The position numbers and the translations under genes are program-made. The notes beneath the pieces were generated by a model. The model saw only the letters and a list, made by a program, of their open reading frames with translations, was not told the origin of the DNA and ran no database searches. Below, in pieces: positions 1-64,000 of a stretch of DNA of 64,000 nt (position 1 is the first letter of the stretch; the number at the start of each line of letters is the position of its first letter). The stretch lies in assembly GCA_018662005.1 (NCBI GenBank), contig JABJHA010000015.1:1-64000 (forward strand), in the 5' to 3' direction. Origin of the DNA: Rhodospirillaceae bacterium (lineage in GTDB: Bacteria; Pseudomonadota; Alphaproteobacteria; Rhodospirillales; JABHCV01).

Positions 1-2962
1 CAGCATCAACGCTGAACGAACCGTAAGTTCCCGGCGCGTCAGTCTGGGCCGTAAACACGCCCTCACCCGCATCGGCGTCCGTGATGTTGAGCTGGCCGCT
101 GGCCGTCAGGTCGGTGTCCTCGGTGACCGCGAAGTCATCAGTGGCAGCCGAACCGGTGATCACTGGCGCGTCGTTGGTGCCGGTCACGGTGATTGTCGCT
201 GTCGCTGTATCCGTACCGCCCTGGCCATCATCAACCGTATAGTCGAAACTCACTTCACGGGTATCACCGACGCCCAGATCCTGGAAATCGGCGCCTGGAT
301 CAAAACTGAAGGTGCCATCCGCATTAACCGTCACCGAGCCTTCGGAAGGCTGGTCAGCCGTATAGGTCAAGGTATCGCCATCAGCATCGGCACCCTCGAA
401 CGAGAAGGTCTGAGCCAGACCATCTTCTTCCGCACCACCCTTTAAATCGGTAGCCGTGGGGTCAGTATTGACATCCACAATATTGATCGTAGAAGTCGCA
501 GATTGGGTCGTCGTTAACGTACCGTCACTAACATCATAAGAAATCGTGACCGGGCCACTGGTCCCTGCGGCGGGAGCGTATTCAAAATTGCCATCCTCGT
601 TGGCAGCTACAGAAACCCCATCGATGGTCAGGTTGGAAACGCTGAGGTCACCGGTCAGGTTGTCAACATCCGTGGCGCCTTCAATAAGGTCAGAAGCCTG
701 GATGGTGATTGAGCCATTTTCATCGACGCTGAAAGTATCGCCACCAGCAGAACCAATGACCGGCGCATCGTTTACAGCATTGACGGTAACGGCAATGGAC
801 TGTGGTTCGGACGTCGCCGTATCGCCACTGGGATTTGTCGAGGTTGCGGTAACACTGACCGAGAAGTCTTCATTGGAGTCAGTTCCAGGTGTAACCGTCA
901 AATTTGTCAGTTGATCGGGACTCAAGGTCCAACTACCGTCGGAATTTGCTTCTCCGGCTGAAAGTTTCGCATCAGTTGGGACGCCGGTAATGTTGACGCT
1001 AACCACATCATTGCCACCTGGGTCGGCAATAGCAGCTGTCACATCAAGAGCGATAGCTGTGTCTTCGTCGCCACGGCTGTCAGTCGTGTCCACAGTAGGG
1101 GTATCAGCCGTTTGATTAATGATTCTGGTGGCCTCGGCTTCAGCGGCAGCGGTATCTGCGGCGGCCTGTGCGGCAGCGGCATCTGCGGCGGCCTGTGCGG
1201 AAGCAGCGGCAGCGGCGTCAGCGGCAGCCTGGGCGGCGGCATCGGCGGCGGCCTGGGCGGCGGCTTCGGCAGCGACGGCGGCGGCATCGGCGGCAGCCTG
1301 GGCGGCAGCATCGGCGGCAGCTTGAGCGGCGGCAGCGGCGGCGGCAGCGGCGGCGGCAGCGGTATCTGCGGCGGCATCAGTGGCGGTTGTATCAATGAAA
1401 CCGGTTTGTTCTGTGGTATCTTCATCACCGGCAGCGGTTTCAAAATCATTCAGGTCGGAACCGTCAAGGGCCGCCTGATCAGCGGCCGACAGATCTTCGT
1501 CATCAGAGGAGGCGACAGCGATAGAAAGCTCTTCTTCCTGGAACTCGCCGCCAGCTGCGGTATCAAAATTAGCCAAATCCTCTGCTGATTCCTGACCCTG
1601 AGCTTCGCCCACACCCTGAGCATCTGTTGGGTCATCAGCCGTAGCGAGTTCTTCCTCGAAGACGCCTTCTTCGGAAAGCTCTTCGGAACCCAGTTCCTCG
1701 GCCCCAAGTTCTTCTGTCGCAACTTCCGATACGACTTCGGCCTGAGCCAATTCTTCCTCGGATACTTCACCAGCAGCGGTCTCGAAGTCGGCCAGTTCTT
1801 CATCGCCGAGTTCGGCAACGGCCAGATCTTCAACAGCCAAATCTTCTTCTGTCGCACCTTCTTCAGCGGCAAGTTCTTCATCAGAAACCGTACCTTCTTC
1901 AGAGGCCAGCTCTTCCTCGTCACCGGCAGCCGTCTCGAATTCAGCCAACTCTTCATCGGTCGCGCCTTCTTCTTCGGCGGCCAGTTCTTCTTCGGTAGCG
2001 CCTTCTTCCTCGGCGGCGAGTTCTTCTTCGGTGGCGCCTTCTTCTTCGGCGGCCAGTTCTTCTTCGGTGGCGCCTTCTTCCTCGGCGGCCAGTTCTTCTT
2101 CGGTGGCGCCTTCTTCCTCGGCGGCCAGCTCTTCTTCGCCTTCGCCTTCTTCTTCGGCGAGGTCTTCATCCTCTGCGGTCGCAGCTTCTTCAGCCGCGAT
2201 AGCGTCTTCGATCAACTGGCTGACTTCAGCACTGTCCGTGCCATACTGGTTGGCATTGTTACCGGCAGGCAAGCTGTTCAGCGCGCCGCCAAACTGCTGC
2301 AACATATCGGACATGTTGACTGTGTATGACTGGCTCGGCGCTGTTGACGCGTCAGTGATCTGAGTGCCCTGGAAGGCGGTATTAAGGATTTGCACGCCAG
2401 CGGCGTTTGAAACAACAACTTCACCGACGAACCCGTCGGCTTCTTCCATCAGGACAACAGATGTGTCCTGACCTTCGCCAACATCCAGGCCAACCTGAGT
2501 GCCGCGAATACCGATGGTAGCGACCGGCGTGTCCAGGGTCATGGCGTCGGGATCGGTTTTGGCGATCTGGCCACTGACAAAGGTAAACACACCTTCAACT
2601 GCGGAAATGGAAATGGACCCTTCCTGGGTTGCCGGATCATAGACCATCTCGTCGAGGACCATGTTGCCGTTTTCGGCCATGGAGAAAGTCGTTTCATCAG
2701 CAAGGGTGACACCAATGGAACCGCCGCCTGCGGTTTCGATAACATCGCCTTGATAAACCTGGGATCCCGGTTCCAACTCGACCTTGGTACCATCGACCCT
2801 GGTCGCTATGACCGAACCACTGGTGGTATCGACAGTACCGATCGGCTGTGCATCAGCACCCGATGCCGCTTGCGCAATCTCTGTCGCGTCACCGGTTTCA
2901 AAAGGTGTGACGTCGGTCAGGGAAATATTGTCATTTCCGGTCGTTTCATTATCGGAAGCCAT
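1..2962 (-). CDS. Large FecR / acidic-repeat / cadherin-VCBS surface protein, C-terminus outside window
   Basis: About 987 codons are open from an ATG at 2962 (preceded by AGGAG) to the window edge. The order of segments is: a FecR-like domain at about residues 65-165, including TPVATIGIRGT; an acidic stretch with near-identical EEEGATEEELAA units and several F(E/D)TAAG motifs; an Ala-rich stretch broken by Gln and Asp; then Ig-like cadherin/VCBS-type domains with TGTNDAPVI linkers and GTYGSFSVDA. No classical signal peptide is visible, which is common for giant adhesins secreted by type I systems; the secretion signal would lie in the missing C-terminus. A role as a large surface or adhesion protein is inferred. 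Low-complexity composition produces long meaningless ORFs on both strands here. The frame was chosen because it alone runs through all recognisable domains. Confidence 0.85.
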   Translation of the reverse strand, partial: MASDNETTGNDNISLTDVTPFETGDATEIAQAASGADAQPIGTVDTTSGSVIATRVDGTKVELEPGSQVYQGDVIETAGGGSIGVTLADETTFSMAENGNMVLDEMVYDPATQEGSISISAVEGVFTFVSGQIAKTDPDAMTLDTPVATIGIRGTQVGLDVGEGQDTSVVLMEEADGFVGEVVVSNAAGVQILNTAFQGTQITDASTAPSQSYTVNMSDMLQQFGGALNSLPAGNNANQYGTDSAEVSQLIEDAIAAEEAATAEDEDLAEEEGEGEEELAAEEEGATEEELAAEEEGATEEELAAEEEGATEEELAAEEEGATEEELAAEEEGATDEELAEFETAAGDEEELASEEGTVSDEELAAEEGATEEDLAVEDLAVAELGDEELADFETAAGEVSEEELAQAEVVSEVATEELGAEELGSEELSEEGVFEEELATADDPTDAQGVGEAQGQESAEDLANFDTAAGGEFQEEELSIAVASSDDEDLSAADQAALDGSDLNDFETAAGDEDTTEQTGFIDTTATDAAADTAAAAAAAAAAAAQAAADAAAQAAADAAAVAAEAAAQAAADAAAQAAADAAAAASAQAAADAAAAQAAADTAAAEAEATRIINQTADTPTVDTTDSRGDEDTAIALDVTAAIADPGGNDVVSVNITGVPTDAKLSAGEANSDGSWTLSPDQLTNLTVTPGTDSNEDFSVSVTATSTNPSGDTATSEPQSIAVTVNAVNDAPVIGSAGGDTFSVDENGSITIQASDLIEGATDVDNLTGDLSVSNLTIDGVSVAANEDGNFEYAPAAGTSGPVTISYDVSDGTLTTTQSATSTINIVDVNTDPTATDLKGGAEEDGLAQTFSFEGADADGDTLTYTADQPSEGSVTVNADGTFSFDPGADFQDLGVGDTREVSFDYTVDDGQGGTDTATATITVTGTNDAPVITGSAATDDFAVTEDTDLTASGQLNITDADAGEGVFTAQTDAPGTYGSFSVDA
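1976..2137 (-). repeat. 36-bp in-frame tandem repeats in the surface protein gene
   Basis: Four full 36-base units begin at 1976, 2012, 2048 and 2084, and a fifth is partial. Each encodes a 12-residue unit of the type EEEGATEEELAA on the minus strand. Units differ at only a few positions, which suggests recent slippage or recombination; copy number probably varies between strains. Confidence 0.85.
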
Positions 2963-3145
2963 GGTCTTCTCCTAAGGGGCAACTCGCAAAATCTTCCCGG
3001 TTTTGTTTGTCTGATGTTATTTTTCAGTCATTTGGAAAAGAACATAGACAACGGAAGATCCGCAGAGTCCGCGAATTTCAATAAAATTTTATCTAAATTT
3101 GCAGAAGAAAGCTGTGACCGCTGTCACACCATTGAAAAAAAAGAA

Positions 3146-3229
3146 TTAACTCGTGAAATCGACAATGACGGCCTTGATGGTTCCATCTTCATCAATCGTA
3201 ACAATGCCTTCTGCGGTATTGCTGATGAC
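3146..3229 (-). other. Possible PAS-domain remnant
   Basis: A 27-codon stretch ending in TAA at 3146 reads ISNTAEGIVTIDEDGTI in its middle, which resembles the start of PAS sensor domains in bacterial kinases. An in-frame stop lies two codons upstream, and no start codon or downstream domain follows. It lies in the 306-base gap between the surface protein gene and the next minus-strand gene; nothing else was recognised in that gap. It may be a fossil of a sensor gene or chance similarity. Confidence 0.25.
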
Positions 3230-3268
3230 CGCTTACACCATATAACAATTCAGACGTTGAACCTGATC

Positions 3269-3457
3269 CTACTTACCCACGGCAAAGGTCAGCTCATCAG
3301 CCTCGTCCTTACTCACAAGTTCATCCTCAATGGCATTACATTTTGCCATTTCGAACAAGTGTTCGTTTGTGATTAGGGTGCCGTATCCATCTGCGAGAAT
3401 CTGATAGGTATGGATTAGCTTTCCATCAGCATCTTTAACTTCAATATTTGGCACCAT
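3269..3457 (-). CDS. Small hypothetical protein, 62 residues
   Basis: The ATG at 3457 is preceded by GGGAGGAA, a strong ribosome binding site. The product begins MVPNIEVKDADGK and is soluble, acidic and without a membrane segment or signal peptide; it has one Cys (AKCNAIEDE). I do not recognise the family. It lies on the same strand as the surface protein gene but 306 bases upstream of it, so co-transcription is uncertain. The good ribosome site and protein-like composition argue that it is real. Confidence 0.6.
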   Translation of the reverse strand: MVPNIEVKDADGKLIHTYQILADGYGTLITNEHLFEMAKCNAIEDELVSKDEADELTFAVGK

Positions 3458-3579
3458 TTCCTCCCATAATCAGTTTGCTATATATAGTGAAGATTTTGTC
3501 GAAAGAAAGCGCTTTAAAATCCGGATAATGGCCAAGGTTGTTGAAGTCCTGCCGTCCAGTTTTAGGTTACGATTCTGCC

Positions 3580-4383
3580 TTATACAGGAGCCAGGCGAGT
3601 TTCAAACCGCAGCGTATCTGGGTTCCAGCGGTGCAACTGGAACAATGGCCGTTCTTTCCAATCTGCTTCATATTCGCCTAGACGGTTGTCGAGCGCCAAG
3701 GAGGGAGTGACCGATGCGTTACAGGTTTCCAACTCCACGCTAAACTGGCGGTGCATATGGCCGCAGAAAAGATGCACGACCTGCTCGTGCCGGGCAACCA
3801 GACGCAGGAACGCGTCGGCCAACGAGGGATCGTCGAACTGGATAGGGTACTTTGAGGTCGGAACCTCGAACGGAGGATGGTGCATGAAGATCGCGGTAGG
3901 TGTATCAGGCTGTTCCTCGAGCAATTCCTCCAAAATGCCCAGCCTTACCGAGCAAGTCGTTCCGATCCTGCTTTTTCTTTTCTGGGTGTCCATGGCGATG
4001 AGCCGCACGGGGAACCTCTCTATGCTGTAGATGAGAAAACCGTTGACCATTTTCGCGTCACAAATATCCCTGAGCCCTTCCAACAGGTATGCGCCCAGAT
4101 CGCGATTACCCAAGGCGAAAAACACCGGGATGTTCAAAGCGCCCATCATGGACTTAACGATTTCGTATTCTTCCGGCTTGCCGTTTTGAGAAACGTCACC
4201 GGTGTGCAGGATCAATTCGGGTGTTTCGTCCATTTTACCAACATGCGCGACAAAGTTCTTCAGCGCGGTTATGCGCTCAAGCGTGTGAGGTTCGTCTGGA
4301 TCAGGTAGGGAAATGTGGGTATCGGAAATTTGTGCTATCAGCATCGGATTTGGAACAACATTTCCATCTGTGGCCTGTGACAT
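3580..4383 (-). CDS. Metallophosphoesterase, cyclic-nucleotide phosphodiesterase-like
   Basis: A 267-residue calcineurin-type phosphoesterase. The metal-binding motifs appear in order: ISDTHI near residue 19, HTGDVSQ, ALGNRD, MHHPPF and CGHMHR. This order and spacing match the class III cyclic nucleotide phosphodiesterases (CpdA/Icc), which hydrolyse cAMP or related phosphodiesters in the cytoplasm; the actual substrate cannot be read from sequence. The annotated ATG at 4383 has a weak ribosome site, and an internal ATG at residue 14, just before LIAQISDTH, is an alternative start. It lies downstream of the slyD-like gene on the same strand. Confidence 0.85.
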   Translation of the reverse strand: MSQATDGNVVPNPMLIAQISDTHISLPDPDEPHTLERITALKNFVAHVGKMDETPELILHTGDVSQNGKPEEYEIVKSMMGALNIPVFFALGNRDLGAYLLEGLRDICDAKMVNGFLIYSIERFPVRLIAMDTQKRKSRIGTTCSVRLGILEELLEEQPDTPTAIFMHHPPFEVPTSKYPIQFDDPSLADAFLRLVARHEQVVHLFCGHMHRQFSVELETCNASVTPSLALDNRLGEYEADWKERPLFQLHRWNPDTLRFETRLAPV

Positions 4384-4429
4384 AAAGGCTGTAACGGATC
4401 AGATTCGGCCTTAAGTATATATGTCATCT

Positions 4430-4939
4430 TTAGATTGGCACCTTGATAGCCCCGCCAACATCCGGCTCCGCGACGACCGCTCCTCCGGCTTCTATTTCTT
4501 CCTCGGTGGCGTCCCGGACGTTCAGGACTTCCAGTTTGAAGATCGCAAACCGGCCGCAAAGCGGGTTGTTGCCATCGACCGTGAGGGTCTTGTCGTCCAT
4601 ACGAGTCACGATGAAGTTGCGGGGGCCACTCTTTTCACTCTCCATTGTGATGGTGGTTCCGATTTCCCGGTAATCTTCGGGGACATTTTCAATGCGATCA
4701 GTAAAGACCAGAGATTCATCCCGGGGGCCATAGAGTATATTACAATCGATGGGCACCTCGACGATATCGCCGACTTTTTTGCCTTCCAATTCCGTCGTGA
4801 CGCTTTGGTCCAGGGCACAATCCATGCCGTGTACATAGCCGATGGGATACTCGACCGAAACCAGGGTATCGCCGGATTTTTGGTCGATAACCTTGTAGTT
4901 GAGCTCGACGAACTTGCTGTCTTGAATGGTTTCGCTCAT
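4430..4939 (-). CDS. FKBP-type peptidyl-prolyl isomerase, SlyD-like
   Basis: A 169-residue SlyD-type FKBP that catalyses cis-trans isomerisation of prolyl bonds and probably acts as a folding chaperone in the cytoplasm. Family marks are the short N-terminal FKBP strand, ELEGKKVGD, an inserted flap domain in the middle, and TVDGNNPLCGR, a variant of the SlyD TVDGNHPLAG motif. The His-rich metal-binding tail of E. coli SlyD is missing. The start was placed at the ATG at 4939 because AAGGTG lies just upstream; a longer reading frame to 4999 adds a non-conserved leader. Its position downstream of the apr genes could mean a link to folding of sulfur-metabolism enzymes, but that is only inference. 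Confidence 0.8.
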   Translation of the reverse strand: MSETIQDSKFVELNYKVIDQKSGDTLVSVEYPIGYVHGMDCALDQSVTTELEGKKVGDIVEVPIDCNILYGPRDESLVFTDRIENVPEDYREIGTTITMESEKSGPRNFIVTRMDDKTLTVDGNNPLCGRFAIFKLEVLNVRDATEEEIEAGGAVVAEPDVGGAIKVPI

Positions 4940-5023
4940 AGCACCTTGCAACCTGGGTGTAAGATCAATTTGTATTTTAACGAAAGCGCTTAAATACAAT
5001 TAATTGATCGTTATTAATAAGTT

Positions 5024-5063
5024 AGAGCAACTTACCTGCGTTTGAGCAAACGCAGGTTGCTCT
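5024..5063. terminator. Long hairpin after the 117-residue gene
   Basis: AGAGCAA...CCTGCGTTT pairs with AAACGCAGG...TTGCTCT around a GAGC loop, giving a 16-bp stem with a 4-base bulge. It overlaps the TAG stop of the minus-strand gene ending at 5062. There is no strong T-run, so it may be an intrinsic terminator of modest strength or an mRNA 3'-end stabiliser separating that gene from slyD. Confidence 0.5.
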
Positions 5064-5415
5064 AGAAGACGGAGGCGCCAAAAATCTTGATCTCATCATG
5101 CTCATCGCAACCGAGGACCAAACGACCGAGCCATTCACCCTCTTTTTTCGTGCTGCGAACACGATAAAGAACCGTCACATGCTCGCCGCGGCGAATGATG
5201 CCGAGATAGTCGTAGACTTCGGAAAGGCTCCGGGTCAGTTCGCTCTTCGCGAATTGCTTTCCGACTTCGACTTCGTTCAAGCCCTGGATCAGACTGGGGT
5301 GAAAATTGCGGATAAATTTTCCGTATTTACCATCGTTGGAAGCCCTGACGAGCTCTATCCACATCGGTTCGGCAACGGTCAAAATTTCATCATCTGTGAG
5401 TTCGATAATATTCAT
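5062..5415 (-). CDS. Hypothetical protein, 117 residues
   Basis: It begins MNIIELTDDEILTVAEPMW and has mixed alpha/beta character, with no signal peptide and no membrane segment. The C-terminal half (VTVLYRVRSTKKEGEWLGRLVLG) looks like beta strands and could belong to a small cone-like fold, but no motif is decisive. It lies between aprA (downstream terminator at 5459-5493) and slyD on the same strand, so it probably has its own promoter in the 120 bases upstream. Function unknown; the neighbourhood hints at sulfur metabolism. Confidence 0.6.
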   Translation of the reverse strand: MNIIELTDDEILTVAEPMWIELVRASNDGKYGKFIRNFHPSLIQGLNEVEVGKQFAKSELTRSLSEVYDYLGIIRRGEHVTVLYRVRSTKKEGEWLGRLVLGCDEHDEIKIFGASVF

Positions 5416-5458
5416 AAGTGTCCTAAATCACACTAAAAAGCGAATTTCGCAGGAGCAT

Positions 5459-5493
5459 AAAAAAAGATCAACATGGAAATGCTGATCCTTTTT
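5459..5493 (-). terminator. Rho-independent terminator of the apr operon
   Basis: On the minus strand GATCAGCAT...ATGTTGATC forms a stem with one mismatch and is followed by seven T residues. On the plus strand the stem is also followed by five T residues, so it could work both ways. It lies 50 bases after the aprA stop codon. Confidence 0.75.
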
Positions 5494-5543
5494 CAAATAC
5501 CCGGCAGAAGTTCGACGTGAACGCCTGCCAGGTGACTTGAAGA

Positions 5544-7427
5544 TTACTCGGCTGCAGCCATTTCGCTTTCGTCGAGCAAGTGATACAAGGGTGCCTTCTC
5601 CATGGTGTACTCGCCGGTATTCGGATCACGACGGGACACAGTAAGAACGTGCCAGTTTTCGTCATCCAGCTTCATGGCGTCACCACGGTAGTAGTACCCC
5701 GGCCAACGGGTTTCCTTGCGGAACAAGGTGTGCTGCAGAACACATTCGGACGTACGATGGCGGTGCTTGACTTCCCAGGCACGCAGCAATTCGTGAAGGT
5801 CCTTGGCCGCAATTTTTTCAAGATCTTCTTCCATGATCTTGAGCTTCTTGAGACCAATGCTCAACAGTTTATCATTGGTCATGTAGTTAACCGTCACACC
5901 ACCACCGTACTCGTCCATCAGCTTTTGCAGGCGGTCAAGTTCCTGACGTGGGTTGTGGTAGTTCGGGTTAACCGTACCGGCAACGATTTCGTTGCGGTGG
6001 ACCTTGTAGTGTTCCATCGGCCTGAAGACTTCTTCTTTCAGCTTTTCGATGGTCGCATTGGAAACGCTGATACCTTCGCCCTTGCCGTCGTCGATGTACT
6101 GACAAGCGGATTTCGCAGCAATGCGGCCTTCAGTGAAGGAACCCGAAGAGAACGCGTGCGGCGTACCGCCGACTGCGTCACCGGCGCCGAACAGGCCTTC
6201 GATGGTCATCATGCGGTTATAGCCCCATTGATATTCAGGCGGGGATACATCTTCCGGACCGGAGCACCAGGCACCACAACCGGTGGCGTGGGAACCCATG
6301 ACGTACGGTTCGGACGTGGTCAGTTCCGGGTTTTCGTTTTTCGGATTAACATCCGTAGCAGCCCACAGAACAGCCTGACCAACGGTCATACCCAGGAAGT
6401 TGTGCCAACCGATTTCTTCAAGGTGTGGGTCCTGGAACGAGTGCATCGTGACCATGTGGATCGGACCGCGACCGGCGTTCACTTCGTTAATGATAGCGTG
6501 GTTACGCAGGCAGGTCGGGATCGGGCGGTGGGTGGCGTGAGAAAGCTCCGGATCCAGGTATTCTTTACCGACCATCTTCTGCAGTTCGGGGAACCACTTG
6601 GATTCATATTCCTCGCCATAGGCGTTCTGCGTGTAGGTCTTCAAGTGCAGGAAGTACGCGCCCACCGGGCCGTAACCATCTTTGAAGCGAGCCAGAACGA
6701 TACGGTTTTCCATTTGGGTCATCTTCGCACCGGCGTTGATCATCAACGCGTAAGCGGAACCAGATGACCACGGTGCGTACCAAACACGACCGGCACCTTC
6801 GCCGACGGAACGCGGCTTGAAGATGTTGGACGCGCCACCCGCGCCGCAAACCACGGTTTTGGACTTGAAGACGTGGAAGTTGCCGGTGCGGACGTTGAAG
6901 CCGACAGCACCCGCGACGCGGTTTTCCTTGGCTTCGTCCATCAACAAGTGGGTGATGCAGACCCGGTTATAAACCTTGTCTGCCGACTTCTTCGCGGCTT
7001 CGGCCACAAGCGGCTTGTAGGATTCACCGTGGATCATGATCTGCCAGCGGCCTTCACGCAGGTAAGAACCCTTTTCGGTGTCGCGCATGATCGGCATGCC
7101 CCACTCTTCAAACAGGTGGACCGCAGAGTCGACGTGGCGGGCCATGTCGAACAACAGATCTTCACGCAGCATGCCCATCAAGTCGATGCGCGCATAATGC
7201 ACGTGGTCTTCCGGGTTGTTCTCACCAAAGCGGGTACCCATGTAGCAGTTGATCGCGTACAGACCCTGAGCCACAGCACCTGAACGGTCGATGTTGGCCT
7301 TTTCAGCGACCACGATCTTCTTGTCCTGACCCCAGTAGCGGGCTTCAAAAGCAGCACCGGTACCGCCAAGGCCTGCTCCGGCGACGAGGATGTCGATATT
7401 GTCTTCGACGATAGTTTTGATAGCCAT
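5544..7427 (-). CDS. aprA: Adenylylsulfate reductase alpha subunit
   Basis: A 627-residue flavoprotein. In sulfur oxidisers it runs in reverse, combining sulfite and AMP to form adenosine 5'-phosphosulfate, with electrons passing through FAD to AprB. The N-terminus carries the dinucleotide motif VAGAGLGGTGAAFEARYWG, and length and sequence fit AprA along the whole chain (for example SGSAYALMINAGAKMTQMENR and GLFGAGDAVGG). Its ATG overlaps the aprB stop by one base (TAATG), so the two are translationally coupled in the operon aprM-aprB-aprA. A terminator follows at 5459-5493. The gene order with aprM in front is that of oxidative Apr lineages. Confidence 0.97.
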   Translation of the reverse strand: MAIKTIVEDNIDILVAGAGLGGTGAAFEARYWGQDKKIVVAEKANIDRSGAVAQGLYAINCYMGTRFGENNPEDHVHYARIDLMGMLREDLLFDMARHVDSAVHLFEEWGMPIMRDTEKGSYLREGRWQIMIHGESYKPLVAEAAKKSADKVYNRVCITHLLMDEAKENRVAGAVGFNVRTGNFHVFKSKTVVCGAGGASNIFKPRSVGEGAGRVWYAPWSSGSAYALMINAGAKMTQMENRIVLARFKDGYGPVGAYFLHLKTYTQNAYGEEYESKWFPELQKMVGKEYLDPELSHATHRPIPTCLRNHAIINEVNAGRGPIHMVTMHSFQDPHLEEIGWHNFLGMTVGQAVLWAATDVNPKNENPELTTSEPYVMGSHATGCGAWCSGPEDVSPPEYQWGYNRMMTIEGLFGAGDAVGGTPHAFSSGSFTEGRIAAKSACQYIDDGKGEGISVSNATIEKLKEEVFRPMEHYKVHRNEIVAGTVNPNYHNPRQELDRLQKLMDEYGGGVTVNYMTNDKLLSIGLKKLKIMEEDLEKIAAKDLHELLRAWEVKHRHRTSECVLQHTLFRKETRWPGYYYRGDAMKLDDENWHVLTVSRRDPNTGEYTMEKAPLYHLLDESEMAAAE

Positions 7428-7909
7428 TAGTAGTACACCCCCTGTTTCATCTTAAGTTTGTTAGACTCCAAGGTATGGATGTCCCCGTCATCCATGCGGA
7501 TGAATTTCGGCTCGTTGTACAGATGTTGACTGTCGCGCTGTTCTTGGGTTGGTGCCGGAACATCTTTCAATTGCGGGATGCTCTCACCCCAGGGCTTGGT
7601 GGTGATCGGAGCCAGCAGGTTTAGGTCCATTTCGCCGTTGCGAGACTTGATTCGCCAGGCAATGACCCCCTTTTCCTCGTCGCGGTCCACGCGGACGCTG
7701 TGGCCGAGCGGTGCAAAGTCCGCGTAGCCGCGTACATCAATCGCGTGCTGCGGGCATGCCTTCACGCAGGAATAGCATTCCCAGCACATGCTCGGCTCCA
7801 TGTTGTAAGCACGACGGTAGGTCGTGTCGATGTGCATGATGTCGGACGGGCAGATATCAACGCAGTGTCCGCAGCCGTCGCATCGTGTCATATAGACGAA
7901 AGTAGGCAT
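7427..7909 (-). CDS. aprB: Adenylylsulfate reductase beta subunit
   Basis: A 160-residue iron-sulfur protein that passes electrons between the FAD of AprA and the membrane. Two four-cysteine cluster motifs are visible, CDGCGHCVDICP near the N-terminus and CWECYSCVKACP around residues 42-53, the typical AprB pair of [4Fe-4S] clusters. The remaining C-terminal part is the tail that wraps around AprA in known structures. It is second in the apr operon, 42 bases after the aprM stop. Confidence 0.97.
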   Translation of the reverse strand: MPTFVYMTRCDGCGHCVDICPSDIMHIDTTYRRAYNMEPSMCWECYSCVKACPQHAIDVRGYADFAPLGHSVRVDRDEEKGVIAWRIKSRNGEMDLNLLAPITTKPWGESIPQLKDVPAPTQEQRDSQHLYNEPKFIRMDDGDIHTLESNKLKMKQGVYY

Positions 7910-7951
7910 ATTTAGGTCCCTTCCCCGTTAGAAAGATTTTTTCAAATTTGA

Positions 7952-8797
7952 TTAATAGTGCTGAGGCTGCTCGCGCTTGATGCCGGGCCCCATGTTAGGC
8001 GGGTTGCTGCCCATGTATTCCGGGATATCAGGAAACTTTTTCTGCAACTCGGGATCCGTCAGATCGACCGGTTCGGGCATGTTCTCAAGAGAACCGTCGG
8101 CCTTGATGACCCGCTTGTTGAACGCAGCAGCCGGCTTGAAGAACATGTGTGCGAACTTCGACCAATACACACCGCCGAACAGAACCGTGGCGGAGATGAT
8201 GAACAAGGCCAGGGACACGGTGTCCAAGGGCGTGACGCCCATGGAATGCAAAATGGACCAGACCAGGCCGAAGGTGGTGGTGCCTAGCAATGACAGAATG
8301 AACAGGTCCGCCCTGACGATGCGGTTCCAGGGGACGCCTTCGGCCGTGATATCAACGCGGATGAAGAACCAGAACCAGTAACCGCCAAACATCACCATGG
8401 CGGCACCCAAGTGCCACAACTGAGAGACGATGGCCGGGGCTTCGTGGGTCGGATACGCGAAAACCAATGCGATGGTATTCAAGAGGAACAAGATGAAGCC
8501 GTACATGGTGAACAGGTGCGAAATCCGGCGTCTCGGATTGCAGAATTCGCCAGAGGTCACGACATCAACAGCTACCGTACTGACGGCGATGCCGATTTTG
8601 TCGCCAGCACCTAGCTCACGTGTACGCGAGGCTTCAGCTGCTTTGGCTTTGGCGAAAAAGTACTGGGCGCTTTTCTTGTGGATCATGTCGAAAATAGTGC
8701 CGCCGACGACCAGGATAAACATCAAAATGACATAGCCCTGGATAACGTCGAGCGAGATGATCGTTGCAAGATCGGCGATTGGATTACTGGCGAACAT
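7952..8797 (-). CDS. aprM: AprM, membrane anchor of adenylylsulfate reductase
   Basis: A 281-residue integral membrane protein with about five to six hydrophobic segments (for example ISLDVIQGYVILMFILVVGG and HLFTMYGFILFLLNTIALVF). In sulfur oxidisers without QmoABC, AprM is proposed to anchor AprBA and pass electrons to the quinone pool. The start was set at the ATG at 8797, with GGGGAG upstream; the TTG just before it is less likely. It is first in the operon, about 63 bases from the predicted transcription start. Confidence 0.88.
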   Translation of the reverse strand: MFASNPIADLATIISLDVIQGYVILMFILVVGGTIFDMIHKKSAQYFFAKAKAAEASRTRELGAGDKIGIAVSTVAVDVVTSGEFCNPRRRISHLFTMYGFILFLLNTIALVFAYPTHEAPAIVSQLWHLGAAMVMFGGYWFWFFIRVDITAEGVPWNRIVRADLFILSLLGTTTFGLVWSILHSMGVTPLDTVSLALFIISATVLFGGVYWSKFAHMFFKPAAAFNKRVIKADGSLENMPEPVDLTDPELQKKFPDIPEYMGSNPPNMGPGIKREQPQHY

Positions 8798-8867
8798 CAA
8801 TTTCTCCCCGTGTCGCAGTCGTAAATTATTGAAACTTCTATAGTCAAATCTTTTCTATTAGAAGTGC

Positions 8868-8895
8868 ATTATATAAGGGAAAGTTGATTTGACAA
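8868..8895 (-). promoter_or_regulatory. Sigma-70-type promoter of the apr operon
   Basis: Read on the minus strand: TTGTCA (8895-8890), a 16-base spacer and a perfect TATAAT (8873-8868). Transcription would begin near 8861, giving a leader of about 63 bases before the aprM start codon. Confidence 0.65.
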
Positions 8896-8910
8896 TCAGA
8901 ATGACCACTT

Positions 8911-8932
8911 TTTGATAAATAGAATTATCAAA
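8911..8932. promoter_or_regulatory. 22-bp palindrome upstream of the apr promoter, putative activator site
   Basis: TTTGATAA and TTATCAAA flank the 6-base spacer ATAGAA in a perfect inverted repeat. Its centre lies about 60 bases upstream of the predicted start, the position typical of class I activators. The half-site is reminiscent of CRP/FNR-family sites, but the spacing is not that of the 14-bp FNR box. Confidence 0.45.
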
Positions 8933-9411
8933 CGTCCTAAATTGGTACTGATTTTCGTAAAATATTATACTTTTTCAATAAGTTATCAAGACATATTGAA
9001 TAACTTAAATTTGTAGATTAACGAACTTATGGCACATCAAACTGCCTATCCGAACTCACTTTGAAACAATCCCAATCTTGGAATCTCGAATGCTGCAGCG
9101 CACAATTTATTAAGTTATTTTCATCGTCCTTCCCTGCAGTTTCTGCTCCCGATCACGCCCAGACATGCAACCCCATCCCCACCCCTATTTACAGAATGCG
9201 TCTCCCTGCCGCGCGGGTCGAATTTCCAGAGATCATGTTCTTGCTTGCCCGGCTATGGCGATATGGTGTTAAAAAAAGTTGCTTCCCTCCGGCAGCACCA
9301 TCGTATATATTCCTTTTTTGTAATATGAAAAACCTTACGCTTGGATGAGGTGCTTTGTAGTTTTGCAAGGACCTGTCCCGGTTTGTAACTAAGTAACAGG
9401 TGAGTTGAGTT
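8933..9411. other. AT-rich intergenic region, no gene recognised
   Basis: About 480 bases upstream of the 52-residue gene. The first 100 bases are strongly AT-rich. Short open frames on both strands here lack ribosome sites and recognisable protein features. No RNA gene or terminator was identified. Confidence 0.5.
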
Positions 9412-9570
9412 ATGGGTAACGTTAACGCTAAAGATCCGGTTCCGGATGGCAAGACCAAGTACTACACCACGAAGCAGCAACCGGAGAACGACAAAGGTTT
9501 CGTTGGTTATCACACTGAATGGGTTGAGTGGCACAAAGAAGTGCCCTACGAAACCCCGAAAAAGCCGTAA
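9412..9570 (+). CDS. Small hydrophilic protein, 52 residues
   Basis: ATG at 9412, TAA at 9568-9570, with AGGTGAG seven bases upstream of the start. The product begins MGNVNAKDPVPDGKTKYY and ends ETPKKP; it is rich in Lys, Pro, Tyr, Trp and Glu, lacks Cys, and has no signal peptide or membrane segment. Codon use is regular and GC-rich, unlike the surrounding AT-rich spacer. A strong terminator follows at 9650, so it is a monocistronic unit. I do not recognise the family. It lies next to, and divergent from, the apr operon. Confidence 0.7.
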   Translation: MGNVNAKDPVPDGKTKYYTTKQQPENDKGFVGYHTEWVEWHKEVPYETPKKP

Positions 9571-9649
9571 ACTTTTCGGACGGGCACGCGAATCCCAATA
9601 AGGAATGCAAAAGGGGTGGCGCTGAACGCCGAGCCATTAACCGTATGTG

Positions 9650-9687
9650 GGGAGCCAACGCTTTATGTGTTGGCTCCCTTTGCTTTA
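9650..9687 (+). terminator. Rho-independent terminator after the 52-residue gene
   Basis: GGGAGCCAAC (9650-9659) pairs perfectly with GTTGGCTCCC (9669-9678) around a 9-base loop and is followed by TTTGCTTT. A classic intrinsic terminator about 80 bases after the stop codon. Confidence 0.85.
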
Positions 9688-9784
9688 GTTCCTTCATATA
9701 ATGCAAATTTATCATCAAAATCTCTGAAACCCGCAGTTTGAGACTTCTTTGCACTCGAAAGCAGACGTTGGCACGAGCAGGCTA

Positions 9785-9816
9785 AAATGTCCGCTTTTGG
9801 CCAGAAACAGACATTT
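9785..9816. repeat. Palindromic TGTCCGCTT-type intergenic repeat, copy 1
   Basis: AAATGTC at one end and GACATTT at the other enclose an imperfect palindrome with core TGTCCGCTTTTGGCCAGAA. Related copies occur at 14427-14454 and 14474-14501. It lies between convergent genes. Confidence 0.5.
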
Positions 9817-9868
9817 GGTTACCTTTCGGCGAAATGGTCAAATTCCTCTAGATTGGCTTCCTGCTTTC

Positions 9869-10072
9869 TTATCCAAAAGCCTCGCCGGGAGCGGCACCTG
9901 CTTTTTTCAGCATAATCGCCAATGGACAGAACTTGGTGAAGGCGGCCTGCAAAAGATTGGCGCCGACGAATATGGTCAACCACATCCAGTTTGCATGATG
10001 GAAGTGGGTCAGGGCGACGCTGGCCAGAATGAAAACGCCGGCAAAGGCCAGAACAAGACGATCGATAGACAT
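9869..10072 (-). CDS. DUF2892-type small membrane protein
   Basis: A 67-residue protein with two hydrophobic segments, [17 protein letters not shown] and [19 protein letters not shown], followed by [12 protein letters not shown]. This is the pattern of the DUF2892/YgaP-type membrane domain, often found beside rhodanese-like sulfur transferases and carrying the FCP motif. Function is not established; a role in sulfur handling is a guess from the family's usual company. It is divergent from the RND operon, with a possible promoter in the shared 125-base gap. Confidence 0.75.
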
Positions 10073-10133
10073 AATTGAATTCCTTTAGATGCTTGGTGAT
10101 GACGGTCAATTGTGAGTGTAAAATAGTTATCTC

Positions 10134-10161
10134 TTGATAAATTAGCAAGTTCTAATATATT
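10134..10161 (+). promoter_or_regulatory. Candidate sigma-70 promoter of the RND operon
   Basis: TTGATA (10134-10139), a 16-base spacer and TATATT (10156-10161). Transcription would start near 10168, about 30 bases before the adaptor start codon. Confidence 0.4.
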
Positions 10162-10197
10162 AATGATAGTGATTTTATTCAGCATGAGGGCGCGCCG

Positions 10198-11169
10198 ATG
10201 TTAAAGCTTAAAAATCAATGGGTTGGCGTTATTCTGTTGAGCCTTTCCGCATTTCCGGCAAACGCCCAATCCGATCTGACGGTATCGAAGACCCCTGTAC
10301 AGGATTGGAAAGCGGTGTTTGCGACGGTTGAAACCGTCGATGTCGTCGGCGCCCGGGCTCGCATCGGCGGAACGCTCAGCGAGCTTGTCGTCGATGAAGG
10401 TGGGGAAGTCAGGGAAGGGCAAAAAATTGCGATTATTACCGACCCAAAATTAAGCCTTCGCATGAAAGCCCTTGGCGCGCGTGTCCAGTCAATGACGGCG
10501 CAACGCAAACTGGCGCAAACGGCACTTGATCGCAGCCGCAAACTTAAAGCCAGTGGCACCATCCCACAAAAACAGCTTGATGAAGCGGAAACGGCGCTGG
10601 ATGTTATCGAACGCGATCTTCTTGCATTGAAGGCGGAACACGCGGTTGTCTCGCAACAACGCGCCGAAGGCCTCGTTAAGGCCCCGACCGCCGGTCGCGT
10701 TATAAAAGTTCATGTCACTGATGGAGCCGTCATCCTACCTGGCGAACCGATCGCGACCATTGCCGCGCAAGGATACATCCTGCGCCTTAAGCTACCCGAG
10801 CGTCATGCCCGCTTTATTAAAGTTGGTGACCGCGTCCTTGTCGGGGAAGATGATAACCAGGCCAGGACCGGTAAGGTTAGTCAGGTCTATCCGGAAATCA
10901 GTCAGGGTCGGGTGATTGCCGATGTCAGCGTTAAGGGCCTGGGAGATTTCTTTGTTGGCGAACGCATCCGTGTTCGTGTCGGCGCCGGTATCAGGGAGGC
11001 TATTCTGGTTCCCGGTGATTACCTGTTTCAGCGTTTCGGTTTGACATTTGTAAGACTGAAGGACGGCGCGGAAATCGTTGTTCAAGCGGGCCAGAGACAG
11101 GGCCAGGATACGGAAATCCTTTCCGGGCTCAGGCTTGGTGATGTGCTGGTGCGTCCGGATGCGGAATAA
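10198..11169 (+). CDS. RND efflux periplasmic adaptor (membrane fusion protein)
   Basis: A 323-residue adaptor linking an inner-membrane RND pump to an outer-membrane channel. An N-terminal signal sequence ends near FPANAQS. A biotinyl-lipoyl half follows (LSELVVDEGGEVREGQKIA), then a short alpha-helical hairpin (residues about 90-160), the second lipoyl half (VKAPTAGRVIKVHVTDGAVI) and a beta-barrel. GAGGG precedes the ATG. Three bases separate it from the pump gene, so they form an operon; no outer-membrane factor gene is nearby. Substrate unknown. Confidence 0.9.
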   Translation: MLKLKNQWVGVILLSLSAFPANAQSDLTVSKTPVQDWKAVFATVETVDVVGARARIGGTLSELVVDEGGEVREGQKIAIITDPKLSLRMKALGARVQSMTAQRKLAQTALDRSRKLKASGTIPQKQLDEAETALDVIERDLLALKAEHAVVSQQRAEGLVKAPTAGRVIKVHVTDGAVILPGEPIATIAAQGYILRLKLPERHARFIKVGDRVLVGEDDNQARTGKVSQVYPEISQGRVIADVSVKGLGDFFVGERIRVRVGAGIREAILVPGDYLFQRFGLTFVRLKDGAEIVVQAGQRQGQDTEILSGLRLGDVLVRPDAE

Positions 11170-11172
11170 ACC

Positions 11173-14100
11173 ATGAAGCTTGGACTTTCAGGTGGCCTGA
11201 CAAAGGCCTTTATCCAATCGCCGCTGACCCCGCTTATTCTTTTGGCCTCGCTGGCCATGGGTGCTGTTGCCCTGATGGTGCTGCCGCGCGAGGAAGAGCC
11301 GCAAATCAGTGTGCCGATGGTCGATATCATGATCCAGGCTAACGGTTACAAGGCAACCGATGCCGTAGAGCTGATCACCGAACCCCTGGAAGACATCATC
11401 AAGGGCATCGACGAGGTCGAGCACGTCTATTCCTTAAGTGAAGATGACCGGGTGGTGGTTACGGCGCGTTTCGATGTCGGGACCTCCGAGGATGTCGCTA
11501 TCGTCCGGGTGCATGATGAAATCCGTGCGAATATGCGCCACTTACCCATTGGCATCCCGGAACCGCTGATTGTCGGCAGGGGCATCAATGACGTGCCTGT
11601 GGTGACGCTGACACTGAAACCCGCTGCAACCGTCGCCGAACGCTGGAACGACAACGCCCTGTACGACATTGCAGAAGAATTGCTCTACGAACTGGTCAAG
11701 GTAAGTGATGTCGGGCTGACATTTATTGTCGGCGGCAGGCCCGGCCAAATCAGGATCGAGCCTGATCCGGAACAACTGTCGCTTTATGGCGTTACCCTAA
11801 ATCAACTCGTTGAAAAAGTGAAAAACGCCAACCGATCGTTCCTGTTGGGTAATACCCGAAACGAGGGACGATCATTTCCTGTCGTCGCCGGGCAGACTCT
11901 CGAAGGGGTTCAGGATATCGGCATGTTGTTGATCACGGCCCGGGACGGCCGCCCGGTTTATGTGCGCGATGTTGCCGATGTTGTCGTCGGGGCCAAACCC
12001 AACGAACACCGTGTCTGGCATCTGGAAAAAGATAGTGACGGCGTCATGCGACGGGTTCCGGCTGTCACCATCGCCCTTGCCAAGCGCATGGGCGCCAATG
12101 CGGTTGTCGTCGCAGACGATATTCTGGAACGACTGGATACGGTGCGGGGACGGTTAATTCCCGGCGGTGTCGAAGTTGCCGTCACCCGCAACTACGGCGC
12201 AACGGCGCTTGAGAAATCCGACGAGCTCTTATTCCACCTGGGCCTGGCGACGGTCTCAATCGTCTTGCTTGTCACCTTTGCGTTGGGCTGGCGCGAGGGC
12301 GCTGTGGTCCTGGTGGTGGTGCCGACGACCATTTTGCTGACCTTGTTTGCATCGTGGCTGATGGGTTACACCATCAACCGGGTCAGTTTGTTCGCGTTGA
12401 TTTTTTCCATCGGCATCATGGTCGATGACGCTATCGTGGTGATCGAAAATATTGTTCGCCATTGGTCGAAGGACGGCGCCAAAAGACCACTTGAGTCGAC
12501 CCTTGAAGCGGTTGCCGAAGTGGGCAACCCGACCATTGTCGCCACCTTGACCATCGTCGCCGCTCTCTTGCCGATGATGTTTGTTTCCGGCCTGATGGGG
12601 CCGTACATGAGTCCGATCCCGGCCAACGCTTCGGCGGCGATGGTGTTCTCCTTTTTCGTCGCGATGATTATTACGCCATGGCTGTTATTCAAGATCGCCT
12701 TCAAGGGCAAGAACAGCGCAGACAAGGAAACCGCGAAAGCTCTCAGCCACCACGCTGGCGACGGCGACGATCCGGGCTTTCTGGGTAGGCTATACCTGAA
12801 ACTGGCGGCGCCATTACTGGTCGGGCGCACCCGTTCGATCATGTTTTTGACGATTGTCGGTATAGCGACAGCCGCGGTGATGGTTTTGTTTGCGACCAAG
12901 CACGTTACCGTCAAGTTGCTGCCGTTCGATAACAAATCAGAAATGCAGATCGTCGTCGATTTGCCGGAAGGCTCGTCGCTTGAAGAAACCGAACGTGTTT
13001 TAAGCGACGTGGCGCACCGTATTCGCGACCTTCCCGAACTGACCAACATGCAACTTTATGCGGGCACGGCCATGCCGTTCAACTTCAACGGCTTGGTTCG
13101 TCATTATTACATGCGCGCCGACCCGTGGATGGGCGATTTGCAATTAAATTTGAAACCCAAACATGATCGCGACCGGCAAAGTCACGAGATTGCCCTGGAA
13201 GTGCGAAAACTTCTGCAGGGGATGGCCGCTCCCGAAGGAACATCGATCAAGGTCGTCGAGGTTCCACCGGGACCACCGGTGATGGCGACCCTGATGGCGG
13301 AAATTTATGGCCCGGATCAGGAAAGTCGCCGTGCAGGCGCGCGCAAGGTTCGCCAAGCCTTCGAGGCTATTGATTTTATCGTCGATGTTGATGATTCACT
13401 TGGCCAGCCGCCGCAGCGCCTGCGCATCGAGATCGACCAGCAAAATTTGGAATTCCACGGCGTTCAGGAGCAAGCCCTGTATGATACCCTGGAGGCCCTG
13501 ATCGGCGGCGTTAGCGTCGGCTATTCGCAACGTGGTTCCGGCTTAAACCCGATCGAAATCGCCGTTCGCCTGCCCAAAAGCACCCTGAGCATGGGTGAAA
13601 GGCTTCTTTCGACCCCTGTTCCGGCCCCCGGCGAAGCCGCCGACAGCGGTGCCGTCGTCGAACTGGGCGATGTGGTGAAACTCAAATACGAGCGCGCCTC
13701 GCACCCGCTTTTCCGTCGCAACGGCCACTTCACTGTCGTGGTAACGGGGGAAATGGCCGGGCGCTTCGAAGCCCCCATCTACGGTATGTTGGCCATTGAA
13801 GATAAGCTGGCCGAAATGGATTGGGGCGACGGCGGTATGCCCGCCATCACCTACCATGGCCAACCCAAAGACGAGGGCGGCCTGACGCTACTCTGGGATG
13901 GTGAGTGGGAAGTCACCTATGTCACCTTCCGTGACATGGGGCTGGCCTTTATCTTTGCCCTGTTGGGAATTTATCTTCTGGTTGTCGGCCAGTTTGGCAG
14001 CTTCAAACTTCCGCTGGTGATACTGACACCGGTGCCGCTAACCCTGATTGGCATCATGATTGGGCACTGGATTTTCGGGGCTCCCTTCAGCGCCACATCG

Positions 14101-14403
14101 ATGATCGGATTCATCGCCTTGGCCGGTATCATCGTGCGTAATTCGATCCTGTTAGTTGACTTTATCCGGCAAGGACAGGGCAAGGGTGACCCACTTCGTA
14201 AGGTTTTGCTTGATGCGGGTGCGGTCCGCTTCAAGCCGATTTTTTTGACCGCAGTGGCGGCGATGATCGGCGGCATCTTTATCCTCGCCGATCCGATCTT
14301 CCAGGGCCTCGCGATTTCGCTTGTCTTCGGCCTTGCCTCATCTACGGCCCTGACCCTGCTGGTGATCCCGGCAATCTATGTCGTGCTCAGGGATGATGAA
14401 TAA
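11173..14403 (+). CDS. RND efflux transporter permease
   Basis: A 1076-residue inner-membrane proton-driven pump of the AcrB superfamily, about the usual length. The start shows the amphipathic N-terminus and first membrane segment (PLTPLILLASLAMGAVALM). Two large periplasmic loops and two blocks of membrane segments are visible, with FSIGIMVDDAIVVIENIVRH in TM4 carrying the conserved Asp pair and LAGIIVRNSILLVDFI in the second half. The second half of TM4/TM10 does not allow the substrate to be read. It forms a two-gene operon with the upstream adaptor. Confidence 0.93.
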   Translation: MKLGLSGGLTKAFIQSPLTPLILLASLAMGAVALMVLPREEEPQISVPMVDIMIQANGYKATDAVELITEPLEDIIKGIDEVEHVYSLSEDDRVVVTARFDVGTSEDVAIVRVHDEIRANMRHLPIGIPEPLIVGRGINDVPVVTLTLKPAATVAERWNDNALYDIAEELLYELVKVSDVGLTFIVGGRPGQIRIEPDPEQLSLYGVTLNQLVEKVKNANRSFLLGNTRNEGRSFPVVAGQTLEGVQDIGMLLITARDGRPVYVRDVADVVVGAKPNEHRVWHLEKDSDGVMRRVPAVTIALAKRMGANAVVVADDILERLDTVRGRLIPGGVEVAVTRNYGATALEKSDELLFHLGLATVSIVLLVTFALGWREGAVVLVVVPTTILLTLFASWLMGYTINRVSLFALIFSIGIMVDDAIVVIENIVRHWSKDGAKRPLESTLEAVAEVGNPTIVATLTIVAALLPMMFVSGLMGPYMSPIPANASAAMVFSFFVAMIITPWLLFKIAFKGKNSADKETAKALSHHAGDGDDPGFLGRLYLKLAAPLLVGRTRSIMFLTIVGIATAAVMVLFATKHVTVKLLPFDNKSEMQIVVDLPEGSSLEETERVLSDVAHRIRDLPELTNMQLYAGTAMPFNFNGLVRHYYMRADPWMGDLQLNLKPKHDRDRQSHEIALEVRKLLQGMAAPEGTSIKVVEVPPGPPVMATLMAEIYGPDQESRRAGARKVRQAFEAIDFIVDVDDSLGQPPQRLRIEIDQQNLEFHGVQEQALYDTLEALIGGVSVGYSQRGSGLNPIEIAVRLPKSTLSMGERLLSTPVPAPGEAADSGAVVELGDVVKLKYERASHPLFRRNGHFTVVVTGEMAGRFEAPIYGMLAIEDKLAEMDWGDGGMPAITYHGQPKDEGGLTLLWDGEWEVTYVTFRDMGLAFIFALLGIYLLVVGQFGSFKLPLVILTPVPLTLIGIMIGHWIFGAPFSATSMIGFIALAGIIVRNSILLVDFIRQGQGKGDPLRKVLLDAGAVRFKPIFLTAVAAMIGGIFILADPIFQGLAISLVFGLASSTALTLLVIPAIYVVLRDDE

Positions 14404-14426
14404 GGCCCAACTTCTACATGTCCATG

Positions 14427-14501
14427 ATGTCCGCTTTGGGTCAGGAGCAGACTTGAACGTAGCTTCTTCCATTTGTCCGCTATAAGGAACTAAGCAGACT
14501 T
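14427..14501. repeat. Palindromic TGTCCGCT-type intergenic repeats, copies 2 and 3
   Basis: Two units, 14427-14454 and 14474-14501, each begin TGTCCGCT within the first few bases and end AGCAGACTT, so each is an imperfect hairpin. They are degenerate relatives of the copy at 9785-9816. They sit in the 236-base gap after the RND pump gene, where no gene was found. Confidence 0.5.
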
Positions 14502-14639
14502 CATAAATAAACGTATCAGCACACTGTTACCGCACTCTCCACATATAGTTAATGGCTCGCGCTAGGCGTCTCCCTTTCTTTTTGCCTGTCGGCAAGACCC
14601 AAGACCCTTGTTTCATAGTCGCCCCGGTTCCACTGCTGT

Positions 14640-15401
14640 TTAGAAGGGACCCGCCAATTTTTTCAGGAATTCGGCGCGTTTTTCGCCGTCCATGACCACG
14701 CTTTCCTCGGCCGGCATTCCCCCGAGGTACCATTCCCGCGAACCATCTTCATATTCAATGGCGGGGCCGTCTTCCCGGTGCAGCCGTCCTTGCACCCACC
14801 ATTGCTGCATTTCGTGCTCTTCGATTACGGCGGGACCGTCTTCCCGGTGACGCTCGCCGTTCACCCACCACTGCTGCACGCCGTCGGGGCGAATAACTGC
14901 CGGGCCGTCTTCGCGGTGGGCGATGCCGTTTTGATGCCATTCCTGGGTGCCGTTCGATTCGATGATGGCGGGCCCGTCCTCGCGGTGCGGTTGACCGTTT
15001 TGCCACCACTCTTTGGTTCCGTCCCAATGTTCCACGGCAGGGCCGTCTTCGCGGTGCCGTTTTCCATGCAGAAACCAGACCCGGGTTCCATCAGGCATTT
15101 CGACGGCGGGGCCGTCTTCACGGTGCAAGCTTCCATCAAGCTTCCACTCGATCATTCCGTCTTCTTTTTCCGTTTTCTCTGGTGTTTTGGGCATCAATTT
15201 GCCGTTTTGCCACCACTCTTTGCGGCCGTCCCCATGTTCCACGGCAGGACCGTCTTCGCGGTGCTGTTTTCCATGCAGAAACCAGACCCGGGTTCCATCG
15301 GACTTTTCTACGGCCGGGCCGTCTTCACGGTGCAAGTTTCCATCAAGACGCCACTCGATTGTTCCGTCTTCTTTTTTGATTTTTTCCGGTATTTTGGGCA
15401 T
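14640..15401 (-). CDS. HREDGPA-repeat (MORN-like) protein
   Basis: 253 residues made almost entirely of repeats of about 22-25 residues with the core HREDGPAV followed by a DGT-x-EWW-x-NG pattern; eight HREDGPA cores are visible. Such WW-x-NG repeats resemble MORN/YwqK-type beta-hairpin repeats seen in bacterial, viral and eukaryotic proteins of poorly known function. There is no signal peptide. The first 69 residues are duplicated in tandem (see the repeat entry). The start was set at the ATG at 15401; its ribosome site is weak. Both neighbours are unrelated, so no role can be inferred from context. Confidence 0.8.
   Translation of the reverse strand: MPKIPEKIKKEDGTIEWRLDGNLHREDGPAVEKSDGTRVWFLHGKQHREDGPAVEHGDGRKEWWQNGKLMPKTPEKTEKEDGMIEWKLDGSLHREDGPAVEMPDGTRVWFLHGKRHREDGPAVEHWDGTKEWWQNGQPHREDGPAIIESNGTQEWHQNGIAHREDGPAVIRPDGVQQWWVNGERHREDGPAVIEEHEMQQWWVQGRLHREDGPAIEYEDGSREWYLGGMPAEESVVMDGEKRAEFLKKLAGPF
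14988..15401 (-). repeat. 207-bp tandem duplication inside the HREDGPA gene
   Basis: Bases 15195-15401 and 14988-15194 encode two 69-residue copies, beginning MPKIPEKIKKEDG and MPKTPEKTEKEDG. They are in frame and differ at only about a dozen residues, so the duplication is recent relative to the shorter repeats. Confidence 0.8.
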
Positions 15402-15559
15402 CAATAAAATCCGTTCAACTTAAACGTGGAAATCGGCTCAGTATAATGCCGCTCAAGCCAAATGGGGTTAATTTTGTTCGGCGTAAGTTCCCTTTTTTCA
15501 GCCAAAAACAGAGACCCGGTCAACAAATTCCACGGTAACGCAACAAACGACACCGAACT

Positions 15560-16465
15560 CTAGAGTTTATTATTCAAAAAAGCCTTAACCCGCTGGCGAC
15601 TGTCTGACGACGCCTGCTTGTTGTACAGAAGCGTCGCCCCCTTGTTGGGCACCTTGTTGGCATTCCAGACATTTGGATGAATGGTAATCTTCTTTATCTC
15701 CGGATCATCGAAACCATGGTGAGCATCTGCATAGACGATCATCTCAATGACAGAAGGCCCGCCCAAGCCGGTATTTTTCATCTTTTCACAGCCCCGGGCC
15801 GTGCTCCAATCATCCTTAGCGCCAATCAGCAGTAATAAAGGCGCAACAAACCTGCCCGTCGGGGCTGTACGGCATGACGGATAATAGGCCACCGCCGCAG
15901 CAAAACTGGCATTGAAGAAGCGTTGCACACCGGTCTCCAACACTGCCGCAAGGGTGTCGGCGTATCCCCATCCCATTAAGGCTATGCGTTTAGGGTTTAC
16001 ACCTTTTCCTGTCGTCAAAAATTCATGAGCCCCGAAAACATCATAGACCCGCCGGTCCAGCGCCGCCTCGCGGAAACCCAGCAGGTGTTCCCCGGCGCAG
16101 TTTTGGTTCATGCCCCGGGAACCGGCGCTGTCAACGATAAGGGCCGTATATCCCCAATCTGCGAGACGGCGGGCCCAGGCATGATGAAATTGTTTTACCC
16201 CCAGGCATCCTGGCGCCAGAACGATACCTGCCTCATTTGATTTTGATTTGTAAAGGTAGCCTTTCAGTTTTTCGGCGGGGAATTGCCTGGGTTCCCTGCC
16301 CTGCTTTTCAGCATTGCGAAGTCGCAATGGGCTTGGCGGCGTCATGCCGGCGTTGAAGTGAACCACCACCCCTTCAATATCGGCACGCACGACACCAGGT
16401 GTGAATGAGGATGCCATAAGGGCAAGGGCCACGCTGGCTGGTTGAATGATTTTTCTTAAGTCCAT
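15560..16465 (-). CDS. Dienelactone-hydrolase-like alpha/beta hydrolase, secreted
   Basis: 301 residues with a signal peptide (positively charged start, then VALALMASSFTPGVVRA). The fold fits the dienelactone hydrolase family: an early strand and oxyanion region (GIVLAPGCLGVKQFHHAWARRL), an ARRLADWGY segment, LLLIGAKDDW with the acid Asp, and a His in DAHHGFDDPE. The nucleophile elbow reads MGWGYAD, so the residue expected to be Cys or Ser is Gly. The protein may therefore be a non-catalytic relative, or use another residue. A periplasmic location is inferred from the signal. It is a single gene, with no operon partner. Confidence 0.8.
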   Translation of the reverse strand: MDLRKIIQPASVALALMASSFTPGVVRADIEGVVVHFNAGMTPPSPLRLRNAEKQGREPRQFPAEKLKGYLYKSKSNEAGIVLAPGCLGVKQFHHAWARRLADWGYTALIVDSAGSRGMNQNCAGEHLLGFREAALDRRVYDVFGAHEFLTTGKGVNPKRIALMGWGYADTLAAVLETGVQRFFNASFAAAVAYYPSCRTAPTGRFVAPLLLLIGAKDDWSTARGCEKMKNTGLGGPSVIEMIVYADAHHGFDDPEIKKITIHPNVWNANKVPNKGATLLYNKQASSDSRQRVKAFLNNKL

Positions 16466-16647
16466 GATGTGCTCCAGTTGCCGTTGTTTTGATCATGCCT
16501 GCAAGGGTTACAAAACCTTTATCCCCGCCCAAGGCTTTCTTCGCCAATGACAGGGCAAATTCGTGAAATGCGTGGTGACGGACTGCTCACGCACTGGAAT
16601 TTCGTATGGCGAAGGGGTAGTATAGAACCTGTTGGGAGATACCAAAT

Positions 16648-17892
16648 ATGCTTCAGACAAGTGATTTATTGTGTGCGAGCCTGATCCCTTATGAACTTCA
16701 AGGTGACGTATTCTGCCTGAAAGCCGAAGATCATTATCTGCGTATTTACACAAGCGCTGGTGAAACGCTTGTTCTTTTTTGTTTCAGTGACGCCATAAAA
16801 TCTCTTTCACAAAACAAGGGACTGCAGGTTCACCGTTCTTATTGGGTGGCCCGCACGGCAGTCAAAAAAGCGCGTCGCACCGGCCAGCGACAGTATCTGG
16901 ATTTGTTGAACGGCATAAGCGTTCCGGTCAGTCGGGCCCGTGTCCCCCTGCTGCGTGATGAAGGATGGCTTGTCCACCATGACAACCAGTCGGTAAAGCG
17001 TCTGCCAATACAGTGGCTGAAACCCGGTCGCTGGTATCGTTCAGCCGTAGCGGGCGCCAGTCTCAGCCTTGGCATGATGATCGGCGCAAGCCTGACCCTT
17101 TATTCATCCACCCCGCCCAAGGCCGAAAAGAGTTATTTGGCGGAAGCAAACTTCGCCAACGGCTGGCAGGAGTACTTGCGCGATACGCCTGAATCATTCA
17201 CCCGTGCGGCGGGACATTTCAATCGCGCCGTCGCCATTGATCAGAATTTTGGCAAAGCATACGGCGCCCTGGCCTCGCTATATCATCTGGCGGCAGTGCG
17301 CGGATGGAACCGCAAGTGGGGACAACAACTTCATAAAACCTATCTTCTGGCCTATCGGAATTTAGTCAGCGCAGCCAAACATCCTTCGGCAATTGGGCAT
17401 GCGGCGGAAGCGCAGGCCTTGATTTATCGTCTCGAATTCGGCGAAGCAATGGTCGAAGCGACCCGCGCCATTGCCATGGATTCTGAAAATCCCGCGGGTC
17501 ATCTATGGATGGCCAATTCCTTGATTATTGCCGGCCTGCCCAATGAAGCCGTAGGCTTTTTGGATCATGCCCAAAAACTAGGCCATCCAGACTCGCCCTC
17601 AACCCTTTGGGCAAGGGGTATGGCGGCCTTCACCGATAGCGATTTTAATCTGGCCGCCAACTATTTTGAAAGATGCATCAAACAAAGCCCCGACATGAAC
17701 GCCATGCCGTTGGTCGCTGCGTACGGTCATCTTGGCAGGCGGGTCGAGGCCGCCGCCATTATCAAAAAGGAAAAAGCGCAACGCACGGTGTCCAATCCGC
17801 TAAATTTGGCGACGGTCATGGATGGGATGGTCTTCCAGCATAAAGAAGACGCCAGGCGCTTTACCCAAGGCCTGCGCATGGCTGGCCTTTAA
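16648..17892 (+). CDS. LytTR DNA-binding / membrane / TPR regulator
   Basis: 414 residues. Residues about 15-110 match the LytTR DNA-binding domain (CLKAEDHYLRIYT, LQVHRSYWVAR, PVSRARVPLL). A membrane segment follows near 132-155 (AVAGASLSLGMMIGASLTLY). The rest is helical with TPR-like repeats (residues about 170-400) and would face the periplasm. This arrangement is the ToxR/CadC plan with LytTR in place of the winged helix: a cytoplasmic DNA-binding head, one membrane span and a periplasmic sensor. GGGAGA precedes the ATG. It ends 17 bases from the convergent sat gene. The target genes are unknown. Confidence 0.8.
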   Translation: MLQTSDLLCASLIPYELQGDVFCLKAEDHYLRIYTSAGETLVLFCFSDAIKSLSQNKGLQVHRSYWVARTAVKKARRTGQRQYLDLLNGISVPVSRARVPLLRDEGWLVHHDNQSVKRLPIQWLKPGRWYRSAVAGASLSLGMMIGASLTLYSSTPPKAEKSYLAEANFANGWQEYLRDTPESFTRAAGHFNRAVAIDQNFGKAYGALASLYHLAAVRGWNRKWGQQLHKTYLLAYRNLVSAAKHPSAIGHAAEAQALIYRLEFGEAMVEATRAIAMDSENPAGHLWMANSLIIAGLPNEAVGFLDHAQKLGHPDSPSTLWARGMAAFTDSDFNLAANYFERCIKQSPDMNAMPLVAAYGHLGRRVEAAAIIKKEKAQRTVSNPLNLATVMDGMVFQHKEDARRFTQGLRMAGL

Positions 17893-17908
17893 GCCGGCAG
17901 CGTTTCGG

Positions 17909-19081
17909 TTACTTTTGCGATGCATAAAAATCCTGCAATACCTTAATCACTTCAGGGCGGCTGAATTCAGGCGGGATATCTTCCCCGGCGGTCAGCATTT
18001 CGCGTTGCTGGGTGCCCGAGATATGAACCTGGTCGGCCTTGTCGTGTGGGCAGGTTTTGGCCGTCGCCATGCCGTAGCACTTGGTGCAATAAAAGGTGAT
18101 GTCGATTTTAAGAGGCAGGGTTTCAAGCGCCCCGTCCCACAAGCTGTCAAAGATATGATGGGCGTCGAAGGGGCCGTAATAATCGCCGACTCCGGCATGA
18201 TCGCGCCCGACGATCAGGTGTGAGCAACCAAAGTTTTGGCGGATAAGGGCGTGGATCAGTGCTTCGCGCGGCCCCGCGTAACGCATCTCAATGGGATAAC
18301 CACCCTGAATAACGGTGCCATCGACGAAATAGTTATCGATCATCGCCTGAATGGCCTTGGTCCGGGTTTCGGCCGGAATATCGCCCGCTTTCAGTTTGCC
18401 CAAGACCTGATGAATGAACACGCCATCGGTAATTTCAACGGCGATCTTGGCCAGATACTCGTGGCTACGGTGCATGGGATTGCGGGTCTGGAAAGCGGCG
18501 ACCTGCGACCAGCCTTTCTGCGTAAACAAGGCCCGCGATTCGGCGCAACTGAAATACAAATCACTGTATTTTTCCTTGTATTCACCCTCGTTGAGCACCC
18601 GGACAGAACCACCCAGATTGACCGCTTCCTGCTCCATCACCTTGGCGACGCCGGGGTGGGCCGTGTCGGTGGTGGTGTACACGTGCTGGCACTCAAATTC
18701 CTTGTCGATGGCGTATTTTTCGGAGACCTGCATAACCGCCATGATGTCGCCGCTTTCGCCGTCAATCAGGGCGACTTCTTCACCAATACCAATGCTGTCG
18801 GCTAAACCTTGAGCTGCTGACAAGGTGATCGGGATCGGCCAGAACAGTCCATCAGCCATTTTCATGTCGGCGCAAACGCCTTTCCAGTCGGCTTCGTTCA
18901 TGAAGCCATCCAGCGGCGTGTAGGCGGCCATGGCGAACATCAGAACGTCGGAAGTTTCCTTCGACGTCATCGGAACTTGTTTCAAACCACGGGCACGCTC
19001 AAGTTCAGCGGCGCGTTCGACTTCAGCAACTAAAAGAGATTTAAGTTCTCCGCCACCGTGAGGCGACACCAGCTTCGACAT
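17909..19081 (-). CDS. sat: ATP sulfurylase (sulfate adenylyltransferase)
   Basis: 390 residues. In this setting it would run in the direction APS + pyrophosphate to ATP + sulfate, the last step of sulfite oxidation. Diagnostic motifs are [11 protein letters not shown] with the catalytic His pair, [16 protein letters not shown], and [15 protein letters not shown] zinc ribbon is present near the C-terminus ([15 protein letters not shown]), as in many dissimilatory enzymes. The start was placed at the ATG at 19081, with GAAGGAA upstream; a longer frame to 19129 is not supported. It is a monocistronic gene 9 kb from apr and 11 kb from dsr. Confidence 0.95.
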
Positions 19082-19282
19082 TATTGTTTTTCCTTCATCA
19101 ATAAATGGAACAGGGGGGGGTTGTAACAAATGTCAGGGGCTGCGGGCTATCATTAAAATACCGATACCCTATAAGGCCGGTTTATGCGTCTTGCTGAAGC
19201 GCTGTTTACGAAGTCTTTACCCGAACATTCCTAGTCTTGTAGCTACGATTCGCAGTTTTTTATTGAAATAAGGAATTCCGTC

Positions 19283-19621
19283 ATGGTGGTTGCCGCTTTT
19301 AAAGATGACATCCCGAGTTTCCCGACCGGTCTGTCTACAAGTACAGACAGTGACGGTGATGCTCTTCGTGATATGGAAATTGCAGGTGCCGTCGATGGCG
19401 ACATTGCCGGGCGCACCATTACCGTACTGGAAAGCGGTTCCATCCATGGCACCGTCGGCGCCGACACGGTTGTCATCAGTGGCACCGTCAACGGCTCGAT
19501 CAGTGCCCATAACATTGAACTGCTGGCAACCGCCCGCGTCAAAGGTGAGTTGCACTATGACAACCTGACCGTCACACCGGGCGCGCACATGCAAGCCCAG
19601 TGCATTCCGGCGGCTGCTTAA
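19283..19621 (+). CDS. Bactofilin
   Basis: 112 residues of polymer-forming cytoskeletal type. The central part consists of short beta-helical turns rich in Gly and Val (EIAGAVDGDIAGRTITVLES, HGTVGADTVVISGTVNGSIS), flanked by short termini. Bactofilins self-assemble without nucleotides into filaments under the membrane that organise stalks, wall synthesis or chromosome partners. AAGGAA lies seven bases upstream of the ATG. No M23 peptidase partner, often found next to bactofilins, is present. Function in this organism unknown. Confidence 0.85.
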   Translation: MVVAAFKDDIPSFPTGLSTSTDSDGDALRDMEIAGAVDGDIAGRTITVLESGSIHGTVGADTVVISGTVNGSISAHNIELLATARVKGELHYDNLTVTPGAHMQAQCIPAAA

Positions 19622-19754
19622 ATCGGGCGCGTCTGAGTTTTATACAACGACGCTTGCGGCTTAAACCCTGCAAACGGTCGGAGTGGGAATGAAGAAGTAG
19701 GGCTTCTCTCCTTTTACCCTCCCACCCCCGCCCCAATACCGCTATCCTCCCTAT

Positions 19755-20438
19755 ATGTTCAACCGTCGTACCCTGCTTCGTTTTGCCCTGCATGTAGGCG
19801 CCCTTGGCTTTGCCGGGTTTTTGCCCCGGGCCATGGCGGCTATGGTCAGGCCGGGGATGCATACTGTTAAAGGCGATGTTCGGGTTAACGGGACCCCGGT
19901 GGTGGCAGGTGCTGCTGTCAAACCCGGGGACAAAGTGACCACGGGCGCGGGCGGGCAAGCGGTGCTGGTTATTGATTTCAATGCCTATCTTGTCCGCGAT
20001 GACAGCGAGATCATTTTTCCTGATGACGAAGACGGCGTCGAGGCGGTGCTGCGGGTGGTTTCGGGGCGCATTATGTCGGTGTTCGGGCCGGGGCCGCTGC
20101 GCATCGACATGCCGCTTGCGACCATCGGCATTCGCGGCACCGGCATTTATCTGGAGGTTTACCCTGAGCGCAATTACGTGTGCCTGTGTTACGGGCGGGC
20201 GGTTTTGAAATCAAAACTGGAACCGCGGGTCCGTGAAGCCCTGAACACCACCCACCACGAAGGGCCGCGCAACTTTCACGCCGACCCGAAAGCGCGCGGG
20301 ACAAAATTCATCGAGAAGGCAAAAATGGTCAATCACAAGGACACCGAACTGATCATGCTGGAAGCCCTGGTCGGGCGCATCCCAAAATTTGGCGACAAGC
20401 CCATCAAAATGCCCGAAGGAAGTTACGGCAAGAATTAA
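19755..20438 (+). CDS. FecR-domain protein with Tat-like signal
   Basis: 227 residues. The start carries NRRTLLRFALHVGALGFAGF, a twin-arginine-like signal followed by a hydrophobic core, ending near PRAMAAM. Residues about 50-150 form a FecR-type beta domain with KPGDKVTTGAGGQAVLVI and PLATIGIRGTGIYLEV, very close to the same motif in the large surface protein at 1-2962. There is no partner sigma factor or TonB receptor, so this is not the classical FecR regulator. Export to the periplasm is inferred. The ribosome site is poor, so the start could be misplaced. Confidence 0.78.
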   Translation: MFNRRTLLRFALHVGALGFAGFLPRAMAAMVRPGMHTVKGDVRVNGTPVVAGAAVKPGDKVTTGAGGQAVLVIDFNAYLVRDDSEIIFPDDEDGVEAVLRVVSGRIMSVFGPGPLRIDMPLATIGIRGTGIYLEVYPERNYVCLCYGRAVLKSKLEPRVREALNTTHHEGPRNFHADPKARGTKFIEKAKMVNHKDTELIMLEALVGRIPKFGDKPIKMPEGSYGKN

Positions 20439-20547
20439 CATCACCCCTTTTTGATACAGGTGCCCGATGGCGTATAAAAAAGGACTCCCTTTTTGCTGAA
20501 TTATTTATTATTTTTGGGGCTCACGATCTTAAAACAGCGAAGTTGAA

Positions 20548-20874
20548 ATGAACGAACAGCAAAGCGACAACGACAAGTATTTCTTAGGAATCATGGCCAT
20601 GAAGGGCGGCAAGTGGTCGCCGCACAGTAAATTTGACGGTGGCGCCTTCGGCAGCGCCCTGATCAGCGCCGAAGACCTGGACAAGGAAGCCGATGTGGAA
20701 GCCGTCAAGGTGGTCCGCATTTCCAAAAACGGATCAGGCGAGCAAAAGGAAATGTGGGTCAGCCCCAGCCTGCAGGCTCGCCAGAAGGCGCAGGAAGCAG
20801 CCAAACTGCGCGCCGGGGTTCAACAGACCAAGGAAACCCTGAGCGCCGAACGCAAGGCGGCGGCCCGCAAATAA
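20548..20874 (+). CDS. Hypothetical protein, 108 residues
   Basis: Soluble, with a mixed N-terminal half (YFLGIMAMKGGKWSPHSKFD) and a highly charged, Ala/Lys/Gln-rich helical tail. No motif for a known family was seen. No signal peptide or membrane segment. The ribosome site is weak. It ends 21 bases from the convergent nuclease gene. Composition and codon use look like a real gene. Confidence 0.6.
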   Translation: MNEQQSDNDKYFLGIMAMKGGKWSPHSKFDGGAFGSALISAEDLDKEADVEAVKVVRISKNGSGEQKEMWVSPSLQARQKAQEAAKLRAGVQQTKETLSAERKAAARK

Positions 20875-20895
20875 TCAAACACGGCTTTTAGGATC

Positions 20896-21375
20896 TTACT
20901 GTCCGGGATTTTGTTCGCGCCACTGGGCCGGCGGAATAAAAGTACCACGCCAGATACCCTCGGCCCGGGCCCGGGCGAATTTTTCGGCCCGCTCGTAAGC
21001 CGCCACTTCATTCATTAGCGGAAACGCCCAACCGGCCGCCACCATCTGCTCGTTGATATCAAACGGCCCGGCGAAGCAAATCGCCGCCATTTTCCCGTCC
21101 GTATCCGTGGTTTGTGTCTGGCATTTGACGTTCACATTTTTGGTTAAGGTATCCAGCATCTGGCGGGCAAGATCGCCGCACTGTTGCAGCTTGCCTTTTT
21201 TGGTGGTGCAGGTCTGGGCCAGTTCCGGCGCGTCAATGCCGTACAGACGGATTTCCGCCCCGTCGATCGTCAGACTATCACCATCAATGGCACGGCCCTT
21301 GCCGGTGATCTCATCGCTCTGGGCCGGGCTTGCCTGAAGAACAAGCAACAAGGTGAGGATAAGGGCGCGGGCCAT
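20896..21375 (-). CDS. Secreted thermonuclease-family (SNase-like) nuclease
   Basis: 159 residues with a signal peptide ending near QASPAQSDE. The staphylococcal-nuclease fold is shown by GRAIDGDSLTIDGAEIRLYGIDAPEL, with the metal-binding Asp residues and the active-site Arg in RLYGIDAPE, and by the Arg in EGIWRGTF. It would cut nucleic acids outside the cytoplasm. Its ATG overlaps the upstream stop by one base, so it is translationally coupled to the metallo-hydrolase gene at the end of a four-gene operon. Confidence 0.88.
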   Translation of the reverse strand: MARALILTLLLVLQASPAQSDEITGKGRAIDGDSLTIDGAEIRLYGIDAPELAQTCTTKKGKLQQCGDLARQMLDTLTKNVNVKCQTQTTDTDGKMAAICFAGPFDINEQMVAAGWAFPLMNEVAAYERAEKFARARAEGIWRGTFIPPAQWREQNPGQ

Positions 21376-22403
21376 CAGTTTGAAGCCTGGAACAGGTCGA
21401 CACCGTCCGGCCCCGTTTCCTTGACCATGCGGCCCTGCCCGATCAGGTAATGCAGGTGGGCCAGACTTTCGCCGATGGCGAAAAACAACTGGTGGGAATC
21501 CAGCTCACGCTTGAACAGGTGCCCCAGAACCTGGGTTGCGTTCAGCGGTTCTGCGCAGGCACGGACCACATCATCCAAGCGCTCATCATGGTGATGAGCC
21601 AATTGATCGAGGCGCTCATGGAGACCACGAAACGGCCAGTTGTGACTGGGCAGGACAAGAGTTTCAGGGTCAAGGCCGCGAAATTTATCCAGGCTGGTCA
21701 GAAACAGGTCGAGCGGGTTCTTTTCAGGAAACTGCGGCCAGACGCTGACGTTGGGGGTGATTTTCGGCAATATCTGATCGCCGGAAATCAAAATATGATC
21801 CTCGCTGCGATACAGGCAAGCGTGTTCGGGTGAATGGCCGGTGCCGACGATGATCCGCCAGTCCAGACCGTCGATCTCGATGATATCGCCGTCCTCGATT
21901 TTGTGGAAAGTTTCAGGCACCGGCGAGATGCGTTTCGGATACGGGTTCTGGCGCTTATCGACTTCGGCCATCAGATCGACGCCGAAACCCGCTGCGTGAT
22001 AAAAGTCGCGGGCGCGAGTGGTGTGTTCGGGATCACCGTCAACGTACAGGTTGCTTGCTGTCGCCCATTCGGTTTGCGTCGTCCACATTTCAACGCCGAA
22101 TTTTTCCGTCAACCAGCCGGCCAGCCCCATGTGGTCGGGATGAAAATGGGTAACGATGACACGTTTCACCGGGCGGGATTTAAGCGGCCCAGCAAACAAC
22201 ACCTCCCAGGCGGCGCGGACTTCCTCGCGGTTGATACCTGTATCGACGAGGGTCCAGCCCTCGCCGTCTTCCAGCACCCACAGGTTAATGTGATCAAGCT
22301 GGAAAGGCAGCGGCATCCGCAGCCAGTGAACGCCGGGCGCGATTTCCTTAAGGGCCGCGGTTTCAATAATGTCGCCAGCGACATTGAGCAGGGGATCGTG
22401 CAC
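21375..22403 (-). CDS. MBL-fold metallo-hydrolase
   Basis: 342 residues with the metallo-beta-lactamase signature VTHFHPDHMGLAGWL and further metal ligands in GTGHSPEHACLY, LISGDQIL and PSHNWPF. Such enzymes hydrolyse thioesters, lactones or similar bonds with two metal ions; the C-terminal helical part (HHHDERLDDVV) is typical of the lactonase/glyoxalase-II-like group. The start is GTG at 22403 with AGGAACC upstream. It lies 11 bases after the protease gene and overlaps the nuclease by one base, so it is the third gene of the operon. Confidence 0.85.
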   Translation of the reverse strand: MHDPLLNVAGDIIETAALKEIAPGVHWLRMPLPFQLDHINLWVLEDGEGWTLVDTGINREEVRAAWEVLFAGPLKSRPVKRVIVTHFHPDHMGLAGWLTEKFGVEMWTTQTEWATASNLYVDGDPEHTTRARDFYHAAGFGVDLMAEVDKRQNPYPKRISPVPETFHKIEDGDIIEIDGLDWRIIVGTGHSPEHACLYRSEDHILISGDQILPKITPNVSVWPQFPEKNPLDLFLTSLDKFRGLDPETLVLPSHNWPFRGLHERLDQLAHHHDERLDDVVRACAEPLNATQVLGHLFKRELDSHQLFFAIGESLAHLHYLIGQGRMVKETGPDGVDLFQASN

Positions 22404-22414
22404 GCGAAAGGTTC

Positions 22415-23989
22415 CTAGTTGGCGAGGGTTTGTTTGACCGAAACCAGAAACTTCGCCTGCGAACCGGCGTGGATCAAAGCAAGGGCGCAGCCCAGGGTCC
22501 GGTCCTCTTTTTCGCCGACAGGCACGCAGTTTTCGGCCGGAAGTTTTGGATGGGGATGGGATTCTTCGTCACCGACGGCGGCAAGGGCGCCGGGCAAATC
22601 AGCCTCACGGCGACGCACGACCTTGGCCGCGTCTGCGGCCTCGTCCTCGTCCTCGTCCTTGGGTTCGGCCTTGGCAACCGGTTGGTCTTTTGGCTCAGAC
22701 ACAGGCATCGGGATAATTTCGATGTCCGGGGTAACCCCGCGGGCCTGAATGGCGTGGCCGGTGGGTGAATAATAAAGCTGGGTGGTCAGGCGAAGAGCGC
22801 CTTCCTGGGGTAATGGCGTTATGGTCTGGACCGAGCCTTTGCCGAAAGACTGCTGGCCCATGATCACCGCCCGACCGTGGTCTTGCAAAGCCGCAGCGAC
22901 AATTTCGGAAGCCGAAGCAGAGCCCGGATTGATCAGCACGACCAGTGGCAAACCATCAGCCAGGTCGCCACGCTCCGCTTCAAACACCCGCTCGTTTCCG
23001 GGCCTGCGCCCACGCACCGAAACGATGGTGCCATGCTCAAGAAAAGCATCGGACAGGGTCAACGACTGGTGCAAAAGGCCGCCGGGATTGTTCCTTAAAT
23101 CAAGAACCACACCGGCCAGTTCGGAACCCAGTTTGTCGCTGATTTCTTCCATCGCCGCATCGATGCCCGGGGCCACTTTTTCAGAGAAACTGACGACCCG
23201 GATATAACCGATGTCACCTTCCAGACGCCAGCGCACCGAACGCACGTTAATAATGGCGCGTCGGATTTCCACATCGAAAGGAGCAAGCTTGGCGCGGTTG
23301 ACGGTCAGGCGAATGATCGTATTGGGCTTGCCACGCATCAAACGGACCGCCTGCATCAATGATTTTCCCTTGATCGGCTCACCATCAAGGTGGGAAATCA
23401 GGTCACCCGATATCAGGCCAGCACGGGAAGCCGGGGTATCTTCAATTGGCGAGACGACCTTGACGAAATCGCCGTCCATGGTGACTTCAATACCTAGACC
23501 GCCAAATTCGCCACGGTTGGAAACTTTCATTTCCTTCAGTTCATCGGGGTTCAGATAACTGGAATGGGGATCAAGGGAGGTCATCATCTTGTCCAGCGCC
23601 GCCTCGATCAGCACGGCGGGTTCGACCTTGCCGGGCATGGGTTTGGGCTCGCTTTCCTCGATGCCCTGGATGGCCGTATCGACAAGGACGGATTCCGGCA
23701 CGTCGCGAACATAATCGTAGCGCACCCGCATGAAGGCATCGCGGAAGTGATCAAGACCGTTTGTACGGACTTCAGCGTCCCCGCCAGCATCGGAAATAAC
23801 GTACTTGTTATAAGCCGCTTCAAAGCGTTCCAGTTGACTTCGGGTATCGGTGGTGACACTGGCAGTACCGGTCAAGCCGATCTTATCGGAGACAACACTG
23901 CAACTGCTTAATGAAGGGGCCAGCGAGGCGCCAACGGCAAGCCCAATGACCAGAACCAATAGCCTGACCGGGCGTTTCAACTTATTCAT
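22415..23989 (-). CDS. S41-family C-terminal processing protease
   Basis: 524 residues. An N-terminal signal anchor or signal peptide (LLVLVIGLAVGASLAPSLSSC) places it in the periplasm. A PDZ domain follows (GIEVTMDGDFVKVVSPIEDT) and then the S41 core with the catalytic Ser in PGSASASEIVAAALQD and the Lys in GQQSFGKGSVQT. CtpA-type enzymes trim the C-termini of exported proteins. An Asp/Glu-rich spacer precedes a Cys-containing C-terminal tail (ENCVPVGEKEDRTLGCALAL) that is not part of the basic family. It is the second gene of the four-gene minus-strand operon. Confidence 0.9.
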   Translation of the reverse strand: MNKLKRPVRLLVLVIGLAVGASLAPSLSSCSVVSDKIGLTGTASVTTDTRSQLERFEAAYNKYVISDAGGDAEVRTNGLDHFRDAFMRVRYDYVRDVPESVLVDTAIQGIEESEPKPMPGKVEPAVLIEAALDKMMTSLDPHSSYLNPDELKEMKVSNRGEFGGLGIEVTMDGDFVKVVSPIEDTPASRAGLISGDLISHLDGEPIKGKSLMQAVRLMRGKPNTIIRLTVNRAKLAPFDVEIRRAIINVRSVRWRLEGDIGYIRVVSFSEKVAPGIDAAMEEISDKLGSELAGVVLDLRNNPGGLLHQSLTLSDAFLEHGTIVSVRGRRPGNERVFEAERGDLADGLPLVVLINPGSASASEIVAAALQDHGRAVIMGQQSFGKGSVQTITPLPQEGALRLTTQLYYSPTGHAIQARGVTPDIEIIPMPVSEPKDQPVAKAEPKDEDEDEAADAAKVVRRREADLPGALAAVGDEESHPHPKLPAENCVPVGEKEDRTLGCALALIHAGSQAKFLVSVKQTLAN

Positions 23990-24013
23990 AAAACGTCTAA
24001 AACTTTCAATACG

Positions 24014-24943
24014 TCAGCCGTCAGCGGTAATTTTCTTAACCAACTCTTCAAGAACCGTGTCGGCATCTTCATTTTCAATCTGACAGGTTCCGGCATTTTC
24101 ATGACCGCCACCGCCGTATGTGAGCATCAATTCACCAATATTGGTATTCGATGTACGGTTAACAATCGATTTACCAACCGCATAAACCGTATTCAGGCGA
24201 TTAAGCCCCCAGATGGCGTGAATGGAGATGTTGGTGTCTGGAAACAGCGCATACAGGATGAAACGGTTGGTCGCGAAGATCGTATCCTCGTAGCGAAGAT
24301 CAAGCGTTGCCAGATTGCCCTGAACTTTGGTGCATCGTTTGATTTGCTCTTTGGCGGGTTCCAGATGTTCCCTGTACATGTCGACGCGCTCTTTAACATC
24401 AGCCAGGTTGAGAATTTCTTCAACCGTGTGACCCCGGCAATAATCAATCAGTTGCATCATCAACTGATAATTGGAAACGCTGAAATCACGATAACGGCCA
24501 AGCCCGGTGCGGGCGTCCATAATGTAGTTGAGCAGCACCCACCCTGTGGGTTCGAGAATTTCGTCGACACTGAACTGGGCCGAGTCACTTTTATCGACCG
24601 CGTCCATCATCTCGTCTGATATATCAGGCAGCTTGTCCTTACCGTAGTAATTGTAGACAACCCGCGCCGCCGATGGGGCGTCCGGATCGATGATGTAATC
24701 GTCAGACTGCTCGTCCAGGCGAACAGTTTCACTGGAATGATGGTCAAAGGCCAAGTGGACACCTTTGACATACGGCAAGTTGGTGGTGATGTCATTTTCC
24801 GAAACCAAAATCGTACCATCCTGCATATCCTTGGGATGGACGAATTTGATTTCATCAATCATGTCCATTTCCTTAAACAGAACGGCACAGACCAGACCGT
24901 CAAAATCACTTCGCGTTACAAGCCTGTATTTGCCTTCGCTCAT
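24014..24943 (-). CDS. DHH-family phosphoesterase
   Basis: 309 residues. It carries the DHH superfamily motifs RSDFDGLVCAVLF, VSENDI and FDHHSSE, and near the C-terminus GGGGHENAGTC, the DHHA1 substrate-binding motif. Relatives hydrolyse phosphodiester or polyphosphate bonds (NrnA, RecJ, exopolyphosphatase-like proteins); the precise substrate cannot be assigned. The start was set at the second ATG (24943) because GAGGGG lies at proper spacing from it rather than from the ATG at 24949. It heads the operon with the protease, metallo-hydrolase and nuclease genes. Confidence 0.8.
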   Translation of the reverse strand: MSEGKYRLVTRSDFDGLVCAVLFKEMDMIDEIKFVHPKDMQDGTILVSENDITTNLPYVKGVHLAFDHHSSETVRLDEQSDDYIIDPDAPSAARVVYNYYGKDKLPDISDEMMDAVDKSDSAQFSVDEILEPTGWVLLNYIMDARTGLGRYRDFSVSNYQLMMQLIDYCRGHTVEEILNLADVKERVDMYREHLEPAKEQIKRCTKVQGNLATLDLRYEDTIFATNRFILYALFPDTNISIHAIWGLNRLNTVYAVGKSIVNRTSNTNIGELMLTYGGGGHENAGTCQIENEDADTVLEELVKKITADG

Positions 24944-25269
24944 GAACATCCCCTCTATATTCAGCCAATGATTCCTGCACAGTATGCCTTATCCATGCTA
25001 AAGGAACCATGATTCCGGTCCATATAAGTGTACACATTATGGTGTATCGCAGGGCTGTCAACAATATCAATTCGCTGAGAGGCTTTTTTTCCGATTTTGG
25101 AAACAAAATTGTTAAGACTATGGCCATAGCAATATTGTGTGAATACAATACTATTGATGTAAGTCATGTAGGTTTGGGGCAAAAACCAATATTTCAGAAT
25201 TCAGCACGATGTTTTGTTCGTGGCAAACGGGCTGATCAAATCGAATTTGTTTTTTAGAGGGGTTTCTTA
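24944..25269. other. Divergent intergenic region, no gene recognised
   Basis: 326 bases between the divergent DHH and chemoreceptor genes. It must hold both promoters, but no consensus pair stands out. Short open frames on both strands lack ribosome sites. Confidence 0.5.
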
Positions 25270-27327
25270 ATGTTTTCATTTCTTGAAAATGCCAAAATTG
25301 GCGCACGTATTGCGCTGGCGCTTGTTTTACCGATCGTGGGTATGTTGATCTTTTCGGGCATGACCATCCTTGACAAACGCAGTGTCGTTTCGGAAATGGA
25401 CAGCCTTCAGGAACTGGCGGAACTTGCCCCCTCAATAAGCGCCCTGGTCCACGAACTACAAAAAGAACGCGGAACATCGGCAGTATTTATCGGCTCTAAA
25501 GGCACCAAGTTTGTCAAAGAACTACCTGAACAATGGGCCTTGTCTTCACAAGTCCACGCAGATCTGAATACGGCGCTGACATCCTTTAATGCAAAATCCT
25601 TCGGCACCAATCTGGTCAACAAGGTCGCCACAGCAACCGAAGCCCTGGACGGTTTGGATGCTACCCGCAAAGGGGTGGAAGGACGCACGATTACGGTTCC
25701 CAAGATGGCCGGTTACTACACCCCGACAATCGCCAAACTTTTGAAAATTGTCGTGGAAATGGCTGTCCTGAGCACCAATGCGGAAGTCACGAAATCGATT
25801 ACGGCATACACCTCATTCCTTCAGGGTAAGGAACGCGCAGGGATCGAGCGCGCCATGGGCGGGGCCGGTTTCGGTGCTGGAAAATTTGCCCCCGGAATCT
25901 ACCGGAAATTCCTACAACTGATCGCGATGCAGAACACATTCCTGAGCACCTTTGACATTTATGCGAGCCAGGAAGAACGGGATTTCCTGACGAACACCGT
26001 CGTCGGTGAAGATGTGGACTCGGTCAAGCGTATGCGCAAAATCGCCATTGAAAGCCCGATTACAAATTCCGTCGAAGGAATCACGGGGCCCAAATGGTTC
26101 GGTACGATCACCAAAAAGATCAACCTGCTGAAAGTCGTCGAAGATAAGGTGGCAGGCGATCTTGTTGACTTAACCCACGACATCCGCTCCAGCGCCAACA
26201 CGACATTTATGATCCTGCTGGTCTTCACCTTGGTATTGTTGGCGATTACGGCTGTTTTGGTCACTGTAATTGTTCGCGGCATTACCCAGCCCATCGCCGG
26301 CATGACCGAAAGCATGTCCGTTCTGGCGGGCGGCGACAAGTCCATCGAGATAGAAGGTGCCCACCGCGGCGATGAAATTGGCGACATGGCCCAGGCTGTT
26401 GAAGTTTTCAAGGAAAACATGATCAAAGCCGACCAACTGGCCGCCGAACAAGCCAGCGAGAATGAAGCCAAGGAAAAGCGCCGTCTTGCCATGGAAGAAC
26501 TGGCGGCCTCTTTTGAAAACAGCGTCAGTTCGGTTTTGGGCGAGGTTGGAGATGCCTCCAACACCATGAAAATGACAGCCGAAGGGATGTCGGCAACGGC
26601 TGAGGAAACATCACGCCAGTCAACAGCAGTGGCAGCGGCGGCGGAAGAAGCCTCAACCAATGTCCAGACAGTGGCTTCAGCAGCAGAAGAGTTGTCCTCC
26701 TCTATCAGCGAGATCAGCCGTCAGGTTCAGCAGTCGACGGAAATTTCCGGCACGGCGGTGGATGCCGCCCAAAAGGCTGATGAAATGGTCCAGGGTCTGG
26801 CCATGTCTGCCCAGAAAATCGGCGAGGTCGTCGAAATGATTACCGACATCGCCGATCAGACCAACCTGCTGGCCCTCAACGCGACCATCGAAGCTGCCCG
26901 CGCTGGCGATGCCGGCAAGGGCTTCGCGGTTGTTGCTTCGGAAGTGAAGAATCTGGCCAACCAAACCGCCAAGGCGACTGAGGAAATTGGCAGCCAGATT
27001 GGTGATATTCAGGGCGCGACCCAGCAATCGGTCGAGGCCATTCAGGGCATCACCAAGACCATCGGTGAAATCAGCGAGGTCTCTGCGGCAATCGCAGCAG
27101 CGGTTGAGGAGCAGGGTGCGGCGACATCTGAAATCGCCCGTAATGTCGAACAGGCATCTGCCGGAACCTCGGACGTGACGACCAATATCGCTTCGGTCAA
27201 TACGGCCGCGGATGAAACCGGTAAAGCGGCAAATGATGTTCTTGCCGCTGCAGGCACGATGTCAATGCAGTCCGAAAAACTAAGCAGTGAAGTCAATTCA
27301 TTCCTTAGTGGATTGAAAGACGCTTAA
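25270..27327 (+). CDS. Methyl-accepting chemotaxis protein with nitrate/nitrite-sensing (NIT) domain
   Basis: 685 residues. Segment order: membrane helix near 12-30, a periplasmic all-helical NIT-type domain with KERGTSAVFIGSKG, a second membrane helix near 302-330 (TTFMILLVFTLVLLAITAVL), HAMP (ITQPIAGMTESMSVLAGGD), and a cytoplasmic signalling domain with the hairpin EVVEMITDIADQTNLLALNA followed by TIEAARAG. The NIT domain binds nitrate/nitrite in characterised relatives; the ligand here is inferred from the family only. It is a stand-alone receptor, with no che genes nearby. Confidence 0.9.
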   Translation: MFSFLENAKIGARIALALVLPIVGMLIFSGMTILDKRSVVSEMDSLQELAELAPSISALVHELQKERGTSAVFIGSKGTKFVKELPEQWALSSQVHADLNTALTSFNAKSFGTNLVNKVATATEALDGLDATRKGVEGRTITVPKMAGYYTPTIAKLLKIVVEMAVLSTNAEVTKSITAYTSFLQGKERAGIERAMGGAGFGAGKFAPGIYRKFLQLIAMQNTFLSTFDIYASQEERDFLTNTVVGEDVDSVKRMRKIAIESPITNSVEGITGPKWFGTITKKINLLKVVEDKVAGDLVDLTHDIRSSANTTFMILLVFTLVLLAITAVLVTVIVRGITQPIAGMTESMSVLAGGDKSIEIEGAHRGDEIGDMAQAVEVFKENMIKADQLAAEQASENEAKEKRRLAMEELAASFENSVSSVLGEVGDASNTMKMTAEGMSATAEETSRQSTAVAAAAEEASTNVQTVASAAEELSSSISEISRQVQQSTEISGTAVDAAQKADEMVQGLAMSAQKIGEVVEMITDIADQTNLLALNATIEAARAGDAGKGFAVVASEVKNLANQTAKATEEIGSQIGDIQGATQQSVEAIQGITKTIGEISEVSAAIAAAVEEQGAATSEIARNVEQASAGTSDVTTNIASVNTAADETGKAANDVLAAAGTMSMQSEKLSSEVNSFLSGLKDA

Positions 27328-27340
27328 CAGAGACCGATGA

Positions 27341-28378
27341 TCAGGCAAGTTCCCGGGCCGTCCATAACGCCGATATGAAAACGACGACGGCTACGGCTTG
27401 ATGGGCGGCTGCCAGCGGCACCGGAATAACCAGCAGCAAGGTCGTGATGCCCAGTATTACCTGTATCAGCACGACGCCAGCGAGACAATTGACTGCCAAG
27501 CTGGCGCGCGGTGTTAAATCACTTTGACGGGCCCTGAACCATAAGACGGCGACCAACACCAATAAGGCTTCGGCCAAAATCCGGTGATTAAACTGGACAC
27601 TCAAAATGTCCTCGAACAGGTTCAAATAAACGGGTGAGAGCTGATAAAGATCAGCCGGGAAAAACGCCCCGTCCATCAATGGAAATGTGTTGTAGGCAAA
27701 ACCGGCGTCCAATCCGGCAACGAAACCGCCTGACAGTGCGGTCACAAAAGCCCATACAAAAACCAACATGGCGAAAGCCTTTAACGGACGCGCCACCCCG
27801 TCTTTCGACCCGTATTTAAACAGCAATCCCAAAGCGACCCATTCGATAACCCCAATGATAACCAGGGCCAGCGAAAAATGGGCCGTCAAACGGTACTGAC
27901 TGACATCGGGTCGATCTACCAAGCCACTTTTGACCATGTACCACCCCATCACGCCCTGCAAACCGCCAAGCACGAACATCAACAGCATTTTGCGAGTGAG
28001 GTCCCGGTTGAGCCAACCACGCAGCAGGAAAAAGACGAAGGGCACAAAAAACACGACACCGATTAATCGTCCCCACAGGCGGTGCAGGAATTCAAACCAG
28101 AAGATCGCCTTGAACCCGGCCAGGTCCATGTGCTTGTTCACTTTCTGGAATTCCGGTGACAGCTTGTATTTATCGAAGACGGCCATCCACTCGGCCTCAC
28201 CCATGGGCGGCAACCAGCCGGTAACCGGTCGCCATTCAACCATCGACAAGCCCGAATGGGTCAACCGGGTAACCCCACCCAGCACGACCATGGCGAAAAC
28301 CATGGCGATAACGCCAAACAACCACATGGCAATGATCACGTGACGGCGATGAAGTTCAGTATCGGAAATCGCATTCAT
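27341..28378 (-). CDS. ctaA: Heme A synthase
   Basis: 345 residues with eight hydrophobic segments. COX15/CtaA-type enzymes oxidise heme O to heme A for cytochrome oxidase in the inner membrane. Conserved His ligands appear in HRLWGRLIG, TAHFSLALVI, QFNHRILAE and AAHQAVAVVV, and the family start VLGGVTRLTHSGLSMVEW is clear. It follows the 73-residue gene by two bases on the minus strand and converges on the chemoreceptor gene. Its presence indicates aerobic respiration with an aa3-type oxidase. Confidence 0.93.
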   Translation of the reverse strand: MNAISDTELHRRHVIIAMWLFGVIAMVFAMVVLGGVTRLTHSGLSMVEWRPVTGWLPPMGEAEWMAVFDKYKLSPEFQKVNKHMDLAGFKAIFWFEFLHRLWGRLIGVVFFVPFVFFLLRGWLNRDLTRKMLLMFVLGGLQGVMGWYMVKSGLVDRPDVSQYRLTAHFSLALVIIGVIEWVALGLLFKYGSKDGVARPLKAFAMLVFVWAFVTALSGGFVAGLDAGFAYNTFPLMDGAFFPADLYQLSPVYLNLFEDILSVQFNHRILAEALLVLVAVLWFRARQSDLTPRASLAVNCLAGVVLIQVILGITTLLLVIPVPLAAAHQAVAVVVFISALWTARELA

Positions 28379-28380
28379 CG

Positions 28381-28602
28381 TCAGGAGCCTTCCGCGTTGA
28401 GCGCCAACCAGTCCGAAAGCGAACCGTTGAGACGTTTTAGGGTCGCGGCATCCAGTTCAAGATCGGTGAAACGCATACCCTCCTTGATCCTGAGACGCAG
28501 CATCTTCATACCGCCTTCATAGGTGACTTCCTGCACCGTCACGGTCTTGTTCCATGGGGCATTGATGGTTTCCAAATCGGTAATGGAGTCCTGAGCACTC
28601 AA
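28381..28602 (-). CDS. Small hypothetical protein, 73 residues
   Basis: A soluble protein with alternating strands (KTVTVQEVTYEGGMKMLRLR) and a C-terminal helix. The start was placed at TTG 28602 because AGGGAGA lies eight bases upstream; a TTG at 28635 would add eleven residues and overlap the dioxygenase gene. Family not recognised with confidence. It sits between the TauD-like gene and ctaA in a tight three-gene minus-strand cluster. Confidence 0.55.
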   Translation of the reverse strand: MSAQDSITDLETINAPWNKTVTVQEVTYEGGMKMLRLRIKEGMRFTDLELDAATLKRLNGSLSDWLALNAEGS

Positions 28603-28615
28603 AGTCGTCTTCTCC

Positions 28616-29521
28616 CTAATAGGCAATGCGGTCAAAATATCGCGCTCTTAAAATCAGCCGTTGTTGACTTTCATCATCTTCAAAAGCAGTCCGGTTGTGA
28701 AGCACGTTATGACACAATACCCCTTCCCCGGCTGCCAGACGATGCCTGTAAATGTATTGATTGTCGCTGGCCATCAATTCAGACAGAAAGCCAACGGCTT
28801 GCGCGGTCAAGGGGTCATCACGCCAAACGATCGAGCGAGTCCGGGCGGTATAGCGCATATGCAGAAACGCCCCCTCATCCGGACAGGAAAACACCGGGCC
28901 ACTCTGGGCCGCACGGATAACACCGGCGCCTTCATCGTTTGCCGGTATCAGCATTGCATCAGGGTGCATCAGGACGCGGATGAAATCAGGGTTCTCCTCG
29001 CGCATCAGAATGTAGGCGATTTCAGGATCCATCAAAGCGTTAGCCCCGCCACCCTCTGCCGGGTTTACACAATGCAGGATCATCGCCCTGATTTGCTGAT
29101 CGGGCTTGTTGTAATATCCGTCCGTGTGCCAGCTGATCGGCCGGTTTGTGTAGGGAATATAACGGCCCCGGCGTCCGCCCTCGGCGACACTAAGGGGCGT
29201 GATCGCATCTTCATCAGCACAAAGATTGGCGTCCCGATGGCTAAGAGCGAAAGATGCCGCCAGGGAATCAAGCGCCTTCTTGGCCCGTTCTACATCTCCA
29301 TCGAAACCAGTCTTGCTGACATAGAGCGCCATATTGGTTTTAGCGATCTTGTGTCGCAGGGCGGCACACTCGGTTGCGGTCGGGTTTTCAAAATCGCCGA
29401 CTTCGACAATCAACGCTTCGGCACATTCGGGATAGTCATTCAACTTGTCATCACGCCATCTGGCATATGCCGCATCGTTATCAAGATCGAAGGAATCGGG
29501 CTGGATGACGGATTGGTTCAC
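28616..29521 (-). CDS. TauD/TfdA-family Fe(II)/2-oxoglutarate dioxygenase
   Basis: About 301 residues. The iron-binding HxD motif is in ISWHTDGYY, the distal His lies near the C-terminus in LCHNVLHNRTAF, and an Arg for 2-oxoglutarate follows in RLILRARYF. Family members hydroxylate small molecules such as taurine, betaines or herbicides; the substrate cannot be told. The start was placed at GTG 29521 with GAGAG upstream, because the longer frame to 29593 begins at TTG and has no ribosome site. First gene of the cluster with the 73-residue gene and ctaA. Confidence 0.8.
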   Translation of the reverse strand: MNQSVIQPDSFDLDNDAAYARWRDDKLNDYPECAEALIVEVGDFENPTATECAALRHKIAKTNMALYVSKTGFDGDVERAKKALDSLAASFALSHRDANLCADEDAITPLSVAEGGRRGRYIPYTNRPISWHTDGYYNKPDQQIRAMILHCVNPAEGGGANALMDPEIAYILMREENPDFIRVLMHPDAMLIPANDEGAGVIRAAQSGPVFSCPDEGAFLHMRYTARTRSIVWRDDPLTAQAVGFLSELMASDNQYIYRHRLAAGEGVLCHNVLHNRTAFEDDESQQRLILRARYFDRIAY

Positions 29522-30065
29522 TGTAAAAAAACTCTCTTTTTTATCCAAATGGCGATTGTTCGCAGTTGCGGAATCAATTCTATTTGACCCCAATTATCGC
29601 TTCAAAACAATAAAATAACGGCAGAAAACATAGCTTTATACAGAAGTTAACGTGAAGAGTATTTTTATGAAAAAAGCTATAGATTCATTAAACCATATTA
29701 GATTATAGTAATATACAAGATAACAAACGGAACCGCCACCAACCAGCGGCCCGCCAAAACAATAAGGTTGGCAAAAAATAACCTGGAGTGCTTTCAGTCA
29801 AGGAGGGTTGCCTGCCATAGATTTGATCGCCCCTGAAGTATAAGGGGATATCGCGCCGTTTAACTTTTTCCAACCATCAGGTCGCCACCAGGGGTTTCCA
29901 GGCTGGCCTGAACAAACGGGACCGGATGTCCTGTTTTTTGGAAAAGGTGGGGATAATGGCGGTTCTGTATCTGGCCCACCCAAAAAAATAACCGCTTTCG
30001 ATGGCATTCTTGATGTCAAGACTGCCCACTGGGAAGTTTAACGTAATCCTGTAGAGGAAATTCAC
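29522..30065. promoter_or_regulatory. Long region upstream of dsrA, presumed dsr promoter and leader
   Basis: 544 bases without a recognisable gene. The first 200 are AT-rich; the last 300 are GC-rich and contain short inverted repeats such as CCCCT/AGGGG at 29830-29846. A weak promoter candidate is TTGACC (29584) with ACAATA 17 bases on. It must drive the dsr cluster, but the real promoter was not identified. Confidence 0.4.
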
Positions 30066-31322
30066 ATGGCAAAGCAAATGCCCGCAACGCCACTTCTGGA
30101 TCAGCTGGAAGACGGCCCCTGGCCCAGCTTCGTGACCGGCCTTAAAAGACTGGCCAATGACGAAAGTCAGCAATACGCACCGATGATGAAATCCCTGCTC
30201 GGTCAGCTAGAGCATTCCTATGACACCCGCAAGGGCTACTGGAAGGGCGGCACCGTTGGTGTTCGTGGTTACGGCGGCGGCATCATCCCGCGCTTTTCGG
30301 AAGTCGCTGGTGAGTATCCGGAATCGTCTGAATTCCACACCATGCGCGTTATGCCCCCTGCCGGTATGCACTATGACACCAAGACATTGCGCGACTTGTG
30401 CGATATCTGGGAAAAATATGGCTCAGGCCTGATCGCCTTTCACGGCCAGTCCGGTGACATCATGTTCCAGGGCATTTCAAGCGCCAACATCCAGGTCTGC
30501 TTCGATGAAATGAACGAGATTGGTTTTGATCTTGGTGGTGCTGGTGCCGCCATCCGCACCTCGATGAGTTGCGTCGGCGCCGCCCGTTGCGAACAATCCA
30601 ACTATGACGAAGCGCGCGCCATGCGCACGGTCATCAACAACCTGCTCGACGACATGCACCGTCCCAGCTTGCCTTATAAAATGAAGTTCAAGTTCAGCGG
30701 CTGCGCTAACGACTGTGTTAATGCTTCCCACCGTTCCGATGTTGCGGTTCTGGGCACCTGGCGTGACGACATCAAGGTTGACCAGGACAAGGTCAAGGAA
30801 TTCGTCAACGAAAATGGCCGCAAGATGGTCAACGATCAGGTTATCAACATGTGTCCGACACGCGCCTTGTCGTTGAATGACGATGATACGCTTGATATTG
30901 ACAATCGAAGCTGTGTCCGTTGTATGCACTGCATCAACGTCATGACCAAAGCCCTCTCTCCGGGCGATGACAAGGGCATTTCCATCCTTGTCGGTGGCAA
31001 GCGCACGCTGAAGATTGGTGATCTCATGGGTTCCATGGTTGTTCCGTTCATGAAGCTTGAAACCGATGAAGACTTCGAGAAACTCACAGAACTGACCGAA
31101 GAAATGGTTGAGTTCTTTGCCGAAAACGCACTGGAGCATGAGCGCACAGGTGAAATGATCGACCGTATCGGCCTGATCAATTATCTGGACGCACTTGGCC
31201 TGGATGTCGACCCCAACATGGTCGCCCATCCGCGCACCAGCTCGTATGTCCGCATGGATGACTGGGACGAGCAGGCTGAAAAGTGGGACCAGCGCAAATC
31301 AGGCTCAGCGGCCGCCGAATAA
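30066..31322 (+). CDS. dsrA: Dissimilatory sulfite reductase alpha subunit, reverse type
   Basis: 418 residues. With DsrB it forms the siroheme enzyme that, in sulfur oxidisers, turns DsrC-bound sulfane sulfur into sulfite in the cytoplasm. Siroheme/[4Fe-4S] cysteines are Cys169 and Cys175 (CVGAARC) and Cys213 and Cys217 (GCANDC); the inserted ferredoxin domain has Cys263, 283, 286 and 289 (CPTRAL, CVRCMHC). AGAGGAAA precedes the ATG. It is first of a plus-strand run that continues to about 45.6 kb. The reverse direction is inferred from dsrEFH and dsrL in the same cluster. Confidence 0.97.
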   Translation: MAKQMPATPLLDQLEDGPWPSFVTGLKRLANDESQQYAPMMKSLLGQLEHSYDTRKGYWKGGTVGVRGYGGGIIPRFSEVAGEYPESSEFHTMRVMPPAGMHYDTKTLRDLCDIWEKYGSGLIAFHGQSGDIMFQGISSANIQVCFDEMNEIGFDLGGAGAAIRTSMSCVGAARCEQSNYDEARAMRTVINNLLDDMHRPSLPYKMKFKFSGCANDCVNASHRSDVAVLGTWRDDIKVDQDKVKEFVNENGRKMVNDQVINMCPTRALSLNDDDTLDIDNRSCVRCMHCINVMTKALSPGDDKGISILVGGKRTLKIGDLMGSMVVPFMKLETDEDFEKLTELTEEMVEFFAENALEHERTGEMIDRIGLINYLDALGLDVDPNMVAHPRTSSYVRMDDWDEQAEKWDQRKSGSAAAE

Positions 31323-31361
31323 GCGCCCTGAACATAAAACGAGAGATTGGAGAATTAAGTA

Positions 31362-32444
31362 ATGAGTGAGGCTACTGAAAAACCGCGGATGCCTATTGAG
31401 TGTGGCGTCCCTGACCCGATGCCGCTGATGCACCCGTTAATGCGCGAAAACTACGGTAAGTGGAGCTGGCATGACCGTCCCCGTCCGGGCGTCCTGCACC
31501 ACGTTGCAAAAAGTGGTGATGCAATCTGGACCGTCAAGGCTGGCACCCAGCGTCAAATGGACCTGGGCACCATCCGCAACCTGTGTGATATCGCCGACGA
31601 AATGGCTGACGGGCATGTTCGTTTCACGACCCGCTCTAACGTCGAGTTTATGGTCAGTGACGAAACCCGCGTTGATCCGTTGATCGAGAAACTGGAAGCA
31701 GATGGCTATCCTGTCGGCGGCACCGGTAACTCGATCTCGATGATTTCGCACACCCAGGGCTGGCTGCATTGCGATATCCCCGGCACTGATGCCTCCGGCG
31801 TCGTTAAATCCCTGATGGATGAACTTTATCACGACTTCAAACATGAAGAGATGCCCAACCGGGTCAAGATCACCACATCCTGCTGTCAGATCAACTGTGG
31901 CGGACAGGGTGATATCGCCATCAACATCCAGCACACCAAACCGCCGGTTATCAACCACGACCTGGTGTCCAATGTGTGCGAACGCCCGGCCGTTGTCGCG
32001 CGTTGCCCGGTTGCGGCCATTCGCCCGGCCCTGATCGACGGCAAGCCCTCGCTGGAAGTTGACGAGAAAAAGTGCATCTGCTGCGGTGCCTGCTATCCGC
32101 CGTGCCCGCCGATGCAGATCAACGATCCGGAAAATTCGGTTCTCGCAATCTGGGTTGGTGGCAAGCATTCCTCCACCCGGACCAAACCGACTTTCCACAA
32201 GCTGGTCATTTCCGGCCTTCCCAACAACGCCCCGCGCTGGCCGGAAGTCGCCGAAGTCGTCAACAGGATTTTGAAGGCTTACAAGGATGACGGACGCCCG
32301 TGGGAACGCATGTCCGAATGGATTGATCGTATCGGTTGGCCGCGTTTCTTTGAACTGACCAGCCTGCCGTTCACCAAACATCACATTGAAGACTGGCGTG
32401 GCGGACGGAACGCCCTGAACCAGTCCTCGCACGTTCATTTCTAG
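31362..32444 (+). CDS. dsrB: Dissimilatory sulfite reductase beta subunit, reverse type
   Basis: 360 residues, the second catalytic subunit of the alpha2beta2 enzyme. Cys-rich siroheme region TTSCCQINCGGQGDIAI at residues about 172-187, and a ferredoxin domain with CPVAAI and KCICCGACYPPCPP near 238-250. GGAGA lies nine bases before the ATG. It begins 39 bases after dsrA and is followed by dsrE after 14 bases, so the first genes are co-transcribed. Confidence 0.97.
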   Translation: MSEATEKPRMPIECGVPDPMPLMHPLMRENYGKWSWHDRPRPGVLHHVAKSGDAIWTVKAGTQRQMDLGTIRNLCDIADEMADGHVRFTTRSNVEFMVSDETRVDPLIEKLEADGYPVGGTGNSISMISHTQGWLHCDIPGTDASGVVKSLMDELYHDFKHEEMPNRVKITTSCCQINCGGQGDIAINIQHTKPPVINHDLVSNVCERPAVVARCPVAAIRPALIDGKPSLEVDEKKCICCGACYPPCPPMQINDPENSVLAIWVGGKHSSTRTKPTFHKLVISGLPNNAPRWPEVAEVVNRILKAYKDDGRPWERMSEWIDRIGWPRFFELTSLPFTKHHIEDWRGGRNALNQSSHVHF

Positions 32445-32458
32445 GGGTTAATGAAACG

Positions 32459-32818
32459 ATGAAATTCGGTATCCTTGTCAACGAAGGCCCGTTCACCCAT
32501 CAGGCTTCAGATTCCGCCTATCATTTCGTCAAGGCGGCGATCGAAAAAGGCCATCAGGTGATGCGTGTGTTCTTCTATTACGACGGCGTCAACAACGCCA
32601 ATAAACTTAGTGCGCCACAGTCCGATGACCGCAATCTGGTCAAACTGTGGGGTGAGTTGGGCGCTGAACACAACGTCGACCTGGTTGTCTGCATCGCCGC
32701 CGCACTTCGCCGCGGCATCGTTGAAGATAACCTTGCCGATGGGTTCCGCATTTCAGGCCTTGGCCAATTGACAGAGGTCGGCATCGCCGCTGATCGTCTT
32801 GTCGTGTTCGGGGATTAA
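32459..32818 (+). CDS. dsrE: DsrE, sulfur carrier subunit of DsrEFH
   Basis: 119 residues of the DsrE/TusD family. The persulfide-carrying cysteine falls at residue 78 (DLVVCIAAALRRG), the same number as the known active Cys of Allochromatium DsrE. DsrEFH hands sulfur to DsrC before oxidation by DsrAB. The presence of dsrEFH marks an oxidative Dsr pathway. Four bases separate it from dsrF. Confidence 0.95.
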   Translation: MKFGILVNEGPFTHQASDSAYHFVKAAIEKGHQVMRVFFYYDGVNNANKLSAPQSDDRNLVKLWGELGAEHNVDLVVCIAAALRRGIVEDNLADGFRISGLGQLTEVGIAADRLVVFGD

Positions 32819-32822
32819 GAAA

Positions 32823-33251
32823 ATGGCTGAAACCGAAATCGAATTTGACACCGCTGGCATTACCAAGAAGTTCATGTACGTCAACCGCAAGGCGCCCTAT
32901 GGAACCATCTATGCGCTTGAAGTGCTGGAAGCTGTCTTGATCTCTGCCGCTTTTGAACAGCACGCCTGCATCGTCTTTATCGATGATGGCGTCTATCAAA
33001 TCAAAAAAGGGCAGGACACCGACGCTGTCAACATGAAGAACTTCTCGAAAACCTACGGCATCATTGCAATGGAAAAAGAAGATGCCGACGAGGACGAGGA
33101 CATGGATATGGAATGGCGCATTATCGTCGAAGAAGAATCCATGGAAGCGCGCGGGCTGACTGCTGATGACTTTGTCATCGATGTTGAAGTCATCGCCAGC
33201 ACCGAACTTGCCGGCATTATGGCCGAGCAAGAAATCGTTATTTCCGGATAA
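32823..33251 (+). CDS. dsrF: DsrF subunit of DsrEFH
   Basis: 142 residues of the DsrF/TusC family, forming the hexamer with DsrE and DsrH. The start was set at the ATG at 32823 (AETEIEFDTAGI), because the longer frame begins at TTG within dsrE. A very acidic insert (EDADEDEDMDME) near residues 80-92 is longer than in typical DsrF and is a local peculiarity. The segment QHACIVFIDDGVYQ is typical of the family. Confidence 0.92.
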   Translation: MAETEIEFDTAGITKKFMYVNRKAPYGTIYALEVLEAVLISAAFEQHACIVFIDDGVYQIKKGQDTDAVNMKNFSKTYGIIAMEKEDADEDEDMDMEWRIIVEEESMEARGLTADDFVIDVEVIASTELAGIMAEQEIVISG

Positions 33252-33271
33252 CAGAAAGGGAGAACCAGACA

Positions 33272-33574
33272 ATGCTTCATACCATCAATAAATCTCCCTT
33301 CGAGCGCAACAGCCTGGACAGTTGTCTAAGGTTGAGCGTCAAAGGTTCGCCGATCCTGCTGATCGAGGACGGCGTCTTGGCCGCAACCAAGGGGACATCT
33401 GTCTCTGACAAGGTAGCGGCTGCAACTAACGATCATCCGATGTTCGTCATGGGCCCGGACCTGCAGGCGCGGGGAATAGCCGATGACAGCGTGGCCGATG
33501 GCATCACGGTTGTCGATTATGGCGGCTTTGTCGATCTGGTTGTCGAACATGGAACCGTACAATCCTGGCTATAA
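33272..33574 (+). CDS. dsrH: DsrH subunit of DsrEFH
   Basis: 100 residues of the DsrH/TusB family. It starts MLHTINKSPF, the usual family start, with the conserved Cys at residue 18 (SLDSCLR) and the strand ILLIEDGVLAAT. AAAGGGAGAA lies upstream of the ATG. Third member of the sulfur-relay hexamer, followed 50 bases later by dsrC. Confidence 0.93.
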   Translation: MLHTINKSPFERNSLDSCLRLSVKGSPILLIEDGVLAATKGTSVSDKVAAATNDHPMFVMGPDLQARGIADDSVADGITVVDYGGFVDLVVEHGTVQSWL

Positions 33575-33623
33575 CAGCCAGAACATCTTGAACCACAGAA
33601 TTTTTTAAAAGGAGACTTGAACT

Positions 33624-33956
33624 ATGGCATATGAAGTAAACGGCAAAAGCTTTGAATCCGACGAAGAAGGCTACCTGATCGATATCGGCTCATGGAATGA
33701 AGAGCTTGCCGGTCTGATCGCCAAGGACGAAGAAATCGACATGACCAGCGAGCACTGGGAAGTGGTCAACTTCCTGCGCGAATACTACAACGAATACCAG
33801 ATCGCCCCGGCGGTTCGTGTTCTTGTTAAAGCGGTCAAGAAAAAACTCGGCGCTGATAAGGGTTCCAACAAATACCTGTACGAGTTGTTCCCGTACGGCC
33901 CAGCCAAACAAGCCTGCAAAATCGCCGGCCTGCCCAAACCGACAGGCTGCGTCTAA
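33624..33956 (+). CDS. dsrC: DsrC sulfur carrier protein
   Basis: 110 residues. DsrC carries the sulfur atom as a trisulfide between its two C-terminal cysteines, here Cys98 and Cys109 in ACKIAGLPKPTGCV; both are present, so this is a true DsrC and not a TusE or regulatory homologue. AAGGAGA eight bases before the ATG is the strongest ribosome site in the cluster. A hairpin follows at 33975, which may set high relative expression. Confidence 0.97.
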   Translation: MAYEVNGKSFESDEEGYLIDIGSWNEELAGLIAKDEEIDMTSEHWEVVNFLREYYNEYQIAPAVRVLVKAVKKKLGADKGSNKYLYELFPYGPAKQACKIAGLPKPTGCV

Positions 33957-33974
33957 GCAATCTTTGTTTTTCTT

Positions 33975-34009
33975 CATTCCGGGGGAGTTTTGTTGCTTCT
34001 CCCGGAATG
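33975..34009 (+). terminator. Hairpin between dsrC and dsrM, partial terminator or mRNA stabiliser
   Basis: CATTCCGGGGGAG (33975-33987) pairs with CTCCCGGAATG (33999-34009) with a 2-base bulge and an 11-base loop. It is not followed by a T-run, so it more likely protects the 3' end of a processed dsrC message, or attenuates, than ends transcription fully. Confidence 0.6.
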
Positions 34010-34046
34010 ATGAGTTCTTCAAGTATTACCGGAGGGCGTCGCAGCA

Positions 34047-34787
34047 ATGTCAGGTTTTACACTCGCTTACGCATTGGTTTTTTATTTTGCCGTGGTGGTT
34101 TTAGTCACCGGAGTTGCCTTCAAGATCAGGCAATTCTGGAGCACGCCAACACCGCTGAAGATTCCGCTGATGCCGGCGCCCATGACCCAAAAAGGTGTGG
34201 CCTTCCGGCTGGCCCGCGAAGTTATTTATTTTGAAAGCCTGTTCAAATCCAATAAATGGATTTGGGTTTTCGCCGTGCTGTTCCACGCCGGCTTGGTGCT
34301 TGTTGTCTTGCGCCACCTGCGTTACTTCACCGAACCTGTCTGGTTCTGGGTGGTTCTTGTCCAGCCGTTTGGCATTTACGCAGGCTTTGCCATGGTCGCT
34401 GGGCTTCTTGGTCTTTGGGCGCGGCGCTTTGTGGTTGACCGCATTCGATACATATCAAACTTGTCTGACCACCTGATGCTGGCCTTACTGACGCTCATCG
34501 GTGTCAGCGGCCTGATGATGAAATATGTCGCCCGCACCGACATTATTGCCCTCAAGGCTTTCTGCCTTGGCCTGATGCGTTTTGACCTGCAACCGTTACC
34601 CGCCGACCCGGTGTTGCTTTTGCATCTGGGACTGGTTGCGGCATTGATGATTGTTTTTCCGTTTTCCAAATTGCTGCACGTCCCCGGCGTATTTTTCAGC
34701 CCCAGTCGTAACCAGGTCGATGACGCCCGTGACAAGCGCCATCTGGCACCGTGGGCGGCGAAGCTGGATACGCAGAGTAAGATTTAA
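34047..34787 (+). CDS. dsrM: DsrM, cytochrome b subunit of DsrMKJOP
   Basis: 246 residues of NarI-like membrane cytochrome b type with about five membrane segments, beginning LAYALVFYFAVVVLVTGVAF. His residues in FHAGLVLVVLRHLRYF and in LLHLGLVAALM and LLHVPG are candidate heme ligands. DsrM exchanges electrons between the quinone pool and DsrK. GGAGGG lies upstream of the ATG. First gene after the hairpin, 19 bases before dsrK. Confidence 0.93.
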   Translation: MSGFTLAYALVFYFAVVVLVTGVAFKIRQFWSTPTPLKIPLMPAPMTQKGVAFRLAREVIYFESLFKSNKWIWVFAVLFHAGLVLVVLRHLRYFTEPVWFWVVLVQPFGIYAGFAMVAGLLGLWARRFVVDRIRYISNLSDHLMLALLTLIGVSGLMMKYVARTDIIALKAFCLGLMRFDLQPLPADPVLLLHLGLVAALMIVFPFSKLLHVPGVFFSPSRNQVDDARDKRHLAPWAAKLDTQSKI

Positions 34788-34805
34788 GCGAGCGAGGAAT
34801 TATAA

Positions 34806-36305
34806 GTGGCTAAAAAACCAGAATACACAGCCCCGCCGTTTAGGACAGAGCTGGAAAATCCTGCCCTCGTTGAGGGTGCGATGGCCCATTCCCAGCCCTT
34901 CATCGCTGCCCCTGAACATCAGACAGAATTGGGTTTCCCCGGGGAACTGGTCGATGGCTGGGAACAGAAGGCGGTCGATAAACTGGGCGACCTTCTGCAA
35001 AAAAACCGCGCTCTTCGCGTCTACCTGGACAGTTGCGTTAAATGCGGTGCCTGTACCGACAAGTGCCACTACTTCATCGGCACCGGCGATCCCAAAAACA
35101 TGCCCGTTGCGCGCCAGGACCTGCTGCGCTCGGTATACCGGCGCTACTTCACATTCGCTGGCAAAATTGCGCCGGGACTGGTTGGCGCCAAGGATATGAC
35201 CAAGGATGTGCTGGACGATTGGTACAAGTATTTCCATCAGTGTTCACAGTGCCGCCGCTGTGCTGTGTTCTGCCCCTACGGCATCGACACAGCCGAAATT
35301 TCCATGGCCGCCCGCGACATTATGGATCACATCGGCCTGGGCACGAAATATTCCAACGAAATCCTCGGCAAGGTCCACAAGATCGGCAACAATCTTGGGC
35401 TGCCCGAAAATGCCCTGATTAATACCATGGAAGGGCTTGAAGAGGATGTTGAAGAGGAAACCGGCATCACAGTGCGCTTCCCCGTCGATAAAAAGGGAGC
35501 CGACGTATTGCTGGTCACCCCGTCGGCTGATTTCTTCGCCGAACCCCACGTTGACGGCCTGATTGGTTACGCCAAGGTCTTCCATCAGGCAGGCATTAAC
35601 TGGACGGTCAGCTCACACGCCTCCGAAGCCGCAAACTTCGCCATGTTCATTGGCTCCTATGAACAAATGCACAAAGTCGCCCAGCGGATCAGGCAGGCGG
35701 CGCTGGATCTGGGCGTCAAGCGCGTCATTTTTGGCGAATGCGGCCATGCCTGGCGCGTTGCCTACAGTTTCCTCAATTCTCTGGCCGGTCCGTGGGATTT
35801 CCTCGACCCGAAATACCCCAAACCGCAACATATTCTTGAGGTCACCTACGATCTTATTCAGCGCGGGGCGATTAATCTCGATGCCTCTGCCAATGACGAC
35901 AAGGTGCTGACCTTCCACGATTCATGCAACGTCGCACGGGCCACCCGCATGGGCGATGTTGAAGGTGGCCAGTTCATGATCCCGCGTGAAGTGATCAAGG
36001 CCAGCGTCAACAATTTTGTCGACATGAACCCGGACACCATTAACGAGAAAACATTCTGTTGTGGCGGCGGCGGAGGTCTGCTGACCGATGATTTAATGGA
36101 ACTGCGCATCAAGGGCGCACTACCCAGAATGGAAGCATTAAAGGACGTCGTTGATAGCCACGGCGTCACCCACATGGCGGCAATTTGCGCCATTTGCAAA
36201 AGCCAGTTTGCCAAGGTGATGCCGTACTACGGTTTCCCCATGGACATGGTTGTCAGTGTTCACCAGCTCGTCAGCGATGCGATCCAGCTGGGAACCAAAG
36301 AATAA
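34806..36305 (+). CDS. dsrK: DsrK, HdrD-like iron-sulfur subunit
   Basis: 499 residues, cytoplasmic and bound to DsrM. Two [4Fe-4S] motifs, CVKCGACTDKC near residue 78 and CSQCRRCAVFCP near 145, and two CCG-type domains (CGHAW with FHDSCN, and TFCCGGGGG), the noncubane cluster site that reacts with the DsrC disulfide or trisulfide in the HdrD family. The start codon is GTG with GAGGAA six bases upstream. Confidence 0.95.
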   Translation: MAKKPEYTAPPFRTELENPALVEGAMAHSQPFIAAPEHQTELGFPGELVDGWEQKAVDKLGDLLQKNRALRVYLDSCVKCGACTDKCHYFIGTGDPKNMPVARQDLLRSVYRRYFTFAGKIAPGLVGAKDMTKDVLDDWYKYFHQCSQCRRCAVFCPYGIDTAEISMAARDIMDHIGLGTKYSNEILGKVHKIGNNLGLPENALINTMEGLEEDVEEETGITVRFPVDKKGADVLLVTPSADFFAEPHVDGLIGYAKVFHQAGINWTVSSHASEAANFAMFIGSYEQMHKVAQRIRQAALDLGVKRVIFGECGHAWRVAYSFLNSLAGPWDFLDPKYPKPQHILEVTYDLIQRGAINLDASANDDKVLTFHDSCNVARATRMGDVEGGQFMIPREVIKASVNNFVDMNPDTINEKTFCCGGGGGLLTDDLMELRIKGALPRMEALKDVVDSHGVTHMAAICAICKSQFAKVMPYYGFPMDMVVSVHQLVSDAIQLGTKE

Positions 36306-36320
36306 ACAAGGAAAACGAAT

Positions 36321-38264
36321 ATGACCGCGACGCCCGAGAAAAAACTGACTTATCGCCGCTACGAAGAAGGCGATACGGCCTATGACGATTTTACCGATAA
36401 GATTTTTATGGCTGGTCATAGCCACAAATGCCCGACCTATGTTCACCGCAGCCCCCCGTGCCAGGGATCGTGCCCGTCCGGCCATGACATTCGCGGCTGG
36501 TTGGCTATTGCTCGCGGTCAGGACAAACCCACCGACGAGGAAACGCCCTGGCAGCAATATGCATTTGAACGCATGACCGAAGCCAACCCCTTCCCCAGTG
36601 TCATGGGACGCGTATGCCCGGCGCCATGTGAAAGCGGTTGCAACCGAAACGAGGTCGATGATTTCGTCGGCATTAACGCTGTCGAACATTACGTTGGCGA
36701 CTGGGCCATCGAAAACAAAGTTGCCTACCCTGCCGCTGGATCTGACACGGGCAAGAAAGTCGCCATCATCGGTGGTGGCCCGGCTGGTCTTTCCGCCGCC
36801 TATCATTTGCGCAAGCTGGGTCACGGCGTCACCTTATTTGACGAACACGAAGAACTTGGCGGCATGATGCGCTACGGGATTCCGGGCTACCGGACACCAC
36901 GCGACATGCTCGATTCTGAAATCAACCGCATCATCGACATGGGCGTTGAAGTCAAAACCTCGACCCGTATTGGTGAAGACATTTCCATGGAACAGGTCGA
37001 TAGCGACTTTGATGCCGTGTTCTGGGGCATTGGCGCACAATCCGGCCGGGCCCTGCCTGTTACCGGTGCCGATGCCAGTAACTGCATTACCGGCGTCGCC
37101 TTTCTTGAAGCCTTCAACCAGGGCCGTTTGCAGCATGTCACCGGTCGTGTCGTCGTCATTGGCGGCGGCGATACATCCATCGACGTTGCCTCCGTCGCCC
37201 GCAGGTTAGGTCACATTTCAACGAGCCACGATCAGGACCGCCCTGAAACCATCGTCATCGGCCAAACCGCCCACGATGTTGCCACTACGGCCGTGCGTGA
37301 AGGCGCCGATGTGACCCTGACCTCGCTGTTCAAGTTTGAGGATATGATGGCTTCCGCCCGCGAGCGCGAAGACGCCGTTTCCGAAGGTGTCGACATCAAG
37401 GACGGTGTCATGCCGCTGGAAGTTCTGCTTGACGATAACGGACGGGCGCGGGCCTTGAAAATGTGCAAATGCGACATGGACGGCATGACCCCGATACCGC
37501 AGGAAGGCACCGAATTCGAACTGGAATGCGACCTGATCGTTTCGGCCATCGGCCAAAGCGGTAACATGGTAGGCCTGGACGCGCTGGATAACGGCAAGGG
37601 ATTCATCGACACCGACAAAAACTACAAGGTTACAGACAAAGACAACCACTTTGCCGGTGGCGATATTATTCGCCCCCACCTGCTGACCACTGCTATCGGT
37701 CATGCCTCCATCGCCGTCGAGGGAATCCATAAATTTCTCATCGGTCAAGAACAGGCCGAACGTCGTCCCCAGGTTGACGTCCACCACTTCAACCTGTTGT
37801 CGGAATTACATCAACGTCATCTGGACCCGAAGGAATTCCCACATCAACCGACGCGCGGCACCGATACGGAAGACTACGCGGTTCACAACTATGAAAACCG
37901 TGCCGATAAACAAATCATCCCCCATGACCAGCTTTTCCTGGGTCATTTCGGATATGAAGAACGCAACCACCGTGAAGAAATTAAAATCGGCTCCGATGCC
38001 GTTCTTGGAAACTTTGACGAACGCCTCAATAGCGTGACCGAAGAACAAGCACAGGCCGAAGGCCAGCGGTGCATGAGCTGCGGCATGTGTTTCGAGTGCG
38101 ACAATTGTATCATCTATTGCCCACAGGACGCCGTCTTCCGGGTCAAGAAAGATCAGGTTGCCATCGGTCGCTACGTCGATACGGATTACAATAAATGCAT
38201 TGGCTGCCACATTTGTATGGACGTTTGCCCAACCGGCTACATCCAGATGGGCCTAGGGGAATAA
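36321..38264 (+). CDS. dsrL: DsrL, NAD(P)H:acceptor oxidoreductase
   Basis: 647 residues. An N-terminal Cys-rich segment (RSPPCQGSCPSGHDI, CPAPCESGCNR), two dinucleotide domains of glutamate-synthase small subunit type (IIGGGPAGLSAAYHL for FAD, VVIGGGDTSIDVASVA for NAD(P)H) and a C-terminal two-cluster ferredoxin (CMSCGMCFECDNC, CIGCHICMDVCP). In sulfur oxidisers it accepts electrons from DsrAB and reduces NAD. Its presence supports the oxidative direction. Confidence 0.95.
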   Translation: MTATPEKKLTYRRYEEGDTAYDDFTDKIFMAGHSHKCPTYVHRSPPCQGSCPSGHDIRGWLAIARGQDKPTDEETPWQQYAFERMTEANPFPSVMGRVCPAPCESGCNRNEVDDFVGINAVEHYVGDWAIENKVAYPAAGSDTGKKVAIIGGGPAGLSAAYHLRKLGHGVTLFDEHEELGGMMRYGIPGYRTPRDMLDSEINRIIDMGVEVKTSTRIGEDISMEQVDSDFDAVFWGIGAQSGRALPVTGADASNCITGVAFLEAFNQGRLQHVTGRVVVIGGGDTSIDVASVARRLGHISTSHDQDRPETIVIGQTAHDVATTAVREGADVTLTSLFKFEDMMASAREREDAVSEGVDIKDGVMPLEVLLDDNGRARALKMCKCDMDGMTPIPQEGTEFELECDLIVSAIGQSGNMVGLDALDNGKGFIDTDKNYKVTDKDNHFAGGDIIRPHLLTTAIGHASIAVEGIHKFLIGQEQAERRPQVDVHHFNLLSELHQRHLDPKEFPHQPTRGTDTEDYAVHNYENRADKQIIPHDQLFLGHFGYEERNHREEIKIGSDAVLGNFDERLNSVTEEQAQAEGQRCMSCGMCFECDNCIIYCPQDAVFRVKKDQVAIGRYVDTDYNKCIGCHICMDVCPTGYIQMGLGE

Positions 38265-38289
38265 GGTTTAGGGAACGGAGCACGCTGCG

Positions 38290-38748
38290 ATGATCCATGT
38301 GAAAAGCCTGTTGGGTGTTTTATTTGCCGCTGTGTTGGTTTTGGCCATTGCCGCCCCTGCCGCTATGGCTGACAGCACGGTTCCCCTGCCAAGCCTGGCA
38401 AAGGCTTTCAAGGGCACGCAATGTGTCGAGCCTGCCGATGTCATGCGCCGCCAGCACATGACGTTCCTGGACCACCAGCGTGACGAAACCATGCGTCAGG
38501 GTATTCGCGGCAACAAATACAGTTTGCAACAATGTATTGACTGCCACGCCACCGCCGATCCGAAAATCATGGACGGTTCCGTGCGCACCCTGCAACCGTT
38601 CTGCGGCGAATGCCATGCTTACGCGGCTGTCAATATTGACTGCTTCGCCTGTCACAATCCGACGACTCCGCTGCAAACGTCAGGAAATGCCCCTCTCGAC
38701 AAAATGATCGCCGCCCACATGGACAGCAAGAAGAGGGACAGCCAATGA
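38290..38748 (+). CDS. dsrJ: DsrJ, triheme cytochrome c
   Basis: 152 residues, periplasmic. A signal anchor spans residues about 6-27. Three CxxCH heme motifs lie at 82-86 (CIDCH), 105-109 (CGECH) and 118-122 (CFACH). Cys45 in GTQCVEPADVMRRQHM corresponds to the unusual cysteine heme ligand described for DsrJ. It overlaps dsrO by four bases (ATGA). Confidence 0.95.
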   Translation: MIHVKSLLGVLFAAVLVLAIAAPAAMADSTVPLPSLAKAFKGTQCVEPADVMRRQHMTFLDHQRDETMRQGIRGNKYSLQQCIDCHATADPKIMDGSVRTLQPFCGECHAYAAVNIDCFACHNPTTPLQTSGNAPLDKMIAAHMDSKKRDSQ

Positions 38749-39491
38749 GCACGTCGAAAACCTTTGATGTCGCCAGGCGCCGCTTGCTAAGTGGCGCTGC
38801 TGCCGTCGCCGGCATGGCCATCGCGCCGGGCGTTACCCTGATTGCCCCTGCTGATGCCCGCCAGGCTGGTGAGGCAGCATCTGACAAAGTCCGTTGGGGT
38901 TTGCTCATTGACGCCAATAAATGTGATGCCGGATGTGATGACTGTGTCGTCGCCTGCAGAACCGAAAACGGCTGGCAAGGCCACGAACGCCCAACCACCG
39001 ACCCGCAATGGATCCGCAAGGTCAATTTGAAAGACAACAAGACAGGCGCAACCCTTTCCCTGCCGGTCATGTGCCAGCACTGTGAAAACCCGCCTTGTGT
39101 CGATGTTTGCCCAACCGGTGCTTCCATGCGCCGCGCCGATGGCATCGTTCTGGTTGACCGCCATACCTGCATTGGCTGCCGCTACTGCATGATGGCCTGC
39201 CCCTACAAGGCCCGCTCGTTTGTTCACGAAGATACCAGCGGTCAAAAACCCCACATGCCAAGAGGCAAAGGCACAGTGGAATCATGCACATTGTGCGCCC
39301 ACCGTATTGATGTCGGCGGCACCCCGGCCTGTGTTGAGGCTTGCGGCCAAAAGGCAGGCAAGGAAGCAATGATGTTTGGCGATCTGAATGATCCGGATAG
39401 CGCCATTTCCAAAGAACTGGGCAAACGCGCCACCACTCGTTTGCGCGCCGATCTGGGCCTTGAGCCCGGCGTCCATTATCGTGGCCTGTAG
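38745..39491 (+). CDS. dsrO: DsrO, Tat-exported iron-sulfur protein
   Basis: 248 residues of periplasmic ferredoxin type. A twin-arginine signal (ARRRLLSGAAAVAGMAIA) precedes a domain with four cysteine clusters, for example CDAGCDDC, CQHCENPPCVDVCP, CIGCRYCMMACP and CTLCAHR with CVEACG. It passes electrons between DsrJ and DsrP. Coupled to dsrJ by a four-base overlap; dsrP starts 15 bases later. Confidence 0.95.
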   Translation: MSTSKTFDVARRRLLSGAAAVAGMAIAPGVTLIAPADARQAGEAASDKVRWGLLIDANKCDAGCDDCVVACRTENGWQGHERPTTDPQWIRKVNLKDNKTGATLSLPVMCQHCENPPCVDVCPTGASMRRADGIVLVDRHTCIGCRYCMMACPYKARSFVHEDTSGQKPHMPRGKGTVESCTLCAHRIDVGGTPACVEACGQKAGKEAMMFGDLNDPDSAISKELGKRATTRLRADLGLEPGVHYRGL

Positions 39492-39506
39492 GAGAGGATA
39501 AAAAAA

Positions 39507-40778
39507 ATGAAACCAGTCCTCTTTACCCAAATCGAAGGAAATTCTGGCGCTTACTGGAGCTTGCTCGGCTGGCTCTCCGCCTTTGCCGCCGCGGGTTTTG
39601 GCGCCATGTGGTACATGGAACACAACGGCCACTGGGTCACTGGTATGAACAATCAGGTTGTCTGGGGAACGCCGCATGTGTTTGCCGTGTTCTTGATCGT
39701 CGCCGCTTCCGGGGCCTTGAACGTGGCCTCCATATCATCGGTTTTTGGCCGCACCATGTACAAACCGCTGGCCAGACTTTCGACCTTGCTGGCCCTGGCT
39801 TTGCTAGCTGGTGGGCTGATGGTGTTGTTGCTTGATCTGGGTCGGCCTGATCGGCTGATCGTGGCCATGACCAAATACAATTTCAAATCGATTTTCGCCT
39901 GGAACATCTTCCTTTACACCGGCTTTTTCGTCGTCGTCGGCATTTACATGTGGATGATGATGGAGCGGCGCATGAACCGCTATACCAAAATGGCAGGCAT
40001 CGCCGCCTTCATCTGGCGGTTGGCGCTGACCACCGGTACCGGTTCTATTTTCGGCTTCCTTGTCGCCCGTCAGGCTTATGACGCCGCCATCATGGCGCCG
40101 ATGTTTATCATCATGTCGTTCTCGTTTGGACTGGCCTTCTTCCTGCTGGTCCTGATGGTCAGTTGCAATGGCACGAGTCGCCCCCTTGGCGATGCGACCC
40201 TTGCCAAACTGAAAAATCTGCTCGGCGTATTTGTCGCCGCCGTGCTGTATTTCGTCACCGTGCAGCACCTGACCAACCTGTACGCCGCCGAACATCACGC
40301 CGTTGAGGCCTTCATCCTGCGTGATGGCGGCATTTACACGGCGGTTTTCTGGATCGGTCAAATCGCCATTGGCGGACTGGCCCCGCTTGCCCTGCTTTAC
40401 CACCCCAGCACCGGCAAGGATCGCTCCATGATCGCGTTGGCCGCAGGGATGGTCATCGTCGGCGGCCTGGCCCAGATTTATGTGATTATCATTGGTGGAC
40501 AAGCCTTTCCGCTGTCGATTTTCCCGGGCTACGAAGTTTCCAGCAGTTTCTTCGACGGGGTCGTTGCTTCATATAGTCCCAGCTTGCCTGAAATTGTGTT
40601 GGGCTTGAGCGGCATCGCCACCACCTTGCTGATCGTCGCTGTCGCTTTGCGCGCCCTGCCCTTCCTGCCAGCCAGCTTGGCTGACGCCGATGTGGATCCG
40701 CATTATGTCGCCCCGCCAGAACCGGAAGTTATCGAAGAAGATGCAAGCGAAGGCGATGAGGCTGGTGAAGTCGCCTGA
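39507..40778 (+). CDS. dsrP: DsrP, NrfD-like membrane subunit
   Basis: 423 residues with about ten membrane segments, typical of the NrfD/PsrC family that carries electrons between quinone and periplasmic ferredoxin. Starts KPVLFTQIEGNSGAYWSLLG; further marks are LLDLGRPDRL and the segment FGLAFFLLVLMVSC. The last 30 residues are acidic and soluble. It completes DsrMKJOP, and 52 bases lie before the amidotransferase gene. Confidence 0.94.
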   Translation: MKPVLFTQIEGNSGAYWSLLGWLSAFAAAGFGAMWYMEHNGHWVTGMNNQVVWGTPHVFAVFLIVAASGALNVASISSVFGRTMYKPLARLSTLLALALLAGGLMVLLLDLGRPDRLIVAMTKYNFKSIFAWNIFLYTGFFVVVGIYMWMMMERRMNRYTKMAGIAAFIWRLALTTGTGSIFGFLVARQAYDAAIMAPMFIIMSFSFGLAFFLLVLMVSCNGTSRPLGDATLAKLKNLLGVFVAAVLYFVTVQHLTNLYAAEHHAVEAFILRDGGIYTAVFWIGQIAIGGLAPLALLYHPSTGKDRSMIALAAGMVIVGGLAQIYVIIIGGQAFPLSIFPGYEVSSSFFDGVVASYSPSLPEIVLGLSGIATTLLIVAVALRALPFLPASLADADVDPHYVAPPEPEVIEEDASEGDEAGEVA

Positions 40779-40830
40779 CTTCTCTGCCAATTATACGCTT
40801 ATTGCGCTATAACACCCCCGGAGACGCCTG

Positions 40831-41622
40831 ATGTGCCGATGGATCGCCTATAGTGGAGAGCCGATTTTTCTGGAAGAGCTTATAGCCAAACCGGAAAACT
40901 CGCTGCTGACCCAAAGCCTGCACGCCCGTGAGGCGAAGGTCGAAACCAATGGCGACGGCTTTGGTTTCGGCTGGTATGCGCACCGTGATGAGCCCGGCCA
41001 TTACCGGGAAGTCCTGCCTGCATGGAATGATGAAAACCTGCGCAGCCTGTCGAGGCAAATTCGCTCACCGATGTTTTTCTCGCATGTTCGTGCCTCCACC
41101 GGCACTGCCACCAACCGGTCCAACTGCCATCCCTTCGTACAAGGGCGCTGGATGTTTATGCATAACGGACAGGTCGGTTCCTACGCCATCCTGCGTCGTC
41201 AGCTTGAGGGACTTATTCCTGATGAGCTTTACAGCCAGCGCATTGGCACCACCGATAGCGAGGCCCTGTTCCTGGCCGCTTATGGCCGCGGCCTGAATGA
41301 TGACCCCTTCGGCGCGGTTTGTGCGACCATTGATGATATCCTCGATTTGATGGAGGAGGCGGAAATCAGCGAACCGCTGCGCTTCACCGCCGCCTTCGCC
41401 GATGGTAATGACATATACGCCTTTCGCTACAGCAGCGATGAATTCGCACCTTCCCTTTATCACTGTAAGGAAGATGACAGTCTGCTGATCGTCTCTGAGC
41501 CACTTGATGAAGGCAAACATGACTGGCAGGCCGTTCCCCAGGGACACGCCATCATCGGCAACGGCAAGGAAGGCGCGCCGCTGATCAAGGAAATGACCAT
41601 GCGCCCCCGCAGCGGCAACTAG
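40831..41622 (+). CDS. Class II glutamine amidotransferase
   Basis: 263 residues. The N-terminus is MCRWIAYSGEP, so Cys2 is the nucleophile after removal of Met1, as in Ntn glutamine amidotransferases. Also visible: FGWYAHRDEPGHY, HVRASTGTATNRSNCHPF and FMHNGQV for glutamine binding. It releases ammonia from glutamine for transfer to an unidentified acceptor; it is YafJ/EgtC-like. It lies inside the dsr run, 13 bases before the next gene. A role in amidating a siroheme precursor or another sulfur cofactor is only a context-based guess; DsrN already has its own amidotransferase domain. Confidence 0.85.
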   Translation: MCRWIAYSGEPIFLEELIAKPENSLLTQSLHAREAKVETNGDGFGFGWYAHRDEPGHYREVLPAWNDENLRSLSRQIRSPMFFSHVRASTGTATNRSNCHPFVQGRWMFMHNGQVGSYAILRRQLEGLIPDELYSQRIGTTDSEALFLAAYGRGLNDDPFGAVCATIDDILDLMEEAEISEPLRFTAAFADGNDIYAFRYSSDEFAPSLYHCKEDDSLLIVSEPLDEGKHDWQAVPQGHAIIGNGKEGAPLIKEMTMRPRSGN

Positions 41623-41634
41623 GAATACCTGTCT

Positions 41635-42633
41635 ATGACTGAAGAACACCCATTCGCCCAATACGTCCGCATCATTGGTAAAGGACCGAACCTGTCCCGT
41701 CCTTTGAGCGGTGATGAAATGTATCAGGCGGCGACCATGATCATGAGAGGCGAGATTGAACCGCTTCAGCTTGGCGCTTTTCTGTGTATCCTGCGTATGC
41801 GCACGGAAGTGCCCGAGGAAGGTGCCGGTTTCGTGCGCGCCGTCCGCGATACGTTGGAGCTTCCGCAAGACATTCCCGAAGTTGATCTGGACTGGTCGTC
41901 CTATTCCGGCAAGAAACGCCAGTTGCCCTGGTTTCTACTGGCCGCCCAGTTACTGGCGCAGAGCGGTGTTCGCATTTTCATGCAAGGAACGGAAGGCCAC
42001 ACGCCGGATCGGGTATATTCACGCGAGGCTTTGCAATCCCTTGGTATTCCCATTGCCGGTTCACTGAGCGAAGCCGCCGAGCACATCAGAAAAACTAACT
42101 TCGGCTTTTTGCCATTGGCCCAATTGTCACCAAAACTTCAGGAAATTATTGACCTGAAACCGGTGCTTGGTCTGCGCTCGCCGGTCAATACCTTCGGGCG
42201 CATGGTTAATCCGTTCAATGCCGCCCACGAAATTCAAACCGTCTTCCACCCCAATTATCGCGACGTACACCGCGACACCGCCAATCTTTTGGGTCAGAAG
42301 CACATGGCTGTGTTCAAGGGTGAAGGTGGTGAGGTCGAACGGCGACCGCAAAAACCGGTTGAAGTACAAAGCCTGCATAATGGCGTCTTAAGTGAAGAAG
42401 AATGGCCAGCCCTGCTACCCGAAGACAGCATCAAAATTGACGAGGATATGAATCTTGAACGCCTGAAAACCATCTGGAGCGGCGAGGAACAGGACACCTA
42501 CGCCACTGCCGCTGTTACCGGAACGGCGGCCATTGTCTTGCGTTTACTGGGTCGCGCAGACAGCCCCGCCGACGCCACCACTTTGGCTGAAAAAATGTGG
42601 ACCGAGCGCAACACATCCCGGTTAGGGGATTAA
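41635..42633 (+). CDS. TrpD2/YbiB-like glycosyltransferase-fold protein
   Basis: 332 residues related to anthranilate phosphoribosyltransferase: an N-terminal helical bundle (YQAATMIMRGEIEPLQLGAFL), then the alpha/beta part with GVRIFMQGTEGH and LGLRSPVNTFGRMVNPF. It resembles YbiB/TrpD2 proteins, which bind DNA and whose role is uncertain, more than tryptophan-pathway TrpD, and no trp genes are nearby. It lies between the amidotransferase and dsrN with gaps of 12 and 6 bases, clearly in the operon. Its function in a sulfur cluster is unknown. Confidence 0.82.
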   Translation: MTEEHPFAQYVRIIGKGPNLSRPLSGDEMYQAATMIMRGEIEPLQLGAFLCILRMRTEVPEEGAGFVRAVRDTLELPQDIPEVDLDWSSYSGKKRQLPWFLLAAQLLAQSGVRIFMQGTEGHTPDRVYSREALQSLGIPIAGSLSEAAEHIRKTNFGFLPLAQLSPKLQEIIDLKPVLGLRSPVNTFGRMVNPFNAAHEIQTVFHPNYRDVHRDTANLLGQKHMAVFKGEGGEVERRPQKPVEVQSLHNGVLSEEEWPALLPEDSIKIDEDMNLERLKTIWSGEEQDTYATAAVTGTAAIVLRLLGRADSPADATTLAEKMWTERNTSRLGD

Positions 42634-42639
42634 CCAAGT

Positions 42640-44052
42640 ATGGCGCACATTCTGATTTCAGCAGCTCACAAGTCATCGGGCAAGACCACGGTCTCAATCG
42701 GTCTGGCTGCGGCGTTGACCGGTCAGGGGCTGAATGTGCAAACATTCAAGAAAGGGCCCGACTACATCGACCCCATGTGGCTGGCTCGGGCGACAGCCAC
42801 TCCTTGCCGTAATCTCGACTACTACACCATGAGCGCCCAAGAAATTCTTGCGACATTTTCCGGCCATTCCCACGGCGCTGATTTTTCATTGATTGAAGGC
42901 AACAAGGGCCTTTTTGACGGCCTTGACCTTGAAGGTGGCAATTCCAACGCCGCCCTGGCGACCTTGCTCGGCGCGCCGGTGATCCTGGTTATTGACGCCC
43001 GCGGCATGACCCGCGGCATCGCTCCGCTGATCCTTGGTTATCAAGCCTTCGACCCGGCCCTTAACATCGCTGGTGTTATCCTTAACAAAGTCGGTGGCCC
43101 GCGCCACGAGCGCAAACTACGCGCCATTATCGAACACTACACAAACGTACCGGTGCTGGGCGCCGTCCACCGTGACGAACGACTTGAAATCGCCGAGCGG
43201 CATCTTGGATTAACACCCAGCAACGAGGCACCGGAGGCGGACGCAAAAATTTCCGCCATTGCGTCCCTGATCGCAGCGCAAGTTGATCTGGATGCCATCA
43301 AACGCATTGCCGCAACAGCGATCGACCTTGCTGCCTCCGCCCTTCCCAGACCCAGCGCCAGCAACGCCGATCTCACCATCGGGGTGGCCAAAGACTCCGC
43401 CTTCGGTTTTTACTATCCGGGCGATCTGGAAGCACTGGAAGACGCCGGCGCAAAACTGATCACCATCGACATGACCAAAGATACGGCGTTGCCAGAAATT
43501 GACGGCCTGTTCATCGGTGGCGGTTTTCCTGAAACCCGCATGGCCGAACTTGAAGCCAACACGGCCATGCGTGACGCCGTTGCCCGGGCCATTGATGACG
43601 GCCTTCCGGCCTACGCAGAATGTGGCGGTTTGATGTATTTGGCGCGCTCTTTAACATGGAACGGCGAGACCCATGCCATGGCAGGGGTGATTGCCGGTGA
43701 TGTTATCATGCACAAAACAGCCCAAGGTCGTGGGTACGTACGTTTACGCGAAACAGGGAATGGTCCGTGGCCATTAGTCGATGCTGGCGGCAGGCCGGGC
43801 GAAATTCCGGCCCATGAATTTCACTATTCATCCATTGAAAACCTTGAAGGCGACCCCAACTTCGCTTACGAAGTGCTGCGCGGTCATGGTTTTGACGGCA
43901 AGCACGATGGTCTGGTTTATCGCAACCTGCTTGCCAGTTACGCCCACCTTCGCGATGTCGGGGCCAACCGCTGGGCGGCGCGCTTTATCAATTTTGTCAG
44001 GTCATGTAAAAAATCTTCGGCCAAAAACATCAAGAACCAGGAACAGTCTTAA
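42640..44052 (+). CDS. dsrN: DsrN, siroheme amidase (cobyrinate a,c-diamide synthase-like)
   Basis: 470 residues of the CobB/CbiA family. N-terminal P-loop domain (SAAHKSSGKTTVSIGLAAAL, KKGPDYIDPMWL) and a C-terminal class I amidotransferase domain with the nucleophile Cys in AYAECGGLMYLA and a His in EIPAHEFHYS. In dsr clusters this protein is DsrN, proposed to amidate siroheme for DsrAB, using glutamine and ATP. The stop overlaps the next start by one base (TAATG). A cobalamin role is less likely because no other cob genes are present. Confidence 0.9.
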   Translation: MAHILISAAHKSSGKTTVSIGLAAALTGQGLNVQTFKKGPDYIDPMWLARATATPCRNLDYYTMSAQEILATFSGHSHGADFSLIEGNKGLFDGLDLEGGNSNAALATLLGAPVILVIDARGMTRGIAPLILGYQAFDPALNIAGVILNKVGGPRHERKLRAIIEHYTNVPVLGAVHRDERLEIAERHLGLTPSNEAPEADAKISAIASLIAAQVDLDAIKRIAATAIDLAASALPRPSASNADLTIGVAKDSAFGFYYPGDLEALEDAGAKLITIDMTKDTALPEIDGLFIGGGFPETRMAELEANTAMRDAVARAIDDGLPAYAECGGLMYLARSLTWNGETHAMAGVIAGDVIMHKTAQGRGYVRLRETGNGPWPLVDAGGRPGEIPAHEFHYSSIENLEGDPNFAYEVLRGHGFDGKHDGLVYRNLLASYAHLRDVGANRWAARFINFVRSCKKSSAKNIKNQEQS

Positions 44053-44831
44053 TGAATGCACCATCATCCGTTTACATCATCGGCGCCGGGCCGGGTGATC
44101 CCGACCTGTTAACCATCAAGGCGGCCAGACTTCTAAAAGAAGCCGAAGTCGTGGTTTTTGACCGCCTGGTGTCCGAAGAGATTCTGGAACTGGTGCCAGC
44201 GGGCACAACCCGTATTTTCGCCGGCAAAGCGGCCCGTGACCACCATATGCCACAAGAGGAAATCAACGAGTTACTGGTTTCACTGGCAAAAAGCGGCCGC
44301 AAAGTTGTGCGCCTGAAAGGTGGCGATCCGTTTATCTTCGGTCGTGGCAGCGAGGAATCACTGTATCTTGCCAAAAACAATATACCCTTTGAAATCGTTC
44401 CCGGAATCACAGCCTCTGCCGGATGCGGGTCCTACGCCGGTATCCCCCTGACTCACCGAGGACTGGCGACGGGAGTGCGTTTCGTCACCGGCCATTGTCG
44501 TGAAGGCAAGCATCTGGACCTGAACTGGCAAAGTCTCGCCGACCCGGAAACCACACTGGTCATTTACATGGGGTTGATCAACGTCGCCAAAATCAGAGAC
44601 GAGCTTATAAAGGCAGGGCTCCCTGCAGACACCCCGGCGGGCGCCATCGAGCGGGGTACTACAGCCGAACAGAGAACAATCCTGACAACACTGGAAGAAC
44701 TGCCCGCGTGCATTGAAAAGGCCGAGTTGAAAGCCCCGAGCCTTCTGATTATCGGTCGCGTCGTTCAACTGGCCGAAGAATTAAGCTGGCATATTCCGGC
44801 TATGGACTGCGATGTTGAAGCGCACGGATGA
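44052..44831 (+). CDS. cobA: Uroporphyrinogen-III C-methyltransferase
   Basis: 259 residues of the SUMT type. It transfers two methyl groups from SAM to uroporphyrinogen III to make precorrin-2, the first step to siroheme. Motifs: YIIGAGPGDPDLLTIKAARL at the N-terminus, VVRLKGGDPFIFGRGSEE, VPGITASAGCGSYAGIPLTHRG and YMGLIN. It overlaps dsrN by one base and the chelatase gene by 20 bases, so translation is coupled. It supplies cofactor to DsrAB. Confidence 0.93.
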   Translation: MNAPSSVYIIGAGPGDPDLLTIKAARLLKEAEVVVFDRLVSEEILELVPAGTTRIFAGKAARDHHMPQEEINELLVSLAKSGRKVVRLKGGDPFIFGRGSEESLYLAKNNIPFEIVPGITASAGCGSYAGIPLTHRGLATGVRFVTGHCREGKHLDLNWQSLADPETTLVIYMGLINVAKIRDELIKAGLPADTPAGAIERGTTAEQRTILTTLEELPACIEKAELKAPSLLIIGRVVQLAEELSWHIPAMDCDVEAHG

Positions 44832-45585
44832 GACCCTGCTACTGGTCGCACACGGCTCATCAAGACCCGGTGGTGATAATCCGGTTGCCATGCAGGCCCG
44901 GCATCTTAAGTCGTTAGGGTTGTTCGGTGATGTAAGTTGCGGTTTTTTAAAGCAAGCGCCGTTTCTTTCTGATGTGTTAAACCAGATTCACACCGACAAG
45001 CTCACCGTCGTGCCCATGTTAAGTGGCCACGGTTACATTACAGACACCCTGATCCCTGAAGCCCTTGCGGTGCTTGAAGGCACCCACAATGTCAGGCTTT
45101 GCCAACCGCTTGGCAGTCATTCCGGCATTGCCGATATTATGGCAGAGCGGGCCAACTCGATTATCACATCGCAAAGCCTCGATCCTGCTGACGTGTCGAT
45201 TCTTGTTGCCGCCCACGGCAATACCGGCAATCCCGAAAATGCCGTGCAGGCAAGATCCCTGGCCGGGCGTATCCAAGCCATGACAAATGGCGCCCCAACC
45301 GACGCTGTCTTTATCGAGGAAGAACCCTTTATTTCAAACTGGCCCACGATGACAACAGCGAACAACCTGATTGTCCTGCCGTATCTGATCGGCGGCGGTT
45401 TGCACGGGGCTGAGGATGTACCTGAAATGCTTGGTCTCGATGCCACTGACCCGGCCTTTGACGCGCTTTCCCGCAACACCCCCTTCATCGGCCCTTTAAG
45501 CGCCCACAACCGCTCAATCTGGTGTTGCCGGGCGCTTGGTTTTGAACCGACGATTGGCGACATTATTCTTGATCTGGCGGGTTAG
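44812..45585 (+). CDS. CbiX-type sirohydrochlorin chelatase
   Basis: 257 residues made of two CbiX halves: VAHGSSRPGGDNP with VPMLSGHGYIT, and VAAHGNTGNPENAV with LPYLIGGGLHG. In siroheme synthesis it would insert iron into sirohydrochlorin; the His of each AHG motif binds metal. A separate precorrin-2 dehydrogenase was not seen in the window. It overlaps the methyltransferase gene by 20 bases and is the last gene of the dsr run. A hairpin follows at 45592. Confidence 0.82.
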   Translation: MLKRTDETLLLVAHGSSRPGGDNPVAMQARHLKSLGLFGDVSCGFLKQAPFLSDVLNQIHTDKLTVVPMLSGHGYITDTLIPEALAVLEGTHNVRLCQPLGSHSGIADIMAERANSIITSQSLDPADVSILVAAHGNTGNPENAVQARSLAGRIQAMTNGAPTDAVFIEEEPFISNWPTMTTANNLIVLPYLIGGGLHGAEDVPEMLGLDATDPAFDALSRNTPFIGPLSAHNRSIWCCRALGFEPTIGDIILDLAG

Positions 45586-45591
45586 AAACCC

Positions 45592-45615
45592 GGCCAAAGA
45601 ACCTTTTCCTTGGCC
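45592..45615 (+). terminator. Hairpin after the chelatase gene, candidate end of the dsr operon
   Basis: GGCCAAaGAA (45592-45601) pairs with TTCcTTGGCC (45606-45615), nine pairs and one mismatch around a 4-base loop. No T-run follows, so termination may need Rho. Confidence 0.5.
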
Positions 45616-45728
45616 AATGGCAAACTTATTCCCATTCTTTCATACTTGTTATGTCCATATGGCCGGGATATTGCTAGAATGTTGCTAAACAGATCTGCCA
45701 TGCCAATACACATGTGAGGATCGGGGCA

Positions 45729-46448
45729 TTGGTTTCAACGGTGAACATTCATAAAAAGCCGCATCTGCTGATAGTTGAAGACGATGAAATGATGCAGTCG
45801 TTGCTTGCGGTCTATCTGGAGCAGGAAGGCTACGACATAACCGCGGTCCTGACCGGCAAGGACATGTTTTCAGTTCTAAGCAAACGTTCGGCTGATTTGA
45901 TTCTGCTCGACCTCACCCTGCCCGATGAGGATGGGCTGACCCTGGCACGCCAGGTCCGCGCCCGTTCAAGCGTACCGATCATTATCATGACCGCCCGCAA
46001 AGGTATGGAAGACCGGCTGGCTGGCCTTGATATTGGTGCTGATGATTTCCTGACCAAGCCATTCGACCCACGCGAGTTGGTCTTAAGGGTGCGCAATGTC
46101 CTTAAACGTACCGGCGACGCAACCCGCGAGGAAAATCAGGTTGTTGGTTTCGATGGATGGAAAATGGATATGACATCGCGCACCCTGACCGGGCCTGACG
46201 AAACCGACGTACCTCTTACAAGTGGTGAATTTAATCTTCTTGCCGCCCTGATCAAGTCACCCGGCCGGGTTCAGTCGCGCGACTATTTGCTCGACGCCAT
46301 CGCCCGAAATGACGAGCCGCCATCTGACCGTATGATCGATGTTTTCGTCAGTCGTCTGCGCAAAAAAATCGGCAAGAATTCAGGTGAGCAAAACTACATC
46401 GTTACTGTGCCAGGGCATGGCTACAAGTTCACAGGACCTCTGGATTAA
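45729..46448 (+). CDS. OmpR-family response regulator
   Basis: 239 residues from a TTG at 45729, chosen because GAGGA lies eight bases upstream; a GTG at 45714 or 45741 is also possible. The receiver domain has the acidic pair VEDDEMM, the phospho-acceptor Asp in LILLDLTLPDEDG, IIIMTARKG and the Lys in DFLTKPFDP. The C-terminal winged helix reads PSDRMIDVFVSRLRKKIG and IVTVPGHGYKF. No histidine kinase is adjacent, so it is an orphan here. Its stop meets the stop of the opposite gene with no gap. Confidence 0.9.
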   Translation: MVSTVNIHKKPHLLIVEDDEMMQSLLAVYLEQEGYDITAVLTGKDMFSVLSKRSADLILLDLTLPDEDGLTLARQVRARSSVPIIIMTARKGMEDRLAGLDIGADDFLTKPFDPRELVLRVRNVLKRTGDATREENQVVGFDGWKMDMTSRTLTGPDETDVPLTSGEFNLLAALIKSPGRVQSRDYLLDAIARNDEPPSDRMIDVFVSRLRKKIGKNSGEQNYIVTVPGHGYKFTGPLD

Positions 46449-49400
46449 TTAATCAGCCAGAATTTCCCGGCCCAGTGCCTGGGTCAGCACCATGTAGAGC
46501 TTGCCCATGTCCGAGGACAGGAAGATTGTCGAAAGGACGCCCTGCTGGTCGCGTTTACGTGCCTCAGCAAGGAAGTTTTTGAATTCATCCAGATAACGTG
46601 AAACATAATTGCGGAATTCCTGATCGCTCTGGTAGCGTTGCTTGATTGAGGCCAGACGGGCTTTCTCGCGGAAGCCCAGCATCTTGCGAACGAACAGGCC
46701 CTTCTCGCCCTTATTAAAGCGTTTCCAGTCATCCTCACTAATCGATGTTTCCATAAGACGGCTCATATCAACGGCAAGAGATTGCAGACGTTCAGAGATA
46801 AATGTTGCGCGACGCAGGAAGTCATCAAGCCCGGCTTCCTTGGCGTGAGCCTTCAAGGCAACCACAAGTTCAGAAGCGTCCCCAACAGTCAGTTTCATCT
46901 CTTCGGTTTGTTCCTTAAGGGCCGCCGTAACGGTCTCTGCCTGCTTGCTCACCTGTCCTGCGGTCTGGCCAAGAATGCCCGCGCTTTCGCGAACCAGCTT
47001 ATCCCAGTGATTGATTTGCCCCAGCGCCTTGGCGGTAACCTTGTCTATTTCTTTCGCCCGGGAGCCCATGGAACCGGCCAGCGACGACATTCCCGTTTCA
47101 GCCTTTTCATAGGCACCGGAAAGATTTTGCAGCTGGTTGCGCAAAGAATCATAGGCACCGTCCATTGTCGAAGACATTTGCTTTGTACGGATTGAGGCTT
47201 CCTTGGAATGACGGCGCATCAATTCGCCAATCTTCTCAAGCTTGGCGGTACCGGCATTGGTGGCACGGGTCATTTCATCAGTGCGCTGGGCCATGGACAT
47301 ACCAATACGCGCCAACCTTGTGGTGACATCATCAGATGTCGTCGCCAGTTCACCCGAATGCTCGCCAAAAGTTTTCACTGCGGCGTCAATAGTCTCGACA
47401 GCGCGCCTGGCGTTGTCCGTCATATTCTGTGTGGTTTGCTCAAGGGTTTCTCCAACTCCCTGAATTTGATCGTTAACCCTTATGCCGGTTTCATCCAGCT
47501 TGCTGACTTTTTCGTCAAAAATTTCACCAACACTGTCAAAATCGGTTTTCACTTTTTCGGAGCTTGCGGCCAGATTGTCGGAATGACGGTTTAAGGCATT
47601 TGTCACCAAATTCATGAGCGTCGCAGCGCGATCAACACTGATCGTCACCTCGTGTGAGCGTTCGTGCAAAACATCGCCGACCTTGCTCATGTTAGCAAGC
47701 GCATTGCCCGAGGCACCCGACAGGCCTGAAGCCTGCTGATGGAGTTGATCGCCAAAGGATTTAAGATGTCCACTGGCTTCGTCATAAGCCTTGTTCAAAT
47801 CCTGACGACGTGTCTGCAACAACTGGCCAACTTCGCCCAGGCGTTCTCCGGCATTGGTCAGGGATGTATCGAGATCGCCGCCATGTAGCCTCAAGGATTG
47901 GGCAACACCCTCAAGCCTGCTCGATGCGCGTTCCGTCGCTTCGGTGGCGCCCATCACCTGTTCACGCAAAATTTCCCCTGCTTTTTTAAGATTTTCGGAT
48001 GCGTCCTCTGACGCCATCCCGACTTCGGCTTCGCTTGACTTTAAGGTTTTACTGACCTGCTCCAGCATCTCAATGGCTTTTGCCTTGGTGCCATCAAGTT
48101 CACCGATTTGATGCCCCAAAGAAGCACCAGCATCGGCCAGGCGTTGGGCAGTTTGCTCACCTATATTGCCCAATTCCTCAGTCCGTTCGGCAAATTCACC
48201 ACCGGATATACGAATACGCTCAGATGCCTGATCACTGGCTTTTGTCAGATCATCAACCTGCCTGTTCATGGCCCCGGAAACCAGAGTGATCAACTTGGCA
48301 GCTTTCTCAGACGCCAGGGCGATCTCGCGGGATCGATCTTGCAATGCCGAGCCGACATGAACGATATCCTCGACCGCCGCACCCGATACACTATCCAACC
48401 CGTCAGATTGCTTTTGCAAGGACTCCCCGGCAGCCAGCATACGTGTCGCAGCCTGATCCGAAGCGACAGTCATGTTCAGCAACCCACGACGAATTTCTTC
48501 GCCAACACCCCTGAGTTTAACCGTCGTCCGGTCTGACTGTTTGTCCAAGTCTTCGGAACGTTCAAGCATGGTTGTCGCAACCTGATCAATATGACTGGTC
48601 ACCCGGCCGGAAACCTGATTCAATTTTTCGCTCTCTAAGTTGAGCCGGTTTGACGCCACATCGATCCGTTGCTCTGCCGTGTCAGAAACGGTGGTGATTT
48701 TATCTGTCGCTATTGTCGATGTCTCGGTCATATGGTGATGAGCCATATCAGCCGTTTCGGACATCCGGAATTTAGCCAAATCCGATGTTTCCGTAAGATG
48801 GATGGCTGCGACGCCGGATGCTTCCTCGATTCCACCTTTAACCGCCACGGCAGTTTCAGTCATTGACTTGGTTGCGCCGGATGATTGCTCAAGAATTTTA
48901 CGGGTCTGATCAGCGACAATATTTCCAAGCTCGCTTAATCGCTTGCTGGCGTCTTCTGATGATCCCTTGATCTCCTCAACCCGGCGGGTAAGCGACGCTG
49001 CAACCTGTCCGGTTTTTTCGGTCACTGAATTGACTTCGCCCAAACCATCCAGCAGGGCCCGGGTGGATGTGGCGATAGCGGCGGTTCCGTTTTCGGTGGC
49101 CGTCTCCACATTGTTGGCACTCTGCTTCAATATCTGGTTGAGCCCGCCCAGTTGTTCGCTTGATTTTTCCGATGCCGCTGCCAAAGAAACCGTATTCTGG
49201 CGAACGCTTTCCCCTGCGTTGTTGATGCGTAAGACGGTGTGGTTTGACATCTTCGATAAGTCATTAACCCTTTCGTGAATGGCCTCGCCTACTTCGTTCA
49301 CATGGGTGACTGCATCCTCTGAGGCATCGGACAGTTCAAGAGACCTGATGCGCAACCCGTCACCAACCCGTTCAACCTGTTCCAGAACCTTGTCAGAGAC

Positions 49401-50813
49401 CTTGGAGAGATCATGTGATGTCTGGCGCAGAATTTCACCAATGGTCGAAGTTTTGGTCGTTGTGCGATCGGCAATGTCAGTCATTTCGCCAGCCTGCTTG
49501 CGAAAACTCTCCCCGCTGCTCTTGACGTTAACAGCGACAAGTTCCGATGTATTGACCAGTTCACGGGCTTGATCGGCCAAGGCTTCGCTAATGGTTCGCA
49601 CTTCAACGGAGACCTTGTCCGAGGTTTCGTTGAGTAGTCGGGTTTGTTGGTTGATTTTTGCTTCGATATCAGACGATTGTGCGGCGACCAATCGCCCGGT
49701 ATCGGCAAGGTCATCTGTCTGGTGTTTTAATTGATCACCGATAAGGTTTGTTTGCGCAGCGATTCGGTCGGATCGCTGACTTAAATCCTGGGCATGGCTG
49801 TGCAGGGCATCGGCACTGTTCTGCACCTTGCTCGCGGTTTCACTTGAGGTGTGCAACAGTTCACTTAAATGATGTTCAAGGCTTTCCCCGACATCACCAG
49901 CCATGCTGACTGTGTTTTCAGAGATATTGCGCAAATCTTCAACCCGTTCCTGGAAAGTATTTGCCGCAGCACTGGCCATGTCGGCGACCTCGATGGAAGT
50001 CTGCATCAATTCCTCGTTGCGTCGACGCAGTAACTCGCTGGTGTCTTCGGCCCGTGTCGATGCCCGCTCTGACGTCGCCACCATGTCGTGGGAATTTTTA
50101 TAAAGTGTTTCCCCTGCCTTTTCCGCTCGAAGCGCCGCTTTTGAGGTTACCGTTCGCAAATCTTCGGATTGGCGACGTAAGGAATCGGCAATGGCCTGGG
50201 CGCGCAGGTCGGCATCTTCGGAAACTTTTGAAAGCTCAAGGGTGCGACGATGGATGGTCTTGCTTGCCTTATCGGCTCGAGTCGCCGCCTCGTCTGATGC
50301 CTTGCTCAATTCACGAGCCTGACGGCGCAGGGAATCCGTGATTTCATGCATCCGTTTTTGCGACCCGTCCGACGGATAGGCAAGTTGATGCATTTGCCTG
50401 CTTAAATGTTTCGCCTGATAACCAAACTGGCGATTTTTTTCATAAAAGGCGATGACCATCCACAGCAGCGCAAGGGGGGTCAACGTACCAGCTGCCATGC
50501 CGCCGACTTCATGGGGTAACAAGGCACCAAGATCGCTAAGCGGTATCTGATCATTGATGAAATTCAGGCTGAACCACAACCAGGCGGCACTCAGCGCTAC
50601 ACCGGCAGCACTGGCGAGACGGAAACGGATATAAAACGGCGTCGTTAAGGCGTCACCAAGGACTTCCGGCTCATTGGCATTGCTGCTGTCGGAGACCTTT
50701 TTTTGCCCACGCGTCGCCGCTAACCCCTTTTCAAGATCGTCATCAGGGTTCGTTGCCTGGGCGCTCTGCTCTTTCGTAGCGGCGCTCCCCCGCTTTGTGA
50801 CCTTTTTGACCAT
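46449..50813 (-). CDS. Giant membrane-anchored coiled-coil protein with 25-residue repeats
   Basis: 1454 residues. Basic, Ser/Asn-rich N-terminus; two membrane helices near 67-86 and 104-124, forming a hairpin that leaves the rest in the cytoplasm; then about 46 tandem units of 25 residues (about 162-1323). Units such as LRRQARELSKASDEAATRADK recur with a leading hydrophobic residue, an S-rich middle and a Gly-Glu near the end. The last 131 residues are a different helical domain (YLDEFKNFLAEARKRDQQG, MGKLYMVLTQALGR). Twenty-five residues fit seven helical turns (two heptads plus one hendecad). The plan resembles the alphaproteobacterial polarity factor TipN, but homology cannot be asserted. 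No ATPase motif was seen. Confidence 0.75.
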   Translation of the reverse strand: MVKKVTKRGSAATKEQSAQATNPDDDLEKGLAATRGQKKVSDSSNANEPEVLGDALTTPFYIRFRLASAAGVALSAAWLWFSLNFINDQIPLSDLGALLPHEVGGMAAGTLTPLALLWMVIAFYEKNRQFGYQAKHLSRQMHQLAYPSDGSQKRMHEITDSLRRQARELSKASDEAATRADKASKTIHRRTLELSKVSEDADLRAQAIADSLRRQSEDLRTVTSKAALRAEKAGETLYKNSHDMVATSERASTRAEDTSELLRRRNEELMQTSIEVADMASAAANTFQERVEDLRNISENTVSMAGDVGESLEHHLSELLHTSSETASKVQNSADALHSHAQDLSQRSDRIAAQTNLIGDQLKHQTDDLADTGRLVAAQSSDIEAKINQQTRLLNETSDKVSVEVRTISEALADQARELVNTSELVAVNVKSSGESFRKQAGEMTDIADRTTTKTSTIGEILRQTSHDLSKVSDKVLEQVERVGDGLRIRSLELSDASEDAVTHVNEVGEAIHERVNDLSKMSNHTVLRINNAGESVRQNTVSLAAASEKSSEQLGGLNQILKQSANNVETATENGTAAIATSTRALLDGLGEVNSVTEKTGQVAASLTRRVEEIKGSSEDASKRLSELGNIVADQTRKILEQSSGATKSMTETAVAVKGGIEEASGVAAIHLTETSDLAKFRMSETADMAHHHMTETSTIATDKITTVSDTAEQRIDVASNRLNLESEKLNQVSGRVTSHIDQVATTMLERSEDLDKQSDRTTVKLRGVGEEIRRGLLNMTVASDQAATRMLAAGESLQKQSDGLDSVSGAAVEDIVHVGSALQDRSREIALASEKAAKLITLVSGAMNRQVDDLTKASDQASERIRISGGEFAERTEELGNIGEQTAQRLADAGASLGHQIGELDGTKAKAIEMLEQVSKTLKSSEAEVGMASEDASENLKKAGEILREQVMGATEATERASSRLEGVAQSLRLHGGDLDTSLTNAGERLGEVGQLLQTRRQDLNKAYDEASGHLKSFGDQLHQQASGLSGASGNALANMSKVGDVLHERSHEVTISVDRAATLMNLVTNALNRHSDNLAASSEKVKTDFDSVGEIFDEKVSKLDETGIRVNDQIQGVGETLEQTTQNMTDNARRAVETIDAAVKTFGEHSGELATTSDDVTTRLARIGMSMAQRTDEMTRATNAGTAKLEKIGELMRRHSKEASIRTKQMSSTMDGAYDSLRNQLQNLSGAYEKAETGMSSLAGSMGSRAKEIDKVTAKALGQINHWDKLVRESAGILGQTAGQVSKQAETVTAALKEQTEEMKLTVGDASELVVALKAHAKEAGLDDFLRRATFISERLQSLAVDMSRLMETSISEDDWKRFNKGEKGLFVRKMLGFREKARLASIKQRYQSDQEFRNYVSRYLDEFKNFLAEARKRDQQGVLSTIFLSSDMGKLYMVLTQALGREILAD

Positions 50814-50922
50814 AACAAGTCCCCTGCCTCTTAAAACCTAGCAAGGGACATCATACACTAACCAGATATAGCCGGTAAACGAATGAAGACCACAAAATAT
50901 GGGGATAAGTGTCGTTTCGTAG

Positions 50923-51675
50923 CTAAAACAGGTGTTGACCACCAGTGACCCAGATTTCACTGCCGGTGACGTAGTTGGAATCATCCGAACACAGGTAATA
51001 AATGGTCGTCGCGACATCGCGAGTCGTACCCATGCGATCAAGCGGAATGCGCGGGATCAGGGCTTCGTATTCGGGTTGAATCATCTCGGTCTCGATTTCC
51101 CCCGGGGCAACAGCGTTTACACGAACATCAAGGGCGGCGAATTCATTGGACAACTCGCGCGTCAGGGCCGACAACGCGGCCTTTGAAATCGAATAGGCGG
51201 AACCGGCGAAGGGATGGATTTTATGGCCGGCGATGGAGGTAATATTGACGATCGACCCCTTTCCCTTGTGTAAGGGCGAGGCAAAACCGCGGGCCAGTTT
51301 TAGTCCGGCGAAGAAATTCAACTCGAAAACCTCGCGCCAGGCATCAATATCCCCGTTCAAACACCCCAGGCGCTCCTTGAAAGGCGCTTTTGGCGACACA
51401 CCGGCGTTATTGACGAGGGCGTGCAGGGGCTTGCCGCCCAGGGCCTCATTAGCCTGAACGATAAAATCAGCGAGACTGTCAGAATCACCAAGATCGGTCG
51501 GAATATGCTTGGTCCAGTTGGGGTCACGCTGGCATTCAGGCGGGCTGTCTCCGCGCGAACAGGTAATGATGTTCCATCCGCGCTCTAAAAACAGGGTCGC
51601 TGTCGCATGTCCGATGCCACGGCTGGCCCCGGTAATAACCACAGTCTTTCGATCTTCTGAAGCAATATCACTCAT
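50923..51675 (-). CDS. SDR-family oxidoreductase
   Basis: 250 residues of the classical short-chain dehydrogenase type: TGASRGIGHATA for NAD(P) binding, NNAG in the middle, NITSIAG with the catalytic Ser, and YSISKAAL with the Tyr and Lys. Arg after the first Gly motif may favour NADP. The product ends with GSEIWVTGGQHLF. Substrate unknown. It is monocistronic and divergent from the SRAP-type gene with about 65 bases between them. Confidence 0.9.
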   Translation of the reverse strand: MSDIASEDRKTVVITGASRGIGHATATLFLERGWNIITCSRGDSPPECQRDPNWTKHIPTDLGDSDSLADFIVQANEALGGKPLHALVNNAGVSPKAPFKERLGCLNGDIDAWREVFELNFFAGLKLARGFASPLHKGKGSIVNITSIAGHKIHPFAGSAYSISKAALSALTRELSNEFAALDVRVNAVAPGEIETEMIQPEYEALIPRIPLDRMGTTRDVATTIYYLCSDDSNYVTGSEIWVTGGQHLF

Positions 51676-51740
51676 GAGCCAAAGTTAGAGCATGTTCAGG
51701 CCGATTGGAACCCGTTGCAATATGGGACATACTCGTGATC

Positions 51741-52328
51741 ATGTGTTCACGCTTTGAAATGGATGCCCCTTGGTCAGACCTGTCCCAGCGTTTCGGCCTT
51801 GATGATGCCCCTGACGGATTCACCAATGGTGAAATTCGACCAACCGATATGGCCCTGATTATCACGTCGGGCGGTTCAGCGCGTGCCATGAGCTGGGGCA
51901 TACCGGCTTCCTGGGATGGCAAACCCTTGATAAACGCCCGATGCGAAACCCTGGAGCAAAAGCAAAGTTTCCACCCCTTGTTAACAAACCGCTGTCTGGT
52001 TCCGGCCAGCGCCTATTTTGAATGGCGCCGGGACGGCAAGAAACGTCACAAGAATACAATTAGCCTTGGTGATAAAGTTTTGATGGCCTTCGCCGGGTTG
52101 CGTACAGACGAACACTTCACCATCATCACCTGCCAACCAACCCCGTCGGTCGCCCACATTCACAACCGTATGCCGGTGATCTTACCTGAAATAGCGGAAA
52201 GCCAGTGGTGCGATAATATGCGCCCATTTGACGACGTCAGACACTTGTTGAAACCCGATGAAAGCAATGCCCTGATTGCGATTGAAGTCCCTGAGCCAGT
52301 AACCTCGCAGCCGGACTTGTTCGATTAG
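51741..52328 (+). CDS. SOS-response-associated protein, YedK/HMCES type
   Basis: 195 residues. The start at ATG 51741 gives MCSRFEMDAP, so Cys2 becomes N-terminal after Met removal; this residue crosslinks to abasic sites in single-stranded DNA in characterised relatives. Also conserved: NARCETL, PASAYFEWRRDG and HNRMPVIL with the active His. The longer frame to 51705 would bury the Cys and was rejected. No clear LexA box was seen upstream. The stop lies 105 bases before a hairpin. Confidence 0.9.
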   Translation: MCSRFEMDAPWSDLSQRFGLDDAPDGFTNGEIRPTDMALIITSGGSARAMSWGIPASWDGKPLINARCETLEQKQSFHPLLTNRCLVPASAYFEWRRDGKKRHKNTISLGDKVLMAFAGLRTDEHFTIITCQPTPSVAHIHNRMPVILPEIAESQWCDNMRPFDDVRHLLKPDESNALIAIEVPEPVTSQPDLFD

Positions 52329-52432
52329 GGCTTTCTACCGTCGCGTGCAGTAGCAATATTTTAGTCACATCCCCGCAATATGATCGCAATGCGCGTGGGA
52401 TAGCTTAATCAAGTCCCGCTTGATAAGGACAC

Positions 52433-52486
52433 GGACCAGGAGCCTTTACAAGCCCCCTCACCCATCCCCCCAAAGGTTCCTGGTCC
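52433..52486 (+). ncRNA. Hairpin with C-rich loop, candidate terminator or small RNA
   Basis: GGACCAGGAGCCTTT (52433-52447) pairs with AAAGGTTCCTGGTCC (52472-52486), 15 pairs including one G-U, around a 24-base loop rich in C (runs of CCCCC and CCCCCC). C-rich loops can pair with ribosome binding sites, as in several alphaproteobacterial small RNAs. It lies between the YedK-type gene and the 138-bp element. Confidence 0.4.
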
Positions 52487-52498
52487 TATTATCTCCCC

Positions 52499-52636
52499 CT
52501 AGAGCCGATCACGCTTAAACAGAATCATTACTTGATTCCGTTTAAGCGTGTGAATCGGCTCGCTTCTTAAAGAATCGATCAGTTTTTGACGTTTCGTTCG
52601 AGCACAACGTGTTCAAACTAAACGTCAACTGATCTA
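52499..52636. repeat. 138-bp double-hairpin element, copy 1
   Basis: It begins CTAGAGCCGATC and ends AACTGATCTA. Hairpin 1 (52502-52561) pairs GAGCCGAT...GCTTAAAC with GTTTAAGC...ATCGGCTC and continues through GAATCA/TGATTC to a tiny loop. Hairpin 2 (52577-52634) pairs GATCAGTT with AACTGATC through inner stems. It lies between the convergent YedK-type and universal stress genes and overlaps the TAG stop of the latter. A second copy of equal length is at 62124. Nothing else was found in this 305-base gap except the C-rich hairpin. Confidence 0.85.
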
Positions 52637-53497
52637 ATGCGCCATCAGTACCGGAAGACCGGCATTGGCCAGAACGTGTTTGGTGACACCGCCAAGGATC
52701 AACTGACGCATTCTGGAGTGGGTGTAAGCACCCATCACCAGCAGATCCGCCCCGATGGATTTACAGTCTTCCAACAACACTTCGCCAACCTGCGAGCCGC
52801 CAGGAAGATTGCGGGAATCTGCGCTAACCCCGTGCCATGCCAGATAAGCCACCAGTTCCGCCGCCACTGCCGAGGATGTCTTGTCATTTTCCGCGGTCAG
52901 GACGGTGACACTTTCGGCGCGGGTAATAAGCGGTATGGCGGCAGCAACGGCGCACGAGGCTTCGGCGCTGCCATTCCATGAAATGGCGATTTTCTTGCCG
53001 ATCGTTTCAGGTAAATGCGGCGGTGCGATCAGGACGGGACGTCCTGTTTCAAATATTGCCGCATTGATGGTCATAGCCAACGACGCATCGGACTGCTCGG
53101 TTGGTCGTGCGGTGACGACCATATCGACAAGTCGCCCTTTTTCGGCGCACAACACATCCTCGCGCCCCGTCGTTTTAACCAGTAACGCTGAGCCGTTCTC
53201 GCCCGCAGGCGGGCTTGCCTGGGTGGCAAGTTCGAAGCGGGCGCGGGCGTCTTCGAACATGGCCTCGGCGCGGGCCGTACGTTCGGTGGCCTCGCGTTCG
53301 GCCAACTGTATCATTTCTTCAATGATCGCCGCCGACATTCCCTCGCCCAGAAGGGGCACCGCATCCTTGGGATCAGTGGCAACATGCAAAACATCGACAT
53401 GAGCGGCCAAATCTCGCCCCAGCAACAAAGCGGCGTCGAGTGCCGTGCGCGATACTTCCGTTCCGTCAATGGGAACCAGAATAGTCTTGATAGACAT
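52634..53497 (-). CDS. Universal stress protein, two-domain type
   Basis: 287 residues made of two UspA-like halves. The first starts IKTILVPIDGTEVSRTALDAAL. The second carries IAISWNGSAEASCAVAAAIP and the nucleotide-binding pattern LLVMGAYTHSRMRQLILGG, ending VTKHVLANAGLPVLM. Such proteins bind ATP or other ligands and respond to stress in the cytoplasm. AAGGGAGA precedes the ATG. The TAG stop is formed by the end of the 138-bp element. Confidence 0.9.
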   Translation of the reverse strand: MSIKTILVPIDGTEVSRTALDAALLLGRDLAAHVDVLHVATDPKDAVPLLGEGMSAAIIEEMIQLAEREATERTARAEAMFEDARARFELATQASPPAGENGSALLVKTTGREDVLCAEKGRLVDMVVTARPTEQSDASLAMTINAAIFETGRPVLIAPPHLPETIGKKIAISWNGSAEASCAVAAAIPLITRAESVTVLTAENDKTSSAVAAELVAYLAWHGVSADSRNLPGGSQVGEVLLEDCKSIGADLLVMGAYTHSRMRQLILGGVTKHVLANAGLPVLMAH

Positions 53498-53558
53498 GGT
53501 TATCTCCCTTTTTTCTGGTCAGTGAGATCGTCAAATCCCATATACAGTATGCGCCTTT

Positions 53559-55106
53559 TTAGCCTTTCGATACAGTGTAAAGCCCAAGCGCTTTCAAGGC
53601 TTTATCAAGGGTCGCAGATTTTGCACCCGCACTATCGATGCGATCCCATTCCATGACGCCAAGATCATATGACAGTTGTTGGCATACGACCGCGGCATCG
53701 GCGTCCGATGCATTAAATGTACGCTGTGTGACTCGCTCTTCCATCACCTCGGCAGGGGCTTCCAACCACAGGCCATGGAATGCCAAACCCAGATCGTCGG
53801 CAATTGCGGCTATGGTTTTTCGTTCTTCAGGATTGGCGAACACCGCGTCGGCAATGACCGAATGACCACCTTTCAAGGTGCTACGCGATTGCTCAAAGAC
53901 TGCTTGATAGGTGCGATGGCTCATTTGTGGTGAGTAACCCTGCGCATCCAATCGGGATAAGGGATCGACCCCGGCAAGGGTTTTACGAACAACGTCGCTG
54001 CGGATAATCCGCGCACCGGGCGCGGCACCGACAAATCCGGCTAATACGCGTGCAAGCCGTGACTTGCCACTGCCCGACAGTCCGCCAACCGCAATCAACA
54101 TGGGTTTGCCGGGTTGCAGATAGTGCTGCGCCATTTCAAGATACTGGCGGGCTTCCCCGGCCAAGTGCATAGCTTCAACGGAACTTGATTGTGTTCCCGC
54201 TGCCGTCGCACTGACGTGAGACCGAATGGAGGCTCGCAATGACAGCAATAAAGGCAGGCATTGCAGGCCATCCGTATCGCCGGTGATGTCCAGATAGCGG
54301 TTCAGGACGATATTGGCGAGTGGGCGCTGCCCCCTGTGGTCGAGATCCATCAACAGGAAGGCCAGATCGTAGAAAACATCAATATAGGCGAAGGTATCGT
54401 TAAATTCGATGGCGTCAAAAAGGGTCGGTTGATCGTCGATCAGGCAAATGTTTCGTAAGTGAAGATCGCCGTGACAATGTCGCACAAATCCCTCTTTGCC
54501 GCGCGTTTTCAACTTTTCCCCGAAAGCTCCCTGCAAGGCCCTCCGTTGCATTTCACAAACGGCTTCAAAAGCGGCGGCATCGAAAATACCGGTCCCGATC
54601 AGCGACAAACTGGCGGCATTTCCGGTGATGGTTTCCTGCAAACCCTCAAAGCTGTCAATTTCCGGATGCGGATCGGCTGCTGCGTGAAAATGAGCAATGG
54701 TTTCGGCCAGCGTACCCATCAGCTCGGCGTTTAGTTCCATACGATCAAACAGGGTGTCTTCATTGAAGCGGGCCATTTCGACCAGCCACTCGACAATATC
54801 CCCCTCGCCACCGATACTTAAGGCACCGCTTTCATCCAGCGTGATCGCGACAACCCCCTTATAGAGCCCCGGGGCGGTGCGTTGGTTGACGGAAACTTCA
54901 GCCATGCAGGTGCTGTGGCGCAGCTCCAAAGTTGAAAAATCAAGATAAGGATATTTAATCGCACGCTTCAGTTTATAAGCTTGCGTACCGGCCAGAAAAA
55001 CCACGGAAATATGGGTCTCGATTTTTTTAACATCATCAACCCCGGCGCCGTAACTGTCCGCCCGGCTAAGAAATTCGATAACCTGCAGCTGGTCGTAAGT
55101 CTTCAT
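53559..55106 (-). CDS. Two-domain kinase: aminoglycoside-phosphotransferase-like plus P-loop ATPase
   Basis: 515 residues. The N-terminal half resembles the APH/choline kinase fold (FVRHCHGDLHLRNICL with the catalytic Asp, LFDAIEFND with the metal Asp). The C-terminal half is a P-loop kinase (IAVGGLSGSGKSRLARVLAGF, then DADAAVVCQQL). This two-part protein is common in proteobacteria and often sits beside stress genes; its substrate is not known. It lies 61 bases before the universal stress gene on the same strand, so co-transcription is possible. Confidence 0.85.
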   Translation of the reverse strand: MKTYDQLQVIEFLSRADSYGAGVDDVKKIETHISVVFLAGTQAYKLKRAIKYPYLDFSTLELRHSTCMAEVSVNQRTAPGLYKGVVAITLDESGALSIGGEGDIVEWLVEMARFNEDTLFDRMELNAELMGTLAETIAHFHAAADPHPEIDSFEGLQETITGNAASLSLIGTGIFDAAAFEAVCEMQRRALQGAFGEKLKTRGKEGFVRHCHGDLHLRNICLIDDQPTLFDAIEFNDTFAYIDVFYDLAFLLMDLDHRGQRPLANIVLNRYLDITGDTDGLQCLPLLLSLRASIRSHVSATAAGTQSSSVEAMHLAGEARQYLEMAQHYLQPGKPMLIAVGGLSGSGKSRLARVLAGFVGAAPGARIIRSDVVRKTLAGVDPLSRLDAQGYSPQMSHRTYQAVFEQSRSTLKGGHSVIADAVFANPEERKTIAAIADDLGLAFHGLWLEAPAEVMEERVTQRTFNASDADAAVVCQQLSYDLGVMEWDRIDSAGAKSATLDKALKALGLYTVSKG

Positions 55107-55173
55107 AACACAATCATATTACTGTGTTTTTTCAATTCCAACCATGTGCCAAGTCAAGAAAGTCTTCTGTTCA

Positions 55174-55383
55174 TTAAGCGCCCAGCCGGAAGCCGACTTT
55201 GAGTGTCACCTGATAATATTCAGCCTTGCCGTCGCTGATGTTTCCACGGGTTTCGACAACTTCGAACCAATCCAGATTATGCAGGCTTTCTGACGCCGTG
55301 TTGATGGCGTTGTTGATGGCTTCTTCAATGCTGGTTTTTGAACTGCCGACAAGTTCGATCTTTTTATAAACATGATCCGTCAT
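55174..55383 (-). CDS. Dodecin
   Basis: 69 residues: [23 protein letters not shown], then [13 protein letters not shown] and [12 protein letters not shown]. Dodecins form hollow 12-mers that bind and store flavins (or coenzyme A) in the cytoplasm; the Trp in LDWFEV is the flavin-stacking residue. Length and motif order match the family throughout. It is a short single gene beside a cation transporter. Confidence 0.93.
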
Positions 55384-55454
55384 GGTTTTTCCTCACTGTC
55401 TGTTTTCGTTTTTACATGTCCCGATACTTTTATATGGGGAGCCTTTCCGGCTCA

Positions 55455-56372
55455 TCAATCCAGATCCAGGCGCCTTTCCTCGACGCCAAGCGGGTCTTCA
55501 TGAATCAGGACGTCGGCATTGGGAAAGGCATTTTCGACCCTGTACATTACCGCCTCAGAAATACTGTGAGCCTCGCTCAAGGTGATGTCACCATCCATGT
55601 CGAGGTGAAACTGGATAAACAAATCCATACCCGACGAGCGTGTCCGTAAATCATGCAACCCCAGGACACCGGGCTGGCCAAGGGCGATCTCGACGATGTG
55701 CTCACGGTCTTCGTCGGGTAATTCGGTGTCCATCAACAATTTCAGAGATTGTGAACCGACGTCCCAAGCGCCATGAAAAATATACAACGCAATGGCCACG
55801 GCGATCAGCGGGTCGGCGATCAACCAGCCGAATTGTGAGACCAATAATAACGATCCGATAACACCAAAATTGACCAGCACGTCCATCTTGTAATGCATCG
55901 AATCGGCCTGGATCGCCACCGATCCGGTTTTTTTGACCACATAACGTTGGAAACCAACCAGAGTTACGGTCAGCGCGATCGATAGCACCATCACCATCAG
56001 GCCTATGTCTGTCTGAACGATTTCACGCGGGTGTAAAAGTCGATCACCGGCCTCGAACAGGATAAATAACGCAGACCCGCTGATAAATGCCGCCTGCGCC
56101 AACCCGGCCAGTGGTTCGGCCTTGCCATGGCCAAAGCGATGTTCCTCGTCAGCCGGTTGCAAAGCGTGATGGACGGCGTACAGGTTAATCAACGAGGCGC
56201 CAACATCGAGAAGCGAATCAATCAGGGTCGACAACAAGGAAAGTGATTCGGTTGCGATCCAGGCGCCGAATTTGAAAACAACCAGAAACATCGCCACCGA
56301 GACGGCAGCGTATGTGGCAATTTTCATGAGCCGCGCCACGCCGGGTTCAATAGTGGATGTTTCAGTCGTCAT
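55455..56372 (-). CDS. Cation diffusion facilitator family transporter
   Basis: 305 residues with six membrane segments (for example IATYAAVSVAMFLVVFKFGAW) and a cytoplasmic C-terminal domain ending VLIHEDPLGV. Metal-site residues are in LIDSLLDVGAS (Asp pair) and DSMHYKMDVLVN (His and Asp), as in FieF/YiiP. It would export Zn, Fe or Mn in exchange for protons; the metal cannot be named. It lies 9 bases after pdxH and is probably co-transcribed with it. Confidence 0.92.
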   Translation of the reverse strand: MTTETSTIEPGVARLMKIATYAAVSVAMFLVVFKFGAWIATESLSLLSTLIDSLLDVGASLINLYAVHHALQPADEEHRFGHGKAEPLAGLAQAAFISGSALFILFEAGDRLLHPREIVQTDIGLMVMVLSIALTVTLVGFQRYVVKKTGSVAIQADSMHYKMDVLVNFGVIGSLLLVSQFGWLIADPLIAVAIALYIFHGAWDVGSQSLKLLMDTELPDEDREHIVEIALGQPGVLGLHDLRTRSSGMDLFIQFHLDMDGDITLSEAHSISEAVMYRVENAFPNADVLIHEDPLGVEERRLDLD

Positions 56373-56381
56373 AGGCTTGCT

Positions 56382-56972
56382 TTAAGGGAACAAAGTTTCA
56401 GTCGTCCAGCCATCCTCGTCACGAATATAGAGTATCCGTTCATGGAGCCGGAACGGTTTGTCGGTCCAGAATTCAATGCGCCTGGGAACAACCCGGTATC
56501 CAGACCAGAATTCCGGCCGTGGCACATCACCAATATGGAATCTGGCAGTATATTCGGCGACCCGTTTTTCAAGCTCGAAGCGCCCGGGCAAGGCTTGTGA
56601 TTGTTTGGATGCCCAGGCGCCAATACGGCTGGCCCTTGGACGGGACGCGAAATAGGCATCGGCCTCCTCATCATCAACCAACTGAACCGCCCCCTCGATA
56701 CGAACCTGACGTTTCAGCGATTTCCAATGGAAACAAAGGGCCGCATTGGGGTTATCCTGAAGTTGCAAGGCCTTGCGACTGCCCAGGTTGGTATAAAAGG
56801 TAAAACCATCCGCGCCTGCGTCTTTGAGCAGCACCATACGCGACGACGGCACGCCAGCAGCGTCGGCTGTCGCCAGGCTCATGGCATTGGCGTCATTGGG
56901 TTCGGTTTTTTCGGCCTCAGCCATCCATTGCTGGAATAGTTCAATCGGGTCCGGCTGCTTGGTGACAGTCAT
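56382..56972 (-). CDS. pdxH: Pyridoxamine 5'-phosphate oxidase
   Basis: 196 residues. FMN-dependent oxidation of pyridoxine or pyridoxamine phosphate to pyridoxal phosphate, the last step of vitamin B6 synthesis and salvage, in the cytoplasm. Characteristic segments are [65 protein letters not shown] and [20 protein letters not shown] lies before the ATG. Divergent from the lipoprotein gene, with a 62-base gap. Confidence 0.96.
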
Positions 56973-57034
56973 GGCGTCCTTGCACTATTATTAATTTTAG
57001 ATTCTAACATAAGATATCGCTCAAGGCTCAAGAC

Positions 57035-57511
57035 ATGAAAAGAAAAACTTTTACATCCCTGCTGTTATCTTTTGCCATCCTGTCGGCGTGCGCCGGGGAC
57101 GGCAGCAATGACGCCGAAAAAATCGGCACCGCCACCGGCGCTGTGCTCGGCACGGTTGTCGGTGCGAAGACCGGCAGCGGCAGTGGCAAAGTCCTGAGCG
57201 CCGGTCTGGGCGCCATTTTCGGAGCCTGGCTGGGCAAAATCATCGGCCAGAATCTCGACGACATGGATCAACAACAAGCCAATGACAAAGCCCAGGAAAC
57301 CATGGAAACGGCGGACGTCGGCCAAACAACCACCTGGACCAACCCTGACACCGGAAATTCCGGCACCTATACACCGACCAGCGCCCGCACCACCGCCAAC
57401 GGTGAGGATTGTCGTGATTTTGAATCCAGCGTCATCATTGATGGTAAAGAACAAAAAGCCTCGGGTCGGGCCTGTCGTCAGGCTGACGGTACATGGAAAA
57501 TTGTTGAATGA
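57035..57511 (+). CDS. Glycine-zipper surface-antigen-like lipoprotein
   Basis: 158 residues. The lipobox LSAC at residues 17-20 follows a hydrophobic signal, so it should be lipid-anchored after export. A glycine-zipper segment follows ([30 protein letters not shown]), and the C-terminal part has a short antigen-like domain with [19 protein letters not shown]. It resembles the 17-kDa/RT0821 family that is regularly found ahead of a DnaJ-like gene. It overlaps that gene by four bases (ATGA). Confidence 0.85.
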
Positions 57512-58407
57512 GAGACCCTTATGACACTTTGGGCGTGCCCCGCAACGCCACTGCCGACGTCATCAAGAAGGCCTACCGCAAACTGGCGCGCCAGCACCAT
57601 CCCGACAGCGCACCCAACAACCCCAAATCAGAAGACCGCTTCAAGGACTTGTCGACGGCCTATGACATTCTTTCGGACGCCAAAAAGCGTAGCAGTTATG
57701 ACAGGGGTGAAATTGACGCCATGGGCAATCCGGTCGCGGGCGCACGCATGCACCGATCAGGCAGAGGCGCTGGCCAAGGCCGCTCTCGCAGCCCTTTCGA
57801 TGATTTTTTCAAACGCCGCAACACCCACCGCAGCAGTGGCCTGAAGGTCGATGGCTCCGATGTTTCCTATTCCCTGAAGGTGGATTTCCTTGATGCCGCA
57901 TTGGGGTCCAACAAAACCGTCAGCATGACCAACGGCAAACGCCTTGCTGTTTCAATACCGCCGGGCACAAAAAACGCCCAGGTTTTGCGCCTGAAAGGTC
58001 AGGGCATGGACGGTATAGGTGGTGGCAAGAGCGGTGACGCCCATGTTGAAATTATCGTCAAGCCAGATGACCTGTATATCCAGGAAGGTAATGACATCCA
58101 TATGGACCTGCCCATTTCCCTGCCCGAAGCCGTCATTGGCGGCGCCATAGAAGTGCCAACCATTCACGGGGTCGTCAAACTGAACATTCCCGCCGGATCC
58201 AACACCGGCACGGTGATGCGTCTTAAGGGCAAGGGGATAGAAAACAAAAAGAAGAAATCAAAGGGCAACCAGTTCGTCACCCTGCAAGTGGTCTTACCGA
58301 AAAAGCAGGATAAAGAGCTGACCAGCTTTGTCAAAAAATGGGCCGATAAAAATGAATACGACGTGCGCGGCGTCGGCCTTAAGGCGAAAAACGCCAAAGC
58401 GGACTAG
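57508..58407 (+). CDS. DnaJ-like (CbpA-type) co-chaperone
   Basis: 299 residues. N-terminal J domain with [20 protein letters not shown] and the HPD motif in [10 protein letters not shown], a Gly/Arg-rich linker, then the DnaJ C-terminal substrate domain ([18 protein letters not shown] and RLKGKGI). The zinc-finger of full DnaJ is missing, so it is CbpA/DjlA-like in plan. It stimulates DnaK ATPase. Its start overlaps the lipoprotein stop by four bases. Confidence 0.92.
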
Positions 58408-58417
58408 GCTTTTTATT

Positions 58418-58810
58418 GTGAGCAAAAATAATAAACCAAAAACCCTGATTGTCTGCGTCAACCGGCGCCTTGATCCGGGCAGGCCTTCGTGCGCAGCGCG
58501 TGGCAGCGAAAAAAACGCAACAGCACTTGAAAAAGGCATTTCAGATCGCGGCATCGATATTGAGGTCGAACGTATCGTTTGCCTGGGTCATTGCGCCGAT
58601 GGACCGACCATGCGTCTGGCCCCGGGCGGGGCTTTCTTCCATAACACCAAACTGGAGGATATCCCGGGCATCCTTGATGATCTCGAGCTTCAGTGCGCCC
58701 GCTCGCGCCAACTGGGCCCGGAAGCCGCGACCACCGCCCCAGCCAGCACCACCGACCAGGACATAAACAACCAAAGCAGAAAAACCGGCACCGCCGATAA
58801 TGCCCCGTAG
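58418..58810 (+). CDS. Thioredoxin-like [2Fe-2S] ferredoxin
   Basis: 130 residues from GTG 58418. The four cluster cysteines are in the expected spacing: CVNRRLDPGRPSC (C-x11-C) and CLGHC (C-x3-C), as in thioredoxin-fold ferredoxins and NuoE-like proteins. The last 40 residues (AATTAPASTTDQD) are low-complexity. The frame continues upstream into the dnaJ-like gene to 58328, but the GTG follows the dnaJ stop by ten bases and was preferred. The 3' 121 bases overlap the convergent BrkB gene. Its partner is unknown. Confidence 0.75.
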   Translation: MSKNNKPKTLIVCVNRRLDPGRPSCAARGSEKNATALEKGISDRGIDIEVERIVCLGHCADGPTMRLAPGGAFFHNTKLEDIPGILDDLELQCARSRQLGPEAATTAPASTTDQDINNQSRKTGTADNAP

Positions 58811-59529
58811 ATGGTCTGGTAGGTCGGAAAATAAATCAGGTAAATACCGAACAACCAGCGCAATCCTGCGAACGTCAATCCCGCCACCATCCCGCCGCCA
58901 AGGGCGTCGCGCCAGGCCACTTTGCGGTTGGGGACGACTTTGTAGAATAATGCAAACCCGAAAATCAGGATCAGCGCCGGAACGAAACGGGTCAACCGCC
59001 CAAGAAACCCTGTAAAGGCCTCAACCCCCATCGCCTTGGTCAACGTCAAAATATACGTAGCCAGGGAAAAACTGGCGGCAAGAACAAGCGGGCCGACAAT
59101 CAACACGCCCGTATAAACAACCATTCTAAGGACAATTGGGCGTGGCTTTTCGACATGAAAAATCAAATTCATCGCGGCAAAAATGGTGTTAATCAGCATG
59201 ATCGCCGTAACCGCCAGGCCGATGATGCCAAAATTGGTCATTTTTCCGGCATTGGCGAGAAACCCATCGAAGTATGCGGCGAACGTGTCACCGGATTCGG
59301 GCATCAAATTGGCAAACACGAATTCCTGAAGTTCAATCCTGAACCCTTCAAGGGCTGGCACCGCTGCAAGAACGGCAAAAACTATCGCCATAAACGGCAC
59401 CAACGCCAAAAGCGATGTATAACTGAGCGAGGCGGCAACCGTACGGCAGCGCACGTCATGGTAATGACGGGCAATATGGGATAGGTAAGAGCCCAGTAAT
59501 TTCGTGCGTCGCTTCACTTTATGTTTCAC
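58690..59529 (-). CDS. YihY/BrkB-family membrane protein
   Basis: 279 residues with six membrane segments and the family signature RCRTVAASLSYTSLLALVPFMA. Other marks are PESGDTFAAYFDGFL and RDALGGGMVAGLTFAGLRWLF and YQTIYGALSAVPVFLLW. Function is poorly defined: an inner-membrane protein once mis-assigned as RNase BN. The start is GTG at 59529. Its 3' end overlaps the convergent ferredoxin gene by 121 bases. Confidence 0.9.
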   Translation of the reverse strand: MKHKVKRRTKLLGSYLSHIARHYHDVRCRTVAASLSYTSLLALVPFMAIVFAVLAAVPALEGFRIELQEFVFANLMPESGDTFAAYFDGFLANAGKMTNFGIIGLAVTAIMLINTIFAAMNLIFHVEKPRPIVLRMVVYTGVLIVGPLVLAASFSLATYILTLTKAMGVEAFTGFLGRLTRFVPALILIFGFALFYKVVPNRKVAWRDALGGGMVAGLTFAGLRWLFGIYLIYFPTYQTIYGALSAVPVFLLWLFMSWSVVLAGAVVAASGPSWRERAH

Positions 59530-59619
59530 TTCCGCATTTTATACAGGATATGGATTGTCTTAGATTCCCGGATCAGCAACAATAATAAAACCCAATTCAT
59601 TTAAAACGAGGTTTTACCG

Positions 59620-60432
59620 ATGTCGTCTCCCCAACCACTGATGCAAGGCAAAAAAGGCCTGGTCATGGGTGTCGCCAATGATCGCTCAATCGCCTGGGGA
59701 ATTGCCAGCGCGCTAAGCGCCCAGGGTGCCGAACTCGCCTTTACCTACCAGGGTGAAGCATTGCTAAAACGAATCACCCCACTGGCCGAAGGTATTGGTT
59801 CTGACATCATTCTTGAATGCGATGTCAGTGATATGGCCAGCGTCGATAAAACGTTCGATACCCTAAAGGATAAATGGGGCGAGCTTGATTTCGTCGTTCA
59901 CGCCATCGCTTATTCTGACAAGGAAGAGCTGAAGGGCAAGTACATCGATACCAGCCGTGATAATTTCAACATGACCATGGATATCTCGTGCTATTCGTTC
60001 ACCGCCATTTGCCAGCGCGCCGCGCCACTTATGAAAAATGGTGGTTCAATTATTACCTTGACCTATTACGGCGCTGAAAAAGTGATCCCCCACTACAATG
60101 TCATGGGCGTCGCCAAGGCGGCACTGGAAGCCAGCGTGCGTTATCTGGCCGAAGATCTGGGCGCCGGTGGTATTCGCGTCAATGGCCTTTCGGCCGGTCC
60201 CATGAAAACCCTGGCGGCATCGGGCATTGGTGATTTTCGCTATATCCTGAAATGGAATGAATACAATTCACCGCTAAGACGCAATGTCACCCTTGATGAT
60301 GTCGGCGGTGCCGGGCTTTATTTGTTAAGCTCACTTTCCAGCGGCGTCACCGGCGAAATTCATCATGTGGATTGCGGTTACAGCACTGTCGGTATGAAGG
60401 CCGTCGACGCCCCCGACATTTCAACCGTCTAG
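59620..60432 (+). CDS. fabI: Enoyl-[acyl-carrier-protein] reductase (NADH)
   Basis: 270 residues. It performs the last reduction of fatty acid elongation. Family marks: GVANDRSIAWGIASALSAQG for NADH, SYSDKEELKGKYIDTSRDNF-like segment, and the Tyr/Lys pair in YYGAEKVIPHYNVMGVAKAAL (Tyr-x6-Lys). It is the FabI form with the Ile/Ser-rich triclosan-binding loop region. It lies 15 bases before aroC, the arrangement seen in alphaproteobacteria. Confidence 0.95.
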   Translation: MSSPQPLMQGKKGLVMGVANDRSIAWGIASALSAQGAELAFTYQGEALLKRITPLAEGIGSDIILECDVSDMASVDKTFDTLKDKWGELDFVVHAIAYSDKEELKGKYIDTSRDNFNMTMDISCYSFTAICQRAAPLMKNGGSIITLTYYGAEKVIPHYNVMGVAKAALEASVRYLAEDLGAGGIRVNGLSAGPMKTLAASGIGDFRYILKWNEYNSPLRRNVTLDDVGGAGLYLLSSLSSGVTGEIHHVDCGYSTVGMKAVDAPDISTV

Positions 60433-60447
60433 TGGATATAATCTGAT

Positions 60448-61536
60448 ATGTCCGGCAACACCTTTGGTCAACTTTTCAGCGTTACCAGCTTTGGCGAAAG
60501 TCATGGCCCTGCTATCGGCTGCATCATTGACGGCGTTCCGCCACGCATCGCCTTAAGCGAAACCGATATCCAGCCTCACGTCGATAAACGTCGCCCCGGT
60601 CAGTCCAAATTCACCACCCAGCGTCAGGAAAGTGACACGGTGGAAATTCTCTCTGGTGTGTTCGAGGGGCAGACCACAGGCTCGCCCATTGCCCTGATGA
60701 TCAGAAACGAAGATCAACGCTCCAAAGATTACAGTGACATCAAAGACAAGTTCCGCCCCGGCCATGCCGACTTTACCTATTTCAAAAAATTCGGTATTCG
60801 CGATTACCGTGGTGGTGGCCGCTCCAGCGCCCGTGAAACAGCCATGCGTGTCGCCGCCGGCGCCATTGCCCGTAAAGTCTTAAACGAAATTCTGGGAGCT
60901 CCAGTGGATATCCGTGGCGCCATGGTTCAGATGGGCCCCAACCTGATTGATGGCGAGCAATGGGATTGGGATGAAGTTGATAATAATCCGTTTTTCTGCC
61001 CTGACGCGAAAGCGGCGGCGGAATGGGAAATCTACCTGGATAACATCCGCAAGCAAGGCTCTTCTACGGGCGCTGTTATCGAGATTTCAGCAAACGGTAT
61101 TCCTGCAGGCCTTGGCGAGCCGGTATTCGACAGATTGGACGCCGATATCGCAGGGGCGCTTATGAGCATCCCTGCAGTCAAAGGAGTCGAGATTGGCGCC
61201 GGTTTCGCAGCCGCTTCTCTTACCGGTCCGGACAACGCCGATGAAATGCGCGCAGACGAAGACGGGCAACCGATGTTCCTATCCAACAACGCCGGTGGAG
61301 TGCTTGGCGGCATTTCATCAGGGCAAGACATCATTGCCCGTTTCGCTGTCAAACCGACAAGCAGTATTTCCATTGCCAGACAATCTGTGAATGAAAATGG
61401 TGAAGACGTGGATATCGTCACCAAGGGTCGCCATGACCCTTGCGTCGGTATCCGTGCCGTTCCCGTTGGCGAGGCCATGCTGGCCCTGGTACTCGTCGAT
61501 CATCTTTTACGTTTCAGGGCCCAGTGCGGACTATAG
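60448..61536 (+). CDS. aroC: Chorismate synthase
   Basis: 362 residues. It makes chorismate from EPSP with reduced FMN, the last shikimate step. Motifs: [17 protein letters not shown] near the N-terminus, [33 protein letters not shown] and [14 protein letters not shown]. Full family length. In operon with fabI and followed 12 bases later by an AhpD-like gene. Confidence 0.96.
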
Positions 61537-61548
61537 GATTACAAAACA

Positions 61549-62127
61549 ATGCCCCAACCCGACCACATCGTCAGGATCGACCTGCCGGACGAAAGCTCAT
61601 TAAATGATGGCTTGAAGAAATACTTCGCCATTTGCATCGATAAACTGGGATTGGTGCCCTACGTTCTGAAATCCCTCATGGGCAACCAGACCAAGTTGTC
61701 CAACTTCATTGCCGTGTACAACGAACTGATGCTCAATGAGGAAGATTGCGGGCTTTCAAAACTCGAACGCGAAATGATCGCCGTCATCGTCTCAAGCGCC
61801 AACCGCTGTTATTACTGTCTGGTCGCGCATGGTCAGGCTGTGCGGGAGTTATCCGGTGACCCGCAACTGGGCGAGATGATGGCCATGAATTACCGGGTCG
61901 CCGAACTGAGCGACCGCCAACGCACCATGCTGGATTTTGCCTGGAAATTGACAAAGACCCCACATGACATTTCAGAATCCGACCGGCAGGGTCTCCGCGA
62001 TGTTGAATTTTCCGATCAGGATATTTTCGATATCACCGATGTGGTTGGCTTTTTTAACTACACCAACCGGCTCGCCCATGGCCTGGACATGATGCCCAAC
62101 CCGGATTATCACGCCATGAGTCGCTAG
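61549..62127 (+). CDS. AhpD-like / carboxymuconolactone decarboxylase family protein
   Basis: 192 residues, helical, with the redox pair CYYC in SSANRCYYCLVAHGQAV. This is the AhpD/peroxidase-related group, which uses the two Cys and a nearby His to reduce peroxides through a partner. The partner is not in the window. The TAG stop is formed by the CTAG start of the 138-bp element copy 2, and the last codons (HAMSR) may have been changed by it. Confidence 0.85.
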   Translation: MPQPDHIVRIDLPDESSLNDGLKKYFAICIDKLGLVPYVLKSLMGNQTKLSNFIAVYNELMLNEEDCGLSKLEREMIAVIVSSANRCYYCLVAHGQAVRELSGDPQLGEMMAMNYRVAELSDRQRTMLDFAWKLTKTPHDISESDRQGLRDVEFSDQDIFDITDVVGFFNYTNRLAHGLDMMPNPDYHAMSR

Positions 62128-62261
62128 AGCCGATCACACTTAAACGGTATCATTACTTGATTCAGTTTAAGTGTGTGAATCGGCTCGCTTTTTAAAAAAT
62201 CGATCAGTTTTTCACGTTTCGTTTGAACACAACGTGTTCAAACGAAACGTGAACTGATCTA
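62124..62261. repeat. 138-bp double-hairpin element, copy 2
   Basis: Same length and termini as the copy at 52499-52636, with about 12 differences. Hairpin 1 spans 62127-62186 and hairpin 2 62202-62259; the second is almost perfectly paired. Several differences between copies are paired changes inside stems (for example GCTTAAAC/GTTTAAGC against ACTTAAAC/GTTTAAGT). It lies between convergent genes and supplies TAG stop codons to both. Confidence 0.88.
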
Positions 62262-62963
62262 GTAATCTTCCCAGCTTTCGTATTTGTCGTCCTTTTTCGT
62301 CTCTTCCAGGTCATCAAAGGTGCCGGGCTTGGCGGCTTCGCCTTCCTTCATGTCGTGCATATCACTGTCCTGCCACTCGGTATCACCATCGCCGTCGCCA
62401 TGATGAACGTAGGCTTCCTGTTGGAAAAAGCTTTCCTCTCCATCTTCATCCTGGAGATTATCCTCGCGATCCTGTTGATCGGCAGGCTCGGTCTCGTCAC
62501 TACTTGAAAGCAAACCGTAAAGAAAAACCATGGCATCGGCCCTTCTTCTGAAAAAACCAACAAGACGGTTGGGGCGGCGGTTATTTTTCCTGCCTGATTT
62601 CTTACGCCTGGATTTTTTGCTCTTTTTCTTAACAAACGCGGCGGCTCTTTCTATACGGTTTTCTTTTACTTTGCCAAGCAACTGCCTGATGGTGGCTTTC
62701 ATAACTGGCAAGCGTTCATCGCTGGCGTCTTCGGGGATCAGTTTTTCAAGAAAAGCCGTCAGTTTGCCCAAAACCGGCATGTCCCGTTCGCGGGTGAAAA
62801 TCGTACGGATAATAGCGTCCGTTTGTTGTTTCAATTGGGCCGGTGTTTTGCACGCCGAAACAACAGCCAGCAACCCGGTTTCCTGATCTTCAAACAGGGC
62901 CTGCCAATCCGTCGTGCCATCGCTGGTTGACGGCCAGTCGCTTTTTTTTGCAATCGCCACCAT
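62259..62963 (-). CDS. Hypothetical protein with basic centre and acidic tail
   Basis: 234 residues in three parts: a helical N-terminal half (LLAVVSACKTPAQLKQQTDAI, VMKATIRQLLGKVKENR), a strongly basic stretch near 110-140 (KKKSKKSRRKKSGRKNNRR) and an acidic Asp/Glu tail. No signal peptide. The basic stretch suggests nucleic-acid binding, but no domain is recognised. The TAG stop is formed by the 138-bp element. The ATG at 62963 has GGAAAA upstream. Confidence 0.6.
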   Translation of the reverse strand: MVAIAKKSDWPSTSDGTTDWQALFEDQETGLLAVVSACKTPAQLKQQTDAIIRTIFTRERDMPVLGKLTAFLEKLIPEDASDERLPVMKATIRQLLGKVKENRIERAAAFVKKKSKKSRRKKSGRKNNRRPNRLVGFFRRRADAMVFLYGLLSSSDETEPADQQDREDNLQDEDGEESFFQQEAYVHHGDGDGDTEWQDSDMHDMKEGEAAKPGTFDDLEETKKDDKYESWEDY

Positions 62964-63112
62964 TCAGATTTTCCGCTTTCACTCGTTTTTGCCCGCTCAC
63001 AGTATAAAAGTACAATTTCGAAAGCTGCACAGTGATGGAGATCACAGAACATAATTGATATGGTAGCAGCGATCGGGGCAGGAAACGTACTAACAAGGGG
63101 GGTTAGTTTAAA

Positions 63113-63556
63113 ATGAAGCTCAATCTGGGCTGCGATCGTGATGTCATATGTTCTTGAACACCTGGGCGCTGATCCACAGGTGTTCCTGGGAATCATGAAG
63201 GAGTTGTACCGTATTTGTGCACCCGACGCGCATATCATCATCACCGTTCCCCATCCGCGGCATGATCATTATCTTTGCGACCCAACCCATGTCCGCCCGG
63301 TTCTTCCCGAAATTCTCAATCTTTTTTCCAAGACTCTGAACCGCCAGTGGAAGGAAATGGGATTGGCCAACACGCCGCTTGGGCTTTATCTGGATGTCGA
63401 TTTTCATCTTGAAAAGATCGAGGTGGTGTTAGCGAGTGGGTTCAGAAGGAAGTCATCGCCGGTAACCTCACCGAGAACGACGTCGCCCACTTGGCAAAAA
63501 CCCAGAACAACATCATTCAGGCCATGCCCATGACTTTGCGGGCGTTAAAAACGTGA
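63113..63556 (+). pseudogene. Broken class I SAM-dependent methyltransferase
   Basis: A start ATGAAGCTCAATCTGGGCTGC encodes MKLNLGC, the beginning of SAM motif I, but the frame stops after 14 codons. The next frame begins IVMSYVLEHL (the motif after the SAM-binding loop) and runs to about 63430, with RICAPDAHIIITVPHPRHDHYLCDPTHVRP as recognisable methyltransferase sequence. The third frame then continues SEWVQKEVIAGNLTENDVAHL to a TGA at 63554. The gene has therefore lost its middle N-terminal part and gained a frameshift near 63425. It probably had about 200-250 residues. It is not expected to be functional. Confidence 0.7.
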
Positions 63557-63572
63557 TTTAGAGAACAGAAAA

Positions 63573-64000
63573 ATGTATCAGCCATCACATTTTCAGGAAC
63601 AACGCATCCCGGTGATGCACGACCTTATGCGTGCGCACCCTTTTGCCACACTCATCAGCAACGGAAGCGACGGCTTGTCGGCAGACCACATCCCGCTGCT
63701 TGTTCACGATGACGGTAGCGAGTGCGGCGTCTTGCGCGGTCACATCGCTAAGGCAAACCCGCTGACCAAAAACATTGATCTGTCCGGGGACGTCTTAGCC
63801 GCCTTTCAGGGGCCCCACCATTACATCACACCAGCGTGGTATCCATCGAAGAAGGAACACGGGAAAGTCGTTCCAACCTGGAACTACGCCATCGTACATG
63901 CCCATGGATCCATACGATTTATCGAGGATGCGAACTGGTTGCTTGATCAGGTCACATCCCTGACATCCCAACAGGAAGCAGGGCAGGAACAGCCATGGGC
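63573..64000 (+). CDS. PaiB-like FMN-binding protein, 3' end outside window
   Basis: 142 codons from ATG 63573 to the window edge. The family signature is clear: MYQPSHFQEQRIPVMHDLM, then LISNGSDGLSADHIPLL, LRGHIAKANPL, FQGPHHYITPAWYPSKKEHG and VPTWNYAIVHAHG. PaiB-type proteins have a split-barrel flavin-binding fold and are called negative transcriptional regulators, though many may be enzymes. The stop is not in the window; the family is about 200-215 residues. Confidence 0.88.
   Translation, partial: MYQPSHFQEQRIPVMHDLMRAHPFATLISNGSDGLSADHIPLLVHDDGSECGVLRGHIAKANPLTKNIDLSGDVLAAFQGPHHYITPAWYPSKKEHGKVVPTWNYAIVHAHGSIRFIEDANWLLDQVTSLTSQQEAGQEQPW

Follow-up and report, generated by a model that had tools for sequence, protein, structure and literature searches.

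A double-hairpin element that moved into TA dinucleotides and often lies between convergent genes in a Rhodospirillaceae genome

The DNA analysed here, a stretch of 64,000 nucleotides from a draft Rhodospirillaceae genome (the window), carries two copies of a short palindromic element which moved into a TA dinucleotide and duplicated it. At pairs of convergent genes whose stop codons coincide with the insertion site, each gene ends exactly at the element. We consider it probable that the element is a non-autonomous MITE, moved in trans by a Tc1/mariner/IS630 transposase with duplication of TA; it may also form a two-way mRNA 3′ end.

Two double hairpins between convergent genes

A first-pass annotation of the window had reported a palindromic element in two 138-bp copies, and both are present where it placed them, 138 bases long from left CTA to right CTA and 91% identical. 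The mobile unit is refined here from those 138 bp to 133 bp with a TA on each side. In the list below, G001 is the nearest relative of the genome under study and belongs to the same genus.

52502–52634, forward strand: element copy 1, 133 bp, G...C; aligned with 13 other copies; the site is empty in G001, with a single CTAA
52500–52501, no strand: left TA of the duplicated target of copy 1; a single TA at the empty G001 site
52635–52636, no strand: right TA of copy 1; with the terminal C of the element, the TAG stop of gene 52634–53497 (reverse strand)
52502–52561, forward strand: hairpin 1 of copy 1, from the fold; 3-nt TGA bulge at 52551–52553
52562–52576, no strand: A+T-rich linker of copy 1, from sequence and fold
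52577–52634, forward strand: hairpin 2 of copy 1, from the fold; 3-nt TTT bulge at 52584–52586
62127–62259, forward strand: element copy 2, 133 bp, G...C; aligned; the site is empty in G001, with a single CTAG that ends both convergent genes
62125–62126, no strand: left TA of copy 2; with the G of the element, the TAG stop of gene 61549–62127 (forward strand)
62260–62261, no strand: right TA of copy 2; with the C of the element, the TAG stop of gene 62259–62963 (reverse strand)
62127–62186, forward strand: hairpin 1 of copy 2, from the fold
62187–62201, no strand: linker of copy 2, GCTTTTTAAAAAATC, with a T run on both strands, from sequence and fold
62202–62259, forward strand: hairpin 2 of copy 2, from the fold

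Folding confirmed the two long hairpins of each window copy on either strand, with energies of −63 to −68 kcal/mol and z-scores of −9.5 to −12.4; 0 of 200 dinucleotide shuffles folded as well. The hairpins measure 58–60 nt each and, read from their own outer ends, follow a common plan: ~7–8 pairs form an outer stem, an inner stem comes next, and the inner strand bears a 3-nt bulge. Copy 2 runs from CTA through GAGCCGAT-CACACTTAAACGG...GTTTAAGTGTG-TGA-ATCGGCTC-GCTTTTTAAAAAATC-GATCAGT-TTT-TCACGTTTCG...CGAAACGTGA-ACTGATC to TAG. The two ends of the element are alike at 8 of 11 bases (GAGCCGATCAC and GATCAGTTCAC, compared by eye from the alignment), and GAATC and GATTC flank the hairpin 1 loop in the element family of this genome. 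The placement of both copies between convergent genes, also reported by the annotation, is borne out by the open reading frames and by codon-usage gene models. A search of the window with Rfam gave 0 matches above the gathering score, and a known Rfam RNA was rejected as an identity for the element.

Empty sites and duplication of TA

Both window sites are empty in G001, where the flanking genes lie in the same order and the empty alleles read ...CCCTAATGCG at site 1 and ...CGCTAGTAATC at site 2. The sites of two further copies, L003 and L009, are also empty in this species. All four sites searched by their flanks in G001 thus hold a single TA, in keeping with the 2-bp target duplication of an IS630/Tc1-type MITE, and together with the many copies described below these empty alleles bear out the earlier view of a mobile palindromic element. 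Two other sites, L004/L031 and L013/L033, are filled in both species, as judged from the likeness of their flanks by eye.

The extent of the duplication follows from the flanks. At copy 1 an empty CTAA became CTA-G...C-TAA; L010 is flanked by TTA and TAG, as are L110 and L111; in element orientation L010 has TTA on the left and CTA on the right, and so do two members in genome G004. The outer bases vary independently (C or T on the left, A or G on the right) and the element keeps its G...C. Since only TA is common to all flanks, the unit is G...C with a duplicated TA, and a 3-bp or 4-bp target duplication is ruled out by the flanks of copy 1, L010, L110 and L111. The target TA lies mostly within CTAG. 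L003 is a misfit, in that the base to the left of its TA is C in the filled allele and T in both G001 and G002, so that a substitution must be assumed there.

Elsewhere in the window, at position 63135, G001 is ~117 bases longer (L074, near G001:C51:25768-25885). The additional sequence is coding-like by eye, and on the same basis the window genome seems to have undergone a deletion here, with no further element involved.

Copies and derivatives in the genome

The genome under study (G000) is a 3.5-Mb draft in 53 contigs, about 96.5% complete. A search of the whole draft, which the first-pass annotation had proposed as a check, found 18 distinct element places and one 27-bp remnant, so the element is not limited to the two window copies. 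At 133 bp, non-coding and present in 18 copies plus the remnant, it has the build of a MITE. Twelve copies (L001–L012) keep both hairpins, L012 with a 15-base internal deletion, and the other six (L013–L018) are truncated or have lost one hairpin. The remnant, on contig C40, consists of GAGCCGATCACGCTTAATAAATCGATC between two TA and has lost both hairpins. Three 88-bp forms lack hairpin 1 (L016, L017 and L036, at G000:C4, G000:C38 and G001:C127). They occupy separate loci, in two species, and their deletion junctions are nearly identical; they represent either a mobile one-hairpin form or recurrent deletion of the hairpin via short repeats. Searches of plasmids, phages and viral contigs, one of them by exact pattern only, gave no element match, and an origin from these sources was rejected.

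Insertion at shared stop codons

The 14 intact-ended copies of this genome (the truncated-end L013, L014, L015 and L018 are excluded, and L002, with one mutated TA, is included) were classed by the stop codons at their sites, counting open reading frames of 100 aa or more. Six copies lie at double stops of convergent genes (L005, L006, L008, L012, L016 and L017), four at a single stop (L001, L003, L004 and L009) and four at none (L002, L007, L010 and L011). L015, which is outside the 14, is bordered on both edges by the stops of convergent genes, and the single copy of this family in G005, a genome of the same taxonomic family, is also at a double stop.

To set these counts against the available sites, genes were called with a simple codon-usage caller on 740,803 bases of three contigs (C4, C8 and C15), and sites taken by the elements themselves were excluded. 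Of the YTAR sites, 2286 fell within genes, 894 between genes, 214 at a single stop, 18 at double convergent stops and 8 at a stop inside another gene; the corresponding counts for CTAG were 153, 84, 32, 2 and 0. At the background double stops, two convergent genes have exactly 4 bases in common at YTAR, an arrangement seen 18 times per 741 kb. Double stops are therefore in strong excess among the copies, at 6 of 14 against 18 of the 1,126 empty non-disruptive YTAR sites (Fisher p 1e-7), and also against the 118 CTAG sites (p 1e-5). When only the three modelled contigs are counted, 3 of 5 copies are at double stops (p 5e-5 against YTAR, 3e-4 against CTAG).

At the six double-stop sites the element supplies each gene with a new TAG: it begins with G on either strand, so that TA plus G rebuilds the stop of both genes. 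The G001 empty alleles of copy 1, copy 2, L003 and L009 carry the same stops. Pfam domains were found in 9 of the 10 proteins scanned at the six double-stop sites, which involve 12 proteins in all; the scan found none in the tenth, encoded by the window gene 62259–62963. Entry into a TAG or TAA stop, or into a YTAR shared by convergent stops, would thus restore TAG for each gene, leaving the proteins unchanged and placing the double hairpin directly after them.

The double-stop bias was not seen at 33 other loci of the superfamily, where 1 site is a double stop, 9 are single and 23 have none, as against 2 double, 40 single and 122 without a stop in the control for these loci (n=164). A preference for convergent stops as a property of the whole superfamily is therefore unsupported (1/33 against 2/164). 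In the genome under study, the bias reflects either target choice or survival. At one further locus, L106:575-677 (G001:C186:7574-7676), a related element occupies the loop of an apparent intrinsic terminator, AAAAAGGGAGGC-A-TA ... TA-AAACGCCTCCCTTTTTT, and terminator loops may be further targets.

A possible role at mRNA 3′ ends

The position of the element directly after two genes makes it plausible that it acts as a two-way mRNA 3′ end, terminating or protecting the transcripts of both. Transcripts of either gene would meet a very stable hairpin and then the T-rich linker, and could be ended or protected there. A simple intrinsic-terminator scan flagged neither window copy, probably because the bulge breaks the ungapped stem rule of the scan.

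A less likely explanation of the same features is that host selection keeps the element between convergent genes as a regulated two-way terminator or RNA-processing site, and that its mobility is incidental. Such a role would agree with the marked over-representation of the element at double stops of convergent genes here and with the great stability of the hairpins, as well as with the run of 5 or 6 T that follows the first-met hairpin of copy 2 in each direction. However, both window sites are empty in the sister species, which has the same gene order; the T runs are interrupted in several copies; and 4 of the 14 intact-ended copies lie at no stop codon, when open reading frames of 100 aa or more are counted.

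Paired changes within the family

The first-pass annotation had further argued from paired substitutions between the two window copies that folding is under selection. The paired changes that it named exist, as an A-U to G-C change in hairpin 1 and a C-G to G-C change in hairpin 2. Across 14 family members, 97.6% of cells pair, and both sides have changed in just 3 of 49 pairs (5 of 676 cells, against an average of 1.1 in shuffles). As evidence for selection these within-family changes are weak. In L009, the TTT bulge is lost and there is a second change, both making the left arm match the right; L010 has gained a bulge on the other arm; and L033 has lost the TGA bulge and carries a paired change in the same hairpin. 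These arm corrections make it unsafe to read paired change as selection at the scale of the family.

Template switching in quasi-palindromes is described as a source of such arm corrections (PMC7202029, PMC3820800). The hairpins could equally well have been kept paired mainly by mutation, with replication template switching copying one arm onto the other and no need for selection on folding. The arm-copying in L009, L010 and L033 speaks for this process, of a type of mutation described in PMC7202029. Furthermore, L004 and L007 carry one half of the paired change of copy 1, and in them it is unpaired.

A fold conserved across the class

The covariance model that the first-pass annotation had proposed was built from the family of this genome (R1). 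It finds relatives, among them a diverged type, B, in G004 and a shorter one, C, in the family. Five copies of type B show compensatory changes in 18 of 52 pairs. Related elements occur in the order and in the class: of 248 genomes of the order, 23 are matched by a model of type B (R2) and 21 by R1, which makes 30 genomes in all, and class-wide R2 has matches in 11 of 385 genomes, the genome under study included.

Covariation was assessed on an alignment of 22 members to which 20 genomes each contributed one or two; its consensus fold covers hairpin 1 in full and hairpin 2 in part. Compensatory changes were found in 30 of the 32 pairs of this fold. In total 92.1% of cells pair, whereas shuffles reach 66.7% and slid partners no more than 42.9%. 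Changes on both sides affect 189 cells (52 in shuffles), and changes on one side, to a wobble, affect 12. The fold is conserved across the class, so that the part of the earlier argument that concerned a maintained fold gains from this wider covariation what the paired changes within the family could not give it. Wobble changes should be rare if it is in DNA, or on both strands, that the palindrome matters or is copied, and their rarity is also in line with template switching.

Bulges and ends were tabulated for the 65 best-scoring members only (L106, L109, L189, L191, L235, L240, L241, L245, L036, L038 and L013–L018 are outside this table). The hairpin 1 bulge in these 65 is TGA in 42, TAA in 5, AAA in 4 and absent in 4; that of hairpin 2, read from its own end, is TGA in 19, AAA in 14 and absent in 5. 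Terminal TA is present at the left end of 55 and at the right end of 52. At least one GANTC occurs in 61 of the 65, and the GANTC conserved class-wide sits at the bulge. Template switching erases bulges, yet a bulge of 3 nt persists on the inner strand throughout the class, as judged from these 65 best-scoring members, and the bulged form therefore seems to be selected.

A probable transposase

Duplication of TA is a hallmark of the Tc1/mariner/IS630 family, as set out in work on ISY100 and IS630 (PMC2170065), and the title of a study cited there states that an IS630-associated transposon prefers TA in CTAG. Ends were searched for beside DDE_3 genes at 18 loci, and six of these, with pairs of at most 5 mismatches in 20, supplied the 12 ends of a matrix. 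In these six IS630-type elements of the order, five start with GAGC and one with GAGT. The remaining loci comprise seven without a TA-flanked pair and five that were left out (L117, L203, L213, L215 and L217, with 6 mismatches of 20), among which only L217 has GAGC at both ends. Scored with this matrix, the two ends of the element rank in the top 0.5% and 0.3% of 42,166 TA+11-mers in 741 kb of its own genome, and at 2.5% and 1.5% among YTAG-form sites only. The ends of the type C relatives do not score as IS630-like.

Duplication of TA, CTAG targets and IS630-like ends together lead to an IS630/Tc1-type MITE and not to the REP/BIME type, and on this footing we infer IS630 as the mover. A Tc1/mariner/IS630-family transposase supplied in trans would insert the element into the TA of CTAG-like sites and duplicate the TA, and the outer ~11 bases of each end would serve both as terminal inverted repeats and as the outer strand of a long hairpin with a bulged inner strand. 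No DDE_3 (IS630) transposase was found in the draft genome itself, and over 248 genomes the element showed no association with DDE_3, which is present in 15 of the 30 genomes with elements and in 89 of the 218 without (p 0.43). One IS630-type element of G001 (L120:1121-2173, contig C99) has TA-GAGCGTGTTCA ends, and the target flanking it is an imperfect palindrome centred on TA.

The first-pass annotation had favoured a unit of the REP/BIME type. In such a unit two inverted REPs, with a tetranucleotide 5′ of each hairpin, would be moved via single-stranded DNA by a Y1 enzyme of the RAYT/IS200 type. In most copies each hairpin is indeed preceded by CTAG on its own strand. The two hairpins repeat a single layout in inverted orientation, like the paired, inverted imperfect palindromes of intergenic REP/BIME units, and in all but 3 of the hairpins scored the bulge lies on the inner strand. 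Of the 248 genomes of the order, 69 carry Y1 genes. However, no Y1_Tnp/RAYT gene was found in the draft genome, about 96.5% complete, and over the 248 genomes Y1 showed no association with the element (9 of 30 against 60 of 218, p 0.83). The outer bases vary (C/T, A/G) and TA alone is constant. REP units measure 20–40 bp (PMC3733652) and carry a GTAG-type tetranucleotide, whereas the element measures 133 bp, with hairpins of 58–60 nt and an outer base of C or T. Furthermore, the forms without hairpin 1 at different loci (L016, L017 and L036) suggest that this hairpin may be dispensable, the other reading being the recurrent deletion mentioned above. With its size, its TA duplication, its IS630-like ends and no Y1 gene found in the draft genome, membership of the REP/BIME group was rejected, and we regard this origin as very unlikely. 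A single-strand transposase that cuts a TA-containing site could leave the same TA...TA footprint.

Comparison with known repeats

The closest known kind in the literature consulted, likened by description only, are the CIR repeats of Caulobacter and Brucella (Caulobacter CcrM-associated intergenic repeats, Chen and Shapiro 2003; also in PMC10969869), the mobility of which is unexplained according to PMC2229807. CIR are described there as short intergenic alphaproteobacterial repeats with two long hairpin arms, a linker, TA termini and GANTC, and the element has the same two arms, linker and TA termini. In the same description CIR are ~110 bp long, have GANTC at the terminal loop and no TIR, and have a target duplication marked unknown. 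In contrast, the long type studied here is ~133–138 bp, with GANTC at the bulge junctions (and beside the hairpin 1 loop in the family of this genome), an imperfect TIR and a TA duplication seen at empty sites.

RUP of Streptococcus pneumoniae resembles the element as a ~100-bp non-autonomous unit with a TA target and ends like those of the local IS630, and IS630-Spn1 is its proposed mover; repeats other than CIR are described in that account as without arms or linker (PMC2229807). Unlike RUP, the element resides in a draft genome in which no IS630 was found, so its partner is only deduced. Correia/NEMIS and ERIC are likewise small TA-flanked MITEs with strong folds, processable in transcripts (PMC2229807, PMC10969869), but they pair end to end and not as two independent arms (PMC2229807). 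Br-REP1 of Bradyrhizobium is palindromic and transcribed, and occurs where convergent genes share their 3′ region; it differs in having a 20-bp core among three palindromes, and the account in PMC5082802 describes no TA-flanked double hairpin.

An extended reading, which we hold to be unlikely though worth stating, is that these are transposon-end hairpins found class-wide with a conserved 3-nt inner-strand bulge, that the mover recognises the bulged hairpin itself, that shared convergent stops are preferred targets in this lineage, and that each insertion would install a portable two-way transcript end with both proteins left intact. Were the bulged hairpin recognised in this way, the movement of CIR repeats would also be explained. 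For this similar alphaproteobacterial group, the comparison of filled with empty sites, the duplicated TA and the resemblance to IS630 ends offer a testable answer. Because the stops restore themselves, such a mobile element would be silent at the protein level, yet it could shift transcript ends. The arm-copying cases advise caution against taking every paired change in a palindrome as selection for RNA folding.

Matches were also observed in G029, a genome of the order with 2 contigs and 4.1 Mb, which has 12 R1 matches (contig C1, for example at L200). Most of these are ~107 bp long, close to the size reported for CIR.
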